Assembly: GCA_016870275.1 (NCBI GenBank)
Contig: VGBZ01000017.1
Span: 1-46,844 of the forward strand
From: Actinomycetota bacterium
GTDB lineage: Bacteria > Actinomycetota > Acidimicrobiia > Acidimicrobiales > Microtrichaceae
Direction of reading: 5' to 3'
Length of the DNA: 46,844 nucleotides
Shown here: positions 1 through 46,844 of the stretch, in pieces
How the letters are laid out: every line of letters starts with the position of its first letter
How positions within the stretch are numbered: the first letter of the stretch is position 1
The notes under the pieces: generated by a model
What the model was told of the DNA's origin: nothing
Database searches by the model: none
The model's input: the letters and a program-made list of their open reading frames with translations, nothing else
Translations under genes and position numbers: made by a program

Positions 1-107
1 TCCCCACCGACACCGTCCCCACCGACACCGTCCCCACCGCCACCGTCCCGACCGACACCGTCCCGACCGACACCGTCCCCACCGACACCGTCCCGACCGA
101 CACCGTC
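1..107 (+). repeat. 15-bp tandem repeat coding PTDTV
   Basis: Seven near-perfect 15-bp units (consensus TCCCCACCGACACCG, with C/G exchange at the fifth base and one A to C change) encode the pentapeptide linker of the anchored protein. The array may extend beyond the window edge. The length is a whole number of codons per unit, so copy-number change would keep the frame. Confidence 0.95.
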
Positions 108-281
108 CCGACAGCTGCGGTACTCGGTGTCACCGCCGGGCGATCGGCTCCACCGGCCCGCCTCGCTCTGACCGGCTCGACGGTCGGCGTACGGATCGGA
201 CCCAGTGCCGTGCTCGTGGGGCTCGGGGCCGTGCTCGCCCTCGGGGCGCGCCGCATCCGACGCCGAGCCGAACTTCCGTGA
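3..281 (+). CDS. C-terminus of LALTG cell-wall-anchored surface protein (partial)
   Basis: The frame is open from the window edge and ends at TGA 279-281, giving 92 residues of the C-terminus only. It starts with seven PTDTV-type pentapeptides (wall-spanning linker) and ends with a classical sorting signal: LALTG, a hydrophobic stretch of about 20 residues and an Arg-rich tail (RRIRRR). LAXTG is the motif known for class E sortases of high-GC Gram-positives, so the protein is probably linked to peptidoglycan. The next gene's GTG (278) overlaps this stop by 4 bases (GTGA), so the two are translationally coupled and part of the ECF importer operon. The N-terminal function lies outside the window. 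In streptomycete clusters that I recall with the same neighbours this position holds a prenyltransferase/squalene-oxidase-repeat barrel protein, but nothing visible here confirms that. Confidence 0.8.
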   Translation, partial: PTDTVPTDTVPTATVPTDTVPTDTVPTDTVPTDTVPTAAVLGVTAGRSAPPARLALTGSTVGVRIGPSAVLVGLGAVLALGARRIRRRAELP

Positions 282-1210
282 CCCTGCGCCGACTCGTGCC
301 ACGCTCCGCAACAGTGACAGCCGTGGTCGTGCTGCTCACCGTGACCGCACCAGCGGCGACGGCGGCGGGAGCCACAGGCGCCTGCGCAGGCTCGAACGGC
401 GTGACCGTCGTGGTCGATTCCCGACCACTCGGTGGCGGGATCACGATCCGGTGCGCCGAGGGTTCACCGAGCACGGGGATCGACGCCCTGCGACGAGCCG
501 GGTTCACCGTCCGAGGAACGGTCCGCTTTCCCGGATTCGTGTGCCGGATCGACGACGCCCCCGGTTCTGATCCCTGCCTCGACACCGCACCGGCCGACGC
601 CTTTTGGTCCTACTGGCATGCGTCACGGGGCGGATCGTGGACCTACAGCGACACCGGTGCCGCTGAGCGGACACCGCCCTCGGGCAGCGTCGAGGGCTGG
701 GTGTTCTCCGACGGGAGCGGACAACCACCCGGGATCGCACCGCCAGCACGGCCGACACCGACCACCACTGTGGCACCGCCCCCGGCCGCCGTGGCGGGAG
801 CTACGACCGTCGCTCCGCCGACGACCCGGCCTCAACCGGCACCCGGACCGGTTCCCCCGACGGTGCTCGCAGTTCCCTCGGGCAGTGAGGTCTCCCGACC
901 GGCGACCGAACCGGCACCGGTGCCGGACACCACCGGTGCCGGCCAGGGCGCCGCTGCGCCTGTGGTTGGAGCCACCGATGCCGGCGAGATCCAGATCGAT
1001 CCCTCTGACGTCGGGACGGTCGACCCCGGAGCTGCAACGTCGAACGGGACCGACGACGAGCGGACGGACCTGCTCGCTGCAGCAACGCCGGATGGACCCG
1101 ACTCCGGTTCACCCATCGCCACCGTGTTCGGAGCGGTGATCGTGGCGGCTGTGGCCACAACAGCGTTCATCACCTACCGCCGACGACGAGCGTCGACGGA
1201 ACCCCGATGA
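278..1210 (+). CDS. Secreted DUF4430-like protein with C-terminal membrane anchor
   Basis: The 310-residue protein has a signal peptide (residues 1-30, cut near ATAAGA), a compact domain at about 40-150 and a long Pro/Thr/Ala-rich linker, and ends in one membrane helix followed by RRRR. The domain pattern fits DUF4430, the beta domain that also forms the C-terminal half of animal transcobalamin: a VTVVVD strand, GSPSTGIDALRRAGF, a GFVCRID strand, then FWSYWHA and GSWTYSDTGA. It is expressed from a GTG overlapping the previous stop and overlaps the permease gene by ATGA. Its likely job is extracellular capture or presentation of the substrate of the ECF importer. The family match is made by eye. 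The linker length suggests that the domain reaches away from the membrane. Confidence 0.75.
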   Translation: MTLRRLVPRSATVTAVVVLLTVTAPAATAAGATGACAGSNGVTVVVDSRPLGGGITIRCAEGSPSTGIDALRRAGFTVRGTVRFPGFVCRIDDAPGSDPCLDTAPADAFWSYWHASRGGSWTYSDTGAAERTPPSGSVEGWVFSDGSGQPPGIAPPARPTPTTTVAPPPAAVAGATTVAPPTTRPQPAPGPVPPTVLAVPSGSEVSRPATEPAPVPDTTGAGQGAAAPVVGATDAGEIQIDPSDVGTVDPGAATSNGTDDERTDLLAAATPDGPDSGSPIATVFGAVIVAAVATTAFITYRRRRASTEPR

Positions 1211-2343
1211 CCGATCGCAGCATCCACCCTGCGGCGTGGTGGGCGTGGGCGGCGGGGCTCGCCGTGGCTGCGTCGAGGACCACCAATCCGCTACTGCTCG
1301 GGCTGATCATCGCTGTGGCGACCACCGTCGTGGTGGCGTGCCGCACCGACGCACCGTGGGCTCGGGCATTCCGGGGGTACCTGATCTTCGGAGCGGTGAT
1401 CGTGGTGATCCGCATGATCGCCTACGTGGTGGTCGGAAGCCGAATGGGAACGACCGTGCTCGTTCGGCTCCCCGAGGCACGCCTCGGTGACTGGGCCGCC
1501 GGGATCCGCATCGGCGGGGCCGTGACGCTCGAGGGCCTCTACGCCGCAGCGAGCGATGGGCTGAGACTGGCGACCATGCTCATCTGCCTCGGAGCTGCGA
1601 ACTCACTGGCTGACGCCAAACGGCTGCTGCGGTGTGTCCCCACCTCCCTCTACGAGATCGGCACCGCTGTGGTCGTCACGCTGAGCATCGCTCCGCAACT
1701 CGCCGAGAGCGTCGCCAGGGTGCGTCGAGCCCGGGCCCTGAGAGCCGGACGGACAAGCGGCCGCCGAGCCGTTCGGGCCATCGCCGTACCGGTTCTAGCC
1801 GATGCACTCGACCGGTCGCTGGCGTTGGCGGCATCGATGGACGTCCGTGGCTACGGTCGCACGACCGGTGTGAGCACCGGGGCCCATCGAGTGACCGGAG
1901 CCCTCGTCGTCATCGGGCTGATCGGCGTGACGATCGGGACCTACGGGTCGCTCGACGGAACGACCCCGCCGGCACTCGGGCTGCCGATGCTCCTCGGTGG
2001 CACCGTCGTTGCTGCCGCCGGACTGCTCTCGGCCCGCGGCCGTGTCCGGCCGACCACCTACCAGCCGGACCGCTGGGACGCCCGGGCGTGGACGGTCAGT
2101 CTCGGTGGGCTCTGCGTAGCGACCGCAACGATCGTTGCGGGACGCGTCGATCCGGACCGACTCGTGCCGCCGTTCGACCCGCTGACGTGGCCCTCGCTCC
2201 CCCTGCTCGCCGCCGCCGGCGTCGCCGTCGGCCTGGCGCCACTGATGGTGGCTCAACAACTACCCGTCGTCCTCCGTCAGCCCGGCCGAGAGGACGGTGC
2301 TGCGAGCAGGTCACCGGCCGAGATCCGAACGGCCCTTCGATGA
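1207..2343 (+). CDS. ECF transporter T component (EcfT/CbiQ-like permease)
   Basis: The 378-residue polytopic membrane protein is the energy-coupling T subunit. Two Arg-containing helices that couple T to the ATPases are visible: an ARALRAG-like segment near residue 177 and SMDVRGYGR near 213, the usual EcfT signature. About eight hydrophobic segments are present, with extra C-terminal helices after residue 240, making it longer than the usual 250-270 residues. The start ATG overlaps the DUF4430 gene's stop (ATGA), and the gene ends in ATGA with the ATPase gene, so T, A and S form one transcript. A dedicated T-A-S set places this in the group I ECF systems. Confidence 0.9.
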   Translation: MTDRSIHPAAWWAWAAGLAVAASRTTNPLLLGLIIAVATTVVVACRTDAPWARAFRGYLIFGAVIVVIRMIAYVVVGSRMGTTVLVRLPEARLGDWAAGIRIGGAVTLEGLYAAASDGLRLATMLICLGAANSLADAKRLLRCVPTSLYEIGTAVVVTLSIAPQLAESVARVRRARALRAGRTSGRRAVRAIAVPVLADALDRSLALAASMDVRGYGRTTGVSTGAHRVTGALVVIGLIGVTIGTYGSLDGTTPPALGLPMLLGGTVVAAAGLLSARGRVRPTTYQPDRWDARAWTVSLGGLCVATATIVAGRVDPDRLVPPFDPLTWPSLPLLAAAGVAVGLAPLMVAQQLPVVLRQPGREDGAASRSPAEIRTALR

Positions 2344-3983
2344 TCCACCTCGACGAGGTGAGCGTCACCTTTCCCGACGCTGTTGAACCGACGCTCGCAC
2401 GGGTGCAGTTGCGCATCGAGGAGGGCACCATCTGCCTGGTGACCGGCCCGACCGGATCCGGCAAGTCCACCCTGCTGCAATCGATCGTCGGCCTGGTCCC
2501 GCGTTCCACCGGGGGGCACCTCGCCGGTCGGGTCACCGTCGCCGGTCGCGATACGGCCCACCACCCGCCCCGAGACCTCGCCGACCTCGTCGGCTACGTC
2601 GGCCAGGACCCGGTCGCCGGGTTCGTGACCGACTCCGTCGAAGCGGAACTCGCCTACGGGCCCGAGCAGTTATCACTCCCGGCGACGGTCATGCGGGTCC
2701 GGGTCGAGGAGACCCTCGATCTGCTCGGCCTGGCAGATGTTCGCCACCGTCCGCTGCTCGATCTCTCCGGCGGCCAGCAGCAGCGAGTCGCCATCGCCGC
2801 TGCGCTGACGACGAGGCCCCGGGTGCTCGTGCTCGACGAGCCGACGTCATCGCTCGACCCGACGGGCGCCGAGGAGGTCCTCGCTGCGCTGTCGCGTCTG
2901 GTGCACGACCTCGGCATCACCGTCATCATCGCCGAACACCGGCTCGAGCGGGTGTTGCAGTTCGCCGATCAGCTCGTGGTGGTCGAGCGTTCCATGGTGC
3001 GCTCGGGCGAGCCGGCCCGGATCGTCGCCGACAGTCCTGTCGCTCCGCCGGTGGTGGAACTCGGCCGCCGCCTCGGCTGGTGGCCGATTCCTCTGTCGGT
3101 TCGTGACGCCCGCCGATTCGCCGCCGATTACCGAACCGCTGGAGCGCAGCCCCCCGATCCTCCCGACATCAATGGTCCCGCCGCAGCAGAGATCACCGGT
3201 CTCAGCGTTCAGCACGGAAGCGTGCGGGCGGTCGACCGAGTCGACCTCGTGCTGCACCGAGGCGTGGTCACTGCGCTGGTCGGCCGCAACGGTTCGGGCA
3301 AGAGCTCGCTGTTGTGGGCGATCCAGGGGACCGGGACCCGCACTGGCGGGTCGACCGTCGTGGGAGGTCTCGAGACCGGATCGGCTGACGCGGCATCTCG
3401 CCGGGCCGCCGTGGCGCTGGTGCCCCAGACGCCAGGTGATCTGCTCTACCTCGACACCGTGGCCGACGAGTGTGATCAGGCCGATGCCGAGTCCGGCGCA
3501 CCGCCGGGCACGTGCTGTGAGATCCTCTCGGATCTGCTCGTCGCCCCGGGGTCGGTCGGTATCGACGGCGCCACGCACCCACGCGACCTCTCCGAGGGTC
3601 AGCGGCTGGCGGTCGTGCTGGCGATCCAGCTCACCGCATCGCCGCCGGTGATCCTGCTCGACGAACCCACCCGCGGCCTCGACTACGACGCAAAGCGGGC
3701 GTTGAGCGCCGTCCTCCGTCAACGAGCCGACGCCGGAGCGGCCATCGTGGTAGCCACCCACGACGTGGAGTTCGCCGCCACGACCTGTGACCGGACGGTC
3801 CTGCTGGCGCAGGGTGAGATCGTCGCTGACGGACCGACTGCGGACCTGCTCTGCCCCTCGCCGACGTTCGCACCGCAGGTGTCGCGCATCATGGCCCCGG
3901 AACCGTGGCTGGACGTCGACGCGCTAATCGCCGCAGTCCAGCCCGCTCGGCAGTGTGCCGATGCCCGAACGGAGCGACCGTGA
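2340..3983 (+). CDS. ECF transporter fused ATPase (two ABC domains)
   Basis: The 547-residue protein carries two complete ABC ATPase domains. The first has Walker A GPTGSGKS (36-43), signature LSGGQQQR and Walker B VLVLDEPTSSLD. The second has Walker A GRNGSGKS (about 315-322), the variant signature LSEGQRL and Walker B VILLDEPTRGLD, followed by the switch His (ATHD). It powers the ECF importer and corresponds to a fused EcfA-EcfA', as in mycobacterial Rv2326c-like proteins. The same frame is open far upstream to 1632, but the ATG at 2340 overlaps the permease stop by 4 bases and begins with the expected MIHLDEVSVTF strand, so the longer start is rejected. It overlaps the S-component gene by GTGA. 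Confidence 0.93.
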   Translation: MIHLDEVSVTFPDAVEPTLARVQLRIEEGTICLVTGPTGSGKSTLLQSIVGLVPRSTGGHLAGRVTVAGRDTAHHPPRDLADLVGYVGQDPVAGFVTDSVEAELAYGPEQLSLPATVMRVRVEETLDLLGLADVRHRPLLDLSGGQQQRVAIAAALTTRPRVLVLDEPTSSLDPTGAEEVLAALSRLVHDLGITVIIAEHRLERVLQFADQLVVVERSMVRSGEPARIVADSPVAPPVVELGRRLGWWPIPLSVRDARRFAADYRTAGAQPPDPPDINGPAAAEITGLSVQHGSVRAVDRVDLVLHRGVVTALVGRNGSGKSSLLWAIQGTGTRTGGSTVVGGLETGSADAASRRAAVALVPQTPGDLLYLDTVADECDQADAESGAPPGTCCEILSDLLVAPGSVGIDGATHPRDLSEGQRLAVVLAIQLTASPPVILLDEPTRGLDYDAKRALSAVLRQRADAGAAIVVATHDVEFAATTCDRTVLLAQGEIVADGPTADLLCPSPTFAPQVSRIMAPEPWLDVDALIAAVQPARQCADARTERP

Positions 3984-4819
3984 CGTTTCCGGTCCGGGCT
4001 GCCGCTGACCCGACGACCCTGCGTCGGCCGGTACTGATCGGCGCACGGGGCGGGATGGTGCTCACGCTCGTGTCGTTCGTCGGGCTCGCCGCCTTTGCCT
4101 GGCCCCTGCTGTTGCGGGTCGAGGCGGGTGGTGCCGGCCACACGAGCGACGCCCCGTTCGTGTTCATGGTGATCCTTCCCCTTCTGTTGGCGGTGCTGCT
4201 CGCTGAGTTCGCTGACGGTGGAATCGATGCCCGCACCCTCGCGGTTCTCGCCGTGCTCGCGAGCGTGGGTGCGGCGCTCCGTCCGCTCGGAGCCGGCACG
4301 GCCGGTATCGAGACGGTCTTCTTCCTGCTCGTCGTCGGGGGCCGCGCCGTTGGACCCGGCTTCGGATTCCTGCTCGGTACCACCACGCTGTTCGCCTCGG
4401 CGCTGCTGACGGGCGGAGTCGGCTCGTGGCTTCCGTTCCAGATGCTCGCTGCAGGGTGGGTCGGCCTGGGAGCAGGCCTGCTGCCGAGAGCACGAGGGCG
4501 TCGAGAACTCGGTCTGATCGTCGCCTACGGGATCGTGGCGTCCTACGCGTACGGCCTGCTCATGAACCTGTGGTTCTGGCCGTTCGCTCTGACGACCGAT
4601 TCGGAACTCGTCTACACGGCTGGGGCACCGCTCTCGGACAACCTGCGACGCTTCGGCGTGTACGTGCTGGTCACGTCGCTCGGCTGGGACACCGGTCGGG
4701 CGATCACGACGACCGTCCTGCTCGTCCTGGCGGGACCAGCGGTGCTCGCCGTCGTGCGCCGTGCGGTCCGTCGGGCATCGTTCGGTGCGCCGGTCGGGTT
4801 CAGCCCGCCGTCCCCCTGA
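3980..4819 (+). CDS. ECF transporter substrate-binding S component (CbrT-like candidate)
   Basis: The 279-residue integral membrane protein has about six hydrophobic segments and the S-component hallmark region (FFLLVVGGRAVGPGFGFLLG, then LLTGGVGSWLPFQMLAAGWV) in which the helix-packing Gly/Ala face contacts the T subunit. The GTG at 3980 overlaps the ATPase stop; a longer start at 3905 would run antiparallel to no benefit and is not used. The S component decides substrate. The association with a DUF4430-like secreted protein and dedicated T and A genes suggests a cobalamin-type or cobalamin-precursor substrate (the CbrT/U/V group), but the ligand is an inference. The stop codon overlaps the end of the convergent small gene on the other strand by 20 bases. 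Confidence 0.8.
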   Translation: MTFPVRAAADPTTLRRPVLIGARGGMVLTLVSFVGLAAFAWPLLLRVEAGGAGHTSDAPFVFMVILPLLLAVLLAEFADGGIDARTLAVLAVLASVGAALRPLGAGTAGIETVFFLLVVGGRAVGPGFGFLLGTTTLFASALLTGGVGSWLPFQMLAAGWVGLGAGLLPRARGRRELGLIVAYGIVASYAYGLLMNLWFWPFALTTDSELVYTAGAPLSDNLRRFGVYVLVTSLGWDTGRAITTTVLLVLAGPAVLAVVRRAVRRASFGAPVGFSPPSP

Positions 4820-5057
4820 CGATGGCCTCGCCGCTCGGCGAGTACGTCGCCGACCGGAGGCGCCGCCGTCGACGACAGCGGATCTCCACGACGGCGTCAG
4901 CCCCGAGGTCGGCGGCTCGGTCCCGGAGGAGTGACTCGAGTTCCCGGCGTCTGTCCGCATCGGACATCCACCGTTGCTCGACGATCCGCACTCCAACCCG
5001 CCCCGGAACCCGGTGCGCGCCCGCATCCGGACCTTCGATCAGCTCGACCTGTCCCAT
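4800..5057 (-). CDS. Small hypothetical protein, resembles the C-terminal half of YbjQ-like proteins
   Basis: The 85-residue protein starts at ATG 5057 (alternative ATG 5072; GGGG stretches lie upstream of both). It contains an Arg/Glu-rich helix (RRRELESLLRDRAADLG) and then GADAVVEIRCR with a closing SPSGEAIVRG strand. The A-x-x-L-GADAVV-(x)n-GEA(I/V) pattern resembles the heavy-metal-binding YbjQ/DUF74 family and some small lipoproteins, but the N-terminal half of that family is absent, so no function is given. It is convergent with the ECF operon and lies downstream of the SDR gene on the same strand, 97 bases after its stop. An upstream extension to 5246 is Ser-rich, atypical and not supported. 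Confidence 0.5.
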   Translation of the reverse strand: MGQVELIEGPDAGAHRVPGRVGVRIVEQRWMSDADRRRELESLLRDRAADLGADAVVEIRCRRRRRLRSATYSPSGEAIVRGTAG

Positions 5058-5154
5058 CCGGATTTGCCCCATCCGTTGATTCAGGCCCCCCCACCGGACC
5101 TCGTCGTTCGCCGGCGCCGAGCTTCGACAATTCGACCTCACCAGCAAGCTGCGT

Positions 5155-5985
5155 TCAACCGATGCGCCTGACCCCGGCCACGAGGACCCGCTGGCCGACG
5201 ACCGCCGGGAGCCGGGCGATGAGCTCGAAGAGCCGGGCGTCGGCACCGATCAGGATCCGGCGGCGGTCCCGCTCGACGGCCGAGACGATCCTGTGGGCCG
5301 CCCGCTCAGGCGAGGTCCGAGCAGCTCGTTCGAAGTTTCGGATCATCTCCTCACGGTCTCCGGTGACTGACGCAGCTCCACGAGAGGTGCGGGCGCTCCG
5401 GGCGATGTTGGTGCGGATCCCCCCGGGGTGCACGGTCGTGCACGACACCCCGCTCCCTCCGGCCTCGAGTTCGACCCGGAGCGAGTCGGTGAACCCCCGG
5501 ACGGCGAACTTGGCGGCGCAGTACGCCGATTGCGTCGGGATTCCAATCAGTCCGAACACGCTCGAGATGTTCACGATGTGTCCGGAACGAGCATCGATCA
5601 TGTGCGGCAGAAACGCCTGCGTGCCATGCACGACACCCCAGAAGTTGATCTCGACGAGCCAGCGGGCGTCGGCCGGGTCCATCTCCTCGACGGTCGCAGT
5701 GAGCGCCACGCCGGCGTTGTTGACGACCAGGTCGACTGCACCGTGCGCGTCGATCACATCTGACGCCCAGGAGAACACGGCGTCGCGATCGGCCACGTCG
5801 ACCGCTGCCGTCGTGATCTTGACCCCGCGCCCCTCGCAACGAACGGCGGTGGTGGCGAGTCCGTCGGCGTCGACGTCACAGAGCGCCAGATGCACTCCCC
5901 GACGGGCCAGCGTCTCCGCCAGTGCCCGGCCGATACCCGATCCGGCGCCCGTCACTGCGGCCACCTGCCCTCGGTGGACTTTCAC
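5155..5985 (-). CDS. Short-chain dehydrogenase/reductase (SDR)
   Basis: The 276-residue classical SDR shows the Rossmann motif TGAGSGIG (12-19), the NNAG motif near 91, the catalytic Ser in NISSVFG and the YCAAK catalytic Tyr/Lys, followed by HPGGIRTNIA. It oxidises or reduces an alcohol/carbonyl group with NAD(P)(H). The GTG start at 5985 has a strong ribosome-binding site (AGGGAGG, 5 bases before it), while the longer frame to 6324 overlaps the monooxygenase gene and lacks family sequence. It lies 40 bases after the monooxygenase gene on the same strand. The order hydrolase, FMO, SDR facing a regulator recalls the mycobacterial mymA-lipR-sadH locus, which suggests a role in lipid or hydrophobic ketone metabolism. 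Confidence 0.88.
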   Translation of the reverse strand: MKVHRGQVAAVTGAGSGIGRALAETLARRGVHLALCDVDADGLATTAVRCEGRGVKITTAAVDVADRDAVFSWASDVIDAHGAVDLVVNNAGVALTATVEEMDPADARWLVEINFWGVVHGTQAFLPHMIDARSGHIVNISSVFGLIGIPTQSAYCAAKFAVRGFTDSLRVELEAGGSGVSCTTVHPGGIRTNIARSARTSRGAASVTGDREEMIRNFERAARTSPERAAHRIVSAVERDRRRILIGADARLFELIARLPAVVGQRVLVAGVRRIG

Positions 5986-6025
5986 GATGCCCTCCCTGAA
6001 CCTTGATGTCCACTGACTACCCGGC

Positions 6026-7600
6026 TCACTGCGCTCCCGTGTTGACCGTGACCGTCTCCGATCGGCGCACGATCTCCGGGTCTGCCGCTCGGACACGGCG
6101 CCCTCCCACGGGACGGGCTCCGGAGAAGCGAAGCCCCTCACCGAGGCCGTCGTGACGCATGGCCCGACGGTCGCGTACGTAACTCTGGTACACCCTCCAG
6201 GGGAACCGGTCGCCCTGTCGTGGGAGACGACCCTCGGAGCGGAGGACGTAGCCGGATCTGAGTCCCATGATCGAGTCATGCGACGGGGCCACACCATCGG
6301 CGACCGGGGTGCACGTCGCTGCACCGGACGACCGCAGGTGGTTCACCAAGCGACACACGTAACAAGCGGTCAGGTCCGACTTGAGGGTCCAACTGGCGTT
6401 GGTGTAGCCGACTGCCATCGAGAAGTTGGGCACCCGCTCGAGCATCATCCCCTTGTAGGCCATGCGCTGGGAGACATCGACCGCCTCACCATCGACGGTG
6501 AGCTCGATCCCGCCGATGAACAACAGGTCGAGTCCGGTGGCAGTGACCACCGTGTCGGCGGGCAGCTCGCGACCCGAGCGAAGACGGATTCCGTCGGGGG
6601 TGAACGTCTCGACAAGATCGGTGACGACCTCGACGGTGCCATTGCGGATTCCCGTAAAGAGATCGCCGTCGGTCACGACGCAGAGACGCTGATCCCACGG
6701 GTCGTACCGGGGTGAGAAGTGGGTGTCGACGTCGTAGCCGGCGGGGAGAAGCCGTTCGACGCCACGTCGGAGGATCCGTCGGGTGACATCCGGTCGGCGC
6801 CGACTGAACTCGTAGGAACCCTGCGCGGTGAGTGTGTAGAGCCAGCGTAGGACAGGACCTTCCCATCGCTTCGGCAGCAGGCGTCGCAGGCGCCTCGTGA
6901 GCGGGTTCACTCTGGGGAGCGCAGCCACGTACGTCGGCGAGCGTTGGAGCATGGCGACCCGAGCACCCTGCTCGGCGAGTGCCGGAACCAGAGTGATCGC
7001 CGTGGCGCCACTCCCGATCACGACGACCCGTTGACCGCTGACGTCGAGGTCCTCCGGCCAGAACTGAGGATGGACGAGCGTGCCCCGGTAGTCGGCGGTT
7101 CCGGGGAAGTCGGGCTGATACCCGCGGTCGTAGCGGTAGTAACCGGTGCACGACGAGATCCAGTCACAGGTCACGACCACCGGTTCCACTGTCCCGTCAG
7201 CAAGCGTGTGTTCGGCTCGCACCGTCCACCGACCGACCTCCGAGTCGAACGAGGCCGACACCACCCGGTGGCCGTAGCGGATGTGGCGGTCGACCCCGTA
7301 CTCAGCTGCGGTCTGCCGCAGGTACTCGAGGATCACGGGACCTTCGGCGATCGACTCGGGCTGTGACCAGGGCCGGAACGGGTACCCCAAGGTGAACATG
7401 TCCGAATCGGAGCGGATCCCGGGATATCGGAACAGGTCCCAGGTGCCGCCGAGGTCGTTGCGGGACTCGAACAACGCAAAGGTCGCCCAGGACGATTCCA
7501 TCCTCAGGCGACACGCCGCTCCGATTCCCGACAGTCCCGCTCCGATGATCAGCACATCGACGTGCTCGGCATGCTCCGCAGCGGGTGAATCCACCGTCAC
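6026..7600 (-). CDS. Baeyer-Villiger-type flavin monooxygenase (EthA/MymA-like)
   Basis: The 524-residue protein has an N-terminal FAD Rossmann motif (GAGLSG, 20-25), the GGTWDLFRYPGIRSDSD segment (51-67) typical of EthA/MymA-type enzymes, the BVMO fingerprint YRGTLVHPQFWP (171-182; Tyr in place of the first Phe) and a second, NADPH-binding Rossmann motif (GSGATA, 196-201). It inserts oxygen next to a carbonyl or oxidises S/N groups using NADPH and O2. Its GTG start overlaps the stop of the preceding hydrolase gene (GTGA), so the two are co-translated. Regulation is probably by the divergent TetR protein through the operator at 8531-8547. Confidence 0.9.
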   Translation of the reverse strand: MTVDSPAAEHAEHVDVLIIGAGLSGIGAACRLRMESSWATFALFESRNDLGGTWDLFRYPGIRSDSDMFTLGYPFRPWSQPESIAEGPVILEYLRQTAAEYGVDRHIRYGHRVVSASFDSEVGRWTVRAEHTLADGTVEPVVVTCDWISSCTGYYRYDRGYQPDFPGTADYRGTLVHPQFWPEDLDVSGQRVVVIGSGATAITLVPALAEQGARVAMLQRSPTYVAALPRVNPLTRRLRRLLPKRWEGPVLRWLYTLTAQGSYEFSRRRPDVTRRILRRGVERLLPAGYDVDTHFSPRYDPWDQRLCVVTDGDLFTGIRNGTVEVVTDLVETFTPDGIRLRSGRELPADTVVTATGLDLLFIGGIELTVDGEAVDVSQRMAYKGMMLERVPNFSMAVGYTNASWTLKSDLTACYVCRLVNHLRSSGAATCTPVADGVAPSHDSIMGLRSGYVLRSEGRLPRQGDRFPWRVYQSYVRDRRAMRHDGLGEGLRFSGARPVGGRRVRAADPEIVRRSETVTVNTGAQ

Positions 7601-8511
7601 GATCCAGACCCGGCCAGGAGTGGACGCAGGCGGCCCGCCTCCCCGAAGAGCTCGTCCCCCCAGGTCTCGACCAACTCGTCGGTGTCGTAGTCATCGGGGT
7701 GGAAGCCGACCCGGTCGTAGGCGCAGAGCTGATCCCACACCTCACGGCGGAACATCGGGGTGCGGCGGAAGTGGCGCCAGCTCCGCCGTAAACGGCCGGG
7801 CCGGTAGGTGGCCCTGTCGCCCAGCAGTGACAGCAGGGTGAGGAAGGACATCGACACGATCAGTCCGCCCCGTAGGAGCTTCATCGTCCAGATCCGGAGC
7901 CGCTCGGAGCCGCCGGCAACTCGGTACACGTCGAAGGCCACCGCCTTGTGTTCGGACTCCTCGAGCGCATGCCACGTGAAGACGTCGCTGACGATCGGGC
8001 CGGGGAGCCGTCGGGCCCCGTCGTCGGTGAGCGCCAACTCTGCGAGCGTGGCAGTGAAGTGCTCCATGGCTGCCGTTGCCGCGAGGTTGCCGATGGGCGG
8101 AACGATCTTCTCCCTCGTCGTGAGCGCCCATCGGGTCAGACGCTCGTAGCGCCTGGTCGGGTAGCCGAGTTGGTGGAGTCGATCGTTGAGGACCCGGTGC
8201 TCCCGGCCGTGGACCGACTCCTGGCCGATGAAGCCGGTCACCTGCCGCCGCAGGGTCGGCTCGGTGACGAGGTCCCGGTGGTGACGGACCGAACGCACGA
8301 AGTACTCCTCGCCTTCGGGGAAGACCGACGAGAGCGTGGCGAAGAAGTGGCTGAGGATCAGGTCGCCGTCGGCGGCGAAGTGCTTGGGGAGGTCGGCGAG
8401 TGTCTCCTCGAAGGCGACTCGGCGGGTGGGCACGTCGCGGTCCGGACTCGTTGCATCCACCGTGCGGGAGGCGGCGGGGTCGGAACCTGTGACAGTGGTG
8501 ACAAGGGCCAT
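7597..8511 (-). CDS. Metal-dependent hydrolase-like protein (PF10118/DUF455-like diiron fold)
   Basis: The 304-residue protein matches the family annotated as predicted metal-dependent hydrolase (PF10118): an all-helical protein with a likely dimetal site. Visible Glu/His pairs that fit this are GQESVHGREH (about 97-106), EHFTATLAE (about 148) and WHALEESEHKAVAFD (about 181-195). A hydrophobic segment (LIVSMSFLTLLSLLG) follows, so it may touch the membrane. ATG 8511 is preferred over the longer frame to 8652, which would run through the shared promoter region. It is the first gene of a three-gene unit with the monooxygenase (4-base overlap) and SDR. In mycobacteria this family sits with SDR/FMO genes of lipid metabolism; its actual reaction is not known to me. 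Confidence 0.75.
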   Translation of the reverse strand: MALVTTVTGSDPAASRTVDATSPDRDVPTRRVAFEETLADLPKHFAADGDLILSHFFATLSSVFPEGEEYFVRSVRHHRDLVTEPTLRRQVTGFIGQESVHGREHRVLNDRLHQLGYPTRRYERLTRWALTTREKIVPPIGNLAATAAMEHFTATLAELALTDDGARRLPGPIVSDVFTWHALEESEHKAVAFDVYRVAGGSERLRIWTMKLLRGGLIVSMSFLTLLSLLGDRATYRPGRLRRSWRHFRRTPMFRREVWDQLCAYDRVGFHPDDYDTDELVETWGDELFGEAGRLRPLLAGSGS

Positions 8512-8530
8512 GCTGGACACGATAAAGAAT

Positions 8531-8547
8531 TTGAGTGATTTGCTCAA
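8531..8547. promoter_or_regulatory. Palindromic TetR-type operator
   Basis: TTGAG-N7-CTCAA is a 17-bp interrupted palindrome midway between the divergent hydrolase operon (start 8511) and the TetR gene (start 8574). It overlaps the expected -35 region of tetR (8540-8545) and lies just upstream of TTTATC (8526-8521), the possible -10 of the hydrolase operon. Such placement would let one TetR dimer pair repress both directions. Confidence 0.65.
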
Positions 8548-8561
8548 GTACTGAAATCTGT

Positions 8562-8576
8562 TAAACTCGTCACATG
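8562..8576 (+). promoter_or_regulatory. Leaderless promoter of the TetR gene
   Basis: TAAACT (8562-8567) is followed after 6 bases by the ATG at 8574. A transcript starting 6-7 bases after the -10 would begin at or next to the start codon, and no ribosome-binding site is present. A -35 candidate TTGCTC (8540-8545) is 16 bases upstream, inside the operator. Confidence 0.65.
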
Positions 8577-9248
8577 GCGATCGGCACCGAACCCGAGAGC
8601 GAACCAGCAGGCGAACCACCGTCCGACTCCACCGACGGCGCCGCCCGTGCATCCAAGGGTGAACTGACCCGGCGAGCAGTCCTCGATGCCGCGATCGCCA
8701 GATTCGGTCGAGACGGGTTCAGGAGCACCTCGGTCGCCGATGTCGCCCGAGACGCCGGCGTGGGCGGCACAGTCCCGTACGCGTACTTCTCCAGCAAGGA
8801 GGCGCTGTTCCTCGCCGCCCTCGACCACGACGCTGCAGCGGTGATGGAGCAAGGCCTCGGGCAGCTCGCCTCGGCGGAACGCCCGGCGAAGTGGCGCGAG
8901 CACCTCTTCCTCACCCTCATCGACGCACTCGACCATCACCCCCTCGCCCGCCGCGTTCTCGCCGGACTCGAGCCCGAGGTGACCGACCGTGTCCAGGACA
9001 TCCCCGCAATGCTCGAGCTGCGCAAGGCAGTCGTCGAGCAGCTTCGCGCCGATCAGTCCTCAGGACTGGTGCGAACCGACATCGACGCCGAAGCTGTCGG
9101 GAACGGTGCGGTCACGATCATCCTCACGGTCCTCATGTCGGTGCTGCAATTCGGACGCTCCGGGGTGGACCAACACGGCGCCGACGTCATGGCCGTCTTC
9201 GCCGCAGCGCTCGACCCACAGTCACCAGAGGAACGCCATCCGGAATAG
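8574..9248 (+). CDS. TetR/AcrR-family transcriptional regulator
   Basis: The 224-residue protein has an acidic 28-residue N-terminal extension and then a TetR DNA-binding domain at about 31-80: AVLDAAIARFGRDGF helix, the helix-turn-helix SVADVARDAGVGGTVPYAYF, then the SSKEALF turn. The C-terminal helical ligand domain is diverged. It is divergent from the hydrolase-monooxygenase-SDR operon with a palindromic operator between them, so it probably represses that operon and itself and responds to a lipid-like or carbonyl ligand. The start is set by a leaderless promoter. Confidence 0.88.
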   Translation: MAIGTEPESEPAGEPPSDSTDGAARASKGELTRRAVLDAAIARFGRDGFRSTSVADVARDAGVGGTVPYAYFSSKEALFLAALDHDAAAVMEQGLGQLASAERPAKWREHLFLTLIDALDHHPLARRVLAGLEPEVTDRVQDIPAMLELRKAVVEQLRADQSSGLVRTDIDAEAVGNGAVTIILTVLMSVLQFGRSGVDQHGADVMAVFAAALDPQSPEERHPE

Positions 9249-9276
9249 CACGCGGAGCCAAACGGTTCTTGGGCCC

Positions 9277-10035
9277 ATGAGCAACCTGCGAGTCGGCGTC
9301 CAACTCCAGCCCCAGGCCACCACCGTCGAACGGCTGCTCGACGGTGCCGTCACCGCCGAGCAGATCGGCGTGGACTCCGTCTGGTTCTGGGACCACTTCT
9401 ACCCGCTCTACGGCGACCCGGACGCAGCGCACTTCGAGGCGTACACGCTGCTCGCTGCCGCTGCGGCCCGCACCGAGCGCGTCCAACTCGGTGCGCTCGT
9501 CACCTGCAACTCGTACCGAAACCCGAACCTCCTCGCCGACATGTCGCGCACCATTGACCACATCAGCGGTGGACGGTTCACACTCGGCATCGGGTCCGGG
9601 TGGTTCGAACGTGACTACGACGAGTACGGCTACGAGTTCGGCACGGCCCGCGGGCGACTCGCCGACCTCGAGCGCGATCTGCCGATCATCCGGGCCCGGC
9701 TCGGCGCCCTGGAACCCGGCCCCATCGGTCCCCTCCCCGTGCTCATCGGTGGTTCCGGCCGCAAGGTCACCCTGCGTCTGGTCGCTGAACACGCCGACGG
9801 ATGGAACGCCTTTGGTCCGCCTGAGAGTTTCGACGAGCTGAACACCGTCCTCGACGAGTGGTGCGATCGAGTCGGCCGGGATCCAGCAGCGATCGAGCGC
9901 ACCGTCGCGATCGAGCCCACCGACGAGCGGTGGGAGGAGTACGTGGCTGCCGGCGCCGACCACCTCATCGTCATGACCGGCGACCCGTTCGACCTCGACG
10001 CCGCCGCCCGGCTCGTCGACGCCACCCGAACCTGA
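9277..10035 (+). CDS. LLM-class F420-dependent oxidoreductase
   Basis: The 252-residue TIM-barrel protein belongs to the luciferase-like monooxygenase family: VGVQLQPQATTVERLL at the N-terminus, the VDSVWFWDHFYPLYGD segment, a LLAAAAARTERVQLGALVTC strand/loop, SGGRFTLGIGSGWFERDY, and a cofactor-binding PVLIGGSG. These features fit the TIGR03560-type F420-dependent enzymes of actinobacteria. It is shorter than the usual 290-300 residues, so part of the barrel may be trimmed. It is 28 bases after the TetR gene, on the same strand, and probably co-transcribed. The ATG at 9277 is chosen because the family sequence begins there; the ribosome-binding site is weak (TTGGGCCC). Confidence 0.85.
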   Translation: MSNLRVGVQLQPQATTVERLLDGAVTAEQIGVDSVWFWDHFYPLYGDPDAAHFEAYTLLAAAAARTERVQLGALVTCNSYRNPNLLADMSRTIDHISGGRFTLGIGSGWFERDYDEYGYEFGTARGRLADLERDLPIIRARLGALEPGPIGPLPVLIGGSGRKVTLRLVAEHADGWNAFGPPESFDELNTVLDEWCDRVGRDPAAIERTVAIEPTDERWEEYVAAGADHLIVMTGDPFDLDAAARLVDATRT

Positions 10036-10099
10036 GGCCGGCGGGGAGACGACCGACCCCGACGGCACTTGGTTTCGCCATTGCCTGGGTTTCTCACCG

Positions 10100-10897
10100 G
10101 TGACTGACTACATCCATTGTTTCGGGACCGATGAGGAACAACGACTCTGGGAGCAGGCCGAGATCCTCTCCGAGGAAGTATTTGAACACCTTCCACTCAT
10201 CGAGAAGGGTCGAGGGCTCGAGCTCGGTTGTGGGGTCGGCGCCGAACTCGCTCAGATCCAGCGGCGTTGTACCCAGGTGAAACTGCTCGGTGTCGAACTC
10301 TCACCCACCCACACCGCTGCGGCGCAGCGGCGGGTCGGCGACTTCGCCCGGCTGATCCAAACAGACGCCACCCGGTTGCCGATGCCCGACCGCTCCGTGG
10401 ATCAGGCGATCACCATCTGGGTGCTCGAGCGCGTCCCCGATGCAGCCGCCGTCGTCGCAGACGCGCTTCGCGTGCTGCGTCCGGGCGGCACGCTCGTGTG
10501 CACCGAAGTCGTCAACGACACCTTTGCGTTCCGTCCAGAGATGACGGCCGTCAGCGAGTGGTGGAAACGCTTCAACCAGGTGCAGTCCGATGGCGGAGGT
10601 GATCCGTTTGTGGGTCGGCGAATCGCCGAGATTGCTCGAGACGCCGGTGCTGAGGTCCTCGACGTCCGCGACGTCGCCGTGGTCGCCTCACCGGCTGAAC
10701 CGCAGCGTCGCACGGTACTGATCGACTACGTCGCCGATCTGCTCACATCCGGCGCCCGCACAATGATCGCCGCCGGCGCTGTCGATCGGTCCGAACTCGG
10801 TGCCCTCGAGGAGGATCTCGATTGGGTCCGGAGCGATCCGACGATCGAGTGGGAGTACCACGCCATGCAGATAGTGGCTCGTCCCGGCAGTCAGTGA
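10100..10897 (+). CDS. Class I SAM-dependent methyltransferase
   Basis: The 265-residue protein contains the SAM-binding motif I ELGCGVGAEL (41-50), a conserved acidic end of strand 2 (LLGVELSPTHT), a motif with DATRLPMPDRSVDQ, and LRVLRPGGTLVCTEV, as in the UbiE/Methyltransf_11 group. The substrate cannot be told. The start is GTG 10100. Its stop (10895-10897) lies 1 base beyond the stop of the convergent gene (10891-10893), so the two 3' ends overlap by 7 bases. Confidence 0.85.
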   Translation: MTDYIHCFGTDEEQRLWEQAEILSEEVFEHLPLIEKGRGLELGCGVGAELAQIQRRCTQVKLLGVELSPTHTAAAQRRVGDFARLIQTDATRLPMPDRSVDQAITIWVLERVPDAAAVVADALRVLRPGGTLVCTEVVNDTFAFRPEMTAVSEWWKRFNQVQSDGGGDPFVGRRIAEIARDAGAEVLDVRDVAVVASPAEPQRRTVLIDYVADLLTSGARTMIAAGAVDRSELGALEEDLDWVRSDPTIEWEYHAMQIVARPGSQ

Positions 10898-11991
10898 CCC
10901 CGGTGGTCGGAGCGGTTGCGGGTCAGCCGGTGCAGCGAGATCCCGGTCGGCCGGAGCTGACCACGGATCCACGCCACGTCGCCAGCGCCGGCCGGTGAGG
11001 AGTAGTCCGCCACGAGCAGCGACCCGTCCGGGTCCTCGACCACCGCCGTGAAGGCGCAGTCGCCGCGGGACGGCAGGTCGAGGACCCACTCGAGCGACGG
11101 CCCGTCCGGGTGGATCCGGTAGAGGGCGCTCCGCTTGCGTGTGAGCGACCACACCGCCTGGTCGGTGCGTATGGCGAGCAGCCCGGGCAGCCAGCCGGGC
11201 GACAGGTCGTAGGCACCGCCGTACGCCACCTGGCGGCGGGCGAACAGGTACGGCTCGCCGCCCCACAGCACCAGGTTCGGCGAGTCCGGCTTGCGGCGGA
11301 TCGGCGTCACGGCGAGCGCCTCGACGTCGGTGCCGACCAGCAGGTCGCCTCCCCGCCGCGACGGCCCCTCGTTGCGGGTGACCCCGACGATTCGACCATC
11401 AGCGAGCTCGACCAGTTCGCACTCGGTCCCGCCGTGGTGGATCGTCACCGGGTCCGACCAGGTCGTCAGATCATCGCTCCAACGCACCTCGACGCTCGGG
11501 TCCGCCGGACGAGGGCTGTACATCCGTTCCGCACCCCGGTAGCCGAGCATGGCCCAGCGCCCCCGCAGGCGGCGGACCCGCCACGGCACGGCGTCGGGGC
11601 CGACCACCAGCTCCGGATCGCTCCACGTAGACGGTCCGGCTTCGGTTGCACCGGCGGCCCCGTCGGTGGTGGCCTGGAACACGCCGCTGGGCTGGAACCG
11701 TTTGGGATCGGTGCCGAGTCGCATGAACCAGAGGTGGAGTCGTTCGCCATCGACCAGCCACCGCGGCTCGCGCAGGTCGGCTCCCAGATGGATCGTGTGC
11801 TCATGACGCCACGGCCCGTCGACGCCGGGGGCCGAGGTCACCTCGAGGCGGGCCTCGCCGGATGCGAAGTGACTGGGCGCGGTGCGCCACACCAGCCAGA
11901 GGCGGTCACGGAACCGGACCAGGTCCAGGTTGTTGTTGGCGGGCAAGCACGCCACGCCGGCGGCGGCCGGGCCCGGCACGAGCGCTCCCAT
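10891..11991 (-). CDS. Predicted beta-propeller protein with Asp-box-like repeats
   Basis: The 366-residue protein is rich in short beta strands with Trp/Asp turns: DRLWLVWRTAPSHF, GPWRHEHTIHLG, STWSDPELVVG, RWSDDLTTWSDPV and similar. This resembles BNR/sialidase or GH43-like five- or six-bladed propellers (Asp-box S-x-D-x-x-x-T-W). No signal peptide is clear from this start, and catalytic residues could not be assigned. The start is uncertain: ATG 11991 is the last one before the conserved-looking part, while the frame stays open to 12174, across the region used by the divergent exporter. It is convergent with the methyltransferase. Confidence 0.6.
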   Translation of the reverse strand: MGALVPGPAAAGVACLPANNNLDLVRFRDRLWLVWRTAPSHFASGEARLEVTSAPGVDGPWRHEHTIHLGADLREPRWLVDGERLHLWFMRLGTDPKRFQPSGVFQATTDGAAGATEAGPSTWSDPELVVGPDAVPWRVRRLRGRWAMLGYRGAERMYSPRPADPSVEVRWSDDLTTWSDPVTIHHGGTECELVELADGRIVGVTRNEGPSRRGGDLLVGTDVEALAVTPIRRKPDSPNLVLWGGEPYLFARRQVAYGGAYDLSPGWLPGLLAIRTDQAVWSLTRKRSALYRIHPDGPSLEWVLDLPSRGDCAFTAVVEDPDGSLLVADYSSPAGAGDVAWIRGQLRPTGISLHRLTRNRSDHRGH

Positions 11992-12109
11992 GGGCTCCAA
12001 GATCACCACGGCCGCAAGTCTTGCGAACGAACCGCCACGACGCACGTCCGACGACGGAGCACGAGCGCCGACATCGGCAACCGGTGGGGACGGAGAGGTT
12101 CGCCCTCGG

Positions 12110-12124
12110 TACGGTGCCCGGGTG
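12110..12124 (+). promoter_or_regulatory. Leaderless promoter of the EamA exporter gene
   Basis: TACGGT (12110-12115) lies 6 bases before GTG 12122, the same spacing seen at other starts in this window. No ribosome-binding site is seen. The -35 is not recognisable. Confidence 0.5.
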
Positions 12125-13045
12125 GCACCCCCGACCGGCCCGTCGTTCGCAGCGCGCCATGCCGGGGCGATCATGTTGATCGGGGCGCTCTTCTGGGCCG
12201 GTGGTGGACTGATCGCCCGGGCAGCACCCCTCAGCGGTCCGACGCTCGCCTTCTGGCGGTGCCTGCTCGCAGCGGCGACCTACCAGGCCATCCTGGCGTT
12301 TCGGGGTCGCCCACCCTCGTGGGCGCATCTGCGCTCCGGAGCACTCGGCGGAGTCGGATTCGGGTTGTCAGTCGTGTTCCTGTTCGTGGCGTTGAAGACC
12401 ACGACGCTGGTGTCGGCCACCGTGATCGGCAGCATCCAGCCGCTCCTGCTCGCTGCCATCACCCACCGATACTCCCAACAGCTCAGTCGATTGCTCTGGA
12501 TCTCGAGCGCCGCTGCAGTGGGTGGCACGGTGCTCGTCGTGGTCGGATCATCGACCCGCTCAGGCGACTGGAGCGTGACCGGCGACCTCATTGCGCTCCT
12601 CGCAGTCGGAACCAACATCGTCTACGTCCTCAGCACGAAGCGAGCCCGGTCGACCATGGAGCCGCTCGAGTTCCAGGCGGCGATGTTGTGGGTCGCCACG
12701 CTCACGGTGCTCCCAATCGCTGCGGTGTTGTCGATCGGTGGGACACCGTTCGTCCCGACGCTCGACGGTTGGCAGGCCATCGTGGCGCTCATCGCCGTTG
12801 GGGGAACCGGTCACCTGCTGTTCACGCACGCACAGGGGCACCTGTCGGTCGCCGCTGCCTCGGCCATCGCCATGACCGAGGTGCTTGCCGTCGCCATCGG
12901 CGCAGCAGTCCTGTTCGATCAGCCGGTCGGTCCGGTTCAGATCCTGGGCATGGCGGTCGTCGGGATCGCCGTCGGGGTGTGGCTCGCCAAGGACCCGGGT
13001 GAACCCGGGGAGCGCGCCACGGCGCTCGAGTCGACCGGCACCTGA
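12122..13045 (+). CDS. EamA/DMT-family membrane transporter
   Basis: The 307-residue protein has ten hydrophobic segments arranged as two EamA repeats (about 20-150 and 165-290), each with the typical WAGGGLIAR and TGHLLFTHAQG-like loops. DMT-family members export amino acids, nucleobases or other metabolites; the substrate is unknown. The GTG at 12122 gives a normal family length and a short N-terminus before the first helix; the frame continues upstream to 11882 but would add 80 polar residues overlapping the opposite gene. It is followed 114 bases later by dps. Confidence 0.85.
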   Translation: MAPPTGPSFAARHAGAIMLIGALFWAGGGLIARAAPLSGPTLAFWRCLLAAATYQAILAFRGRPPSWAHLRSGALGGVGFGLSVVFLFVALKTTTLVSATVIGSIQPLLLAAITHRYSQQLSRLLWISSAAAVGGTVLVVVGSSTRSGDWSVTGDLIALLAVGTNIVYVLSTKRARSTMEPLEFQAAMLWVATLTVLPIAAVLSIGGTPFVPTLDGWQAIVALIAVGGTGHLLFTHAQGHLSVAAASAIAMTEVLAVAIGAAVLFDQPVGPVQILGMAVVGIAVGVWLAKDPGEPGERATALESTGT

Positions 13046-13065
13046 GTCGGTTCCCGACGATCAAC

Positions 13066-13081
13066 CGGATCGATCGATCCG
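13066..13081. promoter_or_regulatory. 16-bp perfect palindrome upstream of dps
   Basis: CGGATCGATCGATCCG reads the same on both strands and sits 79 bases before the dps start, after the exporter stop. It could be an operator for an iron- or stress-responsive dimeric regulator, or part of a terminator for the exporter gene. No T-run follows it. Confidence 0.4.
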
Positions 13082-13159
13082 CGCCGCAAGTTCTCTTGGA
13101 CGAGCGAACGGATCGGGGAGAAGATGAGAGGCGACGTACGAACCGGATGGAGCCACGAC

Positions 13160-13636
13160 ATGAGCGATCTGCGCATCAACATCGGAATCAACGACGAGGA
13201 CCGGGCGGCCATCGCCGACCAACTCGCCCACTTGCTCGCCGACACCTACACGCTCTACCTCCGCACGCACCAGTACCACTGGAACGTGACCGGACCCATG
13301 TTCCAGACCCTGCACCTCATGTTCGAGGCCCAGTACAACGAGCTGTGGCTGGCGGTCGACCTGATCGCCGAGCGCATCCGGGCGCTCGGGTTCCCGGCAC
13401 CCGGCAGCTACCGAGAGTTCGCCGACCTGACCACCATCGACGAGGAGTCGGACCGACCCGACGCCACCGAGATGATCCGGCGTCTGGTGGTCGGCCACGA
13501 GACCGTGGCCCGCACCGCCCGCGGGGCCTTCGACGTTGTCGAGTCGGCCCGGGACGAGCCCACCGCCGACCTGCTCACCCAGCGCCTCCAGGTCCACGAG
13601 AAGGAGGCCTGGATGCTCCGGAGCCTGCTCGCCTGA
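13160..13636 (+). CDS. dps: Dps-family ferritin-like DNA-protection protein
   Basis: The 158-residue protein is of normal Dps length. It carries the family ferroxidase signature ([17 protein letters not shown], then [26 protein letters not shown]) whose His, Asp/Glu residues form the inter-subunit iron site, followed by the four-helix remainder ending in [12 protein letters not shown]. It stores iron and protects DNA from peroxide. ATG 13160 is preceded by GGAG with 8-base spacing; an in-frame ATG at 13124 with GGGGAG close upstream would add 12 residues. The gene ends inside a hairpin shared with the convergent mscL. Confidence 0.92.
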
Positions 13637-13644
13637 GCAGGCTC
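13621..13644. terminator. Bidirectional hairpin at the dps/mscL convergence
   Basis: A perfect 10-bp inverted repeat (GAGCCTGCTC / GAGCAGGCTC) with a 4-base loop spans both stop codons: the dps TGA at 13634-13636 and the mscL TGA at 13645-13643. It lacks a T-run, as is common in high-GC actinobacteria. Confidence 0.75.
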
Positions 13645-14008
13645 ACTTCTCGGCGATGCGCTCCAGCAGCTGCAGCATCTTCTCGTCGTTGGACAGCTCT
13701 TCCGCCGGCTTGTCCTTGCGGTTACGCATGACGTTGATGGGCACGACGACGGCGAAGTAGATGGCGGCCGCGGTGATCACGAACGTGAGCAGCGCCGTCA
13801 GGAACTTACCGTAGAAGACCTGGCCCGACCCGACGGTGAGCACGAGCGCGTCGAAGTTCGGCTCACCGAAGATGGCACCGATCAAGGCCATGAGCACGTC
13901 GTTGGTGAATGACGTGACGACCGCACCGAACGCGGCGCCGACCACGACGCCGACCGCCAGATCGACGACGCTGCCCTGGCTGATGAACTCCTTGAATCCC
14001 TTGAGCAT
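13643..14008 (-). CDS. mscL: Large-conductance mechanosensitive channel MscL
   Basis: The 121-residue protein matches MscL in size and order: N-terminal amphipathic helix (MLKGFKEFISQG), first membrane helix with the pore-lining GxxxGxxxGxxxxxF pattern (VVDLAVGVVVGAAFGAVVTS), periplasmic loop, second helix (LLTFVITAAAIYFAVVVPIN) and a charged C-terminal bundle (EELSNDEKMLQLLERIAEK). It opens under membrane tension to release solutes on osmotic downshock. The ATG at 14008 has a strong GGAGG 6 bases before it. The frame extends to 14443 upstream but without family sequence. Confidence 0.96.
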   Translation of the reverse strand: MLKGFKEFISQGSVVDLAVGVVVGAAFGAVVTSFTNDVLMALIGAIFGEPNFDALVLTVGSGQVFYGKFLTALLTFVITAAAIYFAVVVPINVMRNRKDKPAEELSNDEKMLQLLERIAEK

Positions 14009-14128
14009 GATGCACCTCCATTGATCTTTACCTGTCCCAGTCTGGCTCATGACGGTCCAGCCGCGGCGGAAGCCCGCCAGCCGCCCTCCGGCACCGGATC
14101 GGCAGAGGCCCGGTAACCTCCGGTCCGC

Positions 14129-14761
14129 ATGCTGCATGGTCTGGCCGTTGGGTTCGGCGTGGTGTTCGTCGCCGAACTGGGCGACAAGAGCCAGTTGCTC
14201 GCCATGACGCTGGCCGCCCGCTACCGGCCACTCCCGGTCCTGGCCGGCATCGCCGTGGCCACCCTGGTCCTGCAAGGCCTGGCGGTGACGGTCGGGACGC
14301 TCATCGGCGACCGCCTCCCGACCCGGCCGATCCAGTTCGTCGCCGGGCCTGGCGTTCCTCGGGTTCGCGATCTGGACGATCCGGGACGACGACGAGGAGC
14401 CCGACGGAGAGGAACCAGAGAACCCTGCCGACGGTGATGCCACGGACTCGTCACCGCCGACGATCCATCGGCCGACCGCGGGGCGAAGCGCTCAGGACTG
14501 CTGACCGCCGGCACGGCGTTTTTCGTCTCGGAGTTCGGCGACAAGACCATGCTCGCAACCGTCACGCTGGCCACCGAGGGCGGGGTGCTCGGGACCTGGC
14601 TCGGCGCCAGCGCCGGGATGGTGCTCGCCGACGCCCTGGCGGTCGCCGTGGGGGAGGTGGCGGGCGCCCGGCTCTCTCGCCGGGTGGTTCGGATCGTCGC
14701 TGCCGTCACCTTCGCCCTGTTCGGCATCGGGATGATCATGGCGGCAGCCCTGAGCAACTGA
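14129..14761 (+). pseudogene. TMEM165/GDT1-family (UPF0016) cation transporter, two compensating frameshifts
   Basis: Both family signatures are present: VFVAELGDKSQLLAMTLAAR in the first half and FFVSEFGDKTMLATVTLA in the second (E-x-G-D-K-[T/S]), so this is a Ca2+/Mn2+ (H+ antiport) transporter with two three-helix repeats. The reading frame is broken twice. After IQFVAG an extra G in the GGG at 14345-14347 shifts the frame; the shifted frame gives the expected LAFLGFAIWTIRDDDEEPDG helix end and acidic linker, and a one-base loss near 14455-14462 restores the original frame before GLLTAGTAFFVSEFGDK. Repairing both gives about 210 residues, a normal length. Sequencing error or a recent pseudogene are both possible. 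TAACCT lies 9 bases before the ATG. Confidence 0.8.
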
Positions 14762-14783
14762 TCCGTCCGCCCCACGTCGAAGA

Positions 14784-16340
14784 TCAGGCGGTGCGCTCCA
14801 GACGCTGCGACCCGCTCGCGGCGGTGAACCGGATCAGCACGTCGGTCTCCGACGTGGGCTGTCGGATGGTCCGGGGCGACCGGGCCTCGACGGTGACCCC
14901 GCCCGGGGTTAACTCCGCCAGCACGTAGCCGTGCCGGTCCGACTCGAACCAGCGCAGGTGGTTCGAGTTCGACAGGTTCAGGAGCGGGACCGTGTACTCG
15001 TCGGACGGGATCCCGTTCTCGTCGGCGTTGCTCGACGTGATCGACCCGGTCCCGAACTCGAGCACCCGGGGCGTGGAGCCGATCAGGTCCACGTCGGAGC
15101 TGACCTCGGCGGCGGAGAAGACGTGGGAGTCGCCGGAGAGCAGGACGGTGTCGCGGGTGTCGGCGGCGTCGAGCGCATCCAGGATGAAGTTCCGCTCGGC
15201 GATGTAGCCGTCCCACTGGGTGGTGTTGAGGTACACGCCGGACCCTCGGGGCTGCCCGGGGAACCGTCCGACGGAACGCCACGGCCAGAACATGAGCTGG
15301 CTGCCCACGACCTTCCACTGGGCGCTCGACGTCGTCAGTCCGTCGACCAGCCAGTCGCGCTGGTCGATGCCGAGCATGGTGCGGGACGGATCGAGCATCC
15401 CCGGCTCGTCGGTGGTGGACGTGCCGAGCGGCGTGGCGTCGGGCAGCGTCGGCGACCGGAACGACCGCTGGTCGGTGACGAACACCTCGGCCAGGTCACC
15501 CCAGCGCAGCGACCGGTCGATCCGGCCGGGTAGGCGCCGCCGGACCGGGAGGTGCTCGTCGAAGGCCGCCATGGCGCCTGCGGTCTGCGGGTCTCCGGGC
15601 TGGGCGAGACCGTCGTGGTTGTCGAAGATGTGCACGACCGGGTAGGCCGCGTGCATGGCCTGCAGGTCGGGGTCGGAGCGGTACATCCGGTACTTGGACC
15701 GGAACTGCTCCAGCGTGACCGCCAGCTGGATCGGGTCGTCCCGACCGGGGATGTTCACCCGGTCGGCGTAACCGGTCTCGTAGACGTAGTCACCCAGGCT
15801 CAGGACCAGGTCGACGTCGGTCTCCGGGTCGTCGGCCAGCGACGCCAGGTCGGCGTGGGCCGTGTAGTAGCCGTGGGTGAACCGCTGGCAGCTGAACGCC
15901 GCGACCCGGAACCTGTCGCCGCCGGCGGCCGGGGTGGTCTTGGTCCGTCCGGTGGGACTGGTCGTGGCGTCGTGATGGAAGCGGTACCAGTAGGTCGTTG
16001 CGGGTTCCAGACCGGTGACGTCCACGGTGATGCAGTGATCACGCAGGCCGGTGGCCAGTGCCGTCCCGGACCACACGACGTTGGCGAACGACGGCGTGGT
16101 GGCGACCTCGACCGTCACGGGCACGCCGGTGCCCCTGTCCCGCTCGGGGTGCACCCGGGTCCACAACAGCACCGAGGTCGGGGTCGGGTCGCCCGAGCTG
16201 ACCCCCGATGGGTACAGGCCGACGCCCTCGAAGGCCAGGCCCGACTGCGGCGGATAGCTGGGCGACGGCGGGGTGCAGCCAGCCAGCAGGAGACCACCGG
16301 CGCCGGCGGCCGATGCCGTCAGGAACGTACGTCGATCCAC
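14784..16340 (-). CDS. PhoD-like alkaline phosphatase, Tat-exported lipoprotein
   Basis: The 518-residue protein starts with a twin-Arg signal ending in a lipobox (RRTFLTAS..LLAGC, Cys22), so it is a Tat-dependent lipoprotein. The PhoD N-terminal fibronectin-like part (about 45-150) is followed by the metallophosphatase core: VAAFSCQRF, LSLGDYVYETGY, HIFDNHDGLAQPGD, FVTDQRSFRS, VVGSQLMFWP and LLSGDSHVFSAAEV. It hydrolyses phosphate diesters or monoesters outside the cell, probably with Fe/Ca. GTG 16340 is chosen because GGGAGG lies 6 bases upstream and the signal peptide then starts correctly; 16385 would add 15 polar residues. It is convergent with the transporter and downstream of the DUF305 gene on the same strand. 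Confidence 0.88.
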   Translation of the reverse strand: MDRRTFLTASAAGAGGLLLAGCTPPSPSYPPQSGLAFEGVGLYPSGVSSGDPTPTSVLLWTRVHPERDRGTGVPVTVEVATTPSFANVVWSGTALATGLRDHCITVDVTGLEPATTYWYRFHHDATTSPTGRTKTTPAAGGDRFRVAAFSCQRFTHGYYTAHADLASLADDPETDVDLVLSLGDYVYETGYADRVNIPGRDDPIQLAVTLEQFRSKYRMYRSDPDLQAMHAAYPVVHIFDNHDGLAQPGDPQTAGAMAAFDEHLPVRRRLPGRIDRSLRWGDLAEVFVTDQRSFRSPTLPDATPLGTSTTDEPGMLDPSRTMLGIDQRDWLVDGLTTSSAQWKVVGSQLMFWPWRSVGRFPGQPRGSGVYLNTTQWDGYIAERNFILDALDAADTRDTVLLSGDSHVFSAAEVSSDVDLIGSTPRVLEFGTGSITSSNADENGIPSDEYTVPLLNLSNSNHLRWFESDRHGYVLAELTPGGVTVEARSPRTIRQPTSETDVLIRFTAASGSQRLERTA

Positions 16341-16408
16341 CGCCCGCCTCCCGTGCTCGCCCGGCGCACCGCTCTGGAGCACCACGACCGACTTACCGAG
16401 CGCCCACG

Positions 16409-16428
16409 CCGCCGACCAGCGACGGCGG
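16409..16428 (-). terminator. Possible terminator after the DUF305 gene
   Basis: CCGCCG/CGGCGG form a 6-bp stem (8 bp with one G-T pair) around an 8-base loop, 25 bases after the DUF305 stop on the minus strand. No T-run is present. Confidence 0.4.
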
Positions 16429-16452
16429 TGAACTCGTGGTGAACGATCCGCC

Positions 16453-17115
16453 TCAGCCGGCCTGGCCTAGCAGGGCTTCCACGCGGGTGATCTCGGCCTG
16501 CTGGACGTCGATGATCTGCTGGGCGAGCTCCTTGGCCTCGGGGGAGTCGCCGCCGTCGAGCTCCTGCTGAGCCATCTCGATGGCACCGTCGTGGTGCAGG
16601 ATTATCAGCTCCAGGTAGAGGCGGTCGAACTCGGCGTCCCGGGCGGCCCGCAGCTTCTCGAAGTCGCTCTCGGAGATCATCCCGGACATCATCATACCGC
16701 CCGCCATCTCCATGTTCTCGGCCATACTGGCCTCGGGATCGGGCACCTCGGCACCCCACGCGGTGAGCCACTCGGTCATCAGCTCGATCTCGGGTCCCTG
16801 TGCAGCGACGATCTCCGTGGCGAGCGCCTGCACCTCGGGGTTGGAGGTGTTGGTGGCGGCCAGCTCCGACATCTCCACCGCCTGGGCGTGGTGCGGGATC
16901 ATGCCCTGGGCGAAGGCGACGTCGATGCTGTTGTGCACCCCGCCGGCCTGGTCACCCGACCCTCCTGCCGCAGCGGTGGGCGAGGGAGCGGAGGTCGCCG
17001 GGGCCGTGGTCGACGACGCCGAGTCGTCGCCCCCGCAGGCGGTGGCGCCGAACAGGAGCGCCAGCGCAGCAGCGGCGGCGGGGAGCAGGAGTCGTGCGGG
17101 ACGGTGATCGGACAT
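16453..17115 (-). CDS. DUF305 lipoprotein (probable copper-related)
   Basis: The 220-residue protein has a lipoprotein signal (lipobox GATAC, Cys27), a Ser/Thr/Ala linker, and the two His-rich DUF305 segments: FAQGMIPHHAQAVEM (about 68-82) and ELIILHHDGAIEMAQQEL (about 172-189), plus a Met-rich middle (EMAGGMMMSGM). DUF305 proteins are ferritin-like four-helix bundles often found beside copper-handling genes. The neighbouring CopC-CopD fusion upstream on the same strand supports a role in copper binding at the cell surface. GGAGG lies 3 bases before the ATG, and a promoter with consensus 17-bp spacing precedes it. Confidence 0.87.
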   Translation of the reverse strand: MSDHRPARLLLPAAAAALALLFGATACGGDDSASSTTAPATSAPSPTAAAGGSGDQAGGVHNSIDVAFAQGMIPHHAQAVEMSELAATNTSNPEVQALATEIVAAQGPEIELMTEWLTAWGAEVPDPEASMAENMEMAGGMMMSGMISESDFEKLRAARDAEFDRLYLELIILHHDGAIEMAQQELDGGDSPEAKELAQQIIDVQQAEITRVEALLGQAG

Positions 17116-17132
17116 GAACCTCCGATGTGTGG

Positions 17133-17161
17133 TTAGAACCCAGCTGGTATCGGTTCCCCAA
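17133..17161 (-). promoter_or_regulatory. Promoter candidate for the DUF305 gene
   Basis: On the minus strand TTGGGG (17161-17156), a 17-base spacer and TTCTAA (17138-17133) lie about 18 bases before the ATG at 17115, in one of the few A/T-containing stretches of this region. Confidence 0.55.
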
Positions 17162-17205
17162 CCCTAATTTACAGCGATGTTGACGAAGGTCGTGGCTGGT
17201 CCGGT

Positions 17206-18921
17206 TCACACCGGCGAGGACACGACCAGGACGGCGGTCAGGGCCACGACGACCAGGAACCCGACGGCCTCGACGGTCAGCGACGTCCGCAACCGGCGGA
17301 CGACGGCCACCGACGCCGAGTCGGCCTCGAACTCCGGGACCAGGTAGCGGCGGTTCCACCATCCGGTCGACGCGATGGCCGCCACGACGACGAGCTTAAC
17401 GCCGAGCACCCGACCGAACGTGGTCGACACGAGCGCCTCGACCGAGCCGAGGATCAGACCGGCCTGCACGACCCCCGTCACCGTCACCGCCAGCAGCGCC
17501 CACCCGGCGATCGTCGAGAACCGGAGCACCGACCCGGCCAGCAGGTCGCCCGGTCGGACCCGGCTGCGCTGCCAGAGCGTCCAGCACAACAGCGCCGCGC
17601 CCGTGGCCCACACCGCCGCCGCAGCCAGGTGGATGACGTCGGACGAGGCCACCAGCCAGCGGGGTTCGGTCACGGCCGTGTGACCGGTGAACGTCTCGGA
17701 GGCGAGCAGCGCTGCGGCACCCAGCCACGCGATCGGTGAGGGGACGACCCGGACCTGGTCGTCCCGGTTGCGGCGTCGCCGGACGATCCGCTGGGCGACC
17801 GCCACGCCGCCGCCACCGTCGGTGTCGGCCGGGATCGGCTCGATGGTCAGGCCGGGAGACCCCTGCACCGCCGTGGCACCGGTGACCGGATCCGGCTCGG
17901 AGGGCGGCGCCGGTGCCCGGAACCGCTCGACGTGCCCGGCGACGAACAGGGCGACACCGGCGGCCCCGAGGAGGCGCAACAGCGTGGCGATGCCGAACCC
18001 TCCAGATAGGGCGTCGGTCCACGCCGACGGGTCCAGCAGGGACGACCACGAGCCACCGGCACCCACGACGACCTCGGCCGAGGCGGCCGCCACGGCGAGG
18101 ACACCCACGGCCACCGCCGGACCGCGGACCAGACGAACGATCCGGGAGCTCTCGGACCGGGCCCCTCGGTAGACCGAAGCCAGATACACCACGCCACCCA
18201 CCGCCCCGAGCAGCGCCAGGTACAGCAGACCTCGGAGCACGTCCGCGACGCGCTCCTCGGTGGCACCAGCCACGTCCCCGATCGGTTCGTCCTCGAACGG
18301 CTGCTCCCCGACCGGCTCGATGTCGGCGACGGGCTCGACCCCCTGCTCGGTCCCGGAGTCCGTCGGAGCTGCGACGTCGGGAGCCACGAGCGAGCTCGTC
18401 GGCACGGGTGCCGTGGTCACCGGCACCGTGCTCGGTGACGCCGGCGCGAGCGACCCGGCGGCGTCGCTCGCCATGGCCACCGTGAAGGTGATCCTGCCGT
18501 TCATGGAGTGCGAGTCACCGGCGCGCACACCCCACCGCACCCGGTACCGCCCGGCGTCGGCAGGTTCGGCGAGTCGCAGCACCACGACGGTCCCCCCGTC
18601 GAGCGACTCGACCGACTCGACCGGCACCGTGCCGTCCGGCCCCTCGACGACGAAGCGCTCGTCGACCGGCTCCGAGGCCTTGGTGAAGGTGAACCGGATC
18701 TCCTGCACCGGGGAGGTGACGGTGGAGAGGTTCTCGGGGTCGGTCGAGCTCAGCTCGGCGTGCGCTCCTGCGGAACCAGCCCACAGGGCCGACGACAACG
18801 AACCGAGCAGCAGGGCCACCAGCACCGCCGGCGGACGGACCCATCGGCGGGAGCGGCGTCTTCCGCCGACTGGGCCGAAGGACCACCACGCGGCAGGGCT
18901 CAGGGCGAAAGGCGACGTCAC
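17206..18921 (-). CDS. CopC-CopD fusion copper-resistance membrane protein
   Basis: The 571-residue protein combines two families. After a signal peptide (ending AGSAGAHA) comes a CopC domain (about 55-150) whose mature N-terminal His and DSHSMNGRITFTV provide the Cu(II) site. A Thr/Val/Glu-rich linker follows, then a polytopic CopD domain (about 230-571) with ETFTGHTAV, SSDVIHLAAAAVWATGA and GVVQAGLILGSVEAL..TTFGRVLGVKL. CopC chelates periplasmic copper and CopD moves it across the membrane; fusions occur in actinobacteria. The start is uncertain: GTG 18921 is used because the longer frame (to 19020) would overlap the end of the peptidase gene. The DUF305 gene lies 90 bases downstream. Confidence 0.88.
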   Translation of the reverse strand: MTSPFALSPAAWWSFGPVGGRRRSRRWVRPPAVLVALLLGSLSSALWAGSAGAHAELSSTDPENLSTVTSPVQEIRFTFTKASEPVDERFVVEGPDGTVPVESVESLDGGTVVVLRLAEPADAGRYRVRWGVRAGDSHSMNGRITFTVAMASDAAGSLAPASPSTVPVTTAPVPTSSLVAPDVAAPTDSGTEQGVEPVADIEPVGEQPFEDEPIGDVAGATEERVADVLRGLLYLALLGAVGGVVYLASVYRGARSESSRIVRLVRGPAVAVGVLAVAAASAEVVVGAGGSWSSLLDPSAWTDALSGGFGIATLLRLLGAAGVALFVAGHVERFRAPAPPSEPDPVTGATAVQGSPGLTIEPIPADTDGGGGVAVAQRIVRRRRNRDDQVRVVPSPIAWLGAAALLASETFTGHTAVTEPRWLVASSDVIHLAAAAVWATGAALLCWTLWQRSRVRPGDLLAGSVLRFSTIAGWALLAVTVTGVVQAGLILGSVEALVSTTFGRVLGVKLVVVAAIASTGWWNRRYLVPEFEADSASVAVVRRLRTSLTVEAVGFLVVVALTAVLVVSSPV

Positions 18922-18973
18922 CACGACCCGCGTGAGGCTATCCCACTCACGACACGGGCTCCGGGCTGGCCCC

Positions 18974-21304
18974 TCAGCCGCCGTTGCCGGCGGGGACGTA
19001 GTCCCTGCAGGGTTGGCCACGGAGCGTGTCGCACCCCGGCGACGGCGTCACGGTCGGCGTGGCCGGGACCGTCGGCAGCACCAGCCGGGACGGCACGTCC
19101 GGGCCGTGCAGGACCGAGACCGTGGTGGAGCCGTCGTCGATGGTGTCGAACTCCCACAGGGGCACGTCGCCTCCCGGCGCCAGGACCGTCACCCGCAGAC
19201 GCGAACCCGCCCGGACCCAGGTCACCAGCGGGTTGATCGGCACCCGGACGTCGACGAACTCACCCGGGACGAGCAGCATCTGGTCCTCGCGCAGGTGGGT
19301 GTGCACCGGGTAGGTCTCGGTGGTCGCCGCACCGTCGAGCGCTCGGTGCGAAGCCCGCAACCAGCCCGAGGTCAGGTAACTCTCGCGACCGTCGGGGCGG
19401 ACCTCGCTGAGCGTCACCTGCAGGTCCGTGTCCTCCGCCGACGCTGACAGGCGCAGGTCCAGGCTGCCGCCGCCAGCGACGAGCAGGTCCTCGGCGAGCG
19501 GCTCGGACACGTAGCCGAGACCCTTGCCGTCGGCGACCGGTTGCCAGTCGTACGGCTCGTCGGCGGAGTAGGCCACCCCGCCGCTGCCTACGTTGCGCCT
19601 CGGCCGGGCCGCCGGGTCGGCGACGTAGTCGGCCTCACCCTCGACGACTGCGTCCACTGTCGCAGCGTCGACGAGCGCTCCGTCCGCTGACAGCGTCCAC
19701 GTCGACGGCTCGGTGCCTGGCGGTGGCCACTCGTCGTAGTCGAGCTCAGCGGTCGCCTGCAGAGATCTCGGGCCGAGGGGGCCGGCGCCGACCTCCATGA
19801 GGAGCCGGATCCGTGGATCCGCCTCGAACGTCGAACGCGCCGCCTCGAGGTCGCCGGTGCCGGCGAAGCGGGTCTGCTCGAGTGGCGCAGCCGCTGCCGA
19901 GCCGATCGAGCCGTACAACCCCCCGGCCAACGCCAGCACCGTCGGTGGGATCTCCGGCACCTCGTCAGCGACGAACAGATCGAGGAACTCCAACCACCTC
20001 GGCAGCACCTCGGGTCCGAGTGCGTCGTTGTGGTTGCCGTTGTACATCGTCACCCAGACGCTGGGGTTGTCGCCGAGCGCCTCGACGAGGTTCACCCAGT
20101 GGCCACCCAACTGATCGTCCTGGAAGGCGCCCACGAGGAACACCGGCACCTCGATTCGCTTCGCCCAGTCGAGCGGCGTGCGGCGCTCGTAGAGCGTCGG
20201 GTTGCGGAACGGTTCCTGGTCGACCAGTTCCAGCACGTCGCGTGTCTGGAGCCGAAGCCCTTGGTTGCGTTCACACGTGGTGTCGCCCTGTTCGATCAGC
20301 AGCCCGGCCCACTTCTGGCCCGCCTCCGGCGCCGGTCGGGCGTCCTGTTGCCGTTCGGTCAACCAGCTCTTGGCGAAACCATTGTTGAAGATTCCGCCCG
20401 GGAACCCCACGCCGTCGTAGAGGTCGGCGAGCACCGACATCGGTGCGATCGCCGCGAGACTCGGGGGTCGGGTTCCAGCAACGAACAGCTGACTGATCCC
20501 CGAGTACGAGATGCCGACCATTCCGACCTTGTTCCCCTTGACCCACGGCTGTGCGGCCACGATCTCGACGGCGTCGTAGCCGTCGTACACGGTCGGTAGG
20601 CCGAACAGGTCGAAGTCCCCTCCGGAGCAACCCGTTCCCCGGATCTGCAAGCTGACCGTGGCGTAGCCGAGCACCGGTGTGACGACCGAACCCACAGCCG
20701 TCGCTCCTCCGGGCGCCAGCGGGTCGGGAGCACCGCCGGTGAACGACGCCAACAGATCACCTGGTGCGGCGACTTCGTATCCCGAGTACTCGATCACCGT
20801 GGGGAACGGCCCGTCACCGATCTCCGCCCCGGGCGGCAATCGCAACGTGGCGGCGAGCGTGACCCCATCACGCATCTCGATGTAGTTGAGACCCTCCACC
20901 ATGGTCTGGGAGTCGTAGAACGACTGAGGCGGCGTGTCGGACTCGTCGAGCACCCGGAACTCGGCGGTGCGAACGTTCTCCTCACCCGAACTCGACACCA
21001 CCCGGTAGCCGCTACCGGGGGTGAGCTCCCGGAAGATGAAGGACCCCTTGGCGTCGGCAGTTCCGTTCGCCACCTCCACGCCCTCGGCGTCCTCGAGCAC
21101 GATCGGCGTTCCCGGCGCAGCAGCGACGACGGTCGCCTGTCCGATCCCTCCGTAGGCCGTGAACGGTGCGTTGGCCGTCGATGGCGGCTGCGCCCACTCG
21201 GTCCCAGAGTCGTCGGTGCATGCCGAGGCGATCAGTGCCACCCCGAGCGAGACTGCAACGACGACTCTGAGGACGCGGACGTGCTGGTTCCCCCCGGAGC
21301 GCAT
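18974..21304 (-). CDS. CocE/X-Pro dipeptidyl-peptidase (S15)-like lipoprotein, paralogue 1
   Basis: The 776-residue lipoprotein (lipobox ASAC, Cys29) has an N-terminal beta domain (50-120), an alpha/beta-hydrolase core and a C-terminal jelly-roll domain, as in CocE/S15 serine hydrolases. The nucleophile is Ser266 in GISYSG; the acid is probably Asp in GAFQDDQLGGHW and the base His in YNGNHND. The oxyanion/substrate region RGTGCSGGDFDLFG is typical. It probably cleaves peptides or esters outside the cell. It ends with a Cys pair and a tail C-x6-QPCRDYVPAGNGG that recurs in the paralogue at 29034-31251. ATG 21304 is 6 bases after a TAGGTT -10, so the mRNA is probably leaderless and starts at the helicase gene's stop codon. 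Confidence 0.88.
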   Translation of the reverse strand: MRSGGNQHVRVLRVVVAVSLGVALIASACTDDSGTEWAQPPSTANAPFTAYGGIGQATVVAAAPGTPIVLEDAEGVEVANGTADAKGSFIFRELTPGSGYRVVSSSGEENVRTAEFRVLDESDTPPQSFYDSQTMVEGLNYIEMRDGVTLAATLRLPPGAEIGDGPFPTVIEYSGYEVAAPGDLLASFTGGAPDPLAPGGATAVGSVVTPVLGYATVSLQIRGTGCSGGDFDLFGLPTVYDGYDAVEIVAAQPWVKGNKVGMVGISYSGISQLFVAGTRPPSLAAIAPMSVLADLYDGVGFPGGIFNNGFAKSWLTERQQDARPAPEAGQKWAGLLIEQGDTTCERNQGLRLQTRDVLELVDQEPFRNPTLYERRTPLDWAKRIEVPVFLVGAFQDDQLGGHWVNLVEALGDNPSVWVTMYNGNHNDALGPEVLPRWLEFLDLFVADEVPEIPPTVLALAGGLYGSIGSAAAAPLEQTRFAGTGDLEAARSTFEADPRIRLLMEVGAGPLGPRSLQATAELDYDEWPPPGTEPSTWTLSADGALVDAATVDAVVEGEADYVADPAARPRRNVGSGGVAYSADEPYDWQPVADGKGLGYVSEPLAEDLLVAGGGSLDLRLSASAEDTDLQVTLSEVRPDGRESYLTSGWLRASHRALDGAATTETYPVHTHLREDQMLLVPGEFVDVRVPINPLVTWVRAGSRLRVTVLAPGGDVPLWEFDTIDDGSTTVSVLHGPDVPSRLVLPTVPATPTVTPSPGCDTLRGQPCRDYVPAGNGG

Positions 21305-21316
21305 CGGCGGAACCTA
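21302..21316 (-). promoter_or_regulatory. Leaderless promoter of CocE paralogue 1, -10 on the helicase stop codon
   Basis: On the minus strand TAGGTT (21316-21311) is followed after 6 bases by ATG 21304. The TAG of this -10 is also the stop codon of the upstream helicase (21316-21314). Confidence 0.55.
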
Positions 21317-22747
21317 GCCCGATCGCCGGCTCCGGTGGGAAGCGGGCGAGGCGGACCCGGGTTTCCTCGACTTGGAACCGTTCGGCCGGGAACCGTTCGG
21401 CCGGGAACCGTTCGGCCGGGAACCGTTCGGCCGGGAACCGTTCGGCCGGGAACCGTTCGGCCGGGCCTTCTTGGGGCGGGTCCCTGGGCGTTGCCCGTTG
21501 CGGGCGCTGCGTTTCCGCGCACCGTCAGGCCGTCCGGTACCAGAGCGGCCAGCGGTTGAGGACACGTCGCCGGGTGGTCGAGAGGAGACAGCGGCGCTGG
21601 GCTCGGGAGCAGCCAGGCGAACAGCGCCACTCACGTCCCGGCGATCCACGAGGTGGACCTCGATCTCCCTCGGCGCCGGTGAACGACGGAGGCGGCCAGA
21701 GCGAACTGCCGTGGGCTCCACCAGGCTCACGACCGCACCGGAGGCTCCGGCACGACCGGTGCGACCGGATCGGTGCACGTAGGTCTCCTCGTCCTCGGGT
21801 GCGTCGTAGTGGACGACGAGCGCCAGGTCGTCGACGTGGATCCCGCGTGCTGCCACATCCGTCGCCACGAGCGCCTGGATACGGCCATCGTGGAGCGCAT
21901 CGAGTGCCTTGGTGCGCTGCGCCTGACTGCGGCCACCATGGATCGGTTGTGCCGCCACGCCGAGCTTGTCGAGTTGACGGGCCACGCGATCGACGCGGTG
22001 CCGGGTCCGACAGAAGACGATCGACGGCCCAGCGGCGTCGACGAGCTCGGCGGTGAGACGGGTGCGATCGAGCGGATCGACGGCGACTGCGAGGTGGGTG
22101 GCACCACTCCCCGACTCCTCCGTCGACGCAATGCGAACGATCTGCGGGGAACGTTGGTGATCCTCGATCAGGGCCGCCACCGGCCCTCCGAGCGTGGCGG
22201 AGAACAGCGATGTCTGCCGCTGCCTCGGGGTCATCACGAGCAGTCGCCGGATCGCCGGCATGAACCCGACGTCCGACATCCGGTCCGCTTCGTCGATCAC
22301 GACGATCTCGACTGCATCGAGGCGCAGATCGCCCCGTTCGACGAGGTCCTCGAGGCGACCCGGGCAGCCCACGACGACGTCGACACCCCGGCGCAACCGC
22401 TTGATCTGCGGGCCGATGGCCACCCCGCCGAAAACGGCGGTCACCGATGGCCCGTCGCTCCCGGCGAGGGGGGCGAGTACGTCGGCGATCTGCGTCGCCA
22501 ACTCACGGGTCGGTGTGAGGACGAGCGCTGCCGGACGCCGTGGCTCCCCCACCCCAGATCGCTGGAGGAGGGGCAGTCCGAACGCAAGCGTCTTTCCCGA
22601 CCCCGTGGGCGCCTCGGCGGCGACGTCGTGTCCGGACAGCAGGCCGGGAATCGCTGCTTCCTGAATCGGTGTGGGCACGATGATGTTGTGCGATTTGAGT
22701 TGCCCGGCCACGTCGGCGGACACGCCGAGTTCGGCGAAGGTGGTCAT
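21314..22747 (-). CDS. DEAD-box RNA helicase with repetitive basic tail
   Basis: The 477-residue protein has a full two-domain helicase core: Q-motif region (PTPIQEAAIP), motif I APTGSGKT (46-53), PTRELA, GCPGRL, motif II DEAD (152-155), motif III SAT (183-185), ATDVAARGIHVDDL and motif VI HRSGRTGRAG. It unwinds structured RNA, as in ribosome assembly or cold adaptation. After residue 375 the chain becomes Ser/Pro/Arg-rich and contains six RPNGS pentapeptides (about 429-458), then a Lys/Arg-rich end; such tails usually bind RNA. GGAG lies 7 bases before the ATG. The 279 bases upstream hold repeat R1 and a possible -10 (TACGAT on the minus strand, 22941-22936) that would give a long untranslated leader. 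Confidence 0.93.
   Translation of the reverse strand: MTTFAELGVSADVAGQLKSHNIIVPTPIQEAAIPGLLSGHDVAAEAPTGSGKTLAFGLPLLQRSGVGEPRRPAALVLTPTRELATQIADVLAPLAGSDGPSVTAVFGGVAIGPQIKRLRRGVDVVVGCPGRLEDLVERGDLRLDAVEIVVIDEADRMSDVGFMPAIRRLLVMTPRQRQTSLFSATLGGPVAALIEDHQRSPQIVRIASTEESGSGATHLAVAVDPLDRTRLTAELVDAAGPSIVFCRTRHRVDRVARQLDKLGVAAQPIHGGRSQAQRTKALDALHDGRIQALVATDVAARGIHVDDLALVVHYDAPEDEETYVHRSGRTGRAGASGAVVSLVEPTAVRSGRLRRSPAPREIEVHLVDRRDVSGAVRLAAPEPSAAVSSRPPGDVSSTAGRSGTGRPDGARKRSARNGQRPGTRPKKARPNGSRPNGSRPNGSRPNGSRPNGSRPNGSKSRKPGSASPASHRSRRSG
21375..21464 (-). repeat. 15-bp tandem repeat coding RPNGS in the helicase tail
   Basis: Six identical 15-bp units (GAACCGTTCGGCCGG on the plus strand) encode six RPNGS pentapeptides. 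Perfect identity between units suggests recent expansion. Confidence 0.95.
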
Positions 22748-22965
22748 GGTCGTACTCCGATCACCCGCATCGTTGCGGGCTGCACTCCTCGATGAACGCT
22801 GGGGCTCGAGCAGCAGCAGGTCACGGAGGACCAGAACCGGAGGCGGTCGGGGGGTGCCACGCAGTCTGCGGACCGAGACGACCGGCCCAGAGGTCGACCA
22901 GTCACGTCCGCCCGGTCACCCGACCGGGCGCCAAGATCGTAGCACCCATCCCCCCACGGCGACAT

Positions 22966-23008
22966 ACGGGTCGAGCACGGGGTACGTGTCGCGCGCCAGA
23001 GCCGCGGA
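22966..23008. repeat. Interspersed repeat R1 (43 bp)
   Basis: This is the most diverged of three copies (35 of 43 bases match R2). The common core on the plus strand is GGGTACGT(C/G)TCGCGCGC followed by (T/C)(G/A)GAGCCGC(A/G)GA. It lies 18 bases past the stop of the minus-strand GH78 gene, between that gene and the helicase. Confidence 0.85.
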
Positions 23009-23009
23009 T

Positions 23010-23035
23010 CGGGGGTAAAGGCCCCGCTACCCCCG
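23010..23035 (-). terminator. Hairpin over the GH78 stop codon
   Basis: CGGGGGTA (23010-23017) and TACCCCCG (23028-23035) form a perfect 8-bp stem with a 10-base loop. The GH78 stop TAG (23029-23027) lies within the structure, next to repeat R1. Confidence 0.55.
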
Positions 23036-25546
23036 GATGACGGGTACCGGACTGTCCACCTGGACCGTTCCGTCGGCGTGCGCCTCGACCCGGATCGGCC
23101 CGTGTGGAGAGGGCACCACGGCCCGGGCCCACTCCAGGTCGCCCAGTGCGGGAGCGACCCGGACCGCGGCGTACCCCGGCTCGGCCGGTGTGATCCCGAG
23201 CGTGTGGACGATCAGGTCGCGGGTCGGCGTCGAGGACCAGCCGTGACAACGGGTGCCGCCCTGCCAGCACTCGGGCCAGGTCGTCTCGCCGGCGTCCAGG
23301 AACACGGACCAGTCCTGGCACAGCCCGGCGACCAGGTCGGCGCGACCGGCGCGGGCCAGACCATCGTGCACCACGTACCGGAAGAACGGCTGGGCCTCCA
23401 CCATCTGCTCCTCCACGTCCCAGTCGGGGTGGGGGTAGCCGTTCACCAGGTGGATGAAACCGTCGCCGGCACCATCGGCGGTGAGCGGGTCCATGACCCA
23501 CGAGTGCCGGACCAACCGGCCACGGTCCACCAACCGCTCGACGACTGCGGCGATGCGGCCGGCGGGCACGATCCCGGCGGCGAGCGCCGCCGCACCCGGG
23601 TGCTGCGCAGCGGCCCGGCGCACCTCGCCGTCCACCACGTGGTCGACGTAGAGCGACCGTGACGGATCCCAGAACCGGTCGAAGGAGGCCGCCACCTCGG
23701 CACGACGTTCAGTCGCCCACTCGACCGTCCCGGCATCACCGAGCCATGCGGCGAGGTCGGCGACGTCCTCCAGCGCCCGGGCCCACAGCGCGTTCAGCGT
23801 GGACGAGCAACCCTGCGAATACACGCTCGACCAGTCGAGCAGCACCCAGCCACTCACGTCGGACAGGAGCCCGTCGGAACCCTGGTACGCCTCGAACCAC
23901 CGCAGCGCCCGAACGGCCACCGGCAGGAGTTCGGCGACCAGGTCACGGTCGCCGGTGTAGCGGTACAGGTGGTGCACCGAGCGGATCCAGTGCAGCGACC
24001 AGTCGGGCACGAACGTGCGGTCGTCGAGCGCGAAGTCCGACGCTGCGGCCATGACGAGCATCCCGTCGTCCCGTGTCTGGGCCGCCAGCTCGGGGTGCCA
24101 CCGCGGCATGGACCAGTCGGGGTTGGCGACCAGGTCGACCATCTGGTGCACGACGGAGTCGCCCGTCCACGCCCGCTGCTCACGAGTCGGGCAGTCCACG
24201 TAGGCGTCCAGGGCACACAGGTCGACGGTCCGCAGCCCGACCCTCCAGATCTCCTCGAGCAAAGGGTCGGAGCACTCGAAGGTCGCTCCCTCGGGCCGGG
24301 GCCGGTGCCGGTCCGCGATCGCCACCCGCAACGACACCTCACCCGTGTCGCCCGCCGGGCGCCGGAGCGACACGTGCAGGTGCTGGGCGCCGATCACGTC
24401 GAGCGACTCGAACGCCTCGTCTCCCCCACCGGCGCACACGTAGCGCAGCCCGGTGTGCTGTCCGAGCGACACGAGCGCCCCGGCGTCGTCCACGTGTTCG
24501 CTGCCGGCGAGGTCGACGACCGTGCCGGCGGGTGCGTCGAGCTCCAGACGGACGGTGCCGGCGGCGATGCGGCCCAGGTCGTAGGACCGGAGTTCGGCGG
24601 GGCCGTCGGCCGCGGTCCCCGCCGTGTCCCGGACGGCGTCCCCGGACCCGGCGGCGACACCGGCAGCGCCAGCGGCACCGGCAGCACCGGCGACACCGGC
24701 CGCCGACTGGTCGGCCACCACCTGCAGCACCGGGTCGTCGAGTACGCCGGCGCCTCGGAGCACCGCCGATCGGACCAACCTGCCGTGGTGGATCTCACCA
24801 CCGGGGAACGCGACCCGCACCGGCGGTCGCAGCACCCCGAACGGTTCGCTCGGCGGGTGCGGATCGGCGTGCGCGCCCGTGTGGACCGGCGTCAGCTCGG
24901 CGGCGCGTCGCCACTCGCCGTCATCGAAGTCGGCCAGCCGCCAGCCGTCCGGGTGGCGGCGGGCGTCGAAGGACTCGAGCGGCAGGCAGGCGACGTCGCC
25001 GGGCACCGGCACGGGGCTCCACGCGTCGCCCGGCGCGGCCCGCCAGGAGCGGTCGGAGACGATCCACTCGTCGCCGACCAGCGACTCGAGGATGACCGCA
25101 CCCCCACCCAACGTGTACGAGGGCGGTACGGGCGTCCACCACGACGTCGCCTGCCCGAAGTGACGGGCGAGCACCGCCAGCACGTTGCGACCCGGACGCA
25201 GGTGCGCCGCCAGGTCGACCACGTCGTAGTGGGCGCGACGCGGGTCGGAGCGCACGGGCCCGCGGGCGACCTCGACGCCGTTGACCCACAACACGTGCCG
25301 CCCGTCGCTCCACAACCGGCACGGCACCGACTCGGGCACCTCGCCCAACTCGACGGCCCGACGCAACAGCACCACCCGGTCGACGGGTTCGGCGAGCACC
25401 GGTCGAGTGGCGGTCTCGGTGGCGATCGGGGGCCGACCGTCCCAGATCCAACGGGCCCGCCACCTGGTGGTGAAGGGCGGCGGATGTTGGAGTCGCACCG
25501 CCGGACTGTAGGCCGCTGGCGTTTCGGTCACTCGACGCCGCCACAC
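23027..25546 (-). CDS. Glycoside hydrolase family 78 (alpha-L-rhamnosidase-like)
   Basis: The 839-residue protein has N-terminal beta domains (WIWDG, then WVNGVEVARGPVRSDPRR, a carbohydrate-binding-like fold) and an (alpha/alpha)6 barrel from about 440. The GH78 hallmark DCPTREQRAWTGD and the late TTWPECWQGGTRCHGWSSTP segment with its Glu and His are present, followed by the closing beta domain. GH78 enzymes remove terminal rhamnose from plant or bacterial glycans. There is no signal peptide, so it acts inside the cell on imported oligosaccharides. A low-complexity Ala/Gly stretch (GAAGAAGAAG near 285) interrupts a loop. It starts 8 bases after the GH1 stop, so both are one operon; the exact start (GTG 25546 or 25531) is uncertain. 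Confidence 0.82.
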   Translation of the reverse strand: MWRRRVTETPAAYSPAVRLQHPPPFTTRWRARWIWDGRPPIATETATRPVLAEPVDRVVLLRRAVELGEVPESVPCRLWSDGRHVLWVNGVEVARGPVRSDPRRAHYDVVDLAAHLRPGRNVLAVLARHFGQATSWWTPVPPSYTLGGGAVILESLVGDEWIVSDRSWRAAPGDAWSPVPVPGDVACLPLESFDARRHPDGWRLADFDDGEWRRAAELTPVHTGAHADPHPPSEPFGVLRPPVRVAFPGGEIHHGRLVRSAVLRGAGVLDDPVLQVVADQSAAGVAGAAGAAGAAGVAAGSGDAVRDTAGTAADGPAELRSYDLGRIAAGTVRLELDAPAGTVVDLAGSEHVDDAGALVSLGQHTGLRYVCAGGGDEAFESLDVIGAQHLHVSLRRPAGDTGEVSLRVAIADRHRPRPEGATFECSDPLLEEIWRVGLRTVDLCALDAYVDCPTREQRAWTGDSVVHQMVDLVANPDWSMPRWHPELAAQTRDDGMLVMAAASDFALDDRTFVPDWSLHWIRSVHHLYRYTGDRDLVAELLPVAVRALRWFEAYQGSDGLLSDVSGWVLLDWSSVYSQGCSSTLNALWARALEDVADLAAWLGDAGTVEWATERRAEVAASFDRFWDPSRSLYVDHVVDGEVRRAAAQHPGAAALAAGIVPAGRIAAVVERLVDRGRLVRHSWVMDPLTADGAGDGFIHLVNGYPHPDWDVEEQMVEAQPFFRYVVHDGLARAGRADLVAGLCQDWSVFLDAGETTWPECWQGGTRCHGWSSTPTRDLIVHTLGITPAEPGYAAVRVAPALGDLEWARAVVPSPHGPIRVEAHADGTVQVDSPVPVIRG

Positions 25547-25553
25547 CCCGACG

Positions 25554-26900
25554 TCACTCGACGCCGGTGTCCCCTGCGAGCAGTTGCTGGAACCAGCGGT
25601 AGGAATCCTTCGGTGTGCGCCGGTGGTCGTCGTCGTAGTCGACGTGGATCAGCCCGAACCGGGCGTCGCGCCCGAGCACCCACTCGATGTTGTCGGCGTA
25701 CGACCACTGGAAGAACCCGTCGACGGGCAGGCCCTCCTGCACGGCGGTGCGCACCGCCTCCAGGTGCGTGCGGGCGTACCAGATGCGCAGGTCGTCGCGC
25801 ACTCGGCCGTCGACGAGCCGGTCGTTCATGCCGAACCCGGACTCGGTGATCACGATCCGCTTGCAGGTCGGGTGCGTCGAGTAGCGGCGGAGCAGCTCCA
25901 GCAGGCCGTCGGGTTCGACAGGGATCCCGACCGACGACCGGACGTTCGCCTCGGCGGTGCGCAGGCTCGGTACGGGCAGCCCGCCAACCAGCGGCACACG
26001 CCGCATGGGGAACGGCCCGTAGTACTGAAGGCCCATGAAGTCGTAGTCGAACGCTGCCGCCTCCAGGTCGCCGTCGCGGACGTAGCGGCGCAGCGGCTTC
26101 AGGAAAACGCTGTCCTCGAACGGGTAGCCCCGGCCGGCCGCCGGATCCAGGAACGCGTCGACCAGCAGCGCCTCCAGACGACGCTGGGCGCGCCGCAGCG
26201 ACCCGGTTGCGTCGAACGGGGCGCAGAGGGTGAACACGTTGGTCGTCCCGATGTGGGCGTCGGGACCCAGCACGTTGCGCATCCGTCGACCCGCCTCGGC
26301 GCACGCCAGGTTCATGTGGTGCAGCGACGACAGCGCCTGCATCGGGTGCGGACCGGGTCGGGTGTGGATCCCGGCGGCGATGTGGCCGACGACCGACAGC
26401 GGCTCGTTGAACACCATCCAGTTGCGGACCCGGTCGCCGTAACGTTCGGCCACCGCAGCGGCGAAGGCCGCGAAATCCTCGACGATCCCCCGGCGGGTCC
26501 ACCCGCCCTCCCGCTGCAGCGCCGAGGGCAGGTCCCAGTGGTGAACGGTCAGCCACGGTTCCACGCCCCGTTCAAGACAGCCGTCGATCAGCCGGTCGTA
26601 GTAGTCGCCGCCGGCGGCGTTCCACGGACCGCGCCCGTCGCCGTACACACGCGGCCAGCTGACCGAGAACCGGTTGGCGTCGACACCCAGGCCCGCGATC
26701 AGGTCCAGGTCCTCGTCCAGCCGGTGGTAGGCGTCGATCGCCGTGTCGCCCACACGGCCGCCACGGACCCGGCCGTCGCGGCCGGCGTCGTCCCAGACCG
26801 ACGGCCGCTTGCCGTCCTCGTCCCAGGCACCCTCCACCTGGAACGCCGCCGAGGCCACACCCCAAGTGAAGTCGGATCCGAAGTCCCCTCGGCTCAGCAC
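25554..26900 (-). CDS. Glycoside hydrolase family 1 beta-glycosidase
   Basis: The 448-residue GH1 enzyme begins with FTWGVASAAFQVEGAW (family N-terminal signature), has the acid/base Glu166 in VFNEP and the nucleophile Glu353 in ITESGFG (Ser replaces the usual Asn of TENG), plus LQYYGPF and DGFFQWSYADNIEW. It hydrolyses beta-glucosides or related sugars in the cytoplasm. The frame is open far upstream (to 28520) as antisense of the GGDEF gene, but GTG 26900 with GGAG 6 bases before it gives a normal family length. It heads an operon with the GH78 gene, under the promoter at 26929-26958. Confidence 0.92.
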   Translation of the reverse strand: MLSRGDFGSDFTWGVASAAFQVEGAWDEDGKRPSVWDDAGRDGRVRGGRVGDTAIDAYHRLDEDLDLIAGLGVDANRFSVSWPRVYGDGRGPWNAAGGDYYDRLIDGCLERGVEPWLTVHHWDLPSALQREGGWTRRGIVEDFAAFAAAVAERYGDRVRNWMVFNEPLSVVGHIAAGIHTRPGPHPMQALSSLHHMNLACAEAGRRMRNVLGPDAHIGTTNVFTLCAPFDATGSLRRAQRRLEALLVDAFLDPAAGRGYPFEDSVFLKPLRRYVRDGDLEAAAFDYDFMGLQYYGPFPMRRVPLVGGLPVPSLRTAEANVRSSVGIPVEPDGLLELLRRYSTHPTCKRIVITESGFGMNDRLVDGRVRDDLRIWYARTHLEAVRTAVQEGLPVDGFFQWSYADNIEWVLGRDARFGLIHVDYDDDHRRTPKDSYRWFQQLLAGDTGVE

Positions 26901-26928
26901 GTGCACCTCCACCTCGACGGTCAGGCGG

Positions 26929-26958
26929 ACGCTACGGGCGCCCTGCGACGGCCCGCAA
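26929..26958 (-). promoter_or_regulatory. Promoter candidate for the GH1-GH78 operon
   Basis: Minus-strand TTGCGG (26958-26953), an 18-base spacer and TAGCGT (26934-26929) lie 28 bases before the GTG start, compatible with a short leader containing the GGAG. Confidence 0.5.
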
Positions 26959-27128
26959 CTGGCGGGCGGCGGGAGGATGAGCGACGGGACCCTGGTCCCT
27001 TCCAGCGGGACGCACGAAAACGATGTGTCCGCCGTGACCACCACGGGCCGCGAGGGCGGATCGACCACCGCGCCGAGCCGCTGGGCGCTCGGCCATGAGG
27101 GCGACGGTTCCGAGGAGCCCCCGCCCTG

Positions 27129-29588
27129 TTGTCGGTGGGGTTCCGGAACCAACTCCTCGACCACCTCGCCCCCGTCGCGGTCCTGGCCGCGATGCGCCGT
27201 CTCGACGGCGCGGTCGAGGACTTTGCCTGGAGGTTCGCCAACCACACCGCCTGCGCCGCGTTGGGTGTCGACGGTGACGCGCTCATCCACTCCACCCTCC
27301 GCCGGACTGCGGACGGTGTCGACGTGCGCAGCGACACCGACGCCGCGCTCGCCGCCTTCCGCCGGGTCAGCGAGATCCTGGCCGTCGGCCGGAAGGTCGA
27401 GCCCGGTCGGCACCTCGGCGACCTCGAGCTGCCGGGGCCGTTCATGTCCCGCTGGGAGCGGGCGCTCCAGGCGGCGATCGACGGTGGCGAGCGGGTCGTC
27501 TTCGACCACACCGCTCCGGGCGACATCGCCCGCCACGTGGAGCTGGCGGTCGCACCGGTGACGACCGGATCCCTGCCCGACGGGACGGTCACCACCATCC
27601 GGGACGTCACCGACCACGTCCGCCGCGAACAGACCCTGGTGTCGCTCGCGCGCCGCGACCCGCTGACCGGGCTGGACAACCGTTCCGAGGTCACCCACGA
27701 ACTCGAACGTGCGCTCGCCGCGGCGGGCCGGACGGGTCGGCCCGTGGCGCTGCTGTCGGTCGATCTCGACAGCTTCAAGTTCATCAACGACTCCTTCGGT
27801 CACCACGTCGGCGACGAACTGCTCCAGGCCGCCGCCGACCGACTCCGCACCGTCGTGCGCGGCGGCGACCTGCTGAGCCGGACGGGCGGCGACGAGTTCG
27901 TCGTCGTCTGCCGCGACCTGCGCCGGGCCGACGACGCGCTCCGGAGTGCGTGGCGGATCGTCGAGGCGTTCCGGGCGCCGTTCCCGATCCGGGACGCCGA
28001 GGTCGTCACCACCGCCAGTGTCGGCGTGGCGGTCTCGAGCGGCAACGACACCGTCGACGAGGTCGTCGAGCAGGCCGACGCCGCCGTCTACGCCGCCAAG
28101 GCCGCCGGACGCGACACGGTCGCCACCTTCGACTCGGTGCTGCAGTCCGAGGTCGACCGGCGCCATCAGATCGAGGTCGACCTCCGGGCTGCGGTCGCAG
28201 GCGGCGGCGTGGGACCGAGTACCGGGCAGACGGCCGACCAGCTCGAGTTGTGGTTCCAGCCGGCGTACCGACTGGCGACCGGCGAGATCACGGGCGCCGA
28301 GGCGCTGCTCCGCTGGCGCCACCCGAGCGGCGGCGTGTGGGAGGCCGGAGCGTTCGTCGACGTCGCCGAGGACGCCGGCCTGCTCGCCGACCAGAGCGCA
28401 CGGATCCTCGACCTGGCCTGCGCCAGCGCCGCCGACTGGCCCGCCACTCCCTCCGGCGACCGGGTCTCGGTCCGGGTCAACCTGTCGCCCCGCCAACTCG
28501 CCGACCACGGACTCCTCCACCGGGTCGACGACGCGCTGCGCTCCTCGGGTCTCGACCCCGGCCTGCTGTGCGTCGAGGTGGCCGAGACCTCGTTGTCCCG
28601 CACCAGCCGGGCGGTCGGGCCGAACCTGGACGGACTCGCCGAGCGCGGTGTGTCGCCGGCGTTCGACAACTTCGGGTCCGGGTACGCGTCGCTCACCCAG
28701 CTCCAGGACTTCCCCGTCGACGTCGTGAAGTTGGACCGTTCGTGCACGACGGCGGTGGTCCGCAGCGAGCGGGCCCGCAATGTTTCAGCCGGGACGAACG
28801 CCGCGGCCGAACGCCGGGGGTCGGGGGCGATCGCCGACGGCGTCGAGACCGAGCGGCAGGCGGCGGTCCTGGCCCGCCTCGGCTACCGGTTCGCCCAGGG
28901 ATTCGCCTCCTCCCCCGCCGTCCCCGGCCCCGACCTGGCCAACCTCATCCGCCACCCACCGATACAGGGGTCGCGTGCGGGGTACGTCTCGCGCGCTGGA
29001 GCCGCAGAGCCGGGGCGGACCGGCGCCGAGGTCTCAGCCGCCGTTGGCGAGCGGCGTGTAGGGGCGACACTGCTGGCCTGCCGACGGGCACGACGGCAGG
29101 CCAGCGATCGGACGCACACCGGTCGCCACCGGGAACGTGATGCTCGACGGCGTCGCCGGGCCGAACCCGATCGAGTTCGTCGGCGGCGCCGCACTGTCTC
29201 CCGACACGAAGCGCCAGGCGGTCCGATCGCCGCCAGCCGGTCCGACGACGACCCGGATCCGGCTCCCGGCCCGGAACGCGTGCGCCGCCGGCAGGATCGG
29301 GACACGCACCCGGTTGAACCCCGGGGCCAGAGGCTCCTGGGTCCGGTAGTCGACGATCGGTCGGACAGCATCCCCACCGAGCAGGCCCCGGAACGAACTC
29401 CGCTGCACCGCCGTGGTCACGAACTGCTCCTGGCCGTCGGGACGGACCTCGCTCACGCTGACCTGCAGATCGGTGACCGACGCTGTCGACGACACCCACA
29501 GGTCCGCCGCCAGCGGACCGGCGAGCACCGTGTCCGCCTCGAGGGGAGCGCTGGTGAATCCCAGACCGGCGCCATCTGGCACCTGTGA
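27129..29588 (+). CDS. GGDEF-EAL cyclic-di-GMP protein with PAS-like N-terminus
   Basis: Residues 20-160 look PAS-like (EDFAWRFANHTACAALGV), followed by a GGDEF domain (DPLTGLDNR at 177-185, intact GGDEF at 253-257 and an RGGD inhibitory site at 244-247) and an EAL domain (EAL 391-393, VRVNLSPRQL, VEVAETS, VKLDRS). The cyclase half looks active. In the EAL half, DDFG reads DNFG (513-516) and EGVET reads DGVET (570-574), so phosphodiesterase activity may be weakened or lost. The EAL domain ends at about residue 612 (near 28965), but no stop follows; the frame runs about 620 bases further, through repeat R2 and antisense to the next gene. The true end is therefore uncertain. The start is TTG 27129 with GAGGAG 11 bases before it. 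Confidence 0.8.
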   Translation: MSVGFRNQLLDHLAPVAVLAAMRRLDGAVEDFAWRFANHTACAALGVDGDALIHSTLRRTADGVDVRSDTDAALAAFRRVSEILAVGRKVEPGRHLGDLELPGPFMSRWERALQAAIDGGERVVFDHTAPGDIARHVELAVAPVTTGSLPDGTVTTIRDVTDHVRREQTLVSLARRDPLTGLDNRSEVTHELERALAAAGRTGRPVALLSVDLDSFKFINDSFGHHVGDELLQAAADRLRTVVRGGDLLSRTGGDEFVVVCRDLRRADDALRSAWRIVEAFRAPFPIRDAEVVTTASVGVAVSSGNDTVDEVVEQADAAVYAAKAAGRDTVATFDSVLQSEVDRRHQIEVDLRAAVAGGGVGPSTGQTADQLELWFQPAYRLATGEITGAEALLRWRHPSGGVWEAGAFVDVAEDAGLLADQSARILDLACASAADWPATPSGDRVSVRVNLSPRQLADHGLLHRVDDALRSSGLDPGLLCVEVAETSLSRTSRAVGPNLDGLAERGVSPAFDNFGSGYASLTQLQDFPVDVVKLDRSCTTAVVRSERARNVSAGTNAAAERRGSGAIADGVETERQAAVLARLGYRFAQGFASSPAVPGPDLANLIRHPPIQGSRAGYVSRAGAAEPGRTGAEVSAAVGERRVGATLLACRRARRQASDRTHTGRHRERDARRRRRAEPDRVRRRRRTVSRHEAPGGPIAASRSDDDPDPAPGPERVRRRQDRDTHPVEPRGQRLLGPVVDDRSDSIPTEQAPERTPLHRRGHELLLAVGTDLAHADLQIGDRRCRRHPQVRRQRTGEHRVRLEGSAGESQTGAIWHL
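28966..29008. repeat. Interspersed repeat R2 (43 bp)
   Basis: This copy matches R3 at 40 of 43 positions. It begins exactly where the EAL domain of the GGDEF-EAL protein ends and lies 25 bases past the stop of the convergent peptidase-like gene on the minus strand. Confidence 0.9.
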
Positions 29589-31251
29589 CCACCCTCCGCC
29601 GCTCGAGGCCGGCCGGAGCGACGGGTCCGACACGTAGCTCGCCGACCCCGCATCGGCGCCCGGCCCGCCCAACGTCCCGCCCGGCCCGAGGTACAGCGTC
29701 GTCGGCACGGCACCGGCCGGCGGGAACGAGGACGAGGTGAATCCCCACCGGGTGCCGTCGCCGTCGCTCCGCTCCAGCCCGTAGGTGTAGCGGGGCCGTT
29801 CCTCGAAGCGGCGGCGGGCCTCGGCGTACGGGACGCCCAGCAGCGCCGGCACGTCGACCGACACCGGCCGGCCGAAGATCAGCGGCGCGGCCAGGTAGAG
29901 CGGGAACTTGAGCTCGGGCGTGCGACGGGCCACGTAGATGTCGAGGAACTCGAAGAGCTCGTCGATCGTGTCGGGGCTGACCGAGTCGTTGTGCTCCCCG
30001 CTGCTCAGCGTCACCCAGGCCCGGGGGTTGGCGCCGGTCAGCAGTCCGGCGTCGGCGGCGACGGCCGAGCTGGTCTGCTCGTCCTGGAACTGCAGCAGTG
30101 CGAACGTCGGGACGTCGACCCAGGCCAGCGCGGCGGCCAGGTCGCGCCGGTCGTACTCCTCGGCGTTGGTCGACAACGACCGGTAGATGGCCGACCCGTT
30201 GCGGGTCTGGAGCCGGAGGCGCTGGTTCTCCCGGCAGTACGGATCGGTGGCGACCAACGCGTTCGCCCACTCCTGGGCGCCCGCCGACGGGGCCGGTTGC
30301 GTCTGCCGCTGGCGATCGGCGAGCCACGAGTCGGCGAAGCCCACGTTGAACACCCCGCCCGGCCAGCCGACGTCCCACAGCCGACCGAGGAACGACAGGG
30401 GTGCGATCGCCGCCAAGGACGGAGGGCGGGTCGCCGCCGTGGCGATCTGCGAGAACCCGGAGAACGAGATGCCGAGCATCCCGGGTCGGCCGTGCAGCAC
30501 CCAGGGCTGGCGCGCGACCGTCTCGACGACGTCGTAGCCGTCGTAGCGACTGGGCAGGTCGAACAGGTCGGCCTCACCGCCCGAGCAGCCGATGCCCCGG
30601 AGCTGGACCGACACGGTGGCGTACCCGGCGAGCCGGGAGACGACCCCACCGAGCAGCGTCTCGCCGCCCGGCACGAGTGGATCGTTCGGTAGCGACGGGT
30701 CGAGCAGCCGGGCGATCTTGTCCGCCACCGGATCGGTGGGGGCGGCCACGGCGTAGCCCGAGTACTCGATCAGGGTCGGGAACGGTCCGTCGGCCAGCGT
30801 GTTACCGACCGGCGGGCGGACGGTCACGGCGAGCAGCGTGCCGTCACGCATGGGGACGTAGTTGAGTCCGTCCCGCAGGCTGGACGCCCGGTAGAACGCG
30901 TCGCTCGGGTGGTCGTCGACGGACAGCACGGTCACGTCACGCCGCTCGTCGCCCACGACGACGGCGACGCGTTCGCGCTGGGCGAGCTCCCGGAACACGG
31001 CGCTGCCGAACGCATCGGCCGTCACGGTGACCGCCGCAGCACCGGTCCGCTCCAGTCGCAACTCGGCGCCCACCGGCGCGCCGGTGACGTACACCTGCTC
31101 GATGCCGGCGCGGACCGACACCGGGTGCGGGGGGTGTGGTGACGACCGACGGCATCGTCGTGCAGGCCACGGCGAGCACGAGCACCCCGGCCACCAGCGC
31201 CACCGAGCACCGGGTCGACCGCCCGATCCGCCCCGTTCCGTTCGCCCGCAT
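29034..31251 (-). pseudogene. CocE/X-Pro dipeptidyl-peptidase-like lipoprotein, paralogue 2 (single frameshift near N-terminus)
   Basis: This is a paralogue of the protein at 18974-21304, with the same architecture: lipoprotein signal (LAVAC), N-terminal beta domain, RGIGCSGGEADLFD, nucleophile motif GISFSG, and a C-terminal tail with PSCPSAGQQCRPYTPLANGG. The signal peptide (ATG 31251) and the mature protein are in different frames. The switch coincides with a run of six G (31129-31134 on the plus strand); five would join SVVTTPPHP directly to VSVRAGIEQVYVTG and give 738 residues. A single sequencing error is the simplest explanation, in which case the gene is intact. Without repair, translation would need the internal GTG at 31121, giving a 695-residue protein without export signal. 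Confidence 0.82.
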
Positions 31252-31263
31252 GGGCCGAGGGTA
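31249..31263 (-). promoter_or_regulatory. Leaderless promoter of CocE paralogue 2
   Basis: Minus-strand TACCCT (31263-31258) is followed after 6 bases by ATG 31251. A possible -35 is TTCGTC (31287-31282), 18 bases upstream. Confidence 0.55.
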
Positions 31264-31371
31264 CGGCACGCCCCGCGGACCGACGAACCGACGGAATCGA
31301 ACCGATCGCATCGAACCGATCACATCGAGCGCGCCGCACCCATCCGTGCGCCGACCGATGCGGCCCGGCCC

Positions 31372-31386
31372 TACGCTGCGCCCGTG
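31372..31386 (+). promoter_or_regulatory. Leaderless promoter of the asparagine-synthase-like gene
   Basis: TACGCT (31372-31377) is followed after 6 bases by GTG 31384. It lies back-to-back with the promoter of the divergent peptidase gene. Confidence 0.5.
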
Positions 31387-32485
31387 CACTCCGTACCGGG
31401 CGAACTGCGGTTCACCGGACCCGGGTGCACGAACGTGGACGCGGCCCCGGGGCACCCGGCTCGCCGACGACGAGCGGTGCGTGGTGGTGACCGGCGAGCC
31501 GGTCGAGCCACCGGGGCGACTCGCCGGAAGGCTCCTCGAAGCGACGGAGCGTGATGACTGGTGGAGCCGATCCGAGGTCGAGCGGACCGTGCTGGACACG
31601 CTGTCGGACGCGCTCGGCCACTGCACGGTCCTGATCGCCGACCGCGACAGGACGATGGTCGTCACGGACCACGACGGCACGGCCCCGCTGTTCGCCGCGT
31701 CCGCATCGCCCGACGACGCCCCGACCGCCCTGGCGACGACCTCGCTGGGTGCAGCCCGGCTCGGCGGCGGACTCGGCGAGCTCGACCGGGTCTCGGCCGA
31801 GGAGTTCGTCGGGACCTCACGGATCACGTCCCCGTTCACCCTGACCGACGGTGTCGTCCGGCTGTGGCCCGGTCAGGTGATCCGTTGGGACCGCTCCCGT
31901 CGGGATGCCTCCACCTACTGGGGGCTGCCCCGAACCGTCGATGCGGGACGGGACGACCTCCCGGAGCTGGCGGCTGCGGTCCGCGGGGCACTCGAGCACG
32001 CAGCCGGCCGGGTGGCCGCCCACCACCGCCGGGCACACGTGCTCCTGAGCGGTGGCGACGACTCCCGGATCGTCTCCGCGGCGCTGCACGGGGCGGGGGT
32101 CGACCTGACCGGTTCGTTGTTCCGTGACGTCGCCAACCGGGAACAGGTGCTCGCCACGATCGCCGCTCGCGCCGCACACGTGGACCTGCGTCCGAGCGAC
32201 CGGCCGACCGACCACGCCGCCTGCTCGCTGCGGTGGCTCGTCGAACACGCCGACCCCGAGCTGGACCCGTCCCAGGCGCACAGCGTCGGGCTGCTCCCGG
32301 AGTGGGACGACCCGAACGACCCGACGGTGGCATCGCTCCGGGAGCTCGGCAACCGGGTGCCTCTGGTCCGCCGACTCGTCGAGTGGAGGGACCACGGCCA
32401 CGCCGGTCCCCCGCCCACCTCGCACCCGTCGGCCACGACGCTCCGGGCCGTCCGGGTCGCATGGGCGCTCACGCCACCGGACTGA
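31384..32485 (+). pseudogene. Small asparagine-synthase-like protein (single frameshift near N-terminus)
   Basis: The C-terminal part has the ATP-pyrophosphatase loop HVLLSGGDDSR (SGGxDS) of asparagine-synthase-type enzymes, followed by ADLTGSLF-like and DLRPSDRPTD segments. The beta-rich N-terminal part (CTVLIADRDRTMVVTDHDGTAPLF, WPGQVIRW) resembles the glutaminase-like domain, but the start MHSVPG has no Cys2, so it cannot use glutamine by the normal route. The leaderless GTG at 31384 is one frame away from the rest; removing one G of the GGGG at 31449-31452 joins NVDAAPG to TRLADDERCVVV and gives 366 residues. That is short for the family (500-650), so a diverged role such as amide or lactam formation is possible. 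No partner gene gives its substrate. Confidence 0.65.
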
Positions 32486-32527
32486 CGGTCGGCCCGACAG
32501 GCGAGTCGGTCCGACGAACCGACTGGG

Positions 32528-33883
32528 TCAGAACGGCAGCAGGTCCCCCTGCAGCGAGCGGAGCTCGTCGAACATGGCCCGGCAGGCGGCTTCGTCGGCG
32601 GGCGAGTTCGGGTCCTCGCGTAGCGCCCGGAACGCCAGCTCCGGGTCACCCTGCACGGCGGCGTCGACGATCAGGTCCATCAGCTCCACCTGGGTCCCGA
32701 TCCAGCCGGCGAGCGGTTCGCCGAGCGGCGGCATCTCGTCGGGGTGGATCCCGTCGCCGTCGACGGTCGCGCCGACCTCGACGATCGCCCCGTCGGCCAC
32801 GTCCGGCAGGTACCCGCGGTTGGGCACGTTGACCGCCATGATCCGTGTCGGCGTGTCGGTCCACATGGCGGCGATGATCGGCACGACCTCCTCGTCGCTG
32901 TGGCCGACGGCCTGCAGCGGGAGCGGCACCTTGGTGGTGGCCGCCCACGCCGCAGCGCGCTCGGCCACGGTCGAGATGGGCTCGTGGAAGTCCAGCGGGG
33001 TCGGCATCCACTCGGCGACGTCCATGGCGAACGGCACGTACTCACCGATGTGGCTGTCGACCGAGCACGGGACCAGCCCGTGGTCGCGGACCATCCTCGC
33101 CACGAGCGGCGAGTAGTTGAACTCGACGAGCCCGGCACCGACCAGCGTCCGGTCCAGGACCTTGGCGAGCTTCTGGGTGCGCGGCGAGTAGTCGTGAAGT
33201 CGGCCGGCGAAGTACGACCGGATGCGCGGCAGCAGGTCCTCGCCGGTGCGCGTGTTGCGGAACTCCGTAAAGAACGTGAAGTGGTTGATGCCCGACGCCT
33301 TCGCCTCGACGTCACCGCGCCGGACCCGGATCCGGCGGCACAGCCGGTTCACGCCCATGGGCATCTCGTGGCACATGCCGACGTTGCGGACGCTGGCGGC
33401 CCGGTTGATCGCCAGCGTCACCCGGCTCATCGGGTTCGACAGGTTGATGAAGAACGCGTCCGGGCAGTACCGCTCCACCGATCGGCAGATCCCGAGCGTG
33501 TTGTGGATGCTGCGCAGCGAGTGGAACACCGCACCGGGACCGCCGTTCTCGCCGTTGATCTGGGTGGACCCGTGCGCCCGCGGGACCTCGTAGTCCTGCC
33601 GCCAGCTTGGGAACCGCCGGAACTCAGCGCTCGAGATGACGAAGTCGGCACCTTCGAGCGCCCCGCCGGGTTCGCTGGACCGGTCGACCATGATCGGCGT
33701 GCCGGCGGCGGCGTTCAGCTTGACGGCGAACCGGTAGGCCCGGTCGAGCCGTTCGGCGTCCAGGTCGTGCAGCACCAGACGGGCGCCCCGCAGGCGCTGG
33801 GTGTGCACCACGTCGTTGACCATCGCCGGCCCGAAGGACATGCCCCCGGCGCCGACCAACGTGATCTTCGGAACTCGCTCCAT
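32528..33883 (-). CDS. Glycoside hydrolase family 4 (alpha-galactosidase/LplD-like)
   Basis: The 451-residue protein has the GH4 NAD-binding start (KITLVGAGGMSFGPAM, 6-21), NLSNPMS (148-153), the metal-binding Cys171-His172 in MCHEMPMGV and the GINHFTFF motif (198-205). GH4 enzymes are unusual NAD+- and Mn2+-dependent glycosidases that act by oxidation-elimination; this sequence looks closest to the alpha-galactosidase/alpha-glucuronidase side of the family. ATG 33883 is preceded by TAGATT and 7 bases, a leaderless arrangement, and repeat R3 borders that -10. GTG 33886 or TTG 33892 would add one to three residues. Confidence 0.9.
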   Translation of the reverse strand: MERVPKITLVGAGGMSFGPAMVNDVVHTQRLRGARLVLHDLDAERLDRAYRFAVKLNAAAGTPIMVDRSSEPGGALEGADFVISSAEFRRFPSWRQDYEVPRAHGSTQINGENGGPGAVFHSLRSIHNTLGICRSVERYCPDAFFINLSNPMSRVTLAINRAASVRNVGMCHEMPMGVNRLCRRIRVRRGDVEAKASGINHFTFFTEFRNTRTGEDLLPRIRSYFAGRLHDYSPRTQKLAKVLDRTLVGAGLVEFNYSPLVARMVRDHGLVPCSVDSHIGEYVPFAMDVAEWMPTPLDFHEPISTVAERAAAWAATTKVPLPLQAVGHSDEEVVPIIAAMWTDTPTRIMAVNVPNRGYLPDVADGAIVEVGATVDGDGIHPDEMPPLGEPLAGWIGTQVELMDLIVDAAVQGDPELAFRALREDPNSPADEAACRAMFDELRSLQGDLLPF

Positions 33884-33896
33884 CACCCGCAATCTA
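33881..33896 (-). promoter_or_regulatory. Leaderless promoter of the GH4 gene
   Basis: Minus-strand TAGATT (33896-33891) lies 7 bases before ATG 33883. Repeat R3 (33896-33938) directly adjoins it and would supply the spacer and -35 region. Confidence 0.5.
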
Positions 33897-33938
33897 CGGG
33901 TCGCGCGCAGGGTACGTCTCGCGCGCTGGAGCCGCAGA
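33896..33938. repeat. Interspersed repeat R3 (43 bp)
   Basis: This copy is nearly identical to R2. It fills the short gap between the stop of the lipoprotein gene (33953) and the start region of the GH4 gene, 14 bases past the former's stop on the minus strand. Confidence 0.9.
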
Positions 33939-33952
33939 ACGCCACTGCGGGC

Positions 33953-34534
33953 TCAGCTCAGGGTGAACGCCGCCTCACGGGCATCTGCGTTGTTGAAGAG
34001 GCTGTTGTTGGTCACCCGCACGTAGCAGGTCGTGTTCTTCTCGACCCCGGCCGGTGCGACGTCGGCAGTGGCGAAGCAGCCCCAGTCCAGATCACCCGAG
34101 GGCTCACGACCCCGGAAGATCTGCACCACCGTCGAGCCGCTGCCCGTGGCGGTGGCGTTCGGGTTCAGCGACGACAGGGGCGCACAGTCCTGCCCCGGGC
34201 TGAACGACGGGTTGCTCGTGACCTTCCGACAGATGTCGACGTACATGAGCTTGCCCGGGGTCTGGCCGCTCCAGGTGAACACGACGGGCTTCTCGCAGCC
34301 GCCGGTCACCCCCATCACCGGATTCTCGGCCAGGACCGCATCACCCGGCGGCACCGTCGACGGAAGCGGCGGCAACGGGAACGTCGGGCACGGAATGGTC
34401 GTCGTGGTGGTCGTGCTCGTGGTGGTCGTCGTCGTCACGGGTGGAGGCGGTGGCATCACGCACGACGCAGCGACGACCACGACGGTGGCGAGCACGACGA
34501 ACGCAGCGGTCCGGTGACGGTTGATGTGCGACAT
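33953..34534 (-). CDS. Lipoprotein with a four-cysteine secreted domain (paralogue A)
   Basis: The 193-residue protein has a lipoprotein signal (lipobox AASC), a Pro5/Thr-rich linker and a domain (about 75-193) that I cannot name. It shares a long series of identities with the protein at 42929-43519: WSGQxPxKLxYVDICxK, PGQDCAPLSSxNP, TGSGxT, FRGxxPSGD, WGCFAxADVAPAG, TTCYVRVTNxSLFNN. Four Cys are conserved and probably form two disulfides. GGAGGA lies 6 bases before ATG 34534. It is 73 bases after the glycosyltransferase gene that ends the exosortase operon, so it may be co-expressed. It lacks the C-terminal anchor of its paralogue and is instead lipid-anchored. Function unknown. Confidence 0.75.
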   Translation of the reverse strand: MSHINRHRTAAFVVLATVVVVAASCVMPPPPPVTTTTTTSTTTTTTIPCPTFPLPPLPSTVPPGDAVLAENPVMGVTGGCEKPVVFTWSGQTPGKLMYVDICRKVTSNPSFSPGQDCAPLSSLNPNATATGSGSTVVQIFRGREPSGDLDWGCFATADVAPAGVEKNTTCYVRVTNNSLFNNADAREAAFTLS

Positions 34535-34607
34535 GGCTTCCTCCTCCACTTCGACGGGACCCACCCCGTGGGCACCGCTCCAGCTGTTGTACCGACCACG
34601 AACGACG

Positions 34608-36116
34608 TCAGCGTGACCGTCCGGCCAACCCCGGGTGAGCGCTCGGGCCGGCCGGGACCCCGGCGACCGCCTCATCAGCGGCCTCGTCGACGAGCGTCAG
34701 GCCGTGGGTCGTCTTCTCCCAGTGGCTCGGCGCCGTCACCAGTTGCACGGCCGCCCGGAGCGCCGCGATCGACATGAGCACCCAGTAGAGCGGCGACAGC
34801 ACGGCGGCGGCGAGCAGGTCGGGACGTCGGACGACGCGGGCGGTCACGACCGACACGTAGACGACCGACAGGTTGCCGATCACCCACACTGCTGCGGCCA
34901 GGTAGTACGCCCACCCCGGGTACATCGCCTGGACGAACGCCGCCCGAGTGGTGATCCACACCAGGGCGAGCCCCCAGAACCAGAGGTTCATGACGGCGAG
35001 CAGCGGCGTGCAGCCGACGAACATCACGAAGTGGAACACGCCCCGCCAGCCCAGGCCGTGCACGAGCGACCGGGGGTGGCGCCAGGCCACCTGGAACGTC
35101 TGCAGGTAGCCCTTGTACCAACGGCTCCGCTGCTTGACCCAGTTGAGGACGTCGGTGTTGGGCTCCTCCATGGTCACCGAGTCCAGGATCCCGATCCGCC
35201 ATCCGCGCCGCTGCAGCCGGATCCCCAGGTCGCAGTCCTCCGTGACGTTCCACGGGTCCCACCCGCCGACCTCGTCGATCGCCCAGCGTCGGAAGTGGTT
35301 GCTCGTCCCCCCCAACGGGACCGTGGCGTCGGCCAGGACCAGACCGGGCAGGTACAGGTGGAACCAGGTGGCGTACTCGGTGGTGAACCAGCGGGTGAGC
35401 AGGTTGCGGTGTCCGCCGTAGAAGAAGAGGCGGGCCTGCAGGCACACGACCTCGTCGCCGGCGCGACGGAACGCCACGGCCGCCCGCCGGAGCTGCAACG
35501 GTTCCGGGTGGTCCTCGGCGTCGTAGATCGTCACCAGGTCGCCGTGGGCGAATCGCAACCCGAAGTCGAGCGCCCTCGGCTTCGTGCGCGGCTCACCGGG
35601 CGGTACGAGCAGCACCCGCACGGGCAGGTCGGCGTCGATGGCGCGGGCGGCGTCGATGGTGTCGTCGTCGTCCGCCTCCAGGAGCAACACCACGTCCAGC
35701 CGGTCCCGGGGGTACTCGAGACGTTCGAGGGCCTCGAGCAGTCCGGGCAGGATCTCGGGCTCGCCGTAGGCGGGGATGAGCACGGAGTAGACGGGGAGCT
35801 CCTCGTCGGGAACGGCCCGCGCCTCGGCGTCCGAGACGTGCATCGCCGGATCGTGTCGCAGCGCCCGTCGGACCAGGGAGATCCGGTGCCAGACGGTCAC
35901 GGTGTAGAGGACCGACGCGAGCGTGGTGAACGTGACGGCGACCGCGACCGGAGCAAGGGCGGTCAGGCCGACGAGCACCACGGCCGCGACCACCCAGCGC
36001 CACGGACGTGACCGGGTGACGATGGGGCGGGCCGTTGCGCCCGGGTTCCGCTGTTCGACCTCGGCGAGCGCGAGCGCCAGCTGCCATTCCGGGTCGTCGA
36101 CCTCGTCGACCCTCAC
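34608..36116 (-). CDS. GT2 family membrane glycosyltransferase (processive synthase type)
   Basis: The 502-residue protein has two N-terminal membrane helices (about 40-75), a GT2 catalytic domain with PVYSVLIPAYGE (108-119), the DxD-type DAED (199-202), TED (292-294) and QRSRW (329-333), and three or four C-terminal helices. The D, D, D, QxxRW set marks processive beta-glycan synthases (cellulose/curdlan/beta-mannan-like). The polymer is not predictable. The GTG start overlaps the exosortase stop by 4 bases, so it is the last gene of that operon. Polysaccharide synthesis beside an exosortase is the classical arrangement in Gram-negatives (EPS loci). Confidence 0.9.
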   Translation of the reverse strand: MRVDEVDDPEWQLALALAEVEQRNPGATARPIVTRSRPWRWVVAAVVLVGLTALAPVAVAVTFTTLASVLYTVTVWHRISLVRRALRHDPAMHVSDAEARAVPDEELPVYSVLIPAYGEPEILPGLLEALERLEYPRDRLDVVLLLEADDDDTIDAARAIDADLPVRVLLVPPGEPRTKPRALDFGLRFAHGDLVTIYDAEDHPEPLQLRRAAVAFRRAGDEVVCLQARLFFYGGHRNLLTRWFTTEYATWFHLYLPGLVLADATVPLGGTSNHFRRWAIDEVGGWDPWNVTEDCDLGIRLQRRGWRIGILDSVTMEEPNTDVLNWVKQRSRWYKGYLQTFQVAWRHPRSLVHGLGWRGVFHFVMFVGCTPLLAVMNLWFWGLALVWITTRAAFVQAMYPGWAYYLAAAVWVIGNLSVVYVSVVTARVVRRPDLLAAAVLSPLYWVLMSIAALRAAVQLVTAPSHWEKTTHGLTLVDEAADEAVAGVPAGPSAHPGLAGRSR

Positions 36117-37825
36117 CCGCCCGGCTCCCGTGGTGGCGGCAGCGACGCAGCCTGCTCGGTTGCGGCCGACACGACGCGCCGACCGAAGGTGACGATGAAG
36201 CTGCGCAGGGCGATCTCACGTTCGCTCAGGTCGCTGCCGGCACGACCCTGCACGAACTCGTCCGCGCTGAACGCGAACTGGTCGGCGACGTCCTCGGTGA
36301 CCTCGGGTGCGACCAGCCGCGCACTGTCGACCTCGTTGAGCAGCAGCACGACCCGCTCGTAGCGGATCCGGTCGCCCTGTCGAACGGCCCAGATCCAGTA
36401 GAGGGTCGTCCACTTCAACCCGTTCGCAGGGTCCTGCCAGCGCAGAACGGTTCCGGTGACGCCGCTGCCCAGGTCGACGCGCCGGACGTCCTGCATGCCG
36501 TAGCCGTGGAACTGGTAGCAGGCCTCCAGGCCGAAGTCGCTGAACGACTGCAGGTTGGAGGTGTTGATGACGTCGGCCAGCACCGGCACGTCGCTGCGCA
36601 GGTCGGTCGTGCCGAACCCCCGGTAGCTGAAGCGGACCCAGGTCGAGTCCTCACCGAAGAACCGCTTGCCGTTCGCGAAGGTTGCGACGGGTTCGGCCCG
36701 GAAGCCGTCCAGGTCCGCACCGGATCGGGCGAAGCCGGCCAGTCGGGGCGTACCGACCGACGAGGCGATCGGGTCGTAGCGGGTGAGTCCGTGGTCGAAC
36801 ACACCGGCGAGCAGCGCCACGGGGAGCAGGACGAGCAGGGTCCGCCGGACGGTCGGCACGGCCCGCAGGACGGTGGCGGTCCGGCTCGGCCCGGTGCGCT
36901 GCGGCAGCTGCAGTCCGAACCGGTGGGCGGCGAGCACCATCAGCAGCACGCCGACGTTGAAGGACACGAGCCCGACGCCCGGATGGAGCACATCGATGGA
37001 CGCGGTCTCGCCTGCGAACCGTCCCACGAAGATGATCAGCAGGATCCGGAGGATGTTGAGCACCACCATCAGGACCGACCCGGCCGCCAGCCAGGCGGCC
37101 TTGCGCCACCGGCTGCCACGCAGGACGAGTGAGACGGCCCCGGCGAGCAGCAGGAACCCGACGAGCCCGTTCGCACCCGAGCAGGCCGAGGCGATCTGCA
37201 CCCGGAACCCCTGCTCACCGTGCGGGATGATGAACGAGGTGTCGTCGCCCTGGACCGCCTCGGCCAGCGGCACCACCGACAGGATGATCCGCACCGCCCC
37301 GGCGGTCAGGTCGCTCAGGTGGTCGAGCAGCGACTGGACGGCCCAGCGGGACGGCATGGGCCACGCCAGGAACAGGAACGCCACGGCGACCTTGGTCCGC
37401 CACAGCATCCGCACGCCGAACAGCAGCGTCACCACCCCGGCCACGAAGAACGGCATGGTGAGCAGGTCGATCCGCCACAGCCAGTAGACGACCGACAGGC
37501 GCGGTGGCAGCAGGACCAACGCGACCAGGGCGACGACGATCAGCGGGACCCCGACGATCCGGTCGACCATGCGGTCGTGGATCTCGGGTTCCCCGGCCAC
37601 GGGTCGGGACAGCACGTAGCCCAACCCGATGCTGATCAGGGGAACCAGGCCCAGGTACGCGAGCGGGGTGTCGACGGTGATGCCGCGGAGCAGTGACCAC
37701 AACGACGTGTGGTAGGCGACGACGACGATCGCCAGCCCGGCCGCGGTGCGCAGTCCGACGCTGCGCACGTCACGGTCGGACCATCCACGGGTCGGGGTGC
37801 GCAGCGAGGCGGTGGGGGCGGTCAC
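36113..37825 (-). CDS. Exosortase/archaeosortase-family transpeptidase with EpsI-like C-terminal domain
   Basis: The 570-residue protein has about eight to ten membrane helices in the first 310 residues with the exosortase catalytic set: Cys215 in ASACSGANGLVGF, Arg260 in LNILRILLIIF and His281 in VLHPGVGLVSFN, plus the FLAWPMPSRW loop. The C-terminal 240 residues form a soluble domain (DVINTSNLQSF, ACYQFHGYGMQ) resembling EpsI. Exosortases cut PEP-CTERM-like tails and transfer the protein to a surface acceptor; they are typical of Gram-negatives and rarer in actinobacteria. GTG 37825 overlaps the stop of the gene for a Thr-rich anchored protein (GTGA), a likely substrate. The frame is open to 38437 upstream but without helices of the family. 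Confidence 0.9.
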   Translation of the reverse strand: MTAPTASLRTPTRGWSDRDVRSVGLRTAAGLAIVVVAYHTSLWSLLRGITVDTPLAYLGLVPLISIGLGYVLSRPVAGEPEIHDRMVDRIVGVPLIVVALVALVLLPPRLSVVYWLWRIDLLTMPFFVAGVVTLLFGVRMLWRTKVAVAFLFLAWPMPSRWAVQSLLDHLSDLTAGAVRIILSVVPLAEAVQGDDTSFIIPHGEQGFRVQIASACSGANGLVGFLLLAGAVSLVLRGSRWRKAAWLAAGSVLMVVLNILRILLIIFVGRFAGETASIDVLHPGVGLVSFNVGVLLMVLAAHRFGLQLPQRTGPSRTATVLRAVPTVRRTLLVLLPVALLAGVFDHGLTRYDPIASSVGTPRLAGFARSGADLDGFRAEPVATFANGKRFFGEDSTWVRFSYRGFGTTDLRSDVPVLADVINTSNLQSFSDFGLEACYQFHGYGMQDVRRVDLGSGVTGTVLRWQDPANGLKWTTLYWIWAVRQGDRIRYERVVLLLNEVDSARLVAPEVTEDVADQFAFSADEFVQGRAGSDLSEREIALRSFIVTFGRRVVSAATEQAASLPPPREPGG

Positions 37826-38973
37826 GGGGTTCCTCCGGGCACGGGCCCACCGCCGACCCCGGCGGACCGGCGGCGACGGACGAGCAGGGCGAGCGCGGCG
37901 CCGACGACCACCACCGCCGAGATCGGCAGCAGGGCGGTGAGCGGGCTCTCGGACACGACGGGCGGCGGGAGCGGGACGGTGGTGGTGGGCGTGCCCGGGG
38001 CGACGATGCCGAGCGACGCCAGCTGCGTCGGCGCTCCCTGCGCACCGACGCAGCTCTGGACGACCGGCTGTCCGCCCACGGTCCGGGTGAACGACACGGA
38101 GTCGAACTGCACGACGATGCTGCCCCCGGCGGGCGACGAGACGGTGAACGTCCCGGCCAGGAAGTCGTCGCCGCCGTCCGGGATCGGCACCACCGCACCG
38201 GCGGCGAGCGGGAGCGGATTCGAGGTCTCGAGCTGCAGGGGCGGCGCTCCGGTTCCGACCGCCGACAACCGGACGGTCTGGGCCAGGTCGTCCCGGAGTG
38301 CCTCGCCGAGCAGGTTGGGCGGCCCGAGCAGGCCCACGAGGACGGGCAGGTTGGTGCCGGTGGGCACGCCGGTGAGCGTGGAGACACCGACCACCGCAAT
38401 CACGGGCACGGACCCGGGCTGGTTCGTCACCGAGCACGCCAGCTGGAGGGTCACCGTGCGGGACTGGACCTGGACGGACGGCGGCACGGTGGTGGTGGTC
38501 GTCGTCGACGGAACCGTCGTGGGCGACGTGGCGGGCGGCACCGTCGTCGGCGGCGTGGTCGTGGGCACGGGTGGCGGCGTGGTCGTCGGCGGTGTGACCG
38601 GGTCGGGCGGCGGCACCACCAGGTCGAGCTGGGTGAACGACTCGCCGAGCACCTCGGTGGCGGCGCCGTCCTCGAAACCGACCCCCGCCAGCGACTCACC
38701 CTCCGAGAACCCGGCGTCCTCCTGGACCCCCAGCACCTCGGCAGCGGCGGCGGCGGACCCGCTATCCGGCGTGGAGGGCGGCGTCACGGCGTCGCCGGGT
38801 GCGGTGGTCGTGGTGGACGGGGCCGTGGTCGTCGTGGTCGTCGCCCGGGCCGCCCGCTCCTCGGCGGGTGACCCGCCGCCGAGCCGCGTCACGGCGACGA
38901 CGGCCACGAGCGCGACCAGCGGGCCCAGGACGAGCCAGAGCGTCCGCTGTCGGAGGACCGGGGGGACGCGCAT
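37822..38973 (-). CDS. Thr/Pro-rich exported protein with exosortase-like C-terminal signal
   Basis: The 383-residue protein has an N-terminal signal anchor (WLVLGPLVALVAVVAVTRLGG), long Thr/Pro linkers, a beta-rich middle (VQVQSRTVTLQLAC, LPVLVGLLG, GSIVVQFDSVSFTR) and a C-terminal tripartite tail: SESPLTALLP, hydrophobic helix, RRRR. The tail resembles that of the protein at 42929-43519 (PEAPVAILLP, helix, RR). It lies directly before the exosortase gene with a 4-base overlap and shares one base (TGATG) with the preceding gene, so it is probably the main cargo of this system. No known domain was recognised. Confidence 0.75.
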   Translation of the reverse strand: MRVPPVLRQRTLWLVLGPLVALVAVVAVTRLGGGSPAEERAARATTTTTTAPSTTTTAPGDAVTPPSTPDSGSAAAAAEVLGVQEDAGFSEGESLAGVGFEDGAATEVLGESFTQLDLVVPPPDPVTPPTTTPPPVPTTTPPTTVPPATSPTTVPSTTTTTTVPPSVQVQSRTVTLQLACSVTNQPGSVPVIAVVGVSTLTGVPTGTNLPVLVGLLGPPNLLGEALRDDLAQTVRLSAVGTGAPPLQLETSNPLPLAAGAVVPIPDGGDDFLAGTFTVSSPAGGSIVVQFDSVSFTRTVGGQPVVQSCVGAQGAPTQLASLGIVAPGTPTTTVPLPPPVVSESPLTALLPISAVVVVGAALALLVRRRRSAGVGGGPVPGGTP

Positions 38974-41045
38974 CAGTCGAGGAACCCCTCGTCGGGCGTC
39001 GGCCGTGGTTCGCCGCGCGGGTTCAGCACCCGGTACAGGGCGTACCGGCCCGAGGTGTCGTCGTCGCCGCCCCAGGTCCGCACGCGCTCGAAGCCGGCGT
39101 CCTGGTCGGTGAGCAGCCCGGGATGTGCGGCGACGACCGCATCGCCGGTGGATGCCGGGACCCTCAACAGCACGTAACGGACGCCGAAGGTGGCCGGGTC
39201 CGACACGACCGCCTCGAAGTCCCGGTCCGATGGGATGATGAACACCGACGGTTCGGCCGACGCCGACACGACGGCGAACGTGGACGACGCGTCGGTCAGG
39301 ATCGACCCGGCGGTGGCGTCCGGGACGTCGTCCAGGTCGGCGGCGACCGCGGCGGCCCGGCCCAGGACGGACCTCGACGCCTCGATCCGCTCACCGGTGG
39401 CGCCAGCCACGATCGCGTCCACGGTCGAGCGGTCGTCGGCCGACCCGAGGTCGCTGTCCAGCACCACCGTCCACGACAGCGCCAGCCCCGGCACGAGCGA
39501 CAGCACGGCGAGCACCCGCAGCATCCGTGACCCCCCGATCGCACCGCCCGAAACGGCGAGCAGCGCTGCGAGCAGCGCCGACAGCACCACCGCGCCGACG
39601 ACGTAGCGGAACCACGGGAACGTGTCGCCCCGTCCGGCGAGCAGGAGCTGCAGGACCAGCGGCGATCCGACGATCGCTGCGGCGACGCTCGCCCGACGGG
39701 CCGTGCGCCCACCCAGCCAGAGCGCCACCAGCAGCATCGGGACGAGCAGCGGCGCGGCCACCACGAGCTGGCGCAGGTAGAACCCGACCCGTCCGGGCAC
39801 GCTGGTGTCCCCGATGATCGACTCGATCGCCCCGGCGCCGTCCCGCACGAGCGCCGCGTTGCCGTAGTCGGAGGTCAGCTGCGCCAGCGGCTCCCCGACG
39901 ATCACGTACGACACGAGCGACCAACCGAGCACACAGGCGGTGACCGGGAACGCCAGGATCGACAGGTCCAGCACCACGGCCCGGAGCCGGCGCCAGGTCG
40001 CCGAACGAGACGGCCCGACGGTCCCGCGGGTCCATCCGTCGTCCGCCGGCCGCCGTTGGGCCGACACGACGACCACGAACGCCGCAGCGGCCAGGATCGA
40101 TGCCGCGGTCTCGTACCGGGTCAGGTAGGCCGCACCCAGCGCCGCTCCGCCCAACACGAGACCGCCGAGGTCGTCGCGCTCGGCCCACCGGGCGAGCGAC
40201 CGCACGGCCAGCACGAGCAGGACCATCCAGCACGCCTCGCTCATCCCGTTCGCCCCGTACAACAGGACCAGCGGACTGGCCAGGGTGAGGGCCGCCACCG
40301 ACCACCGGGCCCAGCGGGGGCTGCCCGAGGTGCGGGCCCAGTCGACGACCTGGGCGAGCAGCAGACCGGTGCAGATCGCCGAGACGGTCGTGGCTGCGAT
40401 CGACGCCGCGGTGAGCTCCGGCACCCAGGACCGGAGCGCCACGAACGGCACCTGGAACAGGGTCGGGAACGGACCCCAGATGAACCCGATGGATTCGGGG
40501 TGCGGGTCACGGCCCGCCACGACGGCGAGGGCCCCCTGCACGCGGGAGATCGCATCTGCCGGGATGACGCCGCCGCGTGCGGCCGCCACCCAGCCGAGCA
40601 CCATCAGCACGGCGGTGGTCAGCCCGCCGACCACGACCGTCTCGACGTGACGTGTGGACCGCTGCCCCGAGGCCCGGCGGCGGAGTTCGGCGACACGGAC
40701 CCGGACCAGGTGGTCGGCCTCCAACACCGCCGGGTGCGACTCGTCGGCGACGACGACGTCGTCGACCGAGATCCGCGGGATGGGCACGCCACCGGCGGCG
40801 GCCAGCGTGCGGGCCGCCGCCACGGACCGACCGGCGATCACGTCGGCCCGGTCCTCGGCGTCACGCAGGTCCTCGACGAGCGAGTCCAACCGGTCCCACC
40901 GGCGCTCCAGCTCGTCGGCACCGGTCCGGAGGGTCGCAGCCAGTAGCGGCGTTGTTGCGACCGCGGCCGTCCCGGCCGGATGGTCGTCCGGATGGACGGC
41001 AACCGGGTCGAGCAGCTCCCGCTCGTCGATCGACACCGCGTTCAC
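38973..41045 (-). CDS. Polytopic membrane glycosyltransferase-like protein (GT39/GT-C type)
   Basis: The 690-residue protein has a soluble N-terminal part (1-130) with a coiled-coil-like ELERRWDRLDSLVEDLRDAEDRADV, then about ten to twelve membrane helices (135-530) and an extracytoplasmic C-terminal domain. The first loop with FIWGPFPTLFQVPF and the GANGMSEACWMVLL segment recall lipid-linked sugar transferases of the GT-C fold, but no single motif proves it. GTG 41045 overlaps the stop of the coiled-coil gene (GTGA). In the operon it could add sugars to the sorted surface proteins or to their acceptor. Confidence 0.7.
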   Translation of the reverse strand: MNAVSIDERELLDPVAVHPDDHPAGTAAVATTPLLAATLRTGADELERRWDRLDSLVEDLRDAEDRADVIAGRSVAAARTLAAAGGVPIPRISVDDVVVADESHPAVLEADHLVRVRVAELRRRASGQRSTRHVETVVVGGLTTAVLMVLGWVAAARGGVIPADAISRVQGALAVVAGRDPHPESIGFIWGPFPTLFQVPFVALRSWVPELTAASIAATTVSAICTGLLLAQVVDWARTSGSPRWARWSVAALTLASPLVLLYGANGMSEACWMVLLVLAVRSLARWAERDDLGGLVLGGAALGAAYLTRYETAASILAAAAFVVVVSAQRRPADDGWTRGTVGPSRSATWRRLRAVVLDLSILAFPVTACVLGWSLVSYVIVGEPLAQLTSDYGNAALVRDGAGAIESIIGDTSVPGRVGFYLRQLVVAAPLLVPMLLVALWLGGRTARRASVAAAIVGSPLVLQLLLAGRGDTFPWFRYVVGAVVLSALLAALLAVSGGAIGGSRMLRVLAVLSLVPGLALSWTVVLDSDLGSADDRSTVDAIVAGATGERIEASRSVLGRAAAVAADLDDVPDATAGSILTDASSTFAVVSASAEPSVFIIPSDRDFEAVVSDPATFGVRYVLLRVPASTGDAVVAAHPGLLTDQDAGFERVRTWGGDDDTSGRYALYRVLNPRGEPRPTPDEGFLD

Positions 41046-41350
41046 CCGTCACCCGACCCGGCGGCGCCCGCCGGGTCGAGCCGGTCGGCGAGCGCCCGGA
41101 CCTCAGCGAGCGCGGTCCGCAGTTCGGAGCGGACGGCTCGCTGCAGGGCGGTCAGCTCGGCCATGGTGGCCTGCAGTTCGGCCCGGTGGTGCTCGATCAG
41201 CGCCACCGTCTCGGCAGCCAGGCGGGCGAGCTCCTCGGCGTCCACGACCCGGACCTCCGAGGGCGGATCGGAGACCGGCTGGACGGCCGTCGGGGCCCCG
41301 TCGGCCGACCACGGCGCCGTCCCGGCCGGTGGGGTGGTCTGTCCGCTCAT
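41042..41350 (-). CDS. Small coiled-coil protein heading the exosortase operon
   Basis: The 102-residue protein has a Pro/Ala-rich N-terminus and a single long amphipathic helix (about 40-95) made of EELARLAAETVALIEHH and repeated AEL/ALADRL heptads. There is no signal peptide or membrane helix. It is the first gene of the five-gene overlapping operon and may interact with the coiled-coil N-terminus of the next protein. The ATG at 41350 is chosen because the sequence before it is not protein-like; the ribosome-binding site (GAGG) is distant. Confidence 0.65.
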   Translation of the reverse strand: MSGQTTPPAGTAPWSADGAPTAVQPVSDPPSEVRVVDAEELARLAAETVALIEHHRAELQATMAELTALQRAVRSELRTALAEVRALADRLDPAGAAGSGDG

Positions 41351-41536
41351 CAGCCTGGTGTCCTCGCACGATCGCCGTCGGTGCTCACCTGCCGCACCGG
41401 CATGCCGCACGGTACGGAGGCTCTCTGAATGGAAGCTGGCCGACACGTTGCCGTTGGCTGAACGTGTCGGTGCGGCCCGTGGGTCGATCCCCCAGGGCAG
41501 CGCCGGTCCGGGGCCCATCACCGGCCCGGAACGGCA

Positions 41537-41566
41537 CCGGGGGTGCGGCCGCAGCCGCACCCCCGG
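41537..41566 (-). terminator. Strong GC-rich terminator hairpin after the PstS-like gene
   Basis: A perfect 13-bp inverted repeat (CCGGGGGTGCGGC / GCCGCACCCCCGG) with a CGCA loop lies 46 bases past the PstS-like stop and separates that gene from the exosortase operon. No T-run. Confidence 0.8.
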
Positions 41567-41611
41567 AATGTCCTGCCGCTCGTCGGTGAGCAGCTCGGTC
41601 GTTCCCGCCGA

Positions 41612-42838
41612 TCAGGGCGCCGGGAAGATCTTGCAGACGCCGTTCGACCGCTCGGCCGCCGGCACCCGGATGAACCCGGTCAGCGTGTAGCGGTTGCCCA
41701 GCTCCACGAAGTTCGAGTTGCCCGTGTAGTCGTTGGTCGTGTGGTTGGCCGAGTTCTTGCAGAGGAACTCGGTGTACTCCCGCACCGCACCCGGCTTGCC
41801 ACCCGAGGCGACGGAGGCGTCCGGCGTGTAGACCGCCGGCGAACCGGCCACGGTCGCACCCCACACGTCGTCCGACCCTGCGGCCGACGGCGTGGCGTCG
41901 ACCTTCTTGGTCACGTGGAAGATGAACCGGGTGAACGGGTAGGTGTTGTTGCTGATGGTCGTGGAGCCCGGAGCGATGCCGTTGACCGTCCACTGCTGGG
42001 CGGAACCCCGCAGGTACGGGAATGCCCGGAAGCTGGCCCAGCTCATCCACCACACCGCGTTGTTGATGTTGTTGATGGTGGTCGTCGATGCCTCCACCGG
42101 CTTCGAGTCGTTCTCGAAGGGGAAGAACGCCGCAGCCGGACCGGCTCCGTCGGTGTCCACCTTCTTGACGCAGGTCCCGGCGTTCGGGTCGAAGCCGATG
42201 AAGCCCCGGAACGTGGCCTGCGTACCCGAGGCGGAGTTCATGCCGATGGGCTCGATCACCTGTCCGGCGTCGGCCGGATTGCCGGTGATCTGGTCCCAGG
42301 TGGTGATGGAGCAGTTGTAGATGCCCTGGATCTGCGCCAGCGTCAGGTTGCCCGGCGACCGGGTGCCGTAGGTGACGACGGACAGGCCGTCCTTGCCGAT
42401 GGCCCAGAAGTTGGCCGTGGACTCACCCGAGGAGCCTGGGCCACGGGACGAGCGGGCCATGTCGAGCTCACCGGCGATGAGCTGCTTGACACCGGTGGAC
42501 GATCCCGTCGGGAACAGCTGGGAGTTCACGTCGTGGTCCCAGTTGCCCTTGATGTCGGTCTGCGGGTTGGTGGTCGAGCCGTCGAAGCCGACGCACTTCC
42601 GCGTGTTGCCGGCCGGGGTGGTCGGGAACCCGTTGATCGTCTCGCAGCCCTTGGCCTGGTTGTAGACGACGTCGAATTCCTGGTTCACCCGGTAGGTGGT
42701 GTCGGACCCGCCCGAGACCAGCAGGTCCGGGAGGTCGTCGTAGCCGGACGGCTCCGGCGCCAGGGCGCCGGCGGAGCCGATGCTCGTGAGGAGGGTCGCT
42801 CCGGCGATGGCGCCGGCGACCAGGGACTTGAACTTCAT
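41612..42838 (-). CDS. PstS-like secreted phosphate-binding-type protein
   Basis: The 408-residue protein has a Sec signal peptide (1-26) and a type 2 periplasmic-binding fold with PstS-like landmarks: LLVSGGSDTTYRVNQEF near the N-terminus, DMARSSRGPG, FWAIGKDGLSVVTYG, LTLAQIQGIYNCSITTWDQI, IGMNSASGTQATFRGFIG and YPFTRFIFHVTKK. The SGT(Q/A) motif normally contacts phosphate. Three or four Cys may form disulfides. There is no lipobox and no membrane anchor, so it is secreted or held by partners. AGGGAG lies 6 bases before the ATG. No Pst permease genes are nearby, so it may serve a structural or sensing role in the surface system. Confidence 0.82.
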   Translation of the reverse strand: MKFKSLVAGAIAGATLLTSIGSAGALAPEPSGYDDLPDLLVSGGSDTTYRVNQEFDVVYNQAKGCETINGFPTTPAGNTRKCVGFDGSTTNPQTDIKGNWDHDVNSQLFPTGSSTGVKQLIAGELDMARSSRGPGSSGESTANFWAIGKDGLSVVTYGTRSPGNLTLAQIQGIYNCSITTWDQITGNPADAGQVIEPIGMNSASGTQATFRGFIGFDPNAGTCVKKVDTDGAGPAAAFFPFENDSKPVEASTTTINNINNAVWWMSWASFRAFPYLRGSAQQWTVNGIAPGSTTISNNTYPFTRFIFHVTKKVDATPSAAGSDDVWGATVAGSPAVYTPDASVASGGKPGAVREYTEFLCKNSANHTTNDYTGNSNFVELGNRYTLTGFIRVPAAERSNGVCKIFPAP

Positions 42839-42887
42839 GGTGTCTCCCTCGAGGTGAGTGGTGGGTTGGACTTGCTGGGTTGGGGAA

Positions 42888-42920
42888 GGGTCCGGCCGAC
42901 CGTCGGGGTCGACCGGACCC
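42888..42920 (-). terminator. Terminator hairpin after the anchored four-cysteine protein
   Basis: GGGTCCGG (42888-42895) pairs with CCGGACCC (42913-42920); four more inner pairs follow a single mismatch, with a 7-base loop. It lies 8 bases past the stop at 42929 and precedes the PstS-like gene. Confidence 0.65.
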
Positions 42921-42928
42921 CGGGGGGA

Positions 42929-43519
42929 TCAGGCCAGCGCCTGCTGACGGCGCATGAACACGAAGCCGCCGATCAGCACGAGCGCGCCGACCACCGGCAG
43001 GAGGATGGCCACGGGGGCCTCGGGGATCACGCCGCCGGACTCGACGATCGTGAAGGGGATGTCGGCGGCCTGGTTGTTGTTGAACAGGCTGTCGTTGGTG
43101 ACCCGCACGTAGCAGGTCGTGAACTTCTGGATGCCCGCCGGGGCGACGTCGGCGTCCGCGAAGCAGCCCCAGGGCTGGTCACCCGAGGGGTCCGGGCCAC
43201 GGAAGACCGTGTACGCCGTGGTGCCGCTCCCGGTCGGGGTGGCGAACGGGTTGATGCTCGACAGCGGGGCGCAGTCCTGGCCCGGGTTGAACGTGGGGTC
43301 GGTCGACAGCTTCTTGCAGATGTCGACGTAGATCAGCTTGTTGGGGGCCTGGCCGGACCAGTTGACCGTGACGGGCGCCTCGGTCTGGCCGGGGGCGAAG
43401 GCCACCGGGTTCGGGTTGACCGTACCGGTCGGACCCTGGGCGCCGGCCGGTGCGGCCACCGACAGGCTCAGGAGGAGCACCCCGGCGACAGCCGCAGCAC
43501 CCAGCACTCGCTTCATCAT
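42929..43519 (-). CDS. Four-cysteine secreted domain protein with PEAP-type C-terminal signal (paralogue B)
   Basis: The 196-residue protein has a Sec signal peptide (1-27), the same four-cysteine domain as the lipoprotein at 33953-34534 (about 40-155) and a tripartite C-terminus: GGVIPEAPVAILLP, helix, FMRRQQ. This resembles PEP-CTERM/archaeosortase signals and, at E-x-P-x-x-x-L-L-P, the tail of the exosortase-linked protein at 37822-38973. It is therefore a candidate exosortase substrate. ATG 43519 or 43516 can serve as start; AAAGG lies 9 bases before the first. A good promoter precedes it and a hairpin follows it, so it can form its own transcript, probably an abundant surface protein. 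Confidence 0.78.
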   Translation of the reverse strand: MMKRVLGAAAVAGVLLLSLSVAAPAGAQGPTGTVNPNPVAFAPGQTEAPVTVNWSGQAPNKLIYVDICKKLSTDPTFNPGQDCAPLSSINPFATPTGSGTTAYTVFRGPDPSGDQPWGCFADADVAPAGIQKFTTCYVRVTNDSLFNNNQAADIPFTIVESGGVIPEAPVAILLPVVGALVLIGGFVFMRRQQALA

Positions 43520-43563
43520 GTTCAACAGCCTTTCGTCAGGGACGGCCCTCGCCGCCAGGGGCG

Positions 43564-43592
43564 ACAATGCGGGACCCGGAACGGGCTGGCAA
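43564..43592 (-). promoter_or_regulatory. Promoter candidate for the anchored four-cysteine protein gene
   Basis: Minus-strand TTGCCA (43592-43587), a 17-base spacer and CATTGT (43569-43564) lie 44 bases before ATG 43519. The rest of the 256-base gap to the sortase-like gene holds a direct repeat GCCGTACCG (near 43718 and 43730) and no gene. Confidence 0.55.
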
Positions 43593-43775
43593 TGGCTCCG
43601 CGGCAGTGTTCCGCCGGTGTTCGTGACCAGTTCATCTGCCGCTCCGCTGATCGTCTGCTGGGGGCGATCCGGACACCTCCGGTTCGCTTCGGTCGACCCG
43701 CCCGGCGCAGTCCCGAGGCCGTACCGGGGCCGTACCGCGAGGCCACATCCGGCCACCGCGCGGGGTCGAGCCGAC

Positions 43776-44777
43776 TCAGTACGTGACCGGGAGGAACGAG
43801 TTCAGGTTGAACAGGACCAGCACGACGCCGATGGCGACGACCGGTCCGCCGATCACGACGGCCACGCCCAGGCTGTAGCGCCGCCGCAGGTCCCGGGCGG
43901 CGAACGCCCCGGCGACGGCCACCATCGCCCCCGCCAGCAACAGGACGGCACCGGACGCCGGACGCTCGTCGAAGGAACCCACGTCCTCGGAGTCCGACAC
44001 CGGCACCCGTGCGTCCTCGGGCACCTCGGGCTGCGGCCCGGATGCGGACGCCGTGACCACGACGCGCTCGCTCGAGAACGGACCGCCGGCGCTGGTCACC
44101 AGGGTCAGCCGCGTCGGCCCGTCGGCCACCATGACCTCGGTCTCGCTGCCGTCCACCTTGGTCACCTCGGTCACCTTGTACACGTAGACGCGGTCGTCCC
44201 GGGTCCGGACGAAGATCCGGTTCCCGCCGACCAGCTGGTCGATCTGGCCGAACGGATAGCTCCACAGCGTCGAGTGACCCAGGATCACGGTGTTGCCCTG
44301 TCCGGGCGGGGCGCTCCCCTCCCGCCAGCCGGGTCCGCCCCGCAGCTGCACCGGTTCCGCACCGCGGGTCACGACCTGGTCCATCCCCAGGATCGGGATC
44401 TGCAGGAGCAGCGCCGCCTCACCGACGGCCACCTCGGTGGCCGGCTCCCGGTACTCGTCCCGGAGGTGCTGCTGACGGACGCTCGCCGACTCGGGCAGCA
44501 GGAACACGATGAGCAGTGCCAGGGCGAGCAGACCTCCCAGCACGGCCAGCACGACCACCCGTCCGCTTCGACCCCCGCCCGACGACCCGGCGGAGTCGGC
44601 GTCGTCGCCGGCCTCGGGATCGGTCGGCAGGGGATCGGTCGGCACGGGATCGGTCGGCACGGCGTCGCCCGGCGGGGCGTCGGGGTCCGGCCCGTACGAC
44701 GGCACGTCGAAGCCGTCCGGATCGTAGGCGGACGGCCATCCGGGAGCGTCGGGCGCTGCTGTGTCCTGCACGCTCAC
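43776..44777 (-). CDS. Sortase-fold membrane protein with catalytic Cys replaced by Ser
   Basis: The 333-residue protein has a Pro/Asp-rich cytoplasmic N-terminus with PTDP repeats (41-54), one membrane helix (73-95), a sortase-like beta barrel (115-245) and two or three C-terminal helices. Sortase landmarks are IPILGMDQVV, the catalytic His168 in NTVILGHS, and Arg238 in SSERVVVTAS. The TLxTC box reads TLVTS, with Ser229 (codon AGC) where the nucleophilic Cys should be. It may be an inactive scaffold, a Ser-dependent variant or carry a sequence error. The GTG start overlaps the preceding binding-protein gene (GTGA). Its operon partners end in membrane helices rather than LPxTG/LAxTG signals. 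Confidence 0.8.
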   Translation of the reverse strand: MSVQDTAAPDAPGWPSAYDPDGFDVPSYGPDPDAPPGDAVPTDPVPTDPLPTDPEAGDDADSAGSSGGGRSGRVVVLAVLGGLLALALLIVFLLPESASVRQQHLRDEYREPATEVAVGEAALLLQIPILGMDQVVTRGAEPVQLRGGPGWREGSAPPGQGNTVILGHSTLWSYPFGQIDQLVGGNRIFVRTRDDRVYVYKVTEVTKVDGSETEVMVADGPTRLTLVTSAGGPFSSERVVVTASASGPQPEVPEDARVPVSDSEDVGSFDERPASGAVLLLAGAMVAVAGAFAARDLRRRYSLGVAVVIGGPVVAIGVVLVLFNLNSFLPVTY

Positions 44778-46525
44778 CCGAAGCCGCTCCTGCGTTCGTA
44801 GAGCTTCCAGACGACCATGGCGAACAGCGCTCCCAGCCCCAGGGTCACGGCCCGGTCGAGCGGCGGCAGTGTCTGGCCGGGAATGGGCAGGGGCATCCGC
44901 CGGGACACCGCCGTGCCCGTCGCTCCGGTGGATGAACCTGCGGCACCCGACGAGGCAGCGGCATCGACCGCTCCACCCACCGCCGCCCCGGCGTCGAGCT
45001 GTTCACCGGCGACCTCGGCGGCCAGTTCGTCGAATCCGGCCGGGATGTCGGACGACCCCGTGTCGAACCCCGGATCGCTGAAGCCGGCGTCGAACCCGGC
45101 GTCGAAACCGGAGCCCGACCCCGCGTCCGTCGGGACGGGCGGCTCGGGGGTCGCCGGTCCGGTGCAGAGCTTCACCGGCGATCCGGTGAGCACGCCGCTC
45201 GGCACCCACGGGGTGCCGTCGTCGCTCGTCGAGACGGTCCCCTTGGCCGACGCGCAGTTCGACTCGACGATCCGGTCCGCGGCGGCCAACGCCTCGCTGA
45301 CCATCGCCGGGGTCAGTCGGCCGTCTCCCAGTTCGGCGGCCCGGACCTGACCCGCGGTGACCTGCAGGCGGATGAACGAGGCCGCCGCGTTGGCCTCGTC
45401 CGCGGTCAGTCCACTCGCCGGGACGTAGGCACGGTTCACCCAGGCGATCGGGTACGCGCCCTTCGCCGGGTTGGTCGCCGCCGCCAGCGGCTTCCCGCCG
45501 TCCAGCGCCACGGCCGCACTGATGCTGTCCGGGGTCGGTGACAACCACTCGCCGGCCGCGTTGCGGACCTGGGCCCGGAACAGGGGCACCCGCTCGGACG
45601 GCGGCTTGGCTGCGTTCAGCGCCACCGCCTCGGCGGCGGCACCGGTCGCAGCTGCGGCGATCGTGCCGCCGAGTGCGACCTCGCTGCCGGCCGGGTCCAA
45701 CCCGCCGAAGATCGTCGAGACGACGTTGTCCATCCCCTGCCGGGACGGGGTCAGGAACCCGGGCCACAACTCGCTGGGGACGTCCTCCGGGTCGCTGCCG
45801 GGTGTCGCTGCGAGCGCCGCCCGACGCTGCGCCCCGGCGGTGATCGCCACGTAGGCGTCCAGGTACTGGTTGAACGCGTCGCCGTCGCTGCGCACCAGCG
45901 GTCGGGCGCCTCGGATGGGCGGCACCAGCCGGTAGCCGTCGGGGAGGACCGGCCCCATGTCCCGGACGAAAGAGCCCGAGTTCCAGACGTTGTTGCCCAC
46001 GTAGAACGTCTCGACGAGCGACTCGCCGCCCAGCCGCAGGTCCGCCGTCAGCAGGATCCGGTCGGCCTGGGTGCACTCGACCAGCGGCTCACCGGTCTGC
46101 TCGTCGACCTCGTCGCACCGGGTCGGGAACAGGCCGATCTCCGGCACGAACCCGAACACCTCCAGACCGACCGCCTGCACCGGCGCCGAGACGACCCCGC
46201 GGCCCGACTGCTGCAGCGCCGCCCGCTGGGCGTCGGTCAGGTCGACCCCCGAGACGATCAGGTCCACCTCACCGTCCACGAACGACGCGCGGGCGTCCTG
46301 GGTGCCCGAGACGATGTACTCGATCGAACTCCGGCGCTTCGCCGTGTCGAGCTGCTGGATGTTCGCCAGCGCTGCGGGCACGACCTCAGCGGTGATGCGG
46401 GCGTTCAGCACCACCGGATCGGTGGTGGTACCGCCGGACTGCGCGGGCGCGACGACCGGCATGAACACCCATGCGACCGCCACCGCCGCTGCGGCCAGTC
46501 GGAGCACCAGACCACGGCGGGTCAT
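44774..46525 (-). CDS. PstS-like binding-fold protein with C-terminal membrane anchor
   Basis: The 583-residue protein has a signal peptide (1-29), a type 2 binding-protein-like region (about 35-460; RRSSIEYIVSGTQDARASF, GEVDLIVSGVDLTD, YPIAWVNRAYVPAS), a Gly/Asp/Phe-rich linker with FDAGFDAGF repeats, a long Ala/Ser stretch and a C-terminal helix (LDRAVTLGLGALFAMVVWKLYERR). It is thus a substrate-binding domain held away from the membrane on a stalk. Its ATG overlaps the stop of the preceding gene (ATGA) and its own stop overlaps the sortase-like gene. The ligand is unknown; similarity to PstS is by fold pattern only. Confidence 0.7.
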   Translation of the reverse strand: MTRRGLVLRLAAAAVAVAWVFMPVVAPAQSGGTTTDPVVLNARITAEVVPAALANIQQLDTAKRRSSIEYIVSGTQDARASFVDGEVDLIVSGVDLTDAQRAALQQSGRGVVSAPVQAVGLEVFGFVPEIGLFPTRCDEVDEQTGEPLVECTQADRILLTADLRLGGESLVETFYVGNNVWNSGSFVRDMGPVLPDGYRLVPPIRGARPLVRSDGDAFNQYLDAYVAITAGAQRRAALAATPGSDPEDVPSELWPGFLTPSRQGMDNVVSTIFGGLDPAGSEVALGGTIAAAATGAAAEAVALNAAKPPSERVPLFRAQVRNAAGEWLSPTPDSISAAVALDGGKPLAAATNPAKGAYPIAWVNRAYVPASGLTADEANAAASFIRLQVTAGQVRAAELGDGRLTPAMVSEALAAADRIVESNCASAKGTVSTSDDGTPWVPSGVLTGSPVKLCTGPATPEPPVPTDAGSGSGFDAGFDAGFSDPGFDTGSSDIPAGFDELAAEVAGEQLDAGAAVGGAVDAAASSGAAGSSTGATGTAVSRRMPLPIPGQTLPPLDRAVTLGLGALFAMVVWKLYERRSGFG

Positions 46526-46844
46526 CGCCGCGACACCGCCGCCCGACCGCCCTTGGCGGCGAACAGTCCGGCTGCGACCAGGGCCGCTCCCATCAGGAAC
46601 GTGAACAGCACGTCGCTGTTCTCGGGTCCGGCGCTGCCGGTCGCCCCGACAGCCGTCCCGCTGGGGCTCGCCGCGCCGAATCCGGCGGCGAACTCCTCGG
46701 CCAGTGCGGCCTCCTCGGCGCTCGCGGCGCTCGCACCCTCCACGGCACCCTCGGCGACGGCGCCGGCCTCACCGGCCACGGCGGTCTCACCGGCCACGGC
46801 GGTCTCACCGGCCACGGCGACCTCGGCGCCGGCGGCTCCGGCTG
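46522..46844 (-). CDS. C-terminus of Ala/Gly-rich membrane-anchored surface protein (partial)
   Basis: The frame is open to the window edge and shows the last 106 residues: three VAGETA-type hexapeptides, an Ala/Glu-rich stretch, GPENSDVLFTFLMGAALVAA as membrane helix and a basic end (KGGRAAVSRR). No LPxTG/LAxTG motif precedes the helix. The stop overlaps the start of the next gene (ATGA), so it is the first visible gene of the sortase-like operon. Confidence 0.7.
   Translation of the reverse strand, partial: AGAAGAEVAVAGETAVAGETAVAGEAGAVAEGAVEGASAASAEEAALAEEFAAGFGAASPSGTAVGATGSAGPENSDVLFTFLMGAALVAAGLFAAKGGRAAVSRR
46768..46821 (-). repeat. 18-bp tandem repeat coding VAGETA hexapeptides
   Basis: Three units of CTCACCGGCCACGGCGGT (plus strand; the last differs at its end) encode the hexapeptides of the partial anchored protein and may continue past the window. 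Confidence 0.85.

Follow-up and report, generated by a model that had tools for sequence, protein, structure and literature searches.

Does the exosortase of an actinobacterium, encoded in tight succession with glycosyltransferases, serve a protein-sorting system of its own, and if so, which proteins are sorted and to what are they joined? The question is raised by a contig of 46,844 nucleotides (the window, i.e. the whole stretch of DNA analysed), the host of which is given as a freshwater actinobacterium. In the passages available of the 2006 report, the exosortase/PEP-CTERM system is described as linked to the outer membrane and without example in Actinomycetes (PMC1569441). The statement of an earlier note on this DNA that exosortases are normally a Gram-negative trait agrees with that view but has to be qualified, since a Gram-positive XrtG cassette from Firmicutes with tagged protein, exosortase and two glycosyltransferases is described in the available part of a later publication (PMC12854382). 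Gene coordinates confirm that five genes, running on the minus strand from position 41350 to 34608, overlap by 4, 1, 4 and 4 bases in this order:

41042..41350, minus strand: small coiled-coil protein, called by eye, first of the five block genes
38973..41045, minus strand: GT-C-like (PMT_2) membrane glycosyltransferase, 690 aa; PMT_2 33.4 bits, cut-off 26.1
37822..38973, minus strand: Thr/Pro-rich exported cargo protein, 383 aa, beginning with a hydrophobic segment and ending in an ExP tag
36113..37825, minus strand: exosortase, 570 aa, with Cys215, Arg260 and His281; C-terminal domain not detectably EpsI
34608..36116, minus strand: GT2 membrane glycosyltransferase with processive-type motifs; PF13641 96.7 bits, cut-off 27

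The gene content is that read by the earlier note, with GT2, GT-C and exosortase all scoring over profile cut-offs; the coiled-coil protein matched no family over cut-off in the profile searches. The GT2 sequence contains the strings DAED, TED and QxxRW, which we take to be motifs of processive-type glycosyltransferases. An open reading frame of 774 aa for the exosortase was rejected because of its false N-terminus, the gene (37825-36113) encoding 570 aa.

Judging from profiles and alignment, the window protein is a true exosortase-superfamily enzyme. It exceeds the superfamily cut-offs of PF09721 (87.1 bits, cut-off 25.7) and TIGR04178 (56.1 bits, cut-off 23), and the proposed active site is borne out by Cys215 and Arg260, which all 10 aligned rows share (that of the window included), and by His281, kept in all nine rows that extend that far. 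None of the named Xrt subfamily models is reached: XrtA scores highest with 67.9 bits (cut-off 208), and 8TM_EpsH stays at 64.5 bits (cut-off 105.55). About eight membrane helices characterize the superfamily; a structure predicted from seven sequences shows many helices but is unreliable (pLDDT 40). Solved structures searched with the exosortase alignment gave nothing at E<=1, and no match to the exosortase was found in plasmid records. The EpsI-like tail that the earlier note ascribed to the protein is not supported. No EpsI model matches at E<=0.1, hhalign of the C-terminal domain against a single EpsI sequence yields a probability of 0.1%, which is control level (shuffled 0.2%, PstS 0.1%), and a search of 14 genomes (E<=10) found PF11984 at the exosortase gene in none of the 12 that have an exosortase; three weak PF11984 matches lie elsewhere in these genomes. 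While these comparisons do not support kinship with EpsI, a remote relationship may exist. The same C-terminal domain is present in the exosortase of G499, a more distant member of the phylum (hhalign probability 94.3%); further phylum members gave weak exosortase-like matches.

The candidate substrates are recognized by a C-terminal tag consisting of the motif (V)[PS]ExP, a hydrophobic segment and arginines, which is common to otherwise unlike proteins. The window holds two tagged proteins and an untagged paralogue:

37858..37968, minus strand: tag of the cargo protein (VVSESPLTALLPI, hydrophobic segment, RRRR); E 1.6e-15, with its own row in the profile
42929..43519, minus strand: neocarzinostatin-like secreted protein, 196 aa, with C-terminal ExP tag; second predicted substrate
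42935..43039, minus strand: tag of the neocarzinostatin-like protein (GVIPEAPVAILLPV, hydrophobic segment, RRQ); E 1.6e-16, with its own row in the profile
33953..34534, minus strand: untagged paralogue of the neocarzinostatin-like protein

A third tagged protein is encoded on another contig of the same genome. The earlier note's single cargo-like gene does lie beside the exosortase, but as an inventory it was incomplete. The tag behaves as a suffix, as seen from the tagged and untagged paralogues in the window and from two tandem paralogues in G355, of which one carries an ExP tag at its end and its neighbour LPRTG. No tail model of the library scores the two window tags over its cut-off. With the PEP-CTERM model the sole match in the window genome (13.7 bits, cut-off 16) is not among its three tags; the model exceeds its cut-off at five places in three of 14 genomes, one being the strong ExP tag G002:C101 of a congener (17.0 bits), and is noisy, passing also in two of 14 control genomes. 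The second substrate scores 28.5 bits against NF040680 (cut-off 86), and its sequence matches no solved structure at E<=1. Its structural model (pLDDT 73.5) has C-1027, neocarzinostatin and macromomycin within the best ten PDB matches, alongside unrelated proteins, none of them at E<=0.001.

Tag and exosortase occur together. When the window genome and 40 relatives were searched with an 11-row tag profile at E<1e-8, a cut chosen after the list had been seen, 11 of the 41 genomes had both, one the exosortase only, one the tag only and 28 neither (Fisher p 4.4e-8; like the p values below it overstates the association because the genomes share descent). In a class sample of 395 genomes (tag at E<=0.001) the corresponding numbers are 7, 4, 2 and 382 (p 4.1e-11), and both tag-only matches lack the motif positions. 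Once the five genomes contributing profile rows are removed, the tag is found in two of six genomes with exosortase versus two of 384 without (p 0.0012). An 18-row profile retrieved 19 strong tags (E<=7.3e-10), one to five per genome, all in exactly those seven of the 395 genomes that possess near-full-length exosortases; as it contains rows from five of the seven, the remaining two being congeners of G000, matches there are not independent. The next match, at 5.7e-5, begins at profile position 7. Six positive genomes belong to one genus. In the class searches no more than 19 first-look candidates were scored in any one genome, so weaker tags may have escaped notice. G024 has three strong tags, and no exosortase was found in this 82% complete genome, the phosphate-locus contig of which ends near the point where the exosortase block of its sister starts. 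G011 has an exosortase without strong tag on a contig that begins just before the exosortase. Strong tags were likewise not found in G271, where the end of the contig truncates a high-scoring exosortase (88.1 bits), or in G236, G149 and G102 with weak exosortase matches over cut-off.

The family of the enzyme and its active-site residues, the tag shared by its putative substrates, the co-occurrence of the two, the gene order and the loss of the Cys in a neighbouring sortase are features read from sequence. We consider it probable that a few surface proteins have an exosortase of their own, which cuts their ExP tags and transfers the proteins to a glycan or lipid handled by the adjoining glycosyltransferases. 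We infer the following course of cleavage and transfer. Tagged proteins would be exported and halted in the membrane by the hydrophobic segment, the exosortase would cut beside the motif with Cys215 as nucleophile assisted by Arg260 and His281, and the freed C-terminus would be handed to an acceptor. The adjoining GT2 and GT-C genes suggest a membrane glycan or glycolipid in this role; alternatively, the GT-C protein may glycosylate the Thr-rich stalk of the cargo.

Related genomes contain the block as well. Neither finding that the earlier note named as a refutation, a lack of significant exosortase matches or related genomes in which these genes are never adjacent, came about. Where visible among the 14 loci compared, GT2 lies next downstream of the exosortase in 12 of 13 and a tagged gene directly upstream in 10 of 13, with one more carrying a degenerate tag. 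The motif of the cargo adjoining the G009 exosortase is degenerate (VDEVVV). In G036 and G355 no tagged gene lies immediately upstream, and in G355 the space between exosortase and GT2 fits no gene. In G499, a gene ending in VPDVP, a hydrophobic segment and RRTRR overlaps the exosortase by 4 bases, and a glycosyltransferase-like ORF then follows. The slightly more constant association with GT2 would suit a system for polysaccharide synthesis or export, in which the exosortase works with GT2 and leaves these proteins untouched, the tags being plain membrane anchors. EpsH was in fact originally named from an exopolysaccharide locus, according to the passages available (PMC1569441), and a membrane-anchored PstS encoded in the window's own locus has an anchor without ExP motif. 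We regard this explanation as unlikely. All 18 tags of a hand-chosen set keep Glu and the second Pro, and strong tags follow the exosortase across the class, whereas plain anchors need no such motif.

A phosphate-transport (Pst) locus adjoins the block:

41612..42838, minus strand: PstS-like phosphate-binding protein; PF12849 45.4 bits (cut-off 27), TIGR02136 70.1 bits, under cut-off 206.6
43776..44777, minus strand: sortase-fold protein with Ser229 replacing the catalytic Cys; PF04203 76.1 bits, cut-off 26.6
44774..46525, minus strand: degenerate PstS-like protein with C-terminal membrane segment; PF12849 13.8 bits, under cut-off 27
46522..46842, minus strand: C-terminal end of a membrane-anchored PstS; the gene runs past the contig edge

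As the sortase-fold gene adjoins the tagged gene 42929-43519, as 38 of 41 genomes have a sortase-fold match (ordinary and Cys-less forms pooled) and as ExP tags resemble LPXTG tails in layout, a sortase might cut the tags in the manner known for LPXTG-like ones, leaving the exosortase another job. This is quite improbable. The catalytic Cys is kept in none of 10 orthologues of the adjoining protein, as opposed to 18 of 20 other sortases fetched, which makes it unlikely to process ExP tags, and it was dropped as the cutting enzyme. The G355 protein lacks Cys and His, and the G036 orthologue, called by position, additionally lacks His and Arg. Furthermore, Cys-bearing sortases are present in genomes without strong tag such as G007, and G355 and G400 also possess LPRTG or LPFTG tails, as if serving a working sortase. 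A tie between the Cys-less sortase and the exosortase was likewise abandoned, for the former also adjoins pst genes in genomes without exosortase match, G033 and G058 among them. That the block is a decayed or foreign non-functional cassette or a binning error, as metagenome assemblies, a patchy spread (exosortase over cut-off in 12 of 41 genomes) and the contamination-like phylum match G595 might intimate, is already largely refuted and extremely improbable, given the same order in G009, a genome of 4.66 Mb on one contig, and, to the extent that their contigs allow, in five congeners; at identities of 40-96% the frames remain open and the catalytic residues unchanged. The strong exosortase match in G595 was discounted because EpsI, PrsT and a tail exceeding the PEP-CTERM cut-off are encoded beside it, which points to a Gram-negative PEP-CTERM locus as a probable contaminant.

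Under the preferred reading of exosortase-dependent sorting, the surroundings hint at a purpose. PstA and PstC neighbouring the block exceed the equivalog cut-offs in G001 (224.7 and 268.5 bits, cut-offs 193.45 and 196.45) and in G009 (253.2 and 250.6 bits); the corresponding two proteins of the window genome, on contig C69, are 92% and 88% identical to the G001 pair, and a PstB candidate of G355, picked by eye, stays just under the PstB equivalog cut-off (328.2 versus 343.2 bits). Since all three tagged proteins of the window genome are encoded beside phosphate-transport genes, we infer a probable role of the surface structure in the scavenging of phosphate. A more elaborate version, which we regard as tentative and rather doubtful, would have ExP-tagged proteins cut by the exosortase and joined to a GT2-made glycan, neocarzinostatin-like and PstS proteins forming a phosphate-capturing surface layer, and the Cys-less sortase acting as docking or scaffold subunit of the Pst locus. 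The interpretation offered in the earlier note holds for the recurring exosortase, cargo-like gene and two glycosyltransferase-like genes, is not supported in its EpsI-like tail, and was incomplete with regard to the phosphate-transport genes; for the fibre that it suggested, no pertinent evidence was found. Literature joining PEP-CTERM and pst genes was not found; in the passages available the two are treated separately where both occur.

Among Gram-positive systems the XrtG/Firmicu-CTERM cassette comes closest, as it likewise unites a tagged protein, an exosortase and two glycosyltransferases. The gene order differs, with GT-C before the cargo here, the tag is unlike, and the window block is linked to phosphate genes. 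The XrtG model is absent from the 18 exosortase matches at E<=0.1, and GT2 reaches 22.1 bits with the XrtG-associated TIGR03111 (cut-off 363.95). With XrtA (EpsH)/PEP-CTERM the locus shares the Cys/Arg/His of the exosortase, a tag in which a hydrophobic segment stands between a motif and a basic cluster, and neighbours of polysaccharide type. Differences are the score far under the XrtA cut-off of 208, the missing EpsI, the failure of every window-genome tag to pass PEP-CTERM, one to five strong tags instead of a reported median of eight instances per genome, and the tie to an outer membrane, none being expected in an actinobacterial host. XrtP (NF053846), on which no literature was found, is similar in pairing an exosortase with a glycosyltransferase. 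Neither the exosortase nor the GT2 of the window matches an XrtP model at E<=0.1, and the ORF beside the G499 exosortase matches NF053846 weakly (16.3 bits of 520). Archaeosortase A/PGF-CTERM belongs to the same superfamily and resembles the system in tag layout, according to the passages available (PMC3237569); the ArtA model gave no match at E<=0.1, ArtC being the sole archaeosortase match (14.1 bits). Literature searched by title and passages yielded no exosortase of this actinobacterial group, though a 2011-12 exosortase survey (PMC3256604) may describe actinobacterial members.

Our findings suggest as new an exosortase system in an actinobacterium with a tripartite ExP tag on the cargo, the neocarzinostatin-like protein and a third protein, and thus a dedicated route by which a few proteins are fixed to the surface in a bacterial group first reported without such a system. 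A dedicated actinobacterial version would ease testing of what exosortases attach proteins to, because substrates are few, no outer membrane is expected and candidate acceptor genes adjoin; the neighbourhood would offer three predicted substrates and two glycosyltransferases.

The Pst-linked sortase without nucleophile constitutes a second, independent puzzle. It shares a sortase domain with class E sortases but differs in that the catalytic Cys is Ser and the score (51.8 bits) lies under the class E cut-off of 160; literature matches on inactive sortases, as far as available, concern the Lactococcus pilus. In the tentative version outlined above, the Pst locus of this order would have acquired a sortase that then lost its catalysis, and proteins around it would bear the ExP tag in the exosortase-bearing lineages.

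Gene order, C-terminal tag and enzyme together suggest that the exosortase of the window would be dedicated to a small number of substrates; the pairing of an enzyme with targets of its own has been described for sorting systems of this kind (PMC3237569). The features concerned are:

41350-34608, minus strand: exosortase block (coiled-coil protein, GT-C protein, Thr-rich cargo, exosortase, GT2)
37825-36113, minus strand: exosortase
42929-43519: neocarzinostatin-like protein, tagged
43776-44777: sortase-fold protein
46522-46842: PstS

The minus strand does carry the five genes claimed by the earlier note, and neighbours among them overlap by 4, 1, 4 and 4 bases. The exosortase gene starts at 37825; the N-terminal extension of a longer frame in the mechanical ORF list is false. 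The protein reaches 87.1 bits against PF09721 (cut-off 25.7) and 56.1 bits against TIGR04178 (cut-off 23), and all named subfamily models matched score well under cut-off, the nearest being XrtA with 67.9 of 208. Cys215 and Arg260 are invariant in an alignment of the window protein with nine homologues (40-96% identity), and His281 is present in all nine rows extending that far. The EpsI-like C-terminal part also put forward in the earlier note was not borne out: no EpsI model matched, and alignment with the single real EpsI sequence compared was no better than with shuffled sequence, remote kinship being possible given that one-sequence comparison. A second actinobacterial exosortase, that of genome G499, has a C-terminus to which this part can be aligned (94.3% probability, E 1e-7).

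The Thr-rich cargo ends in VVSESPLTALLPI and the neocarzinostatin-like protein similarly in VIPEAPVAILLPV, each followed by a hydrophobic stretch and arginines. The glutamate and second proline of this ExP tag are invariant in 18 of 18 hand-picked tags. None of the tailed proteins scanned (7 and 6 in two scans) had an NCBIfam or Pfam tail model over cut-off; elsewhere, the PEP-CTERM model touches a few tags, one over its cut-off. The tag acts as a suffix, since the window encodes one tagged and one untagged neocarzinostatin-like paralogue, and G355 (L118:12209-14884) carries tandem paralogues with the same globular domain, one ending in the ExP tag PEIP and the other in LPRTG. The latter pair adjoins both a sortase lacking the catalytic cysteine and a PstB-like gene. 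A profile of 11 rows strongly found both window tags, which are rows of it, and gave E 3.7 for a third tag of the window genome (contig C69, 304-aa frame, motif VIPEFP). With an 18-row profile, in which the third tag is a row, all three were strong, as were the matching third tags of five congeners, which are rows of neither profile (G001:C143, G002:C101, G003:C268, G004:C312, G005:C111). In G013 (L111:2990-5494), two adjacent lamin-tail-domain proteins bear the tags VPELP and VPEFP on a contig other than that of the exosortase.

Tag and exosortase occur together. With the 11-row profile and a cut for strong tags (E<1e-8) set after inspection of the list, 11 of the 41 genomes had both, one had only the exosortase (G011), one only the tag (G024) and 28 neither (Fisher p 4.4e-8, relatedness of the genomes causing this and the following p values to overstate independence); at E<=0.1, 27 of 41 had some match. 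No exosortase was found in G024, where the phosphate-locus contig ends near the block start of its sister G013. In a class sample of 395 genomes, with at most 19 candidates scored per genome, the counts at E<=0.001 were 7, 4, 2 and 382 in the same order (p 4.1e-11), both tag-only matches lacking the motif positions; without the five profile-row genomes, 2/6 compared with 2/384 (p 0.0012). At E<=6.3e-9 the 18-row profile found 35 strong tags, spread over 14 of 19 chosen genomes at one to five per genome; G011, G271, G236, G149 and G102 have none. In the class sample it gave 19 strong tags, all in the seven genomes whose exosortase match is nearly full-length (in G400 the match is ended by a contig edge). 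The next match had 26 bits versus 41 or more; 73 of 395 genomes had some match at E<=0.01, the ones below the 19 being weak, and nearly all the rows shown for them lack the motif positions. G149 has a weak exosortase-like match and, about 1.6 kb away, a protein (L122:5003-5890) that ends in SPIPSFPMEGLP, a hydrophobic segment and RKRR; the two are perhaps another enzyme-tag pair.

Gene order was compared at 14 exosortase loci (window, L015-L025, L118, L119). GT2 is the next gene downstream in 12 of 13, L119 stopping within the exosortase; the exception is G036, with GT2 about 14 kb away. A tagged gene lies directly upstream in 10 of 13, L023 starting just ahead of the exosortase; in one further locus (G009) the upstream gene has a degenerate tag, and in G036 and G355 tagged genes lie elsewhere on the exosortase contig rather than directly upstream. 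By analogy with the superfamily, the exosortase would cleave near ExP. The GT2 neighbour and the likeness of the block to the XrtG cassette of Lactiplantibacillus, in which two glycosyltransferases accompany a tagged protein (PMC12854382), suggest that the cleaved protein may be handed to a glycan or lipid.

Judging from the gene neighbourhood, the system may serve phosphate scavenging. On one contig of the congener G001 the genes follow each other thus: tagged protein, neocarzinostatin-like protein, PstC, PstA, membrane-anchored PstS, PstS-like protein, sortase-fold protein and, interrupted at the contig end ahead of its tag, the beginning of the second neocarzinostatin-like protein. In the window genome, C69 covers the first part of this order as far as PstS residue 432, and residues 516-559 stand at the window end; the two contigs therefore probably adjoin, with no exact overlap found between them. 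PstS at the window end has a recurring C-terminal membrane segment with GPENSDV ahead. G009, G013 and G023 likewise have the exosortase block and PstS-like genes on a single contig, joined in G009 by PstC and PstA; in G036 they share a contig in rearranged order, together with PstC, PstA and PstS. One gene on the exosortase contig of G355 is PstB-like, its 328.2 bits falling slightly short of the cut-off of 343.2.

In the sortase-fold protein and nine orthologues, serine replaces the catalytic cysteine, which is kept in 18 of 20 other sortases compared. A wider survey covered 238 genomes of the order, 174 of them with a match; among the 30 loci listed, 20 lack the cysteine and 10 have it. Its query was made from six Cys-less proteins, of which five are themselves in the set of 20, and the window's genus accounts for three of that set. 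A pst-type match lay within about 1.5 kb of 19 of the 20 Cys-less loci (PstB 11, PstC 1, PstS-like 7) versus none of the 10 others, and the Cys-less sortase thus looks like an order-wide Pst-linked family. It is present also in G033 and G058, in which no exosortase was found, and is possibly a scaffold of the phosphate locus.

Our literature search, which did not cover the superfamily's main survey, found no paper on this system, and a 2006 work described the exosortase/PEP-CTERM system as absent from Actinomycetes and tied to an outer membrane (PMC1569441). The window genome is presumably that of a freshwater member of the Acidimicrobiales. PF09721 exceeds its cut-off in 12 of 41 genomes (the window genome and 40 relatives): the genus contributes all its six genomes, the rest of the family five, and another family of the order one. 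Among 396 sampled genomes of the phylum 13 pass this cut-off, mostly with weak, partial matches; exosortase-like genes are thus rare in the phylum, yet not confined to this clade. G499 (L210:5345-9173) has, one after the other, a gene with a VPDVP tail, an exosortase sharing its C-terminal domain with that of the window and a glycosyltransferase-like ORF. G595, filed in the phylum, holds at L209 an exosortase close to XrtA, accompanied by EpsI, PrsT and a PEP-CTERM tail; this locus is probably contamination.
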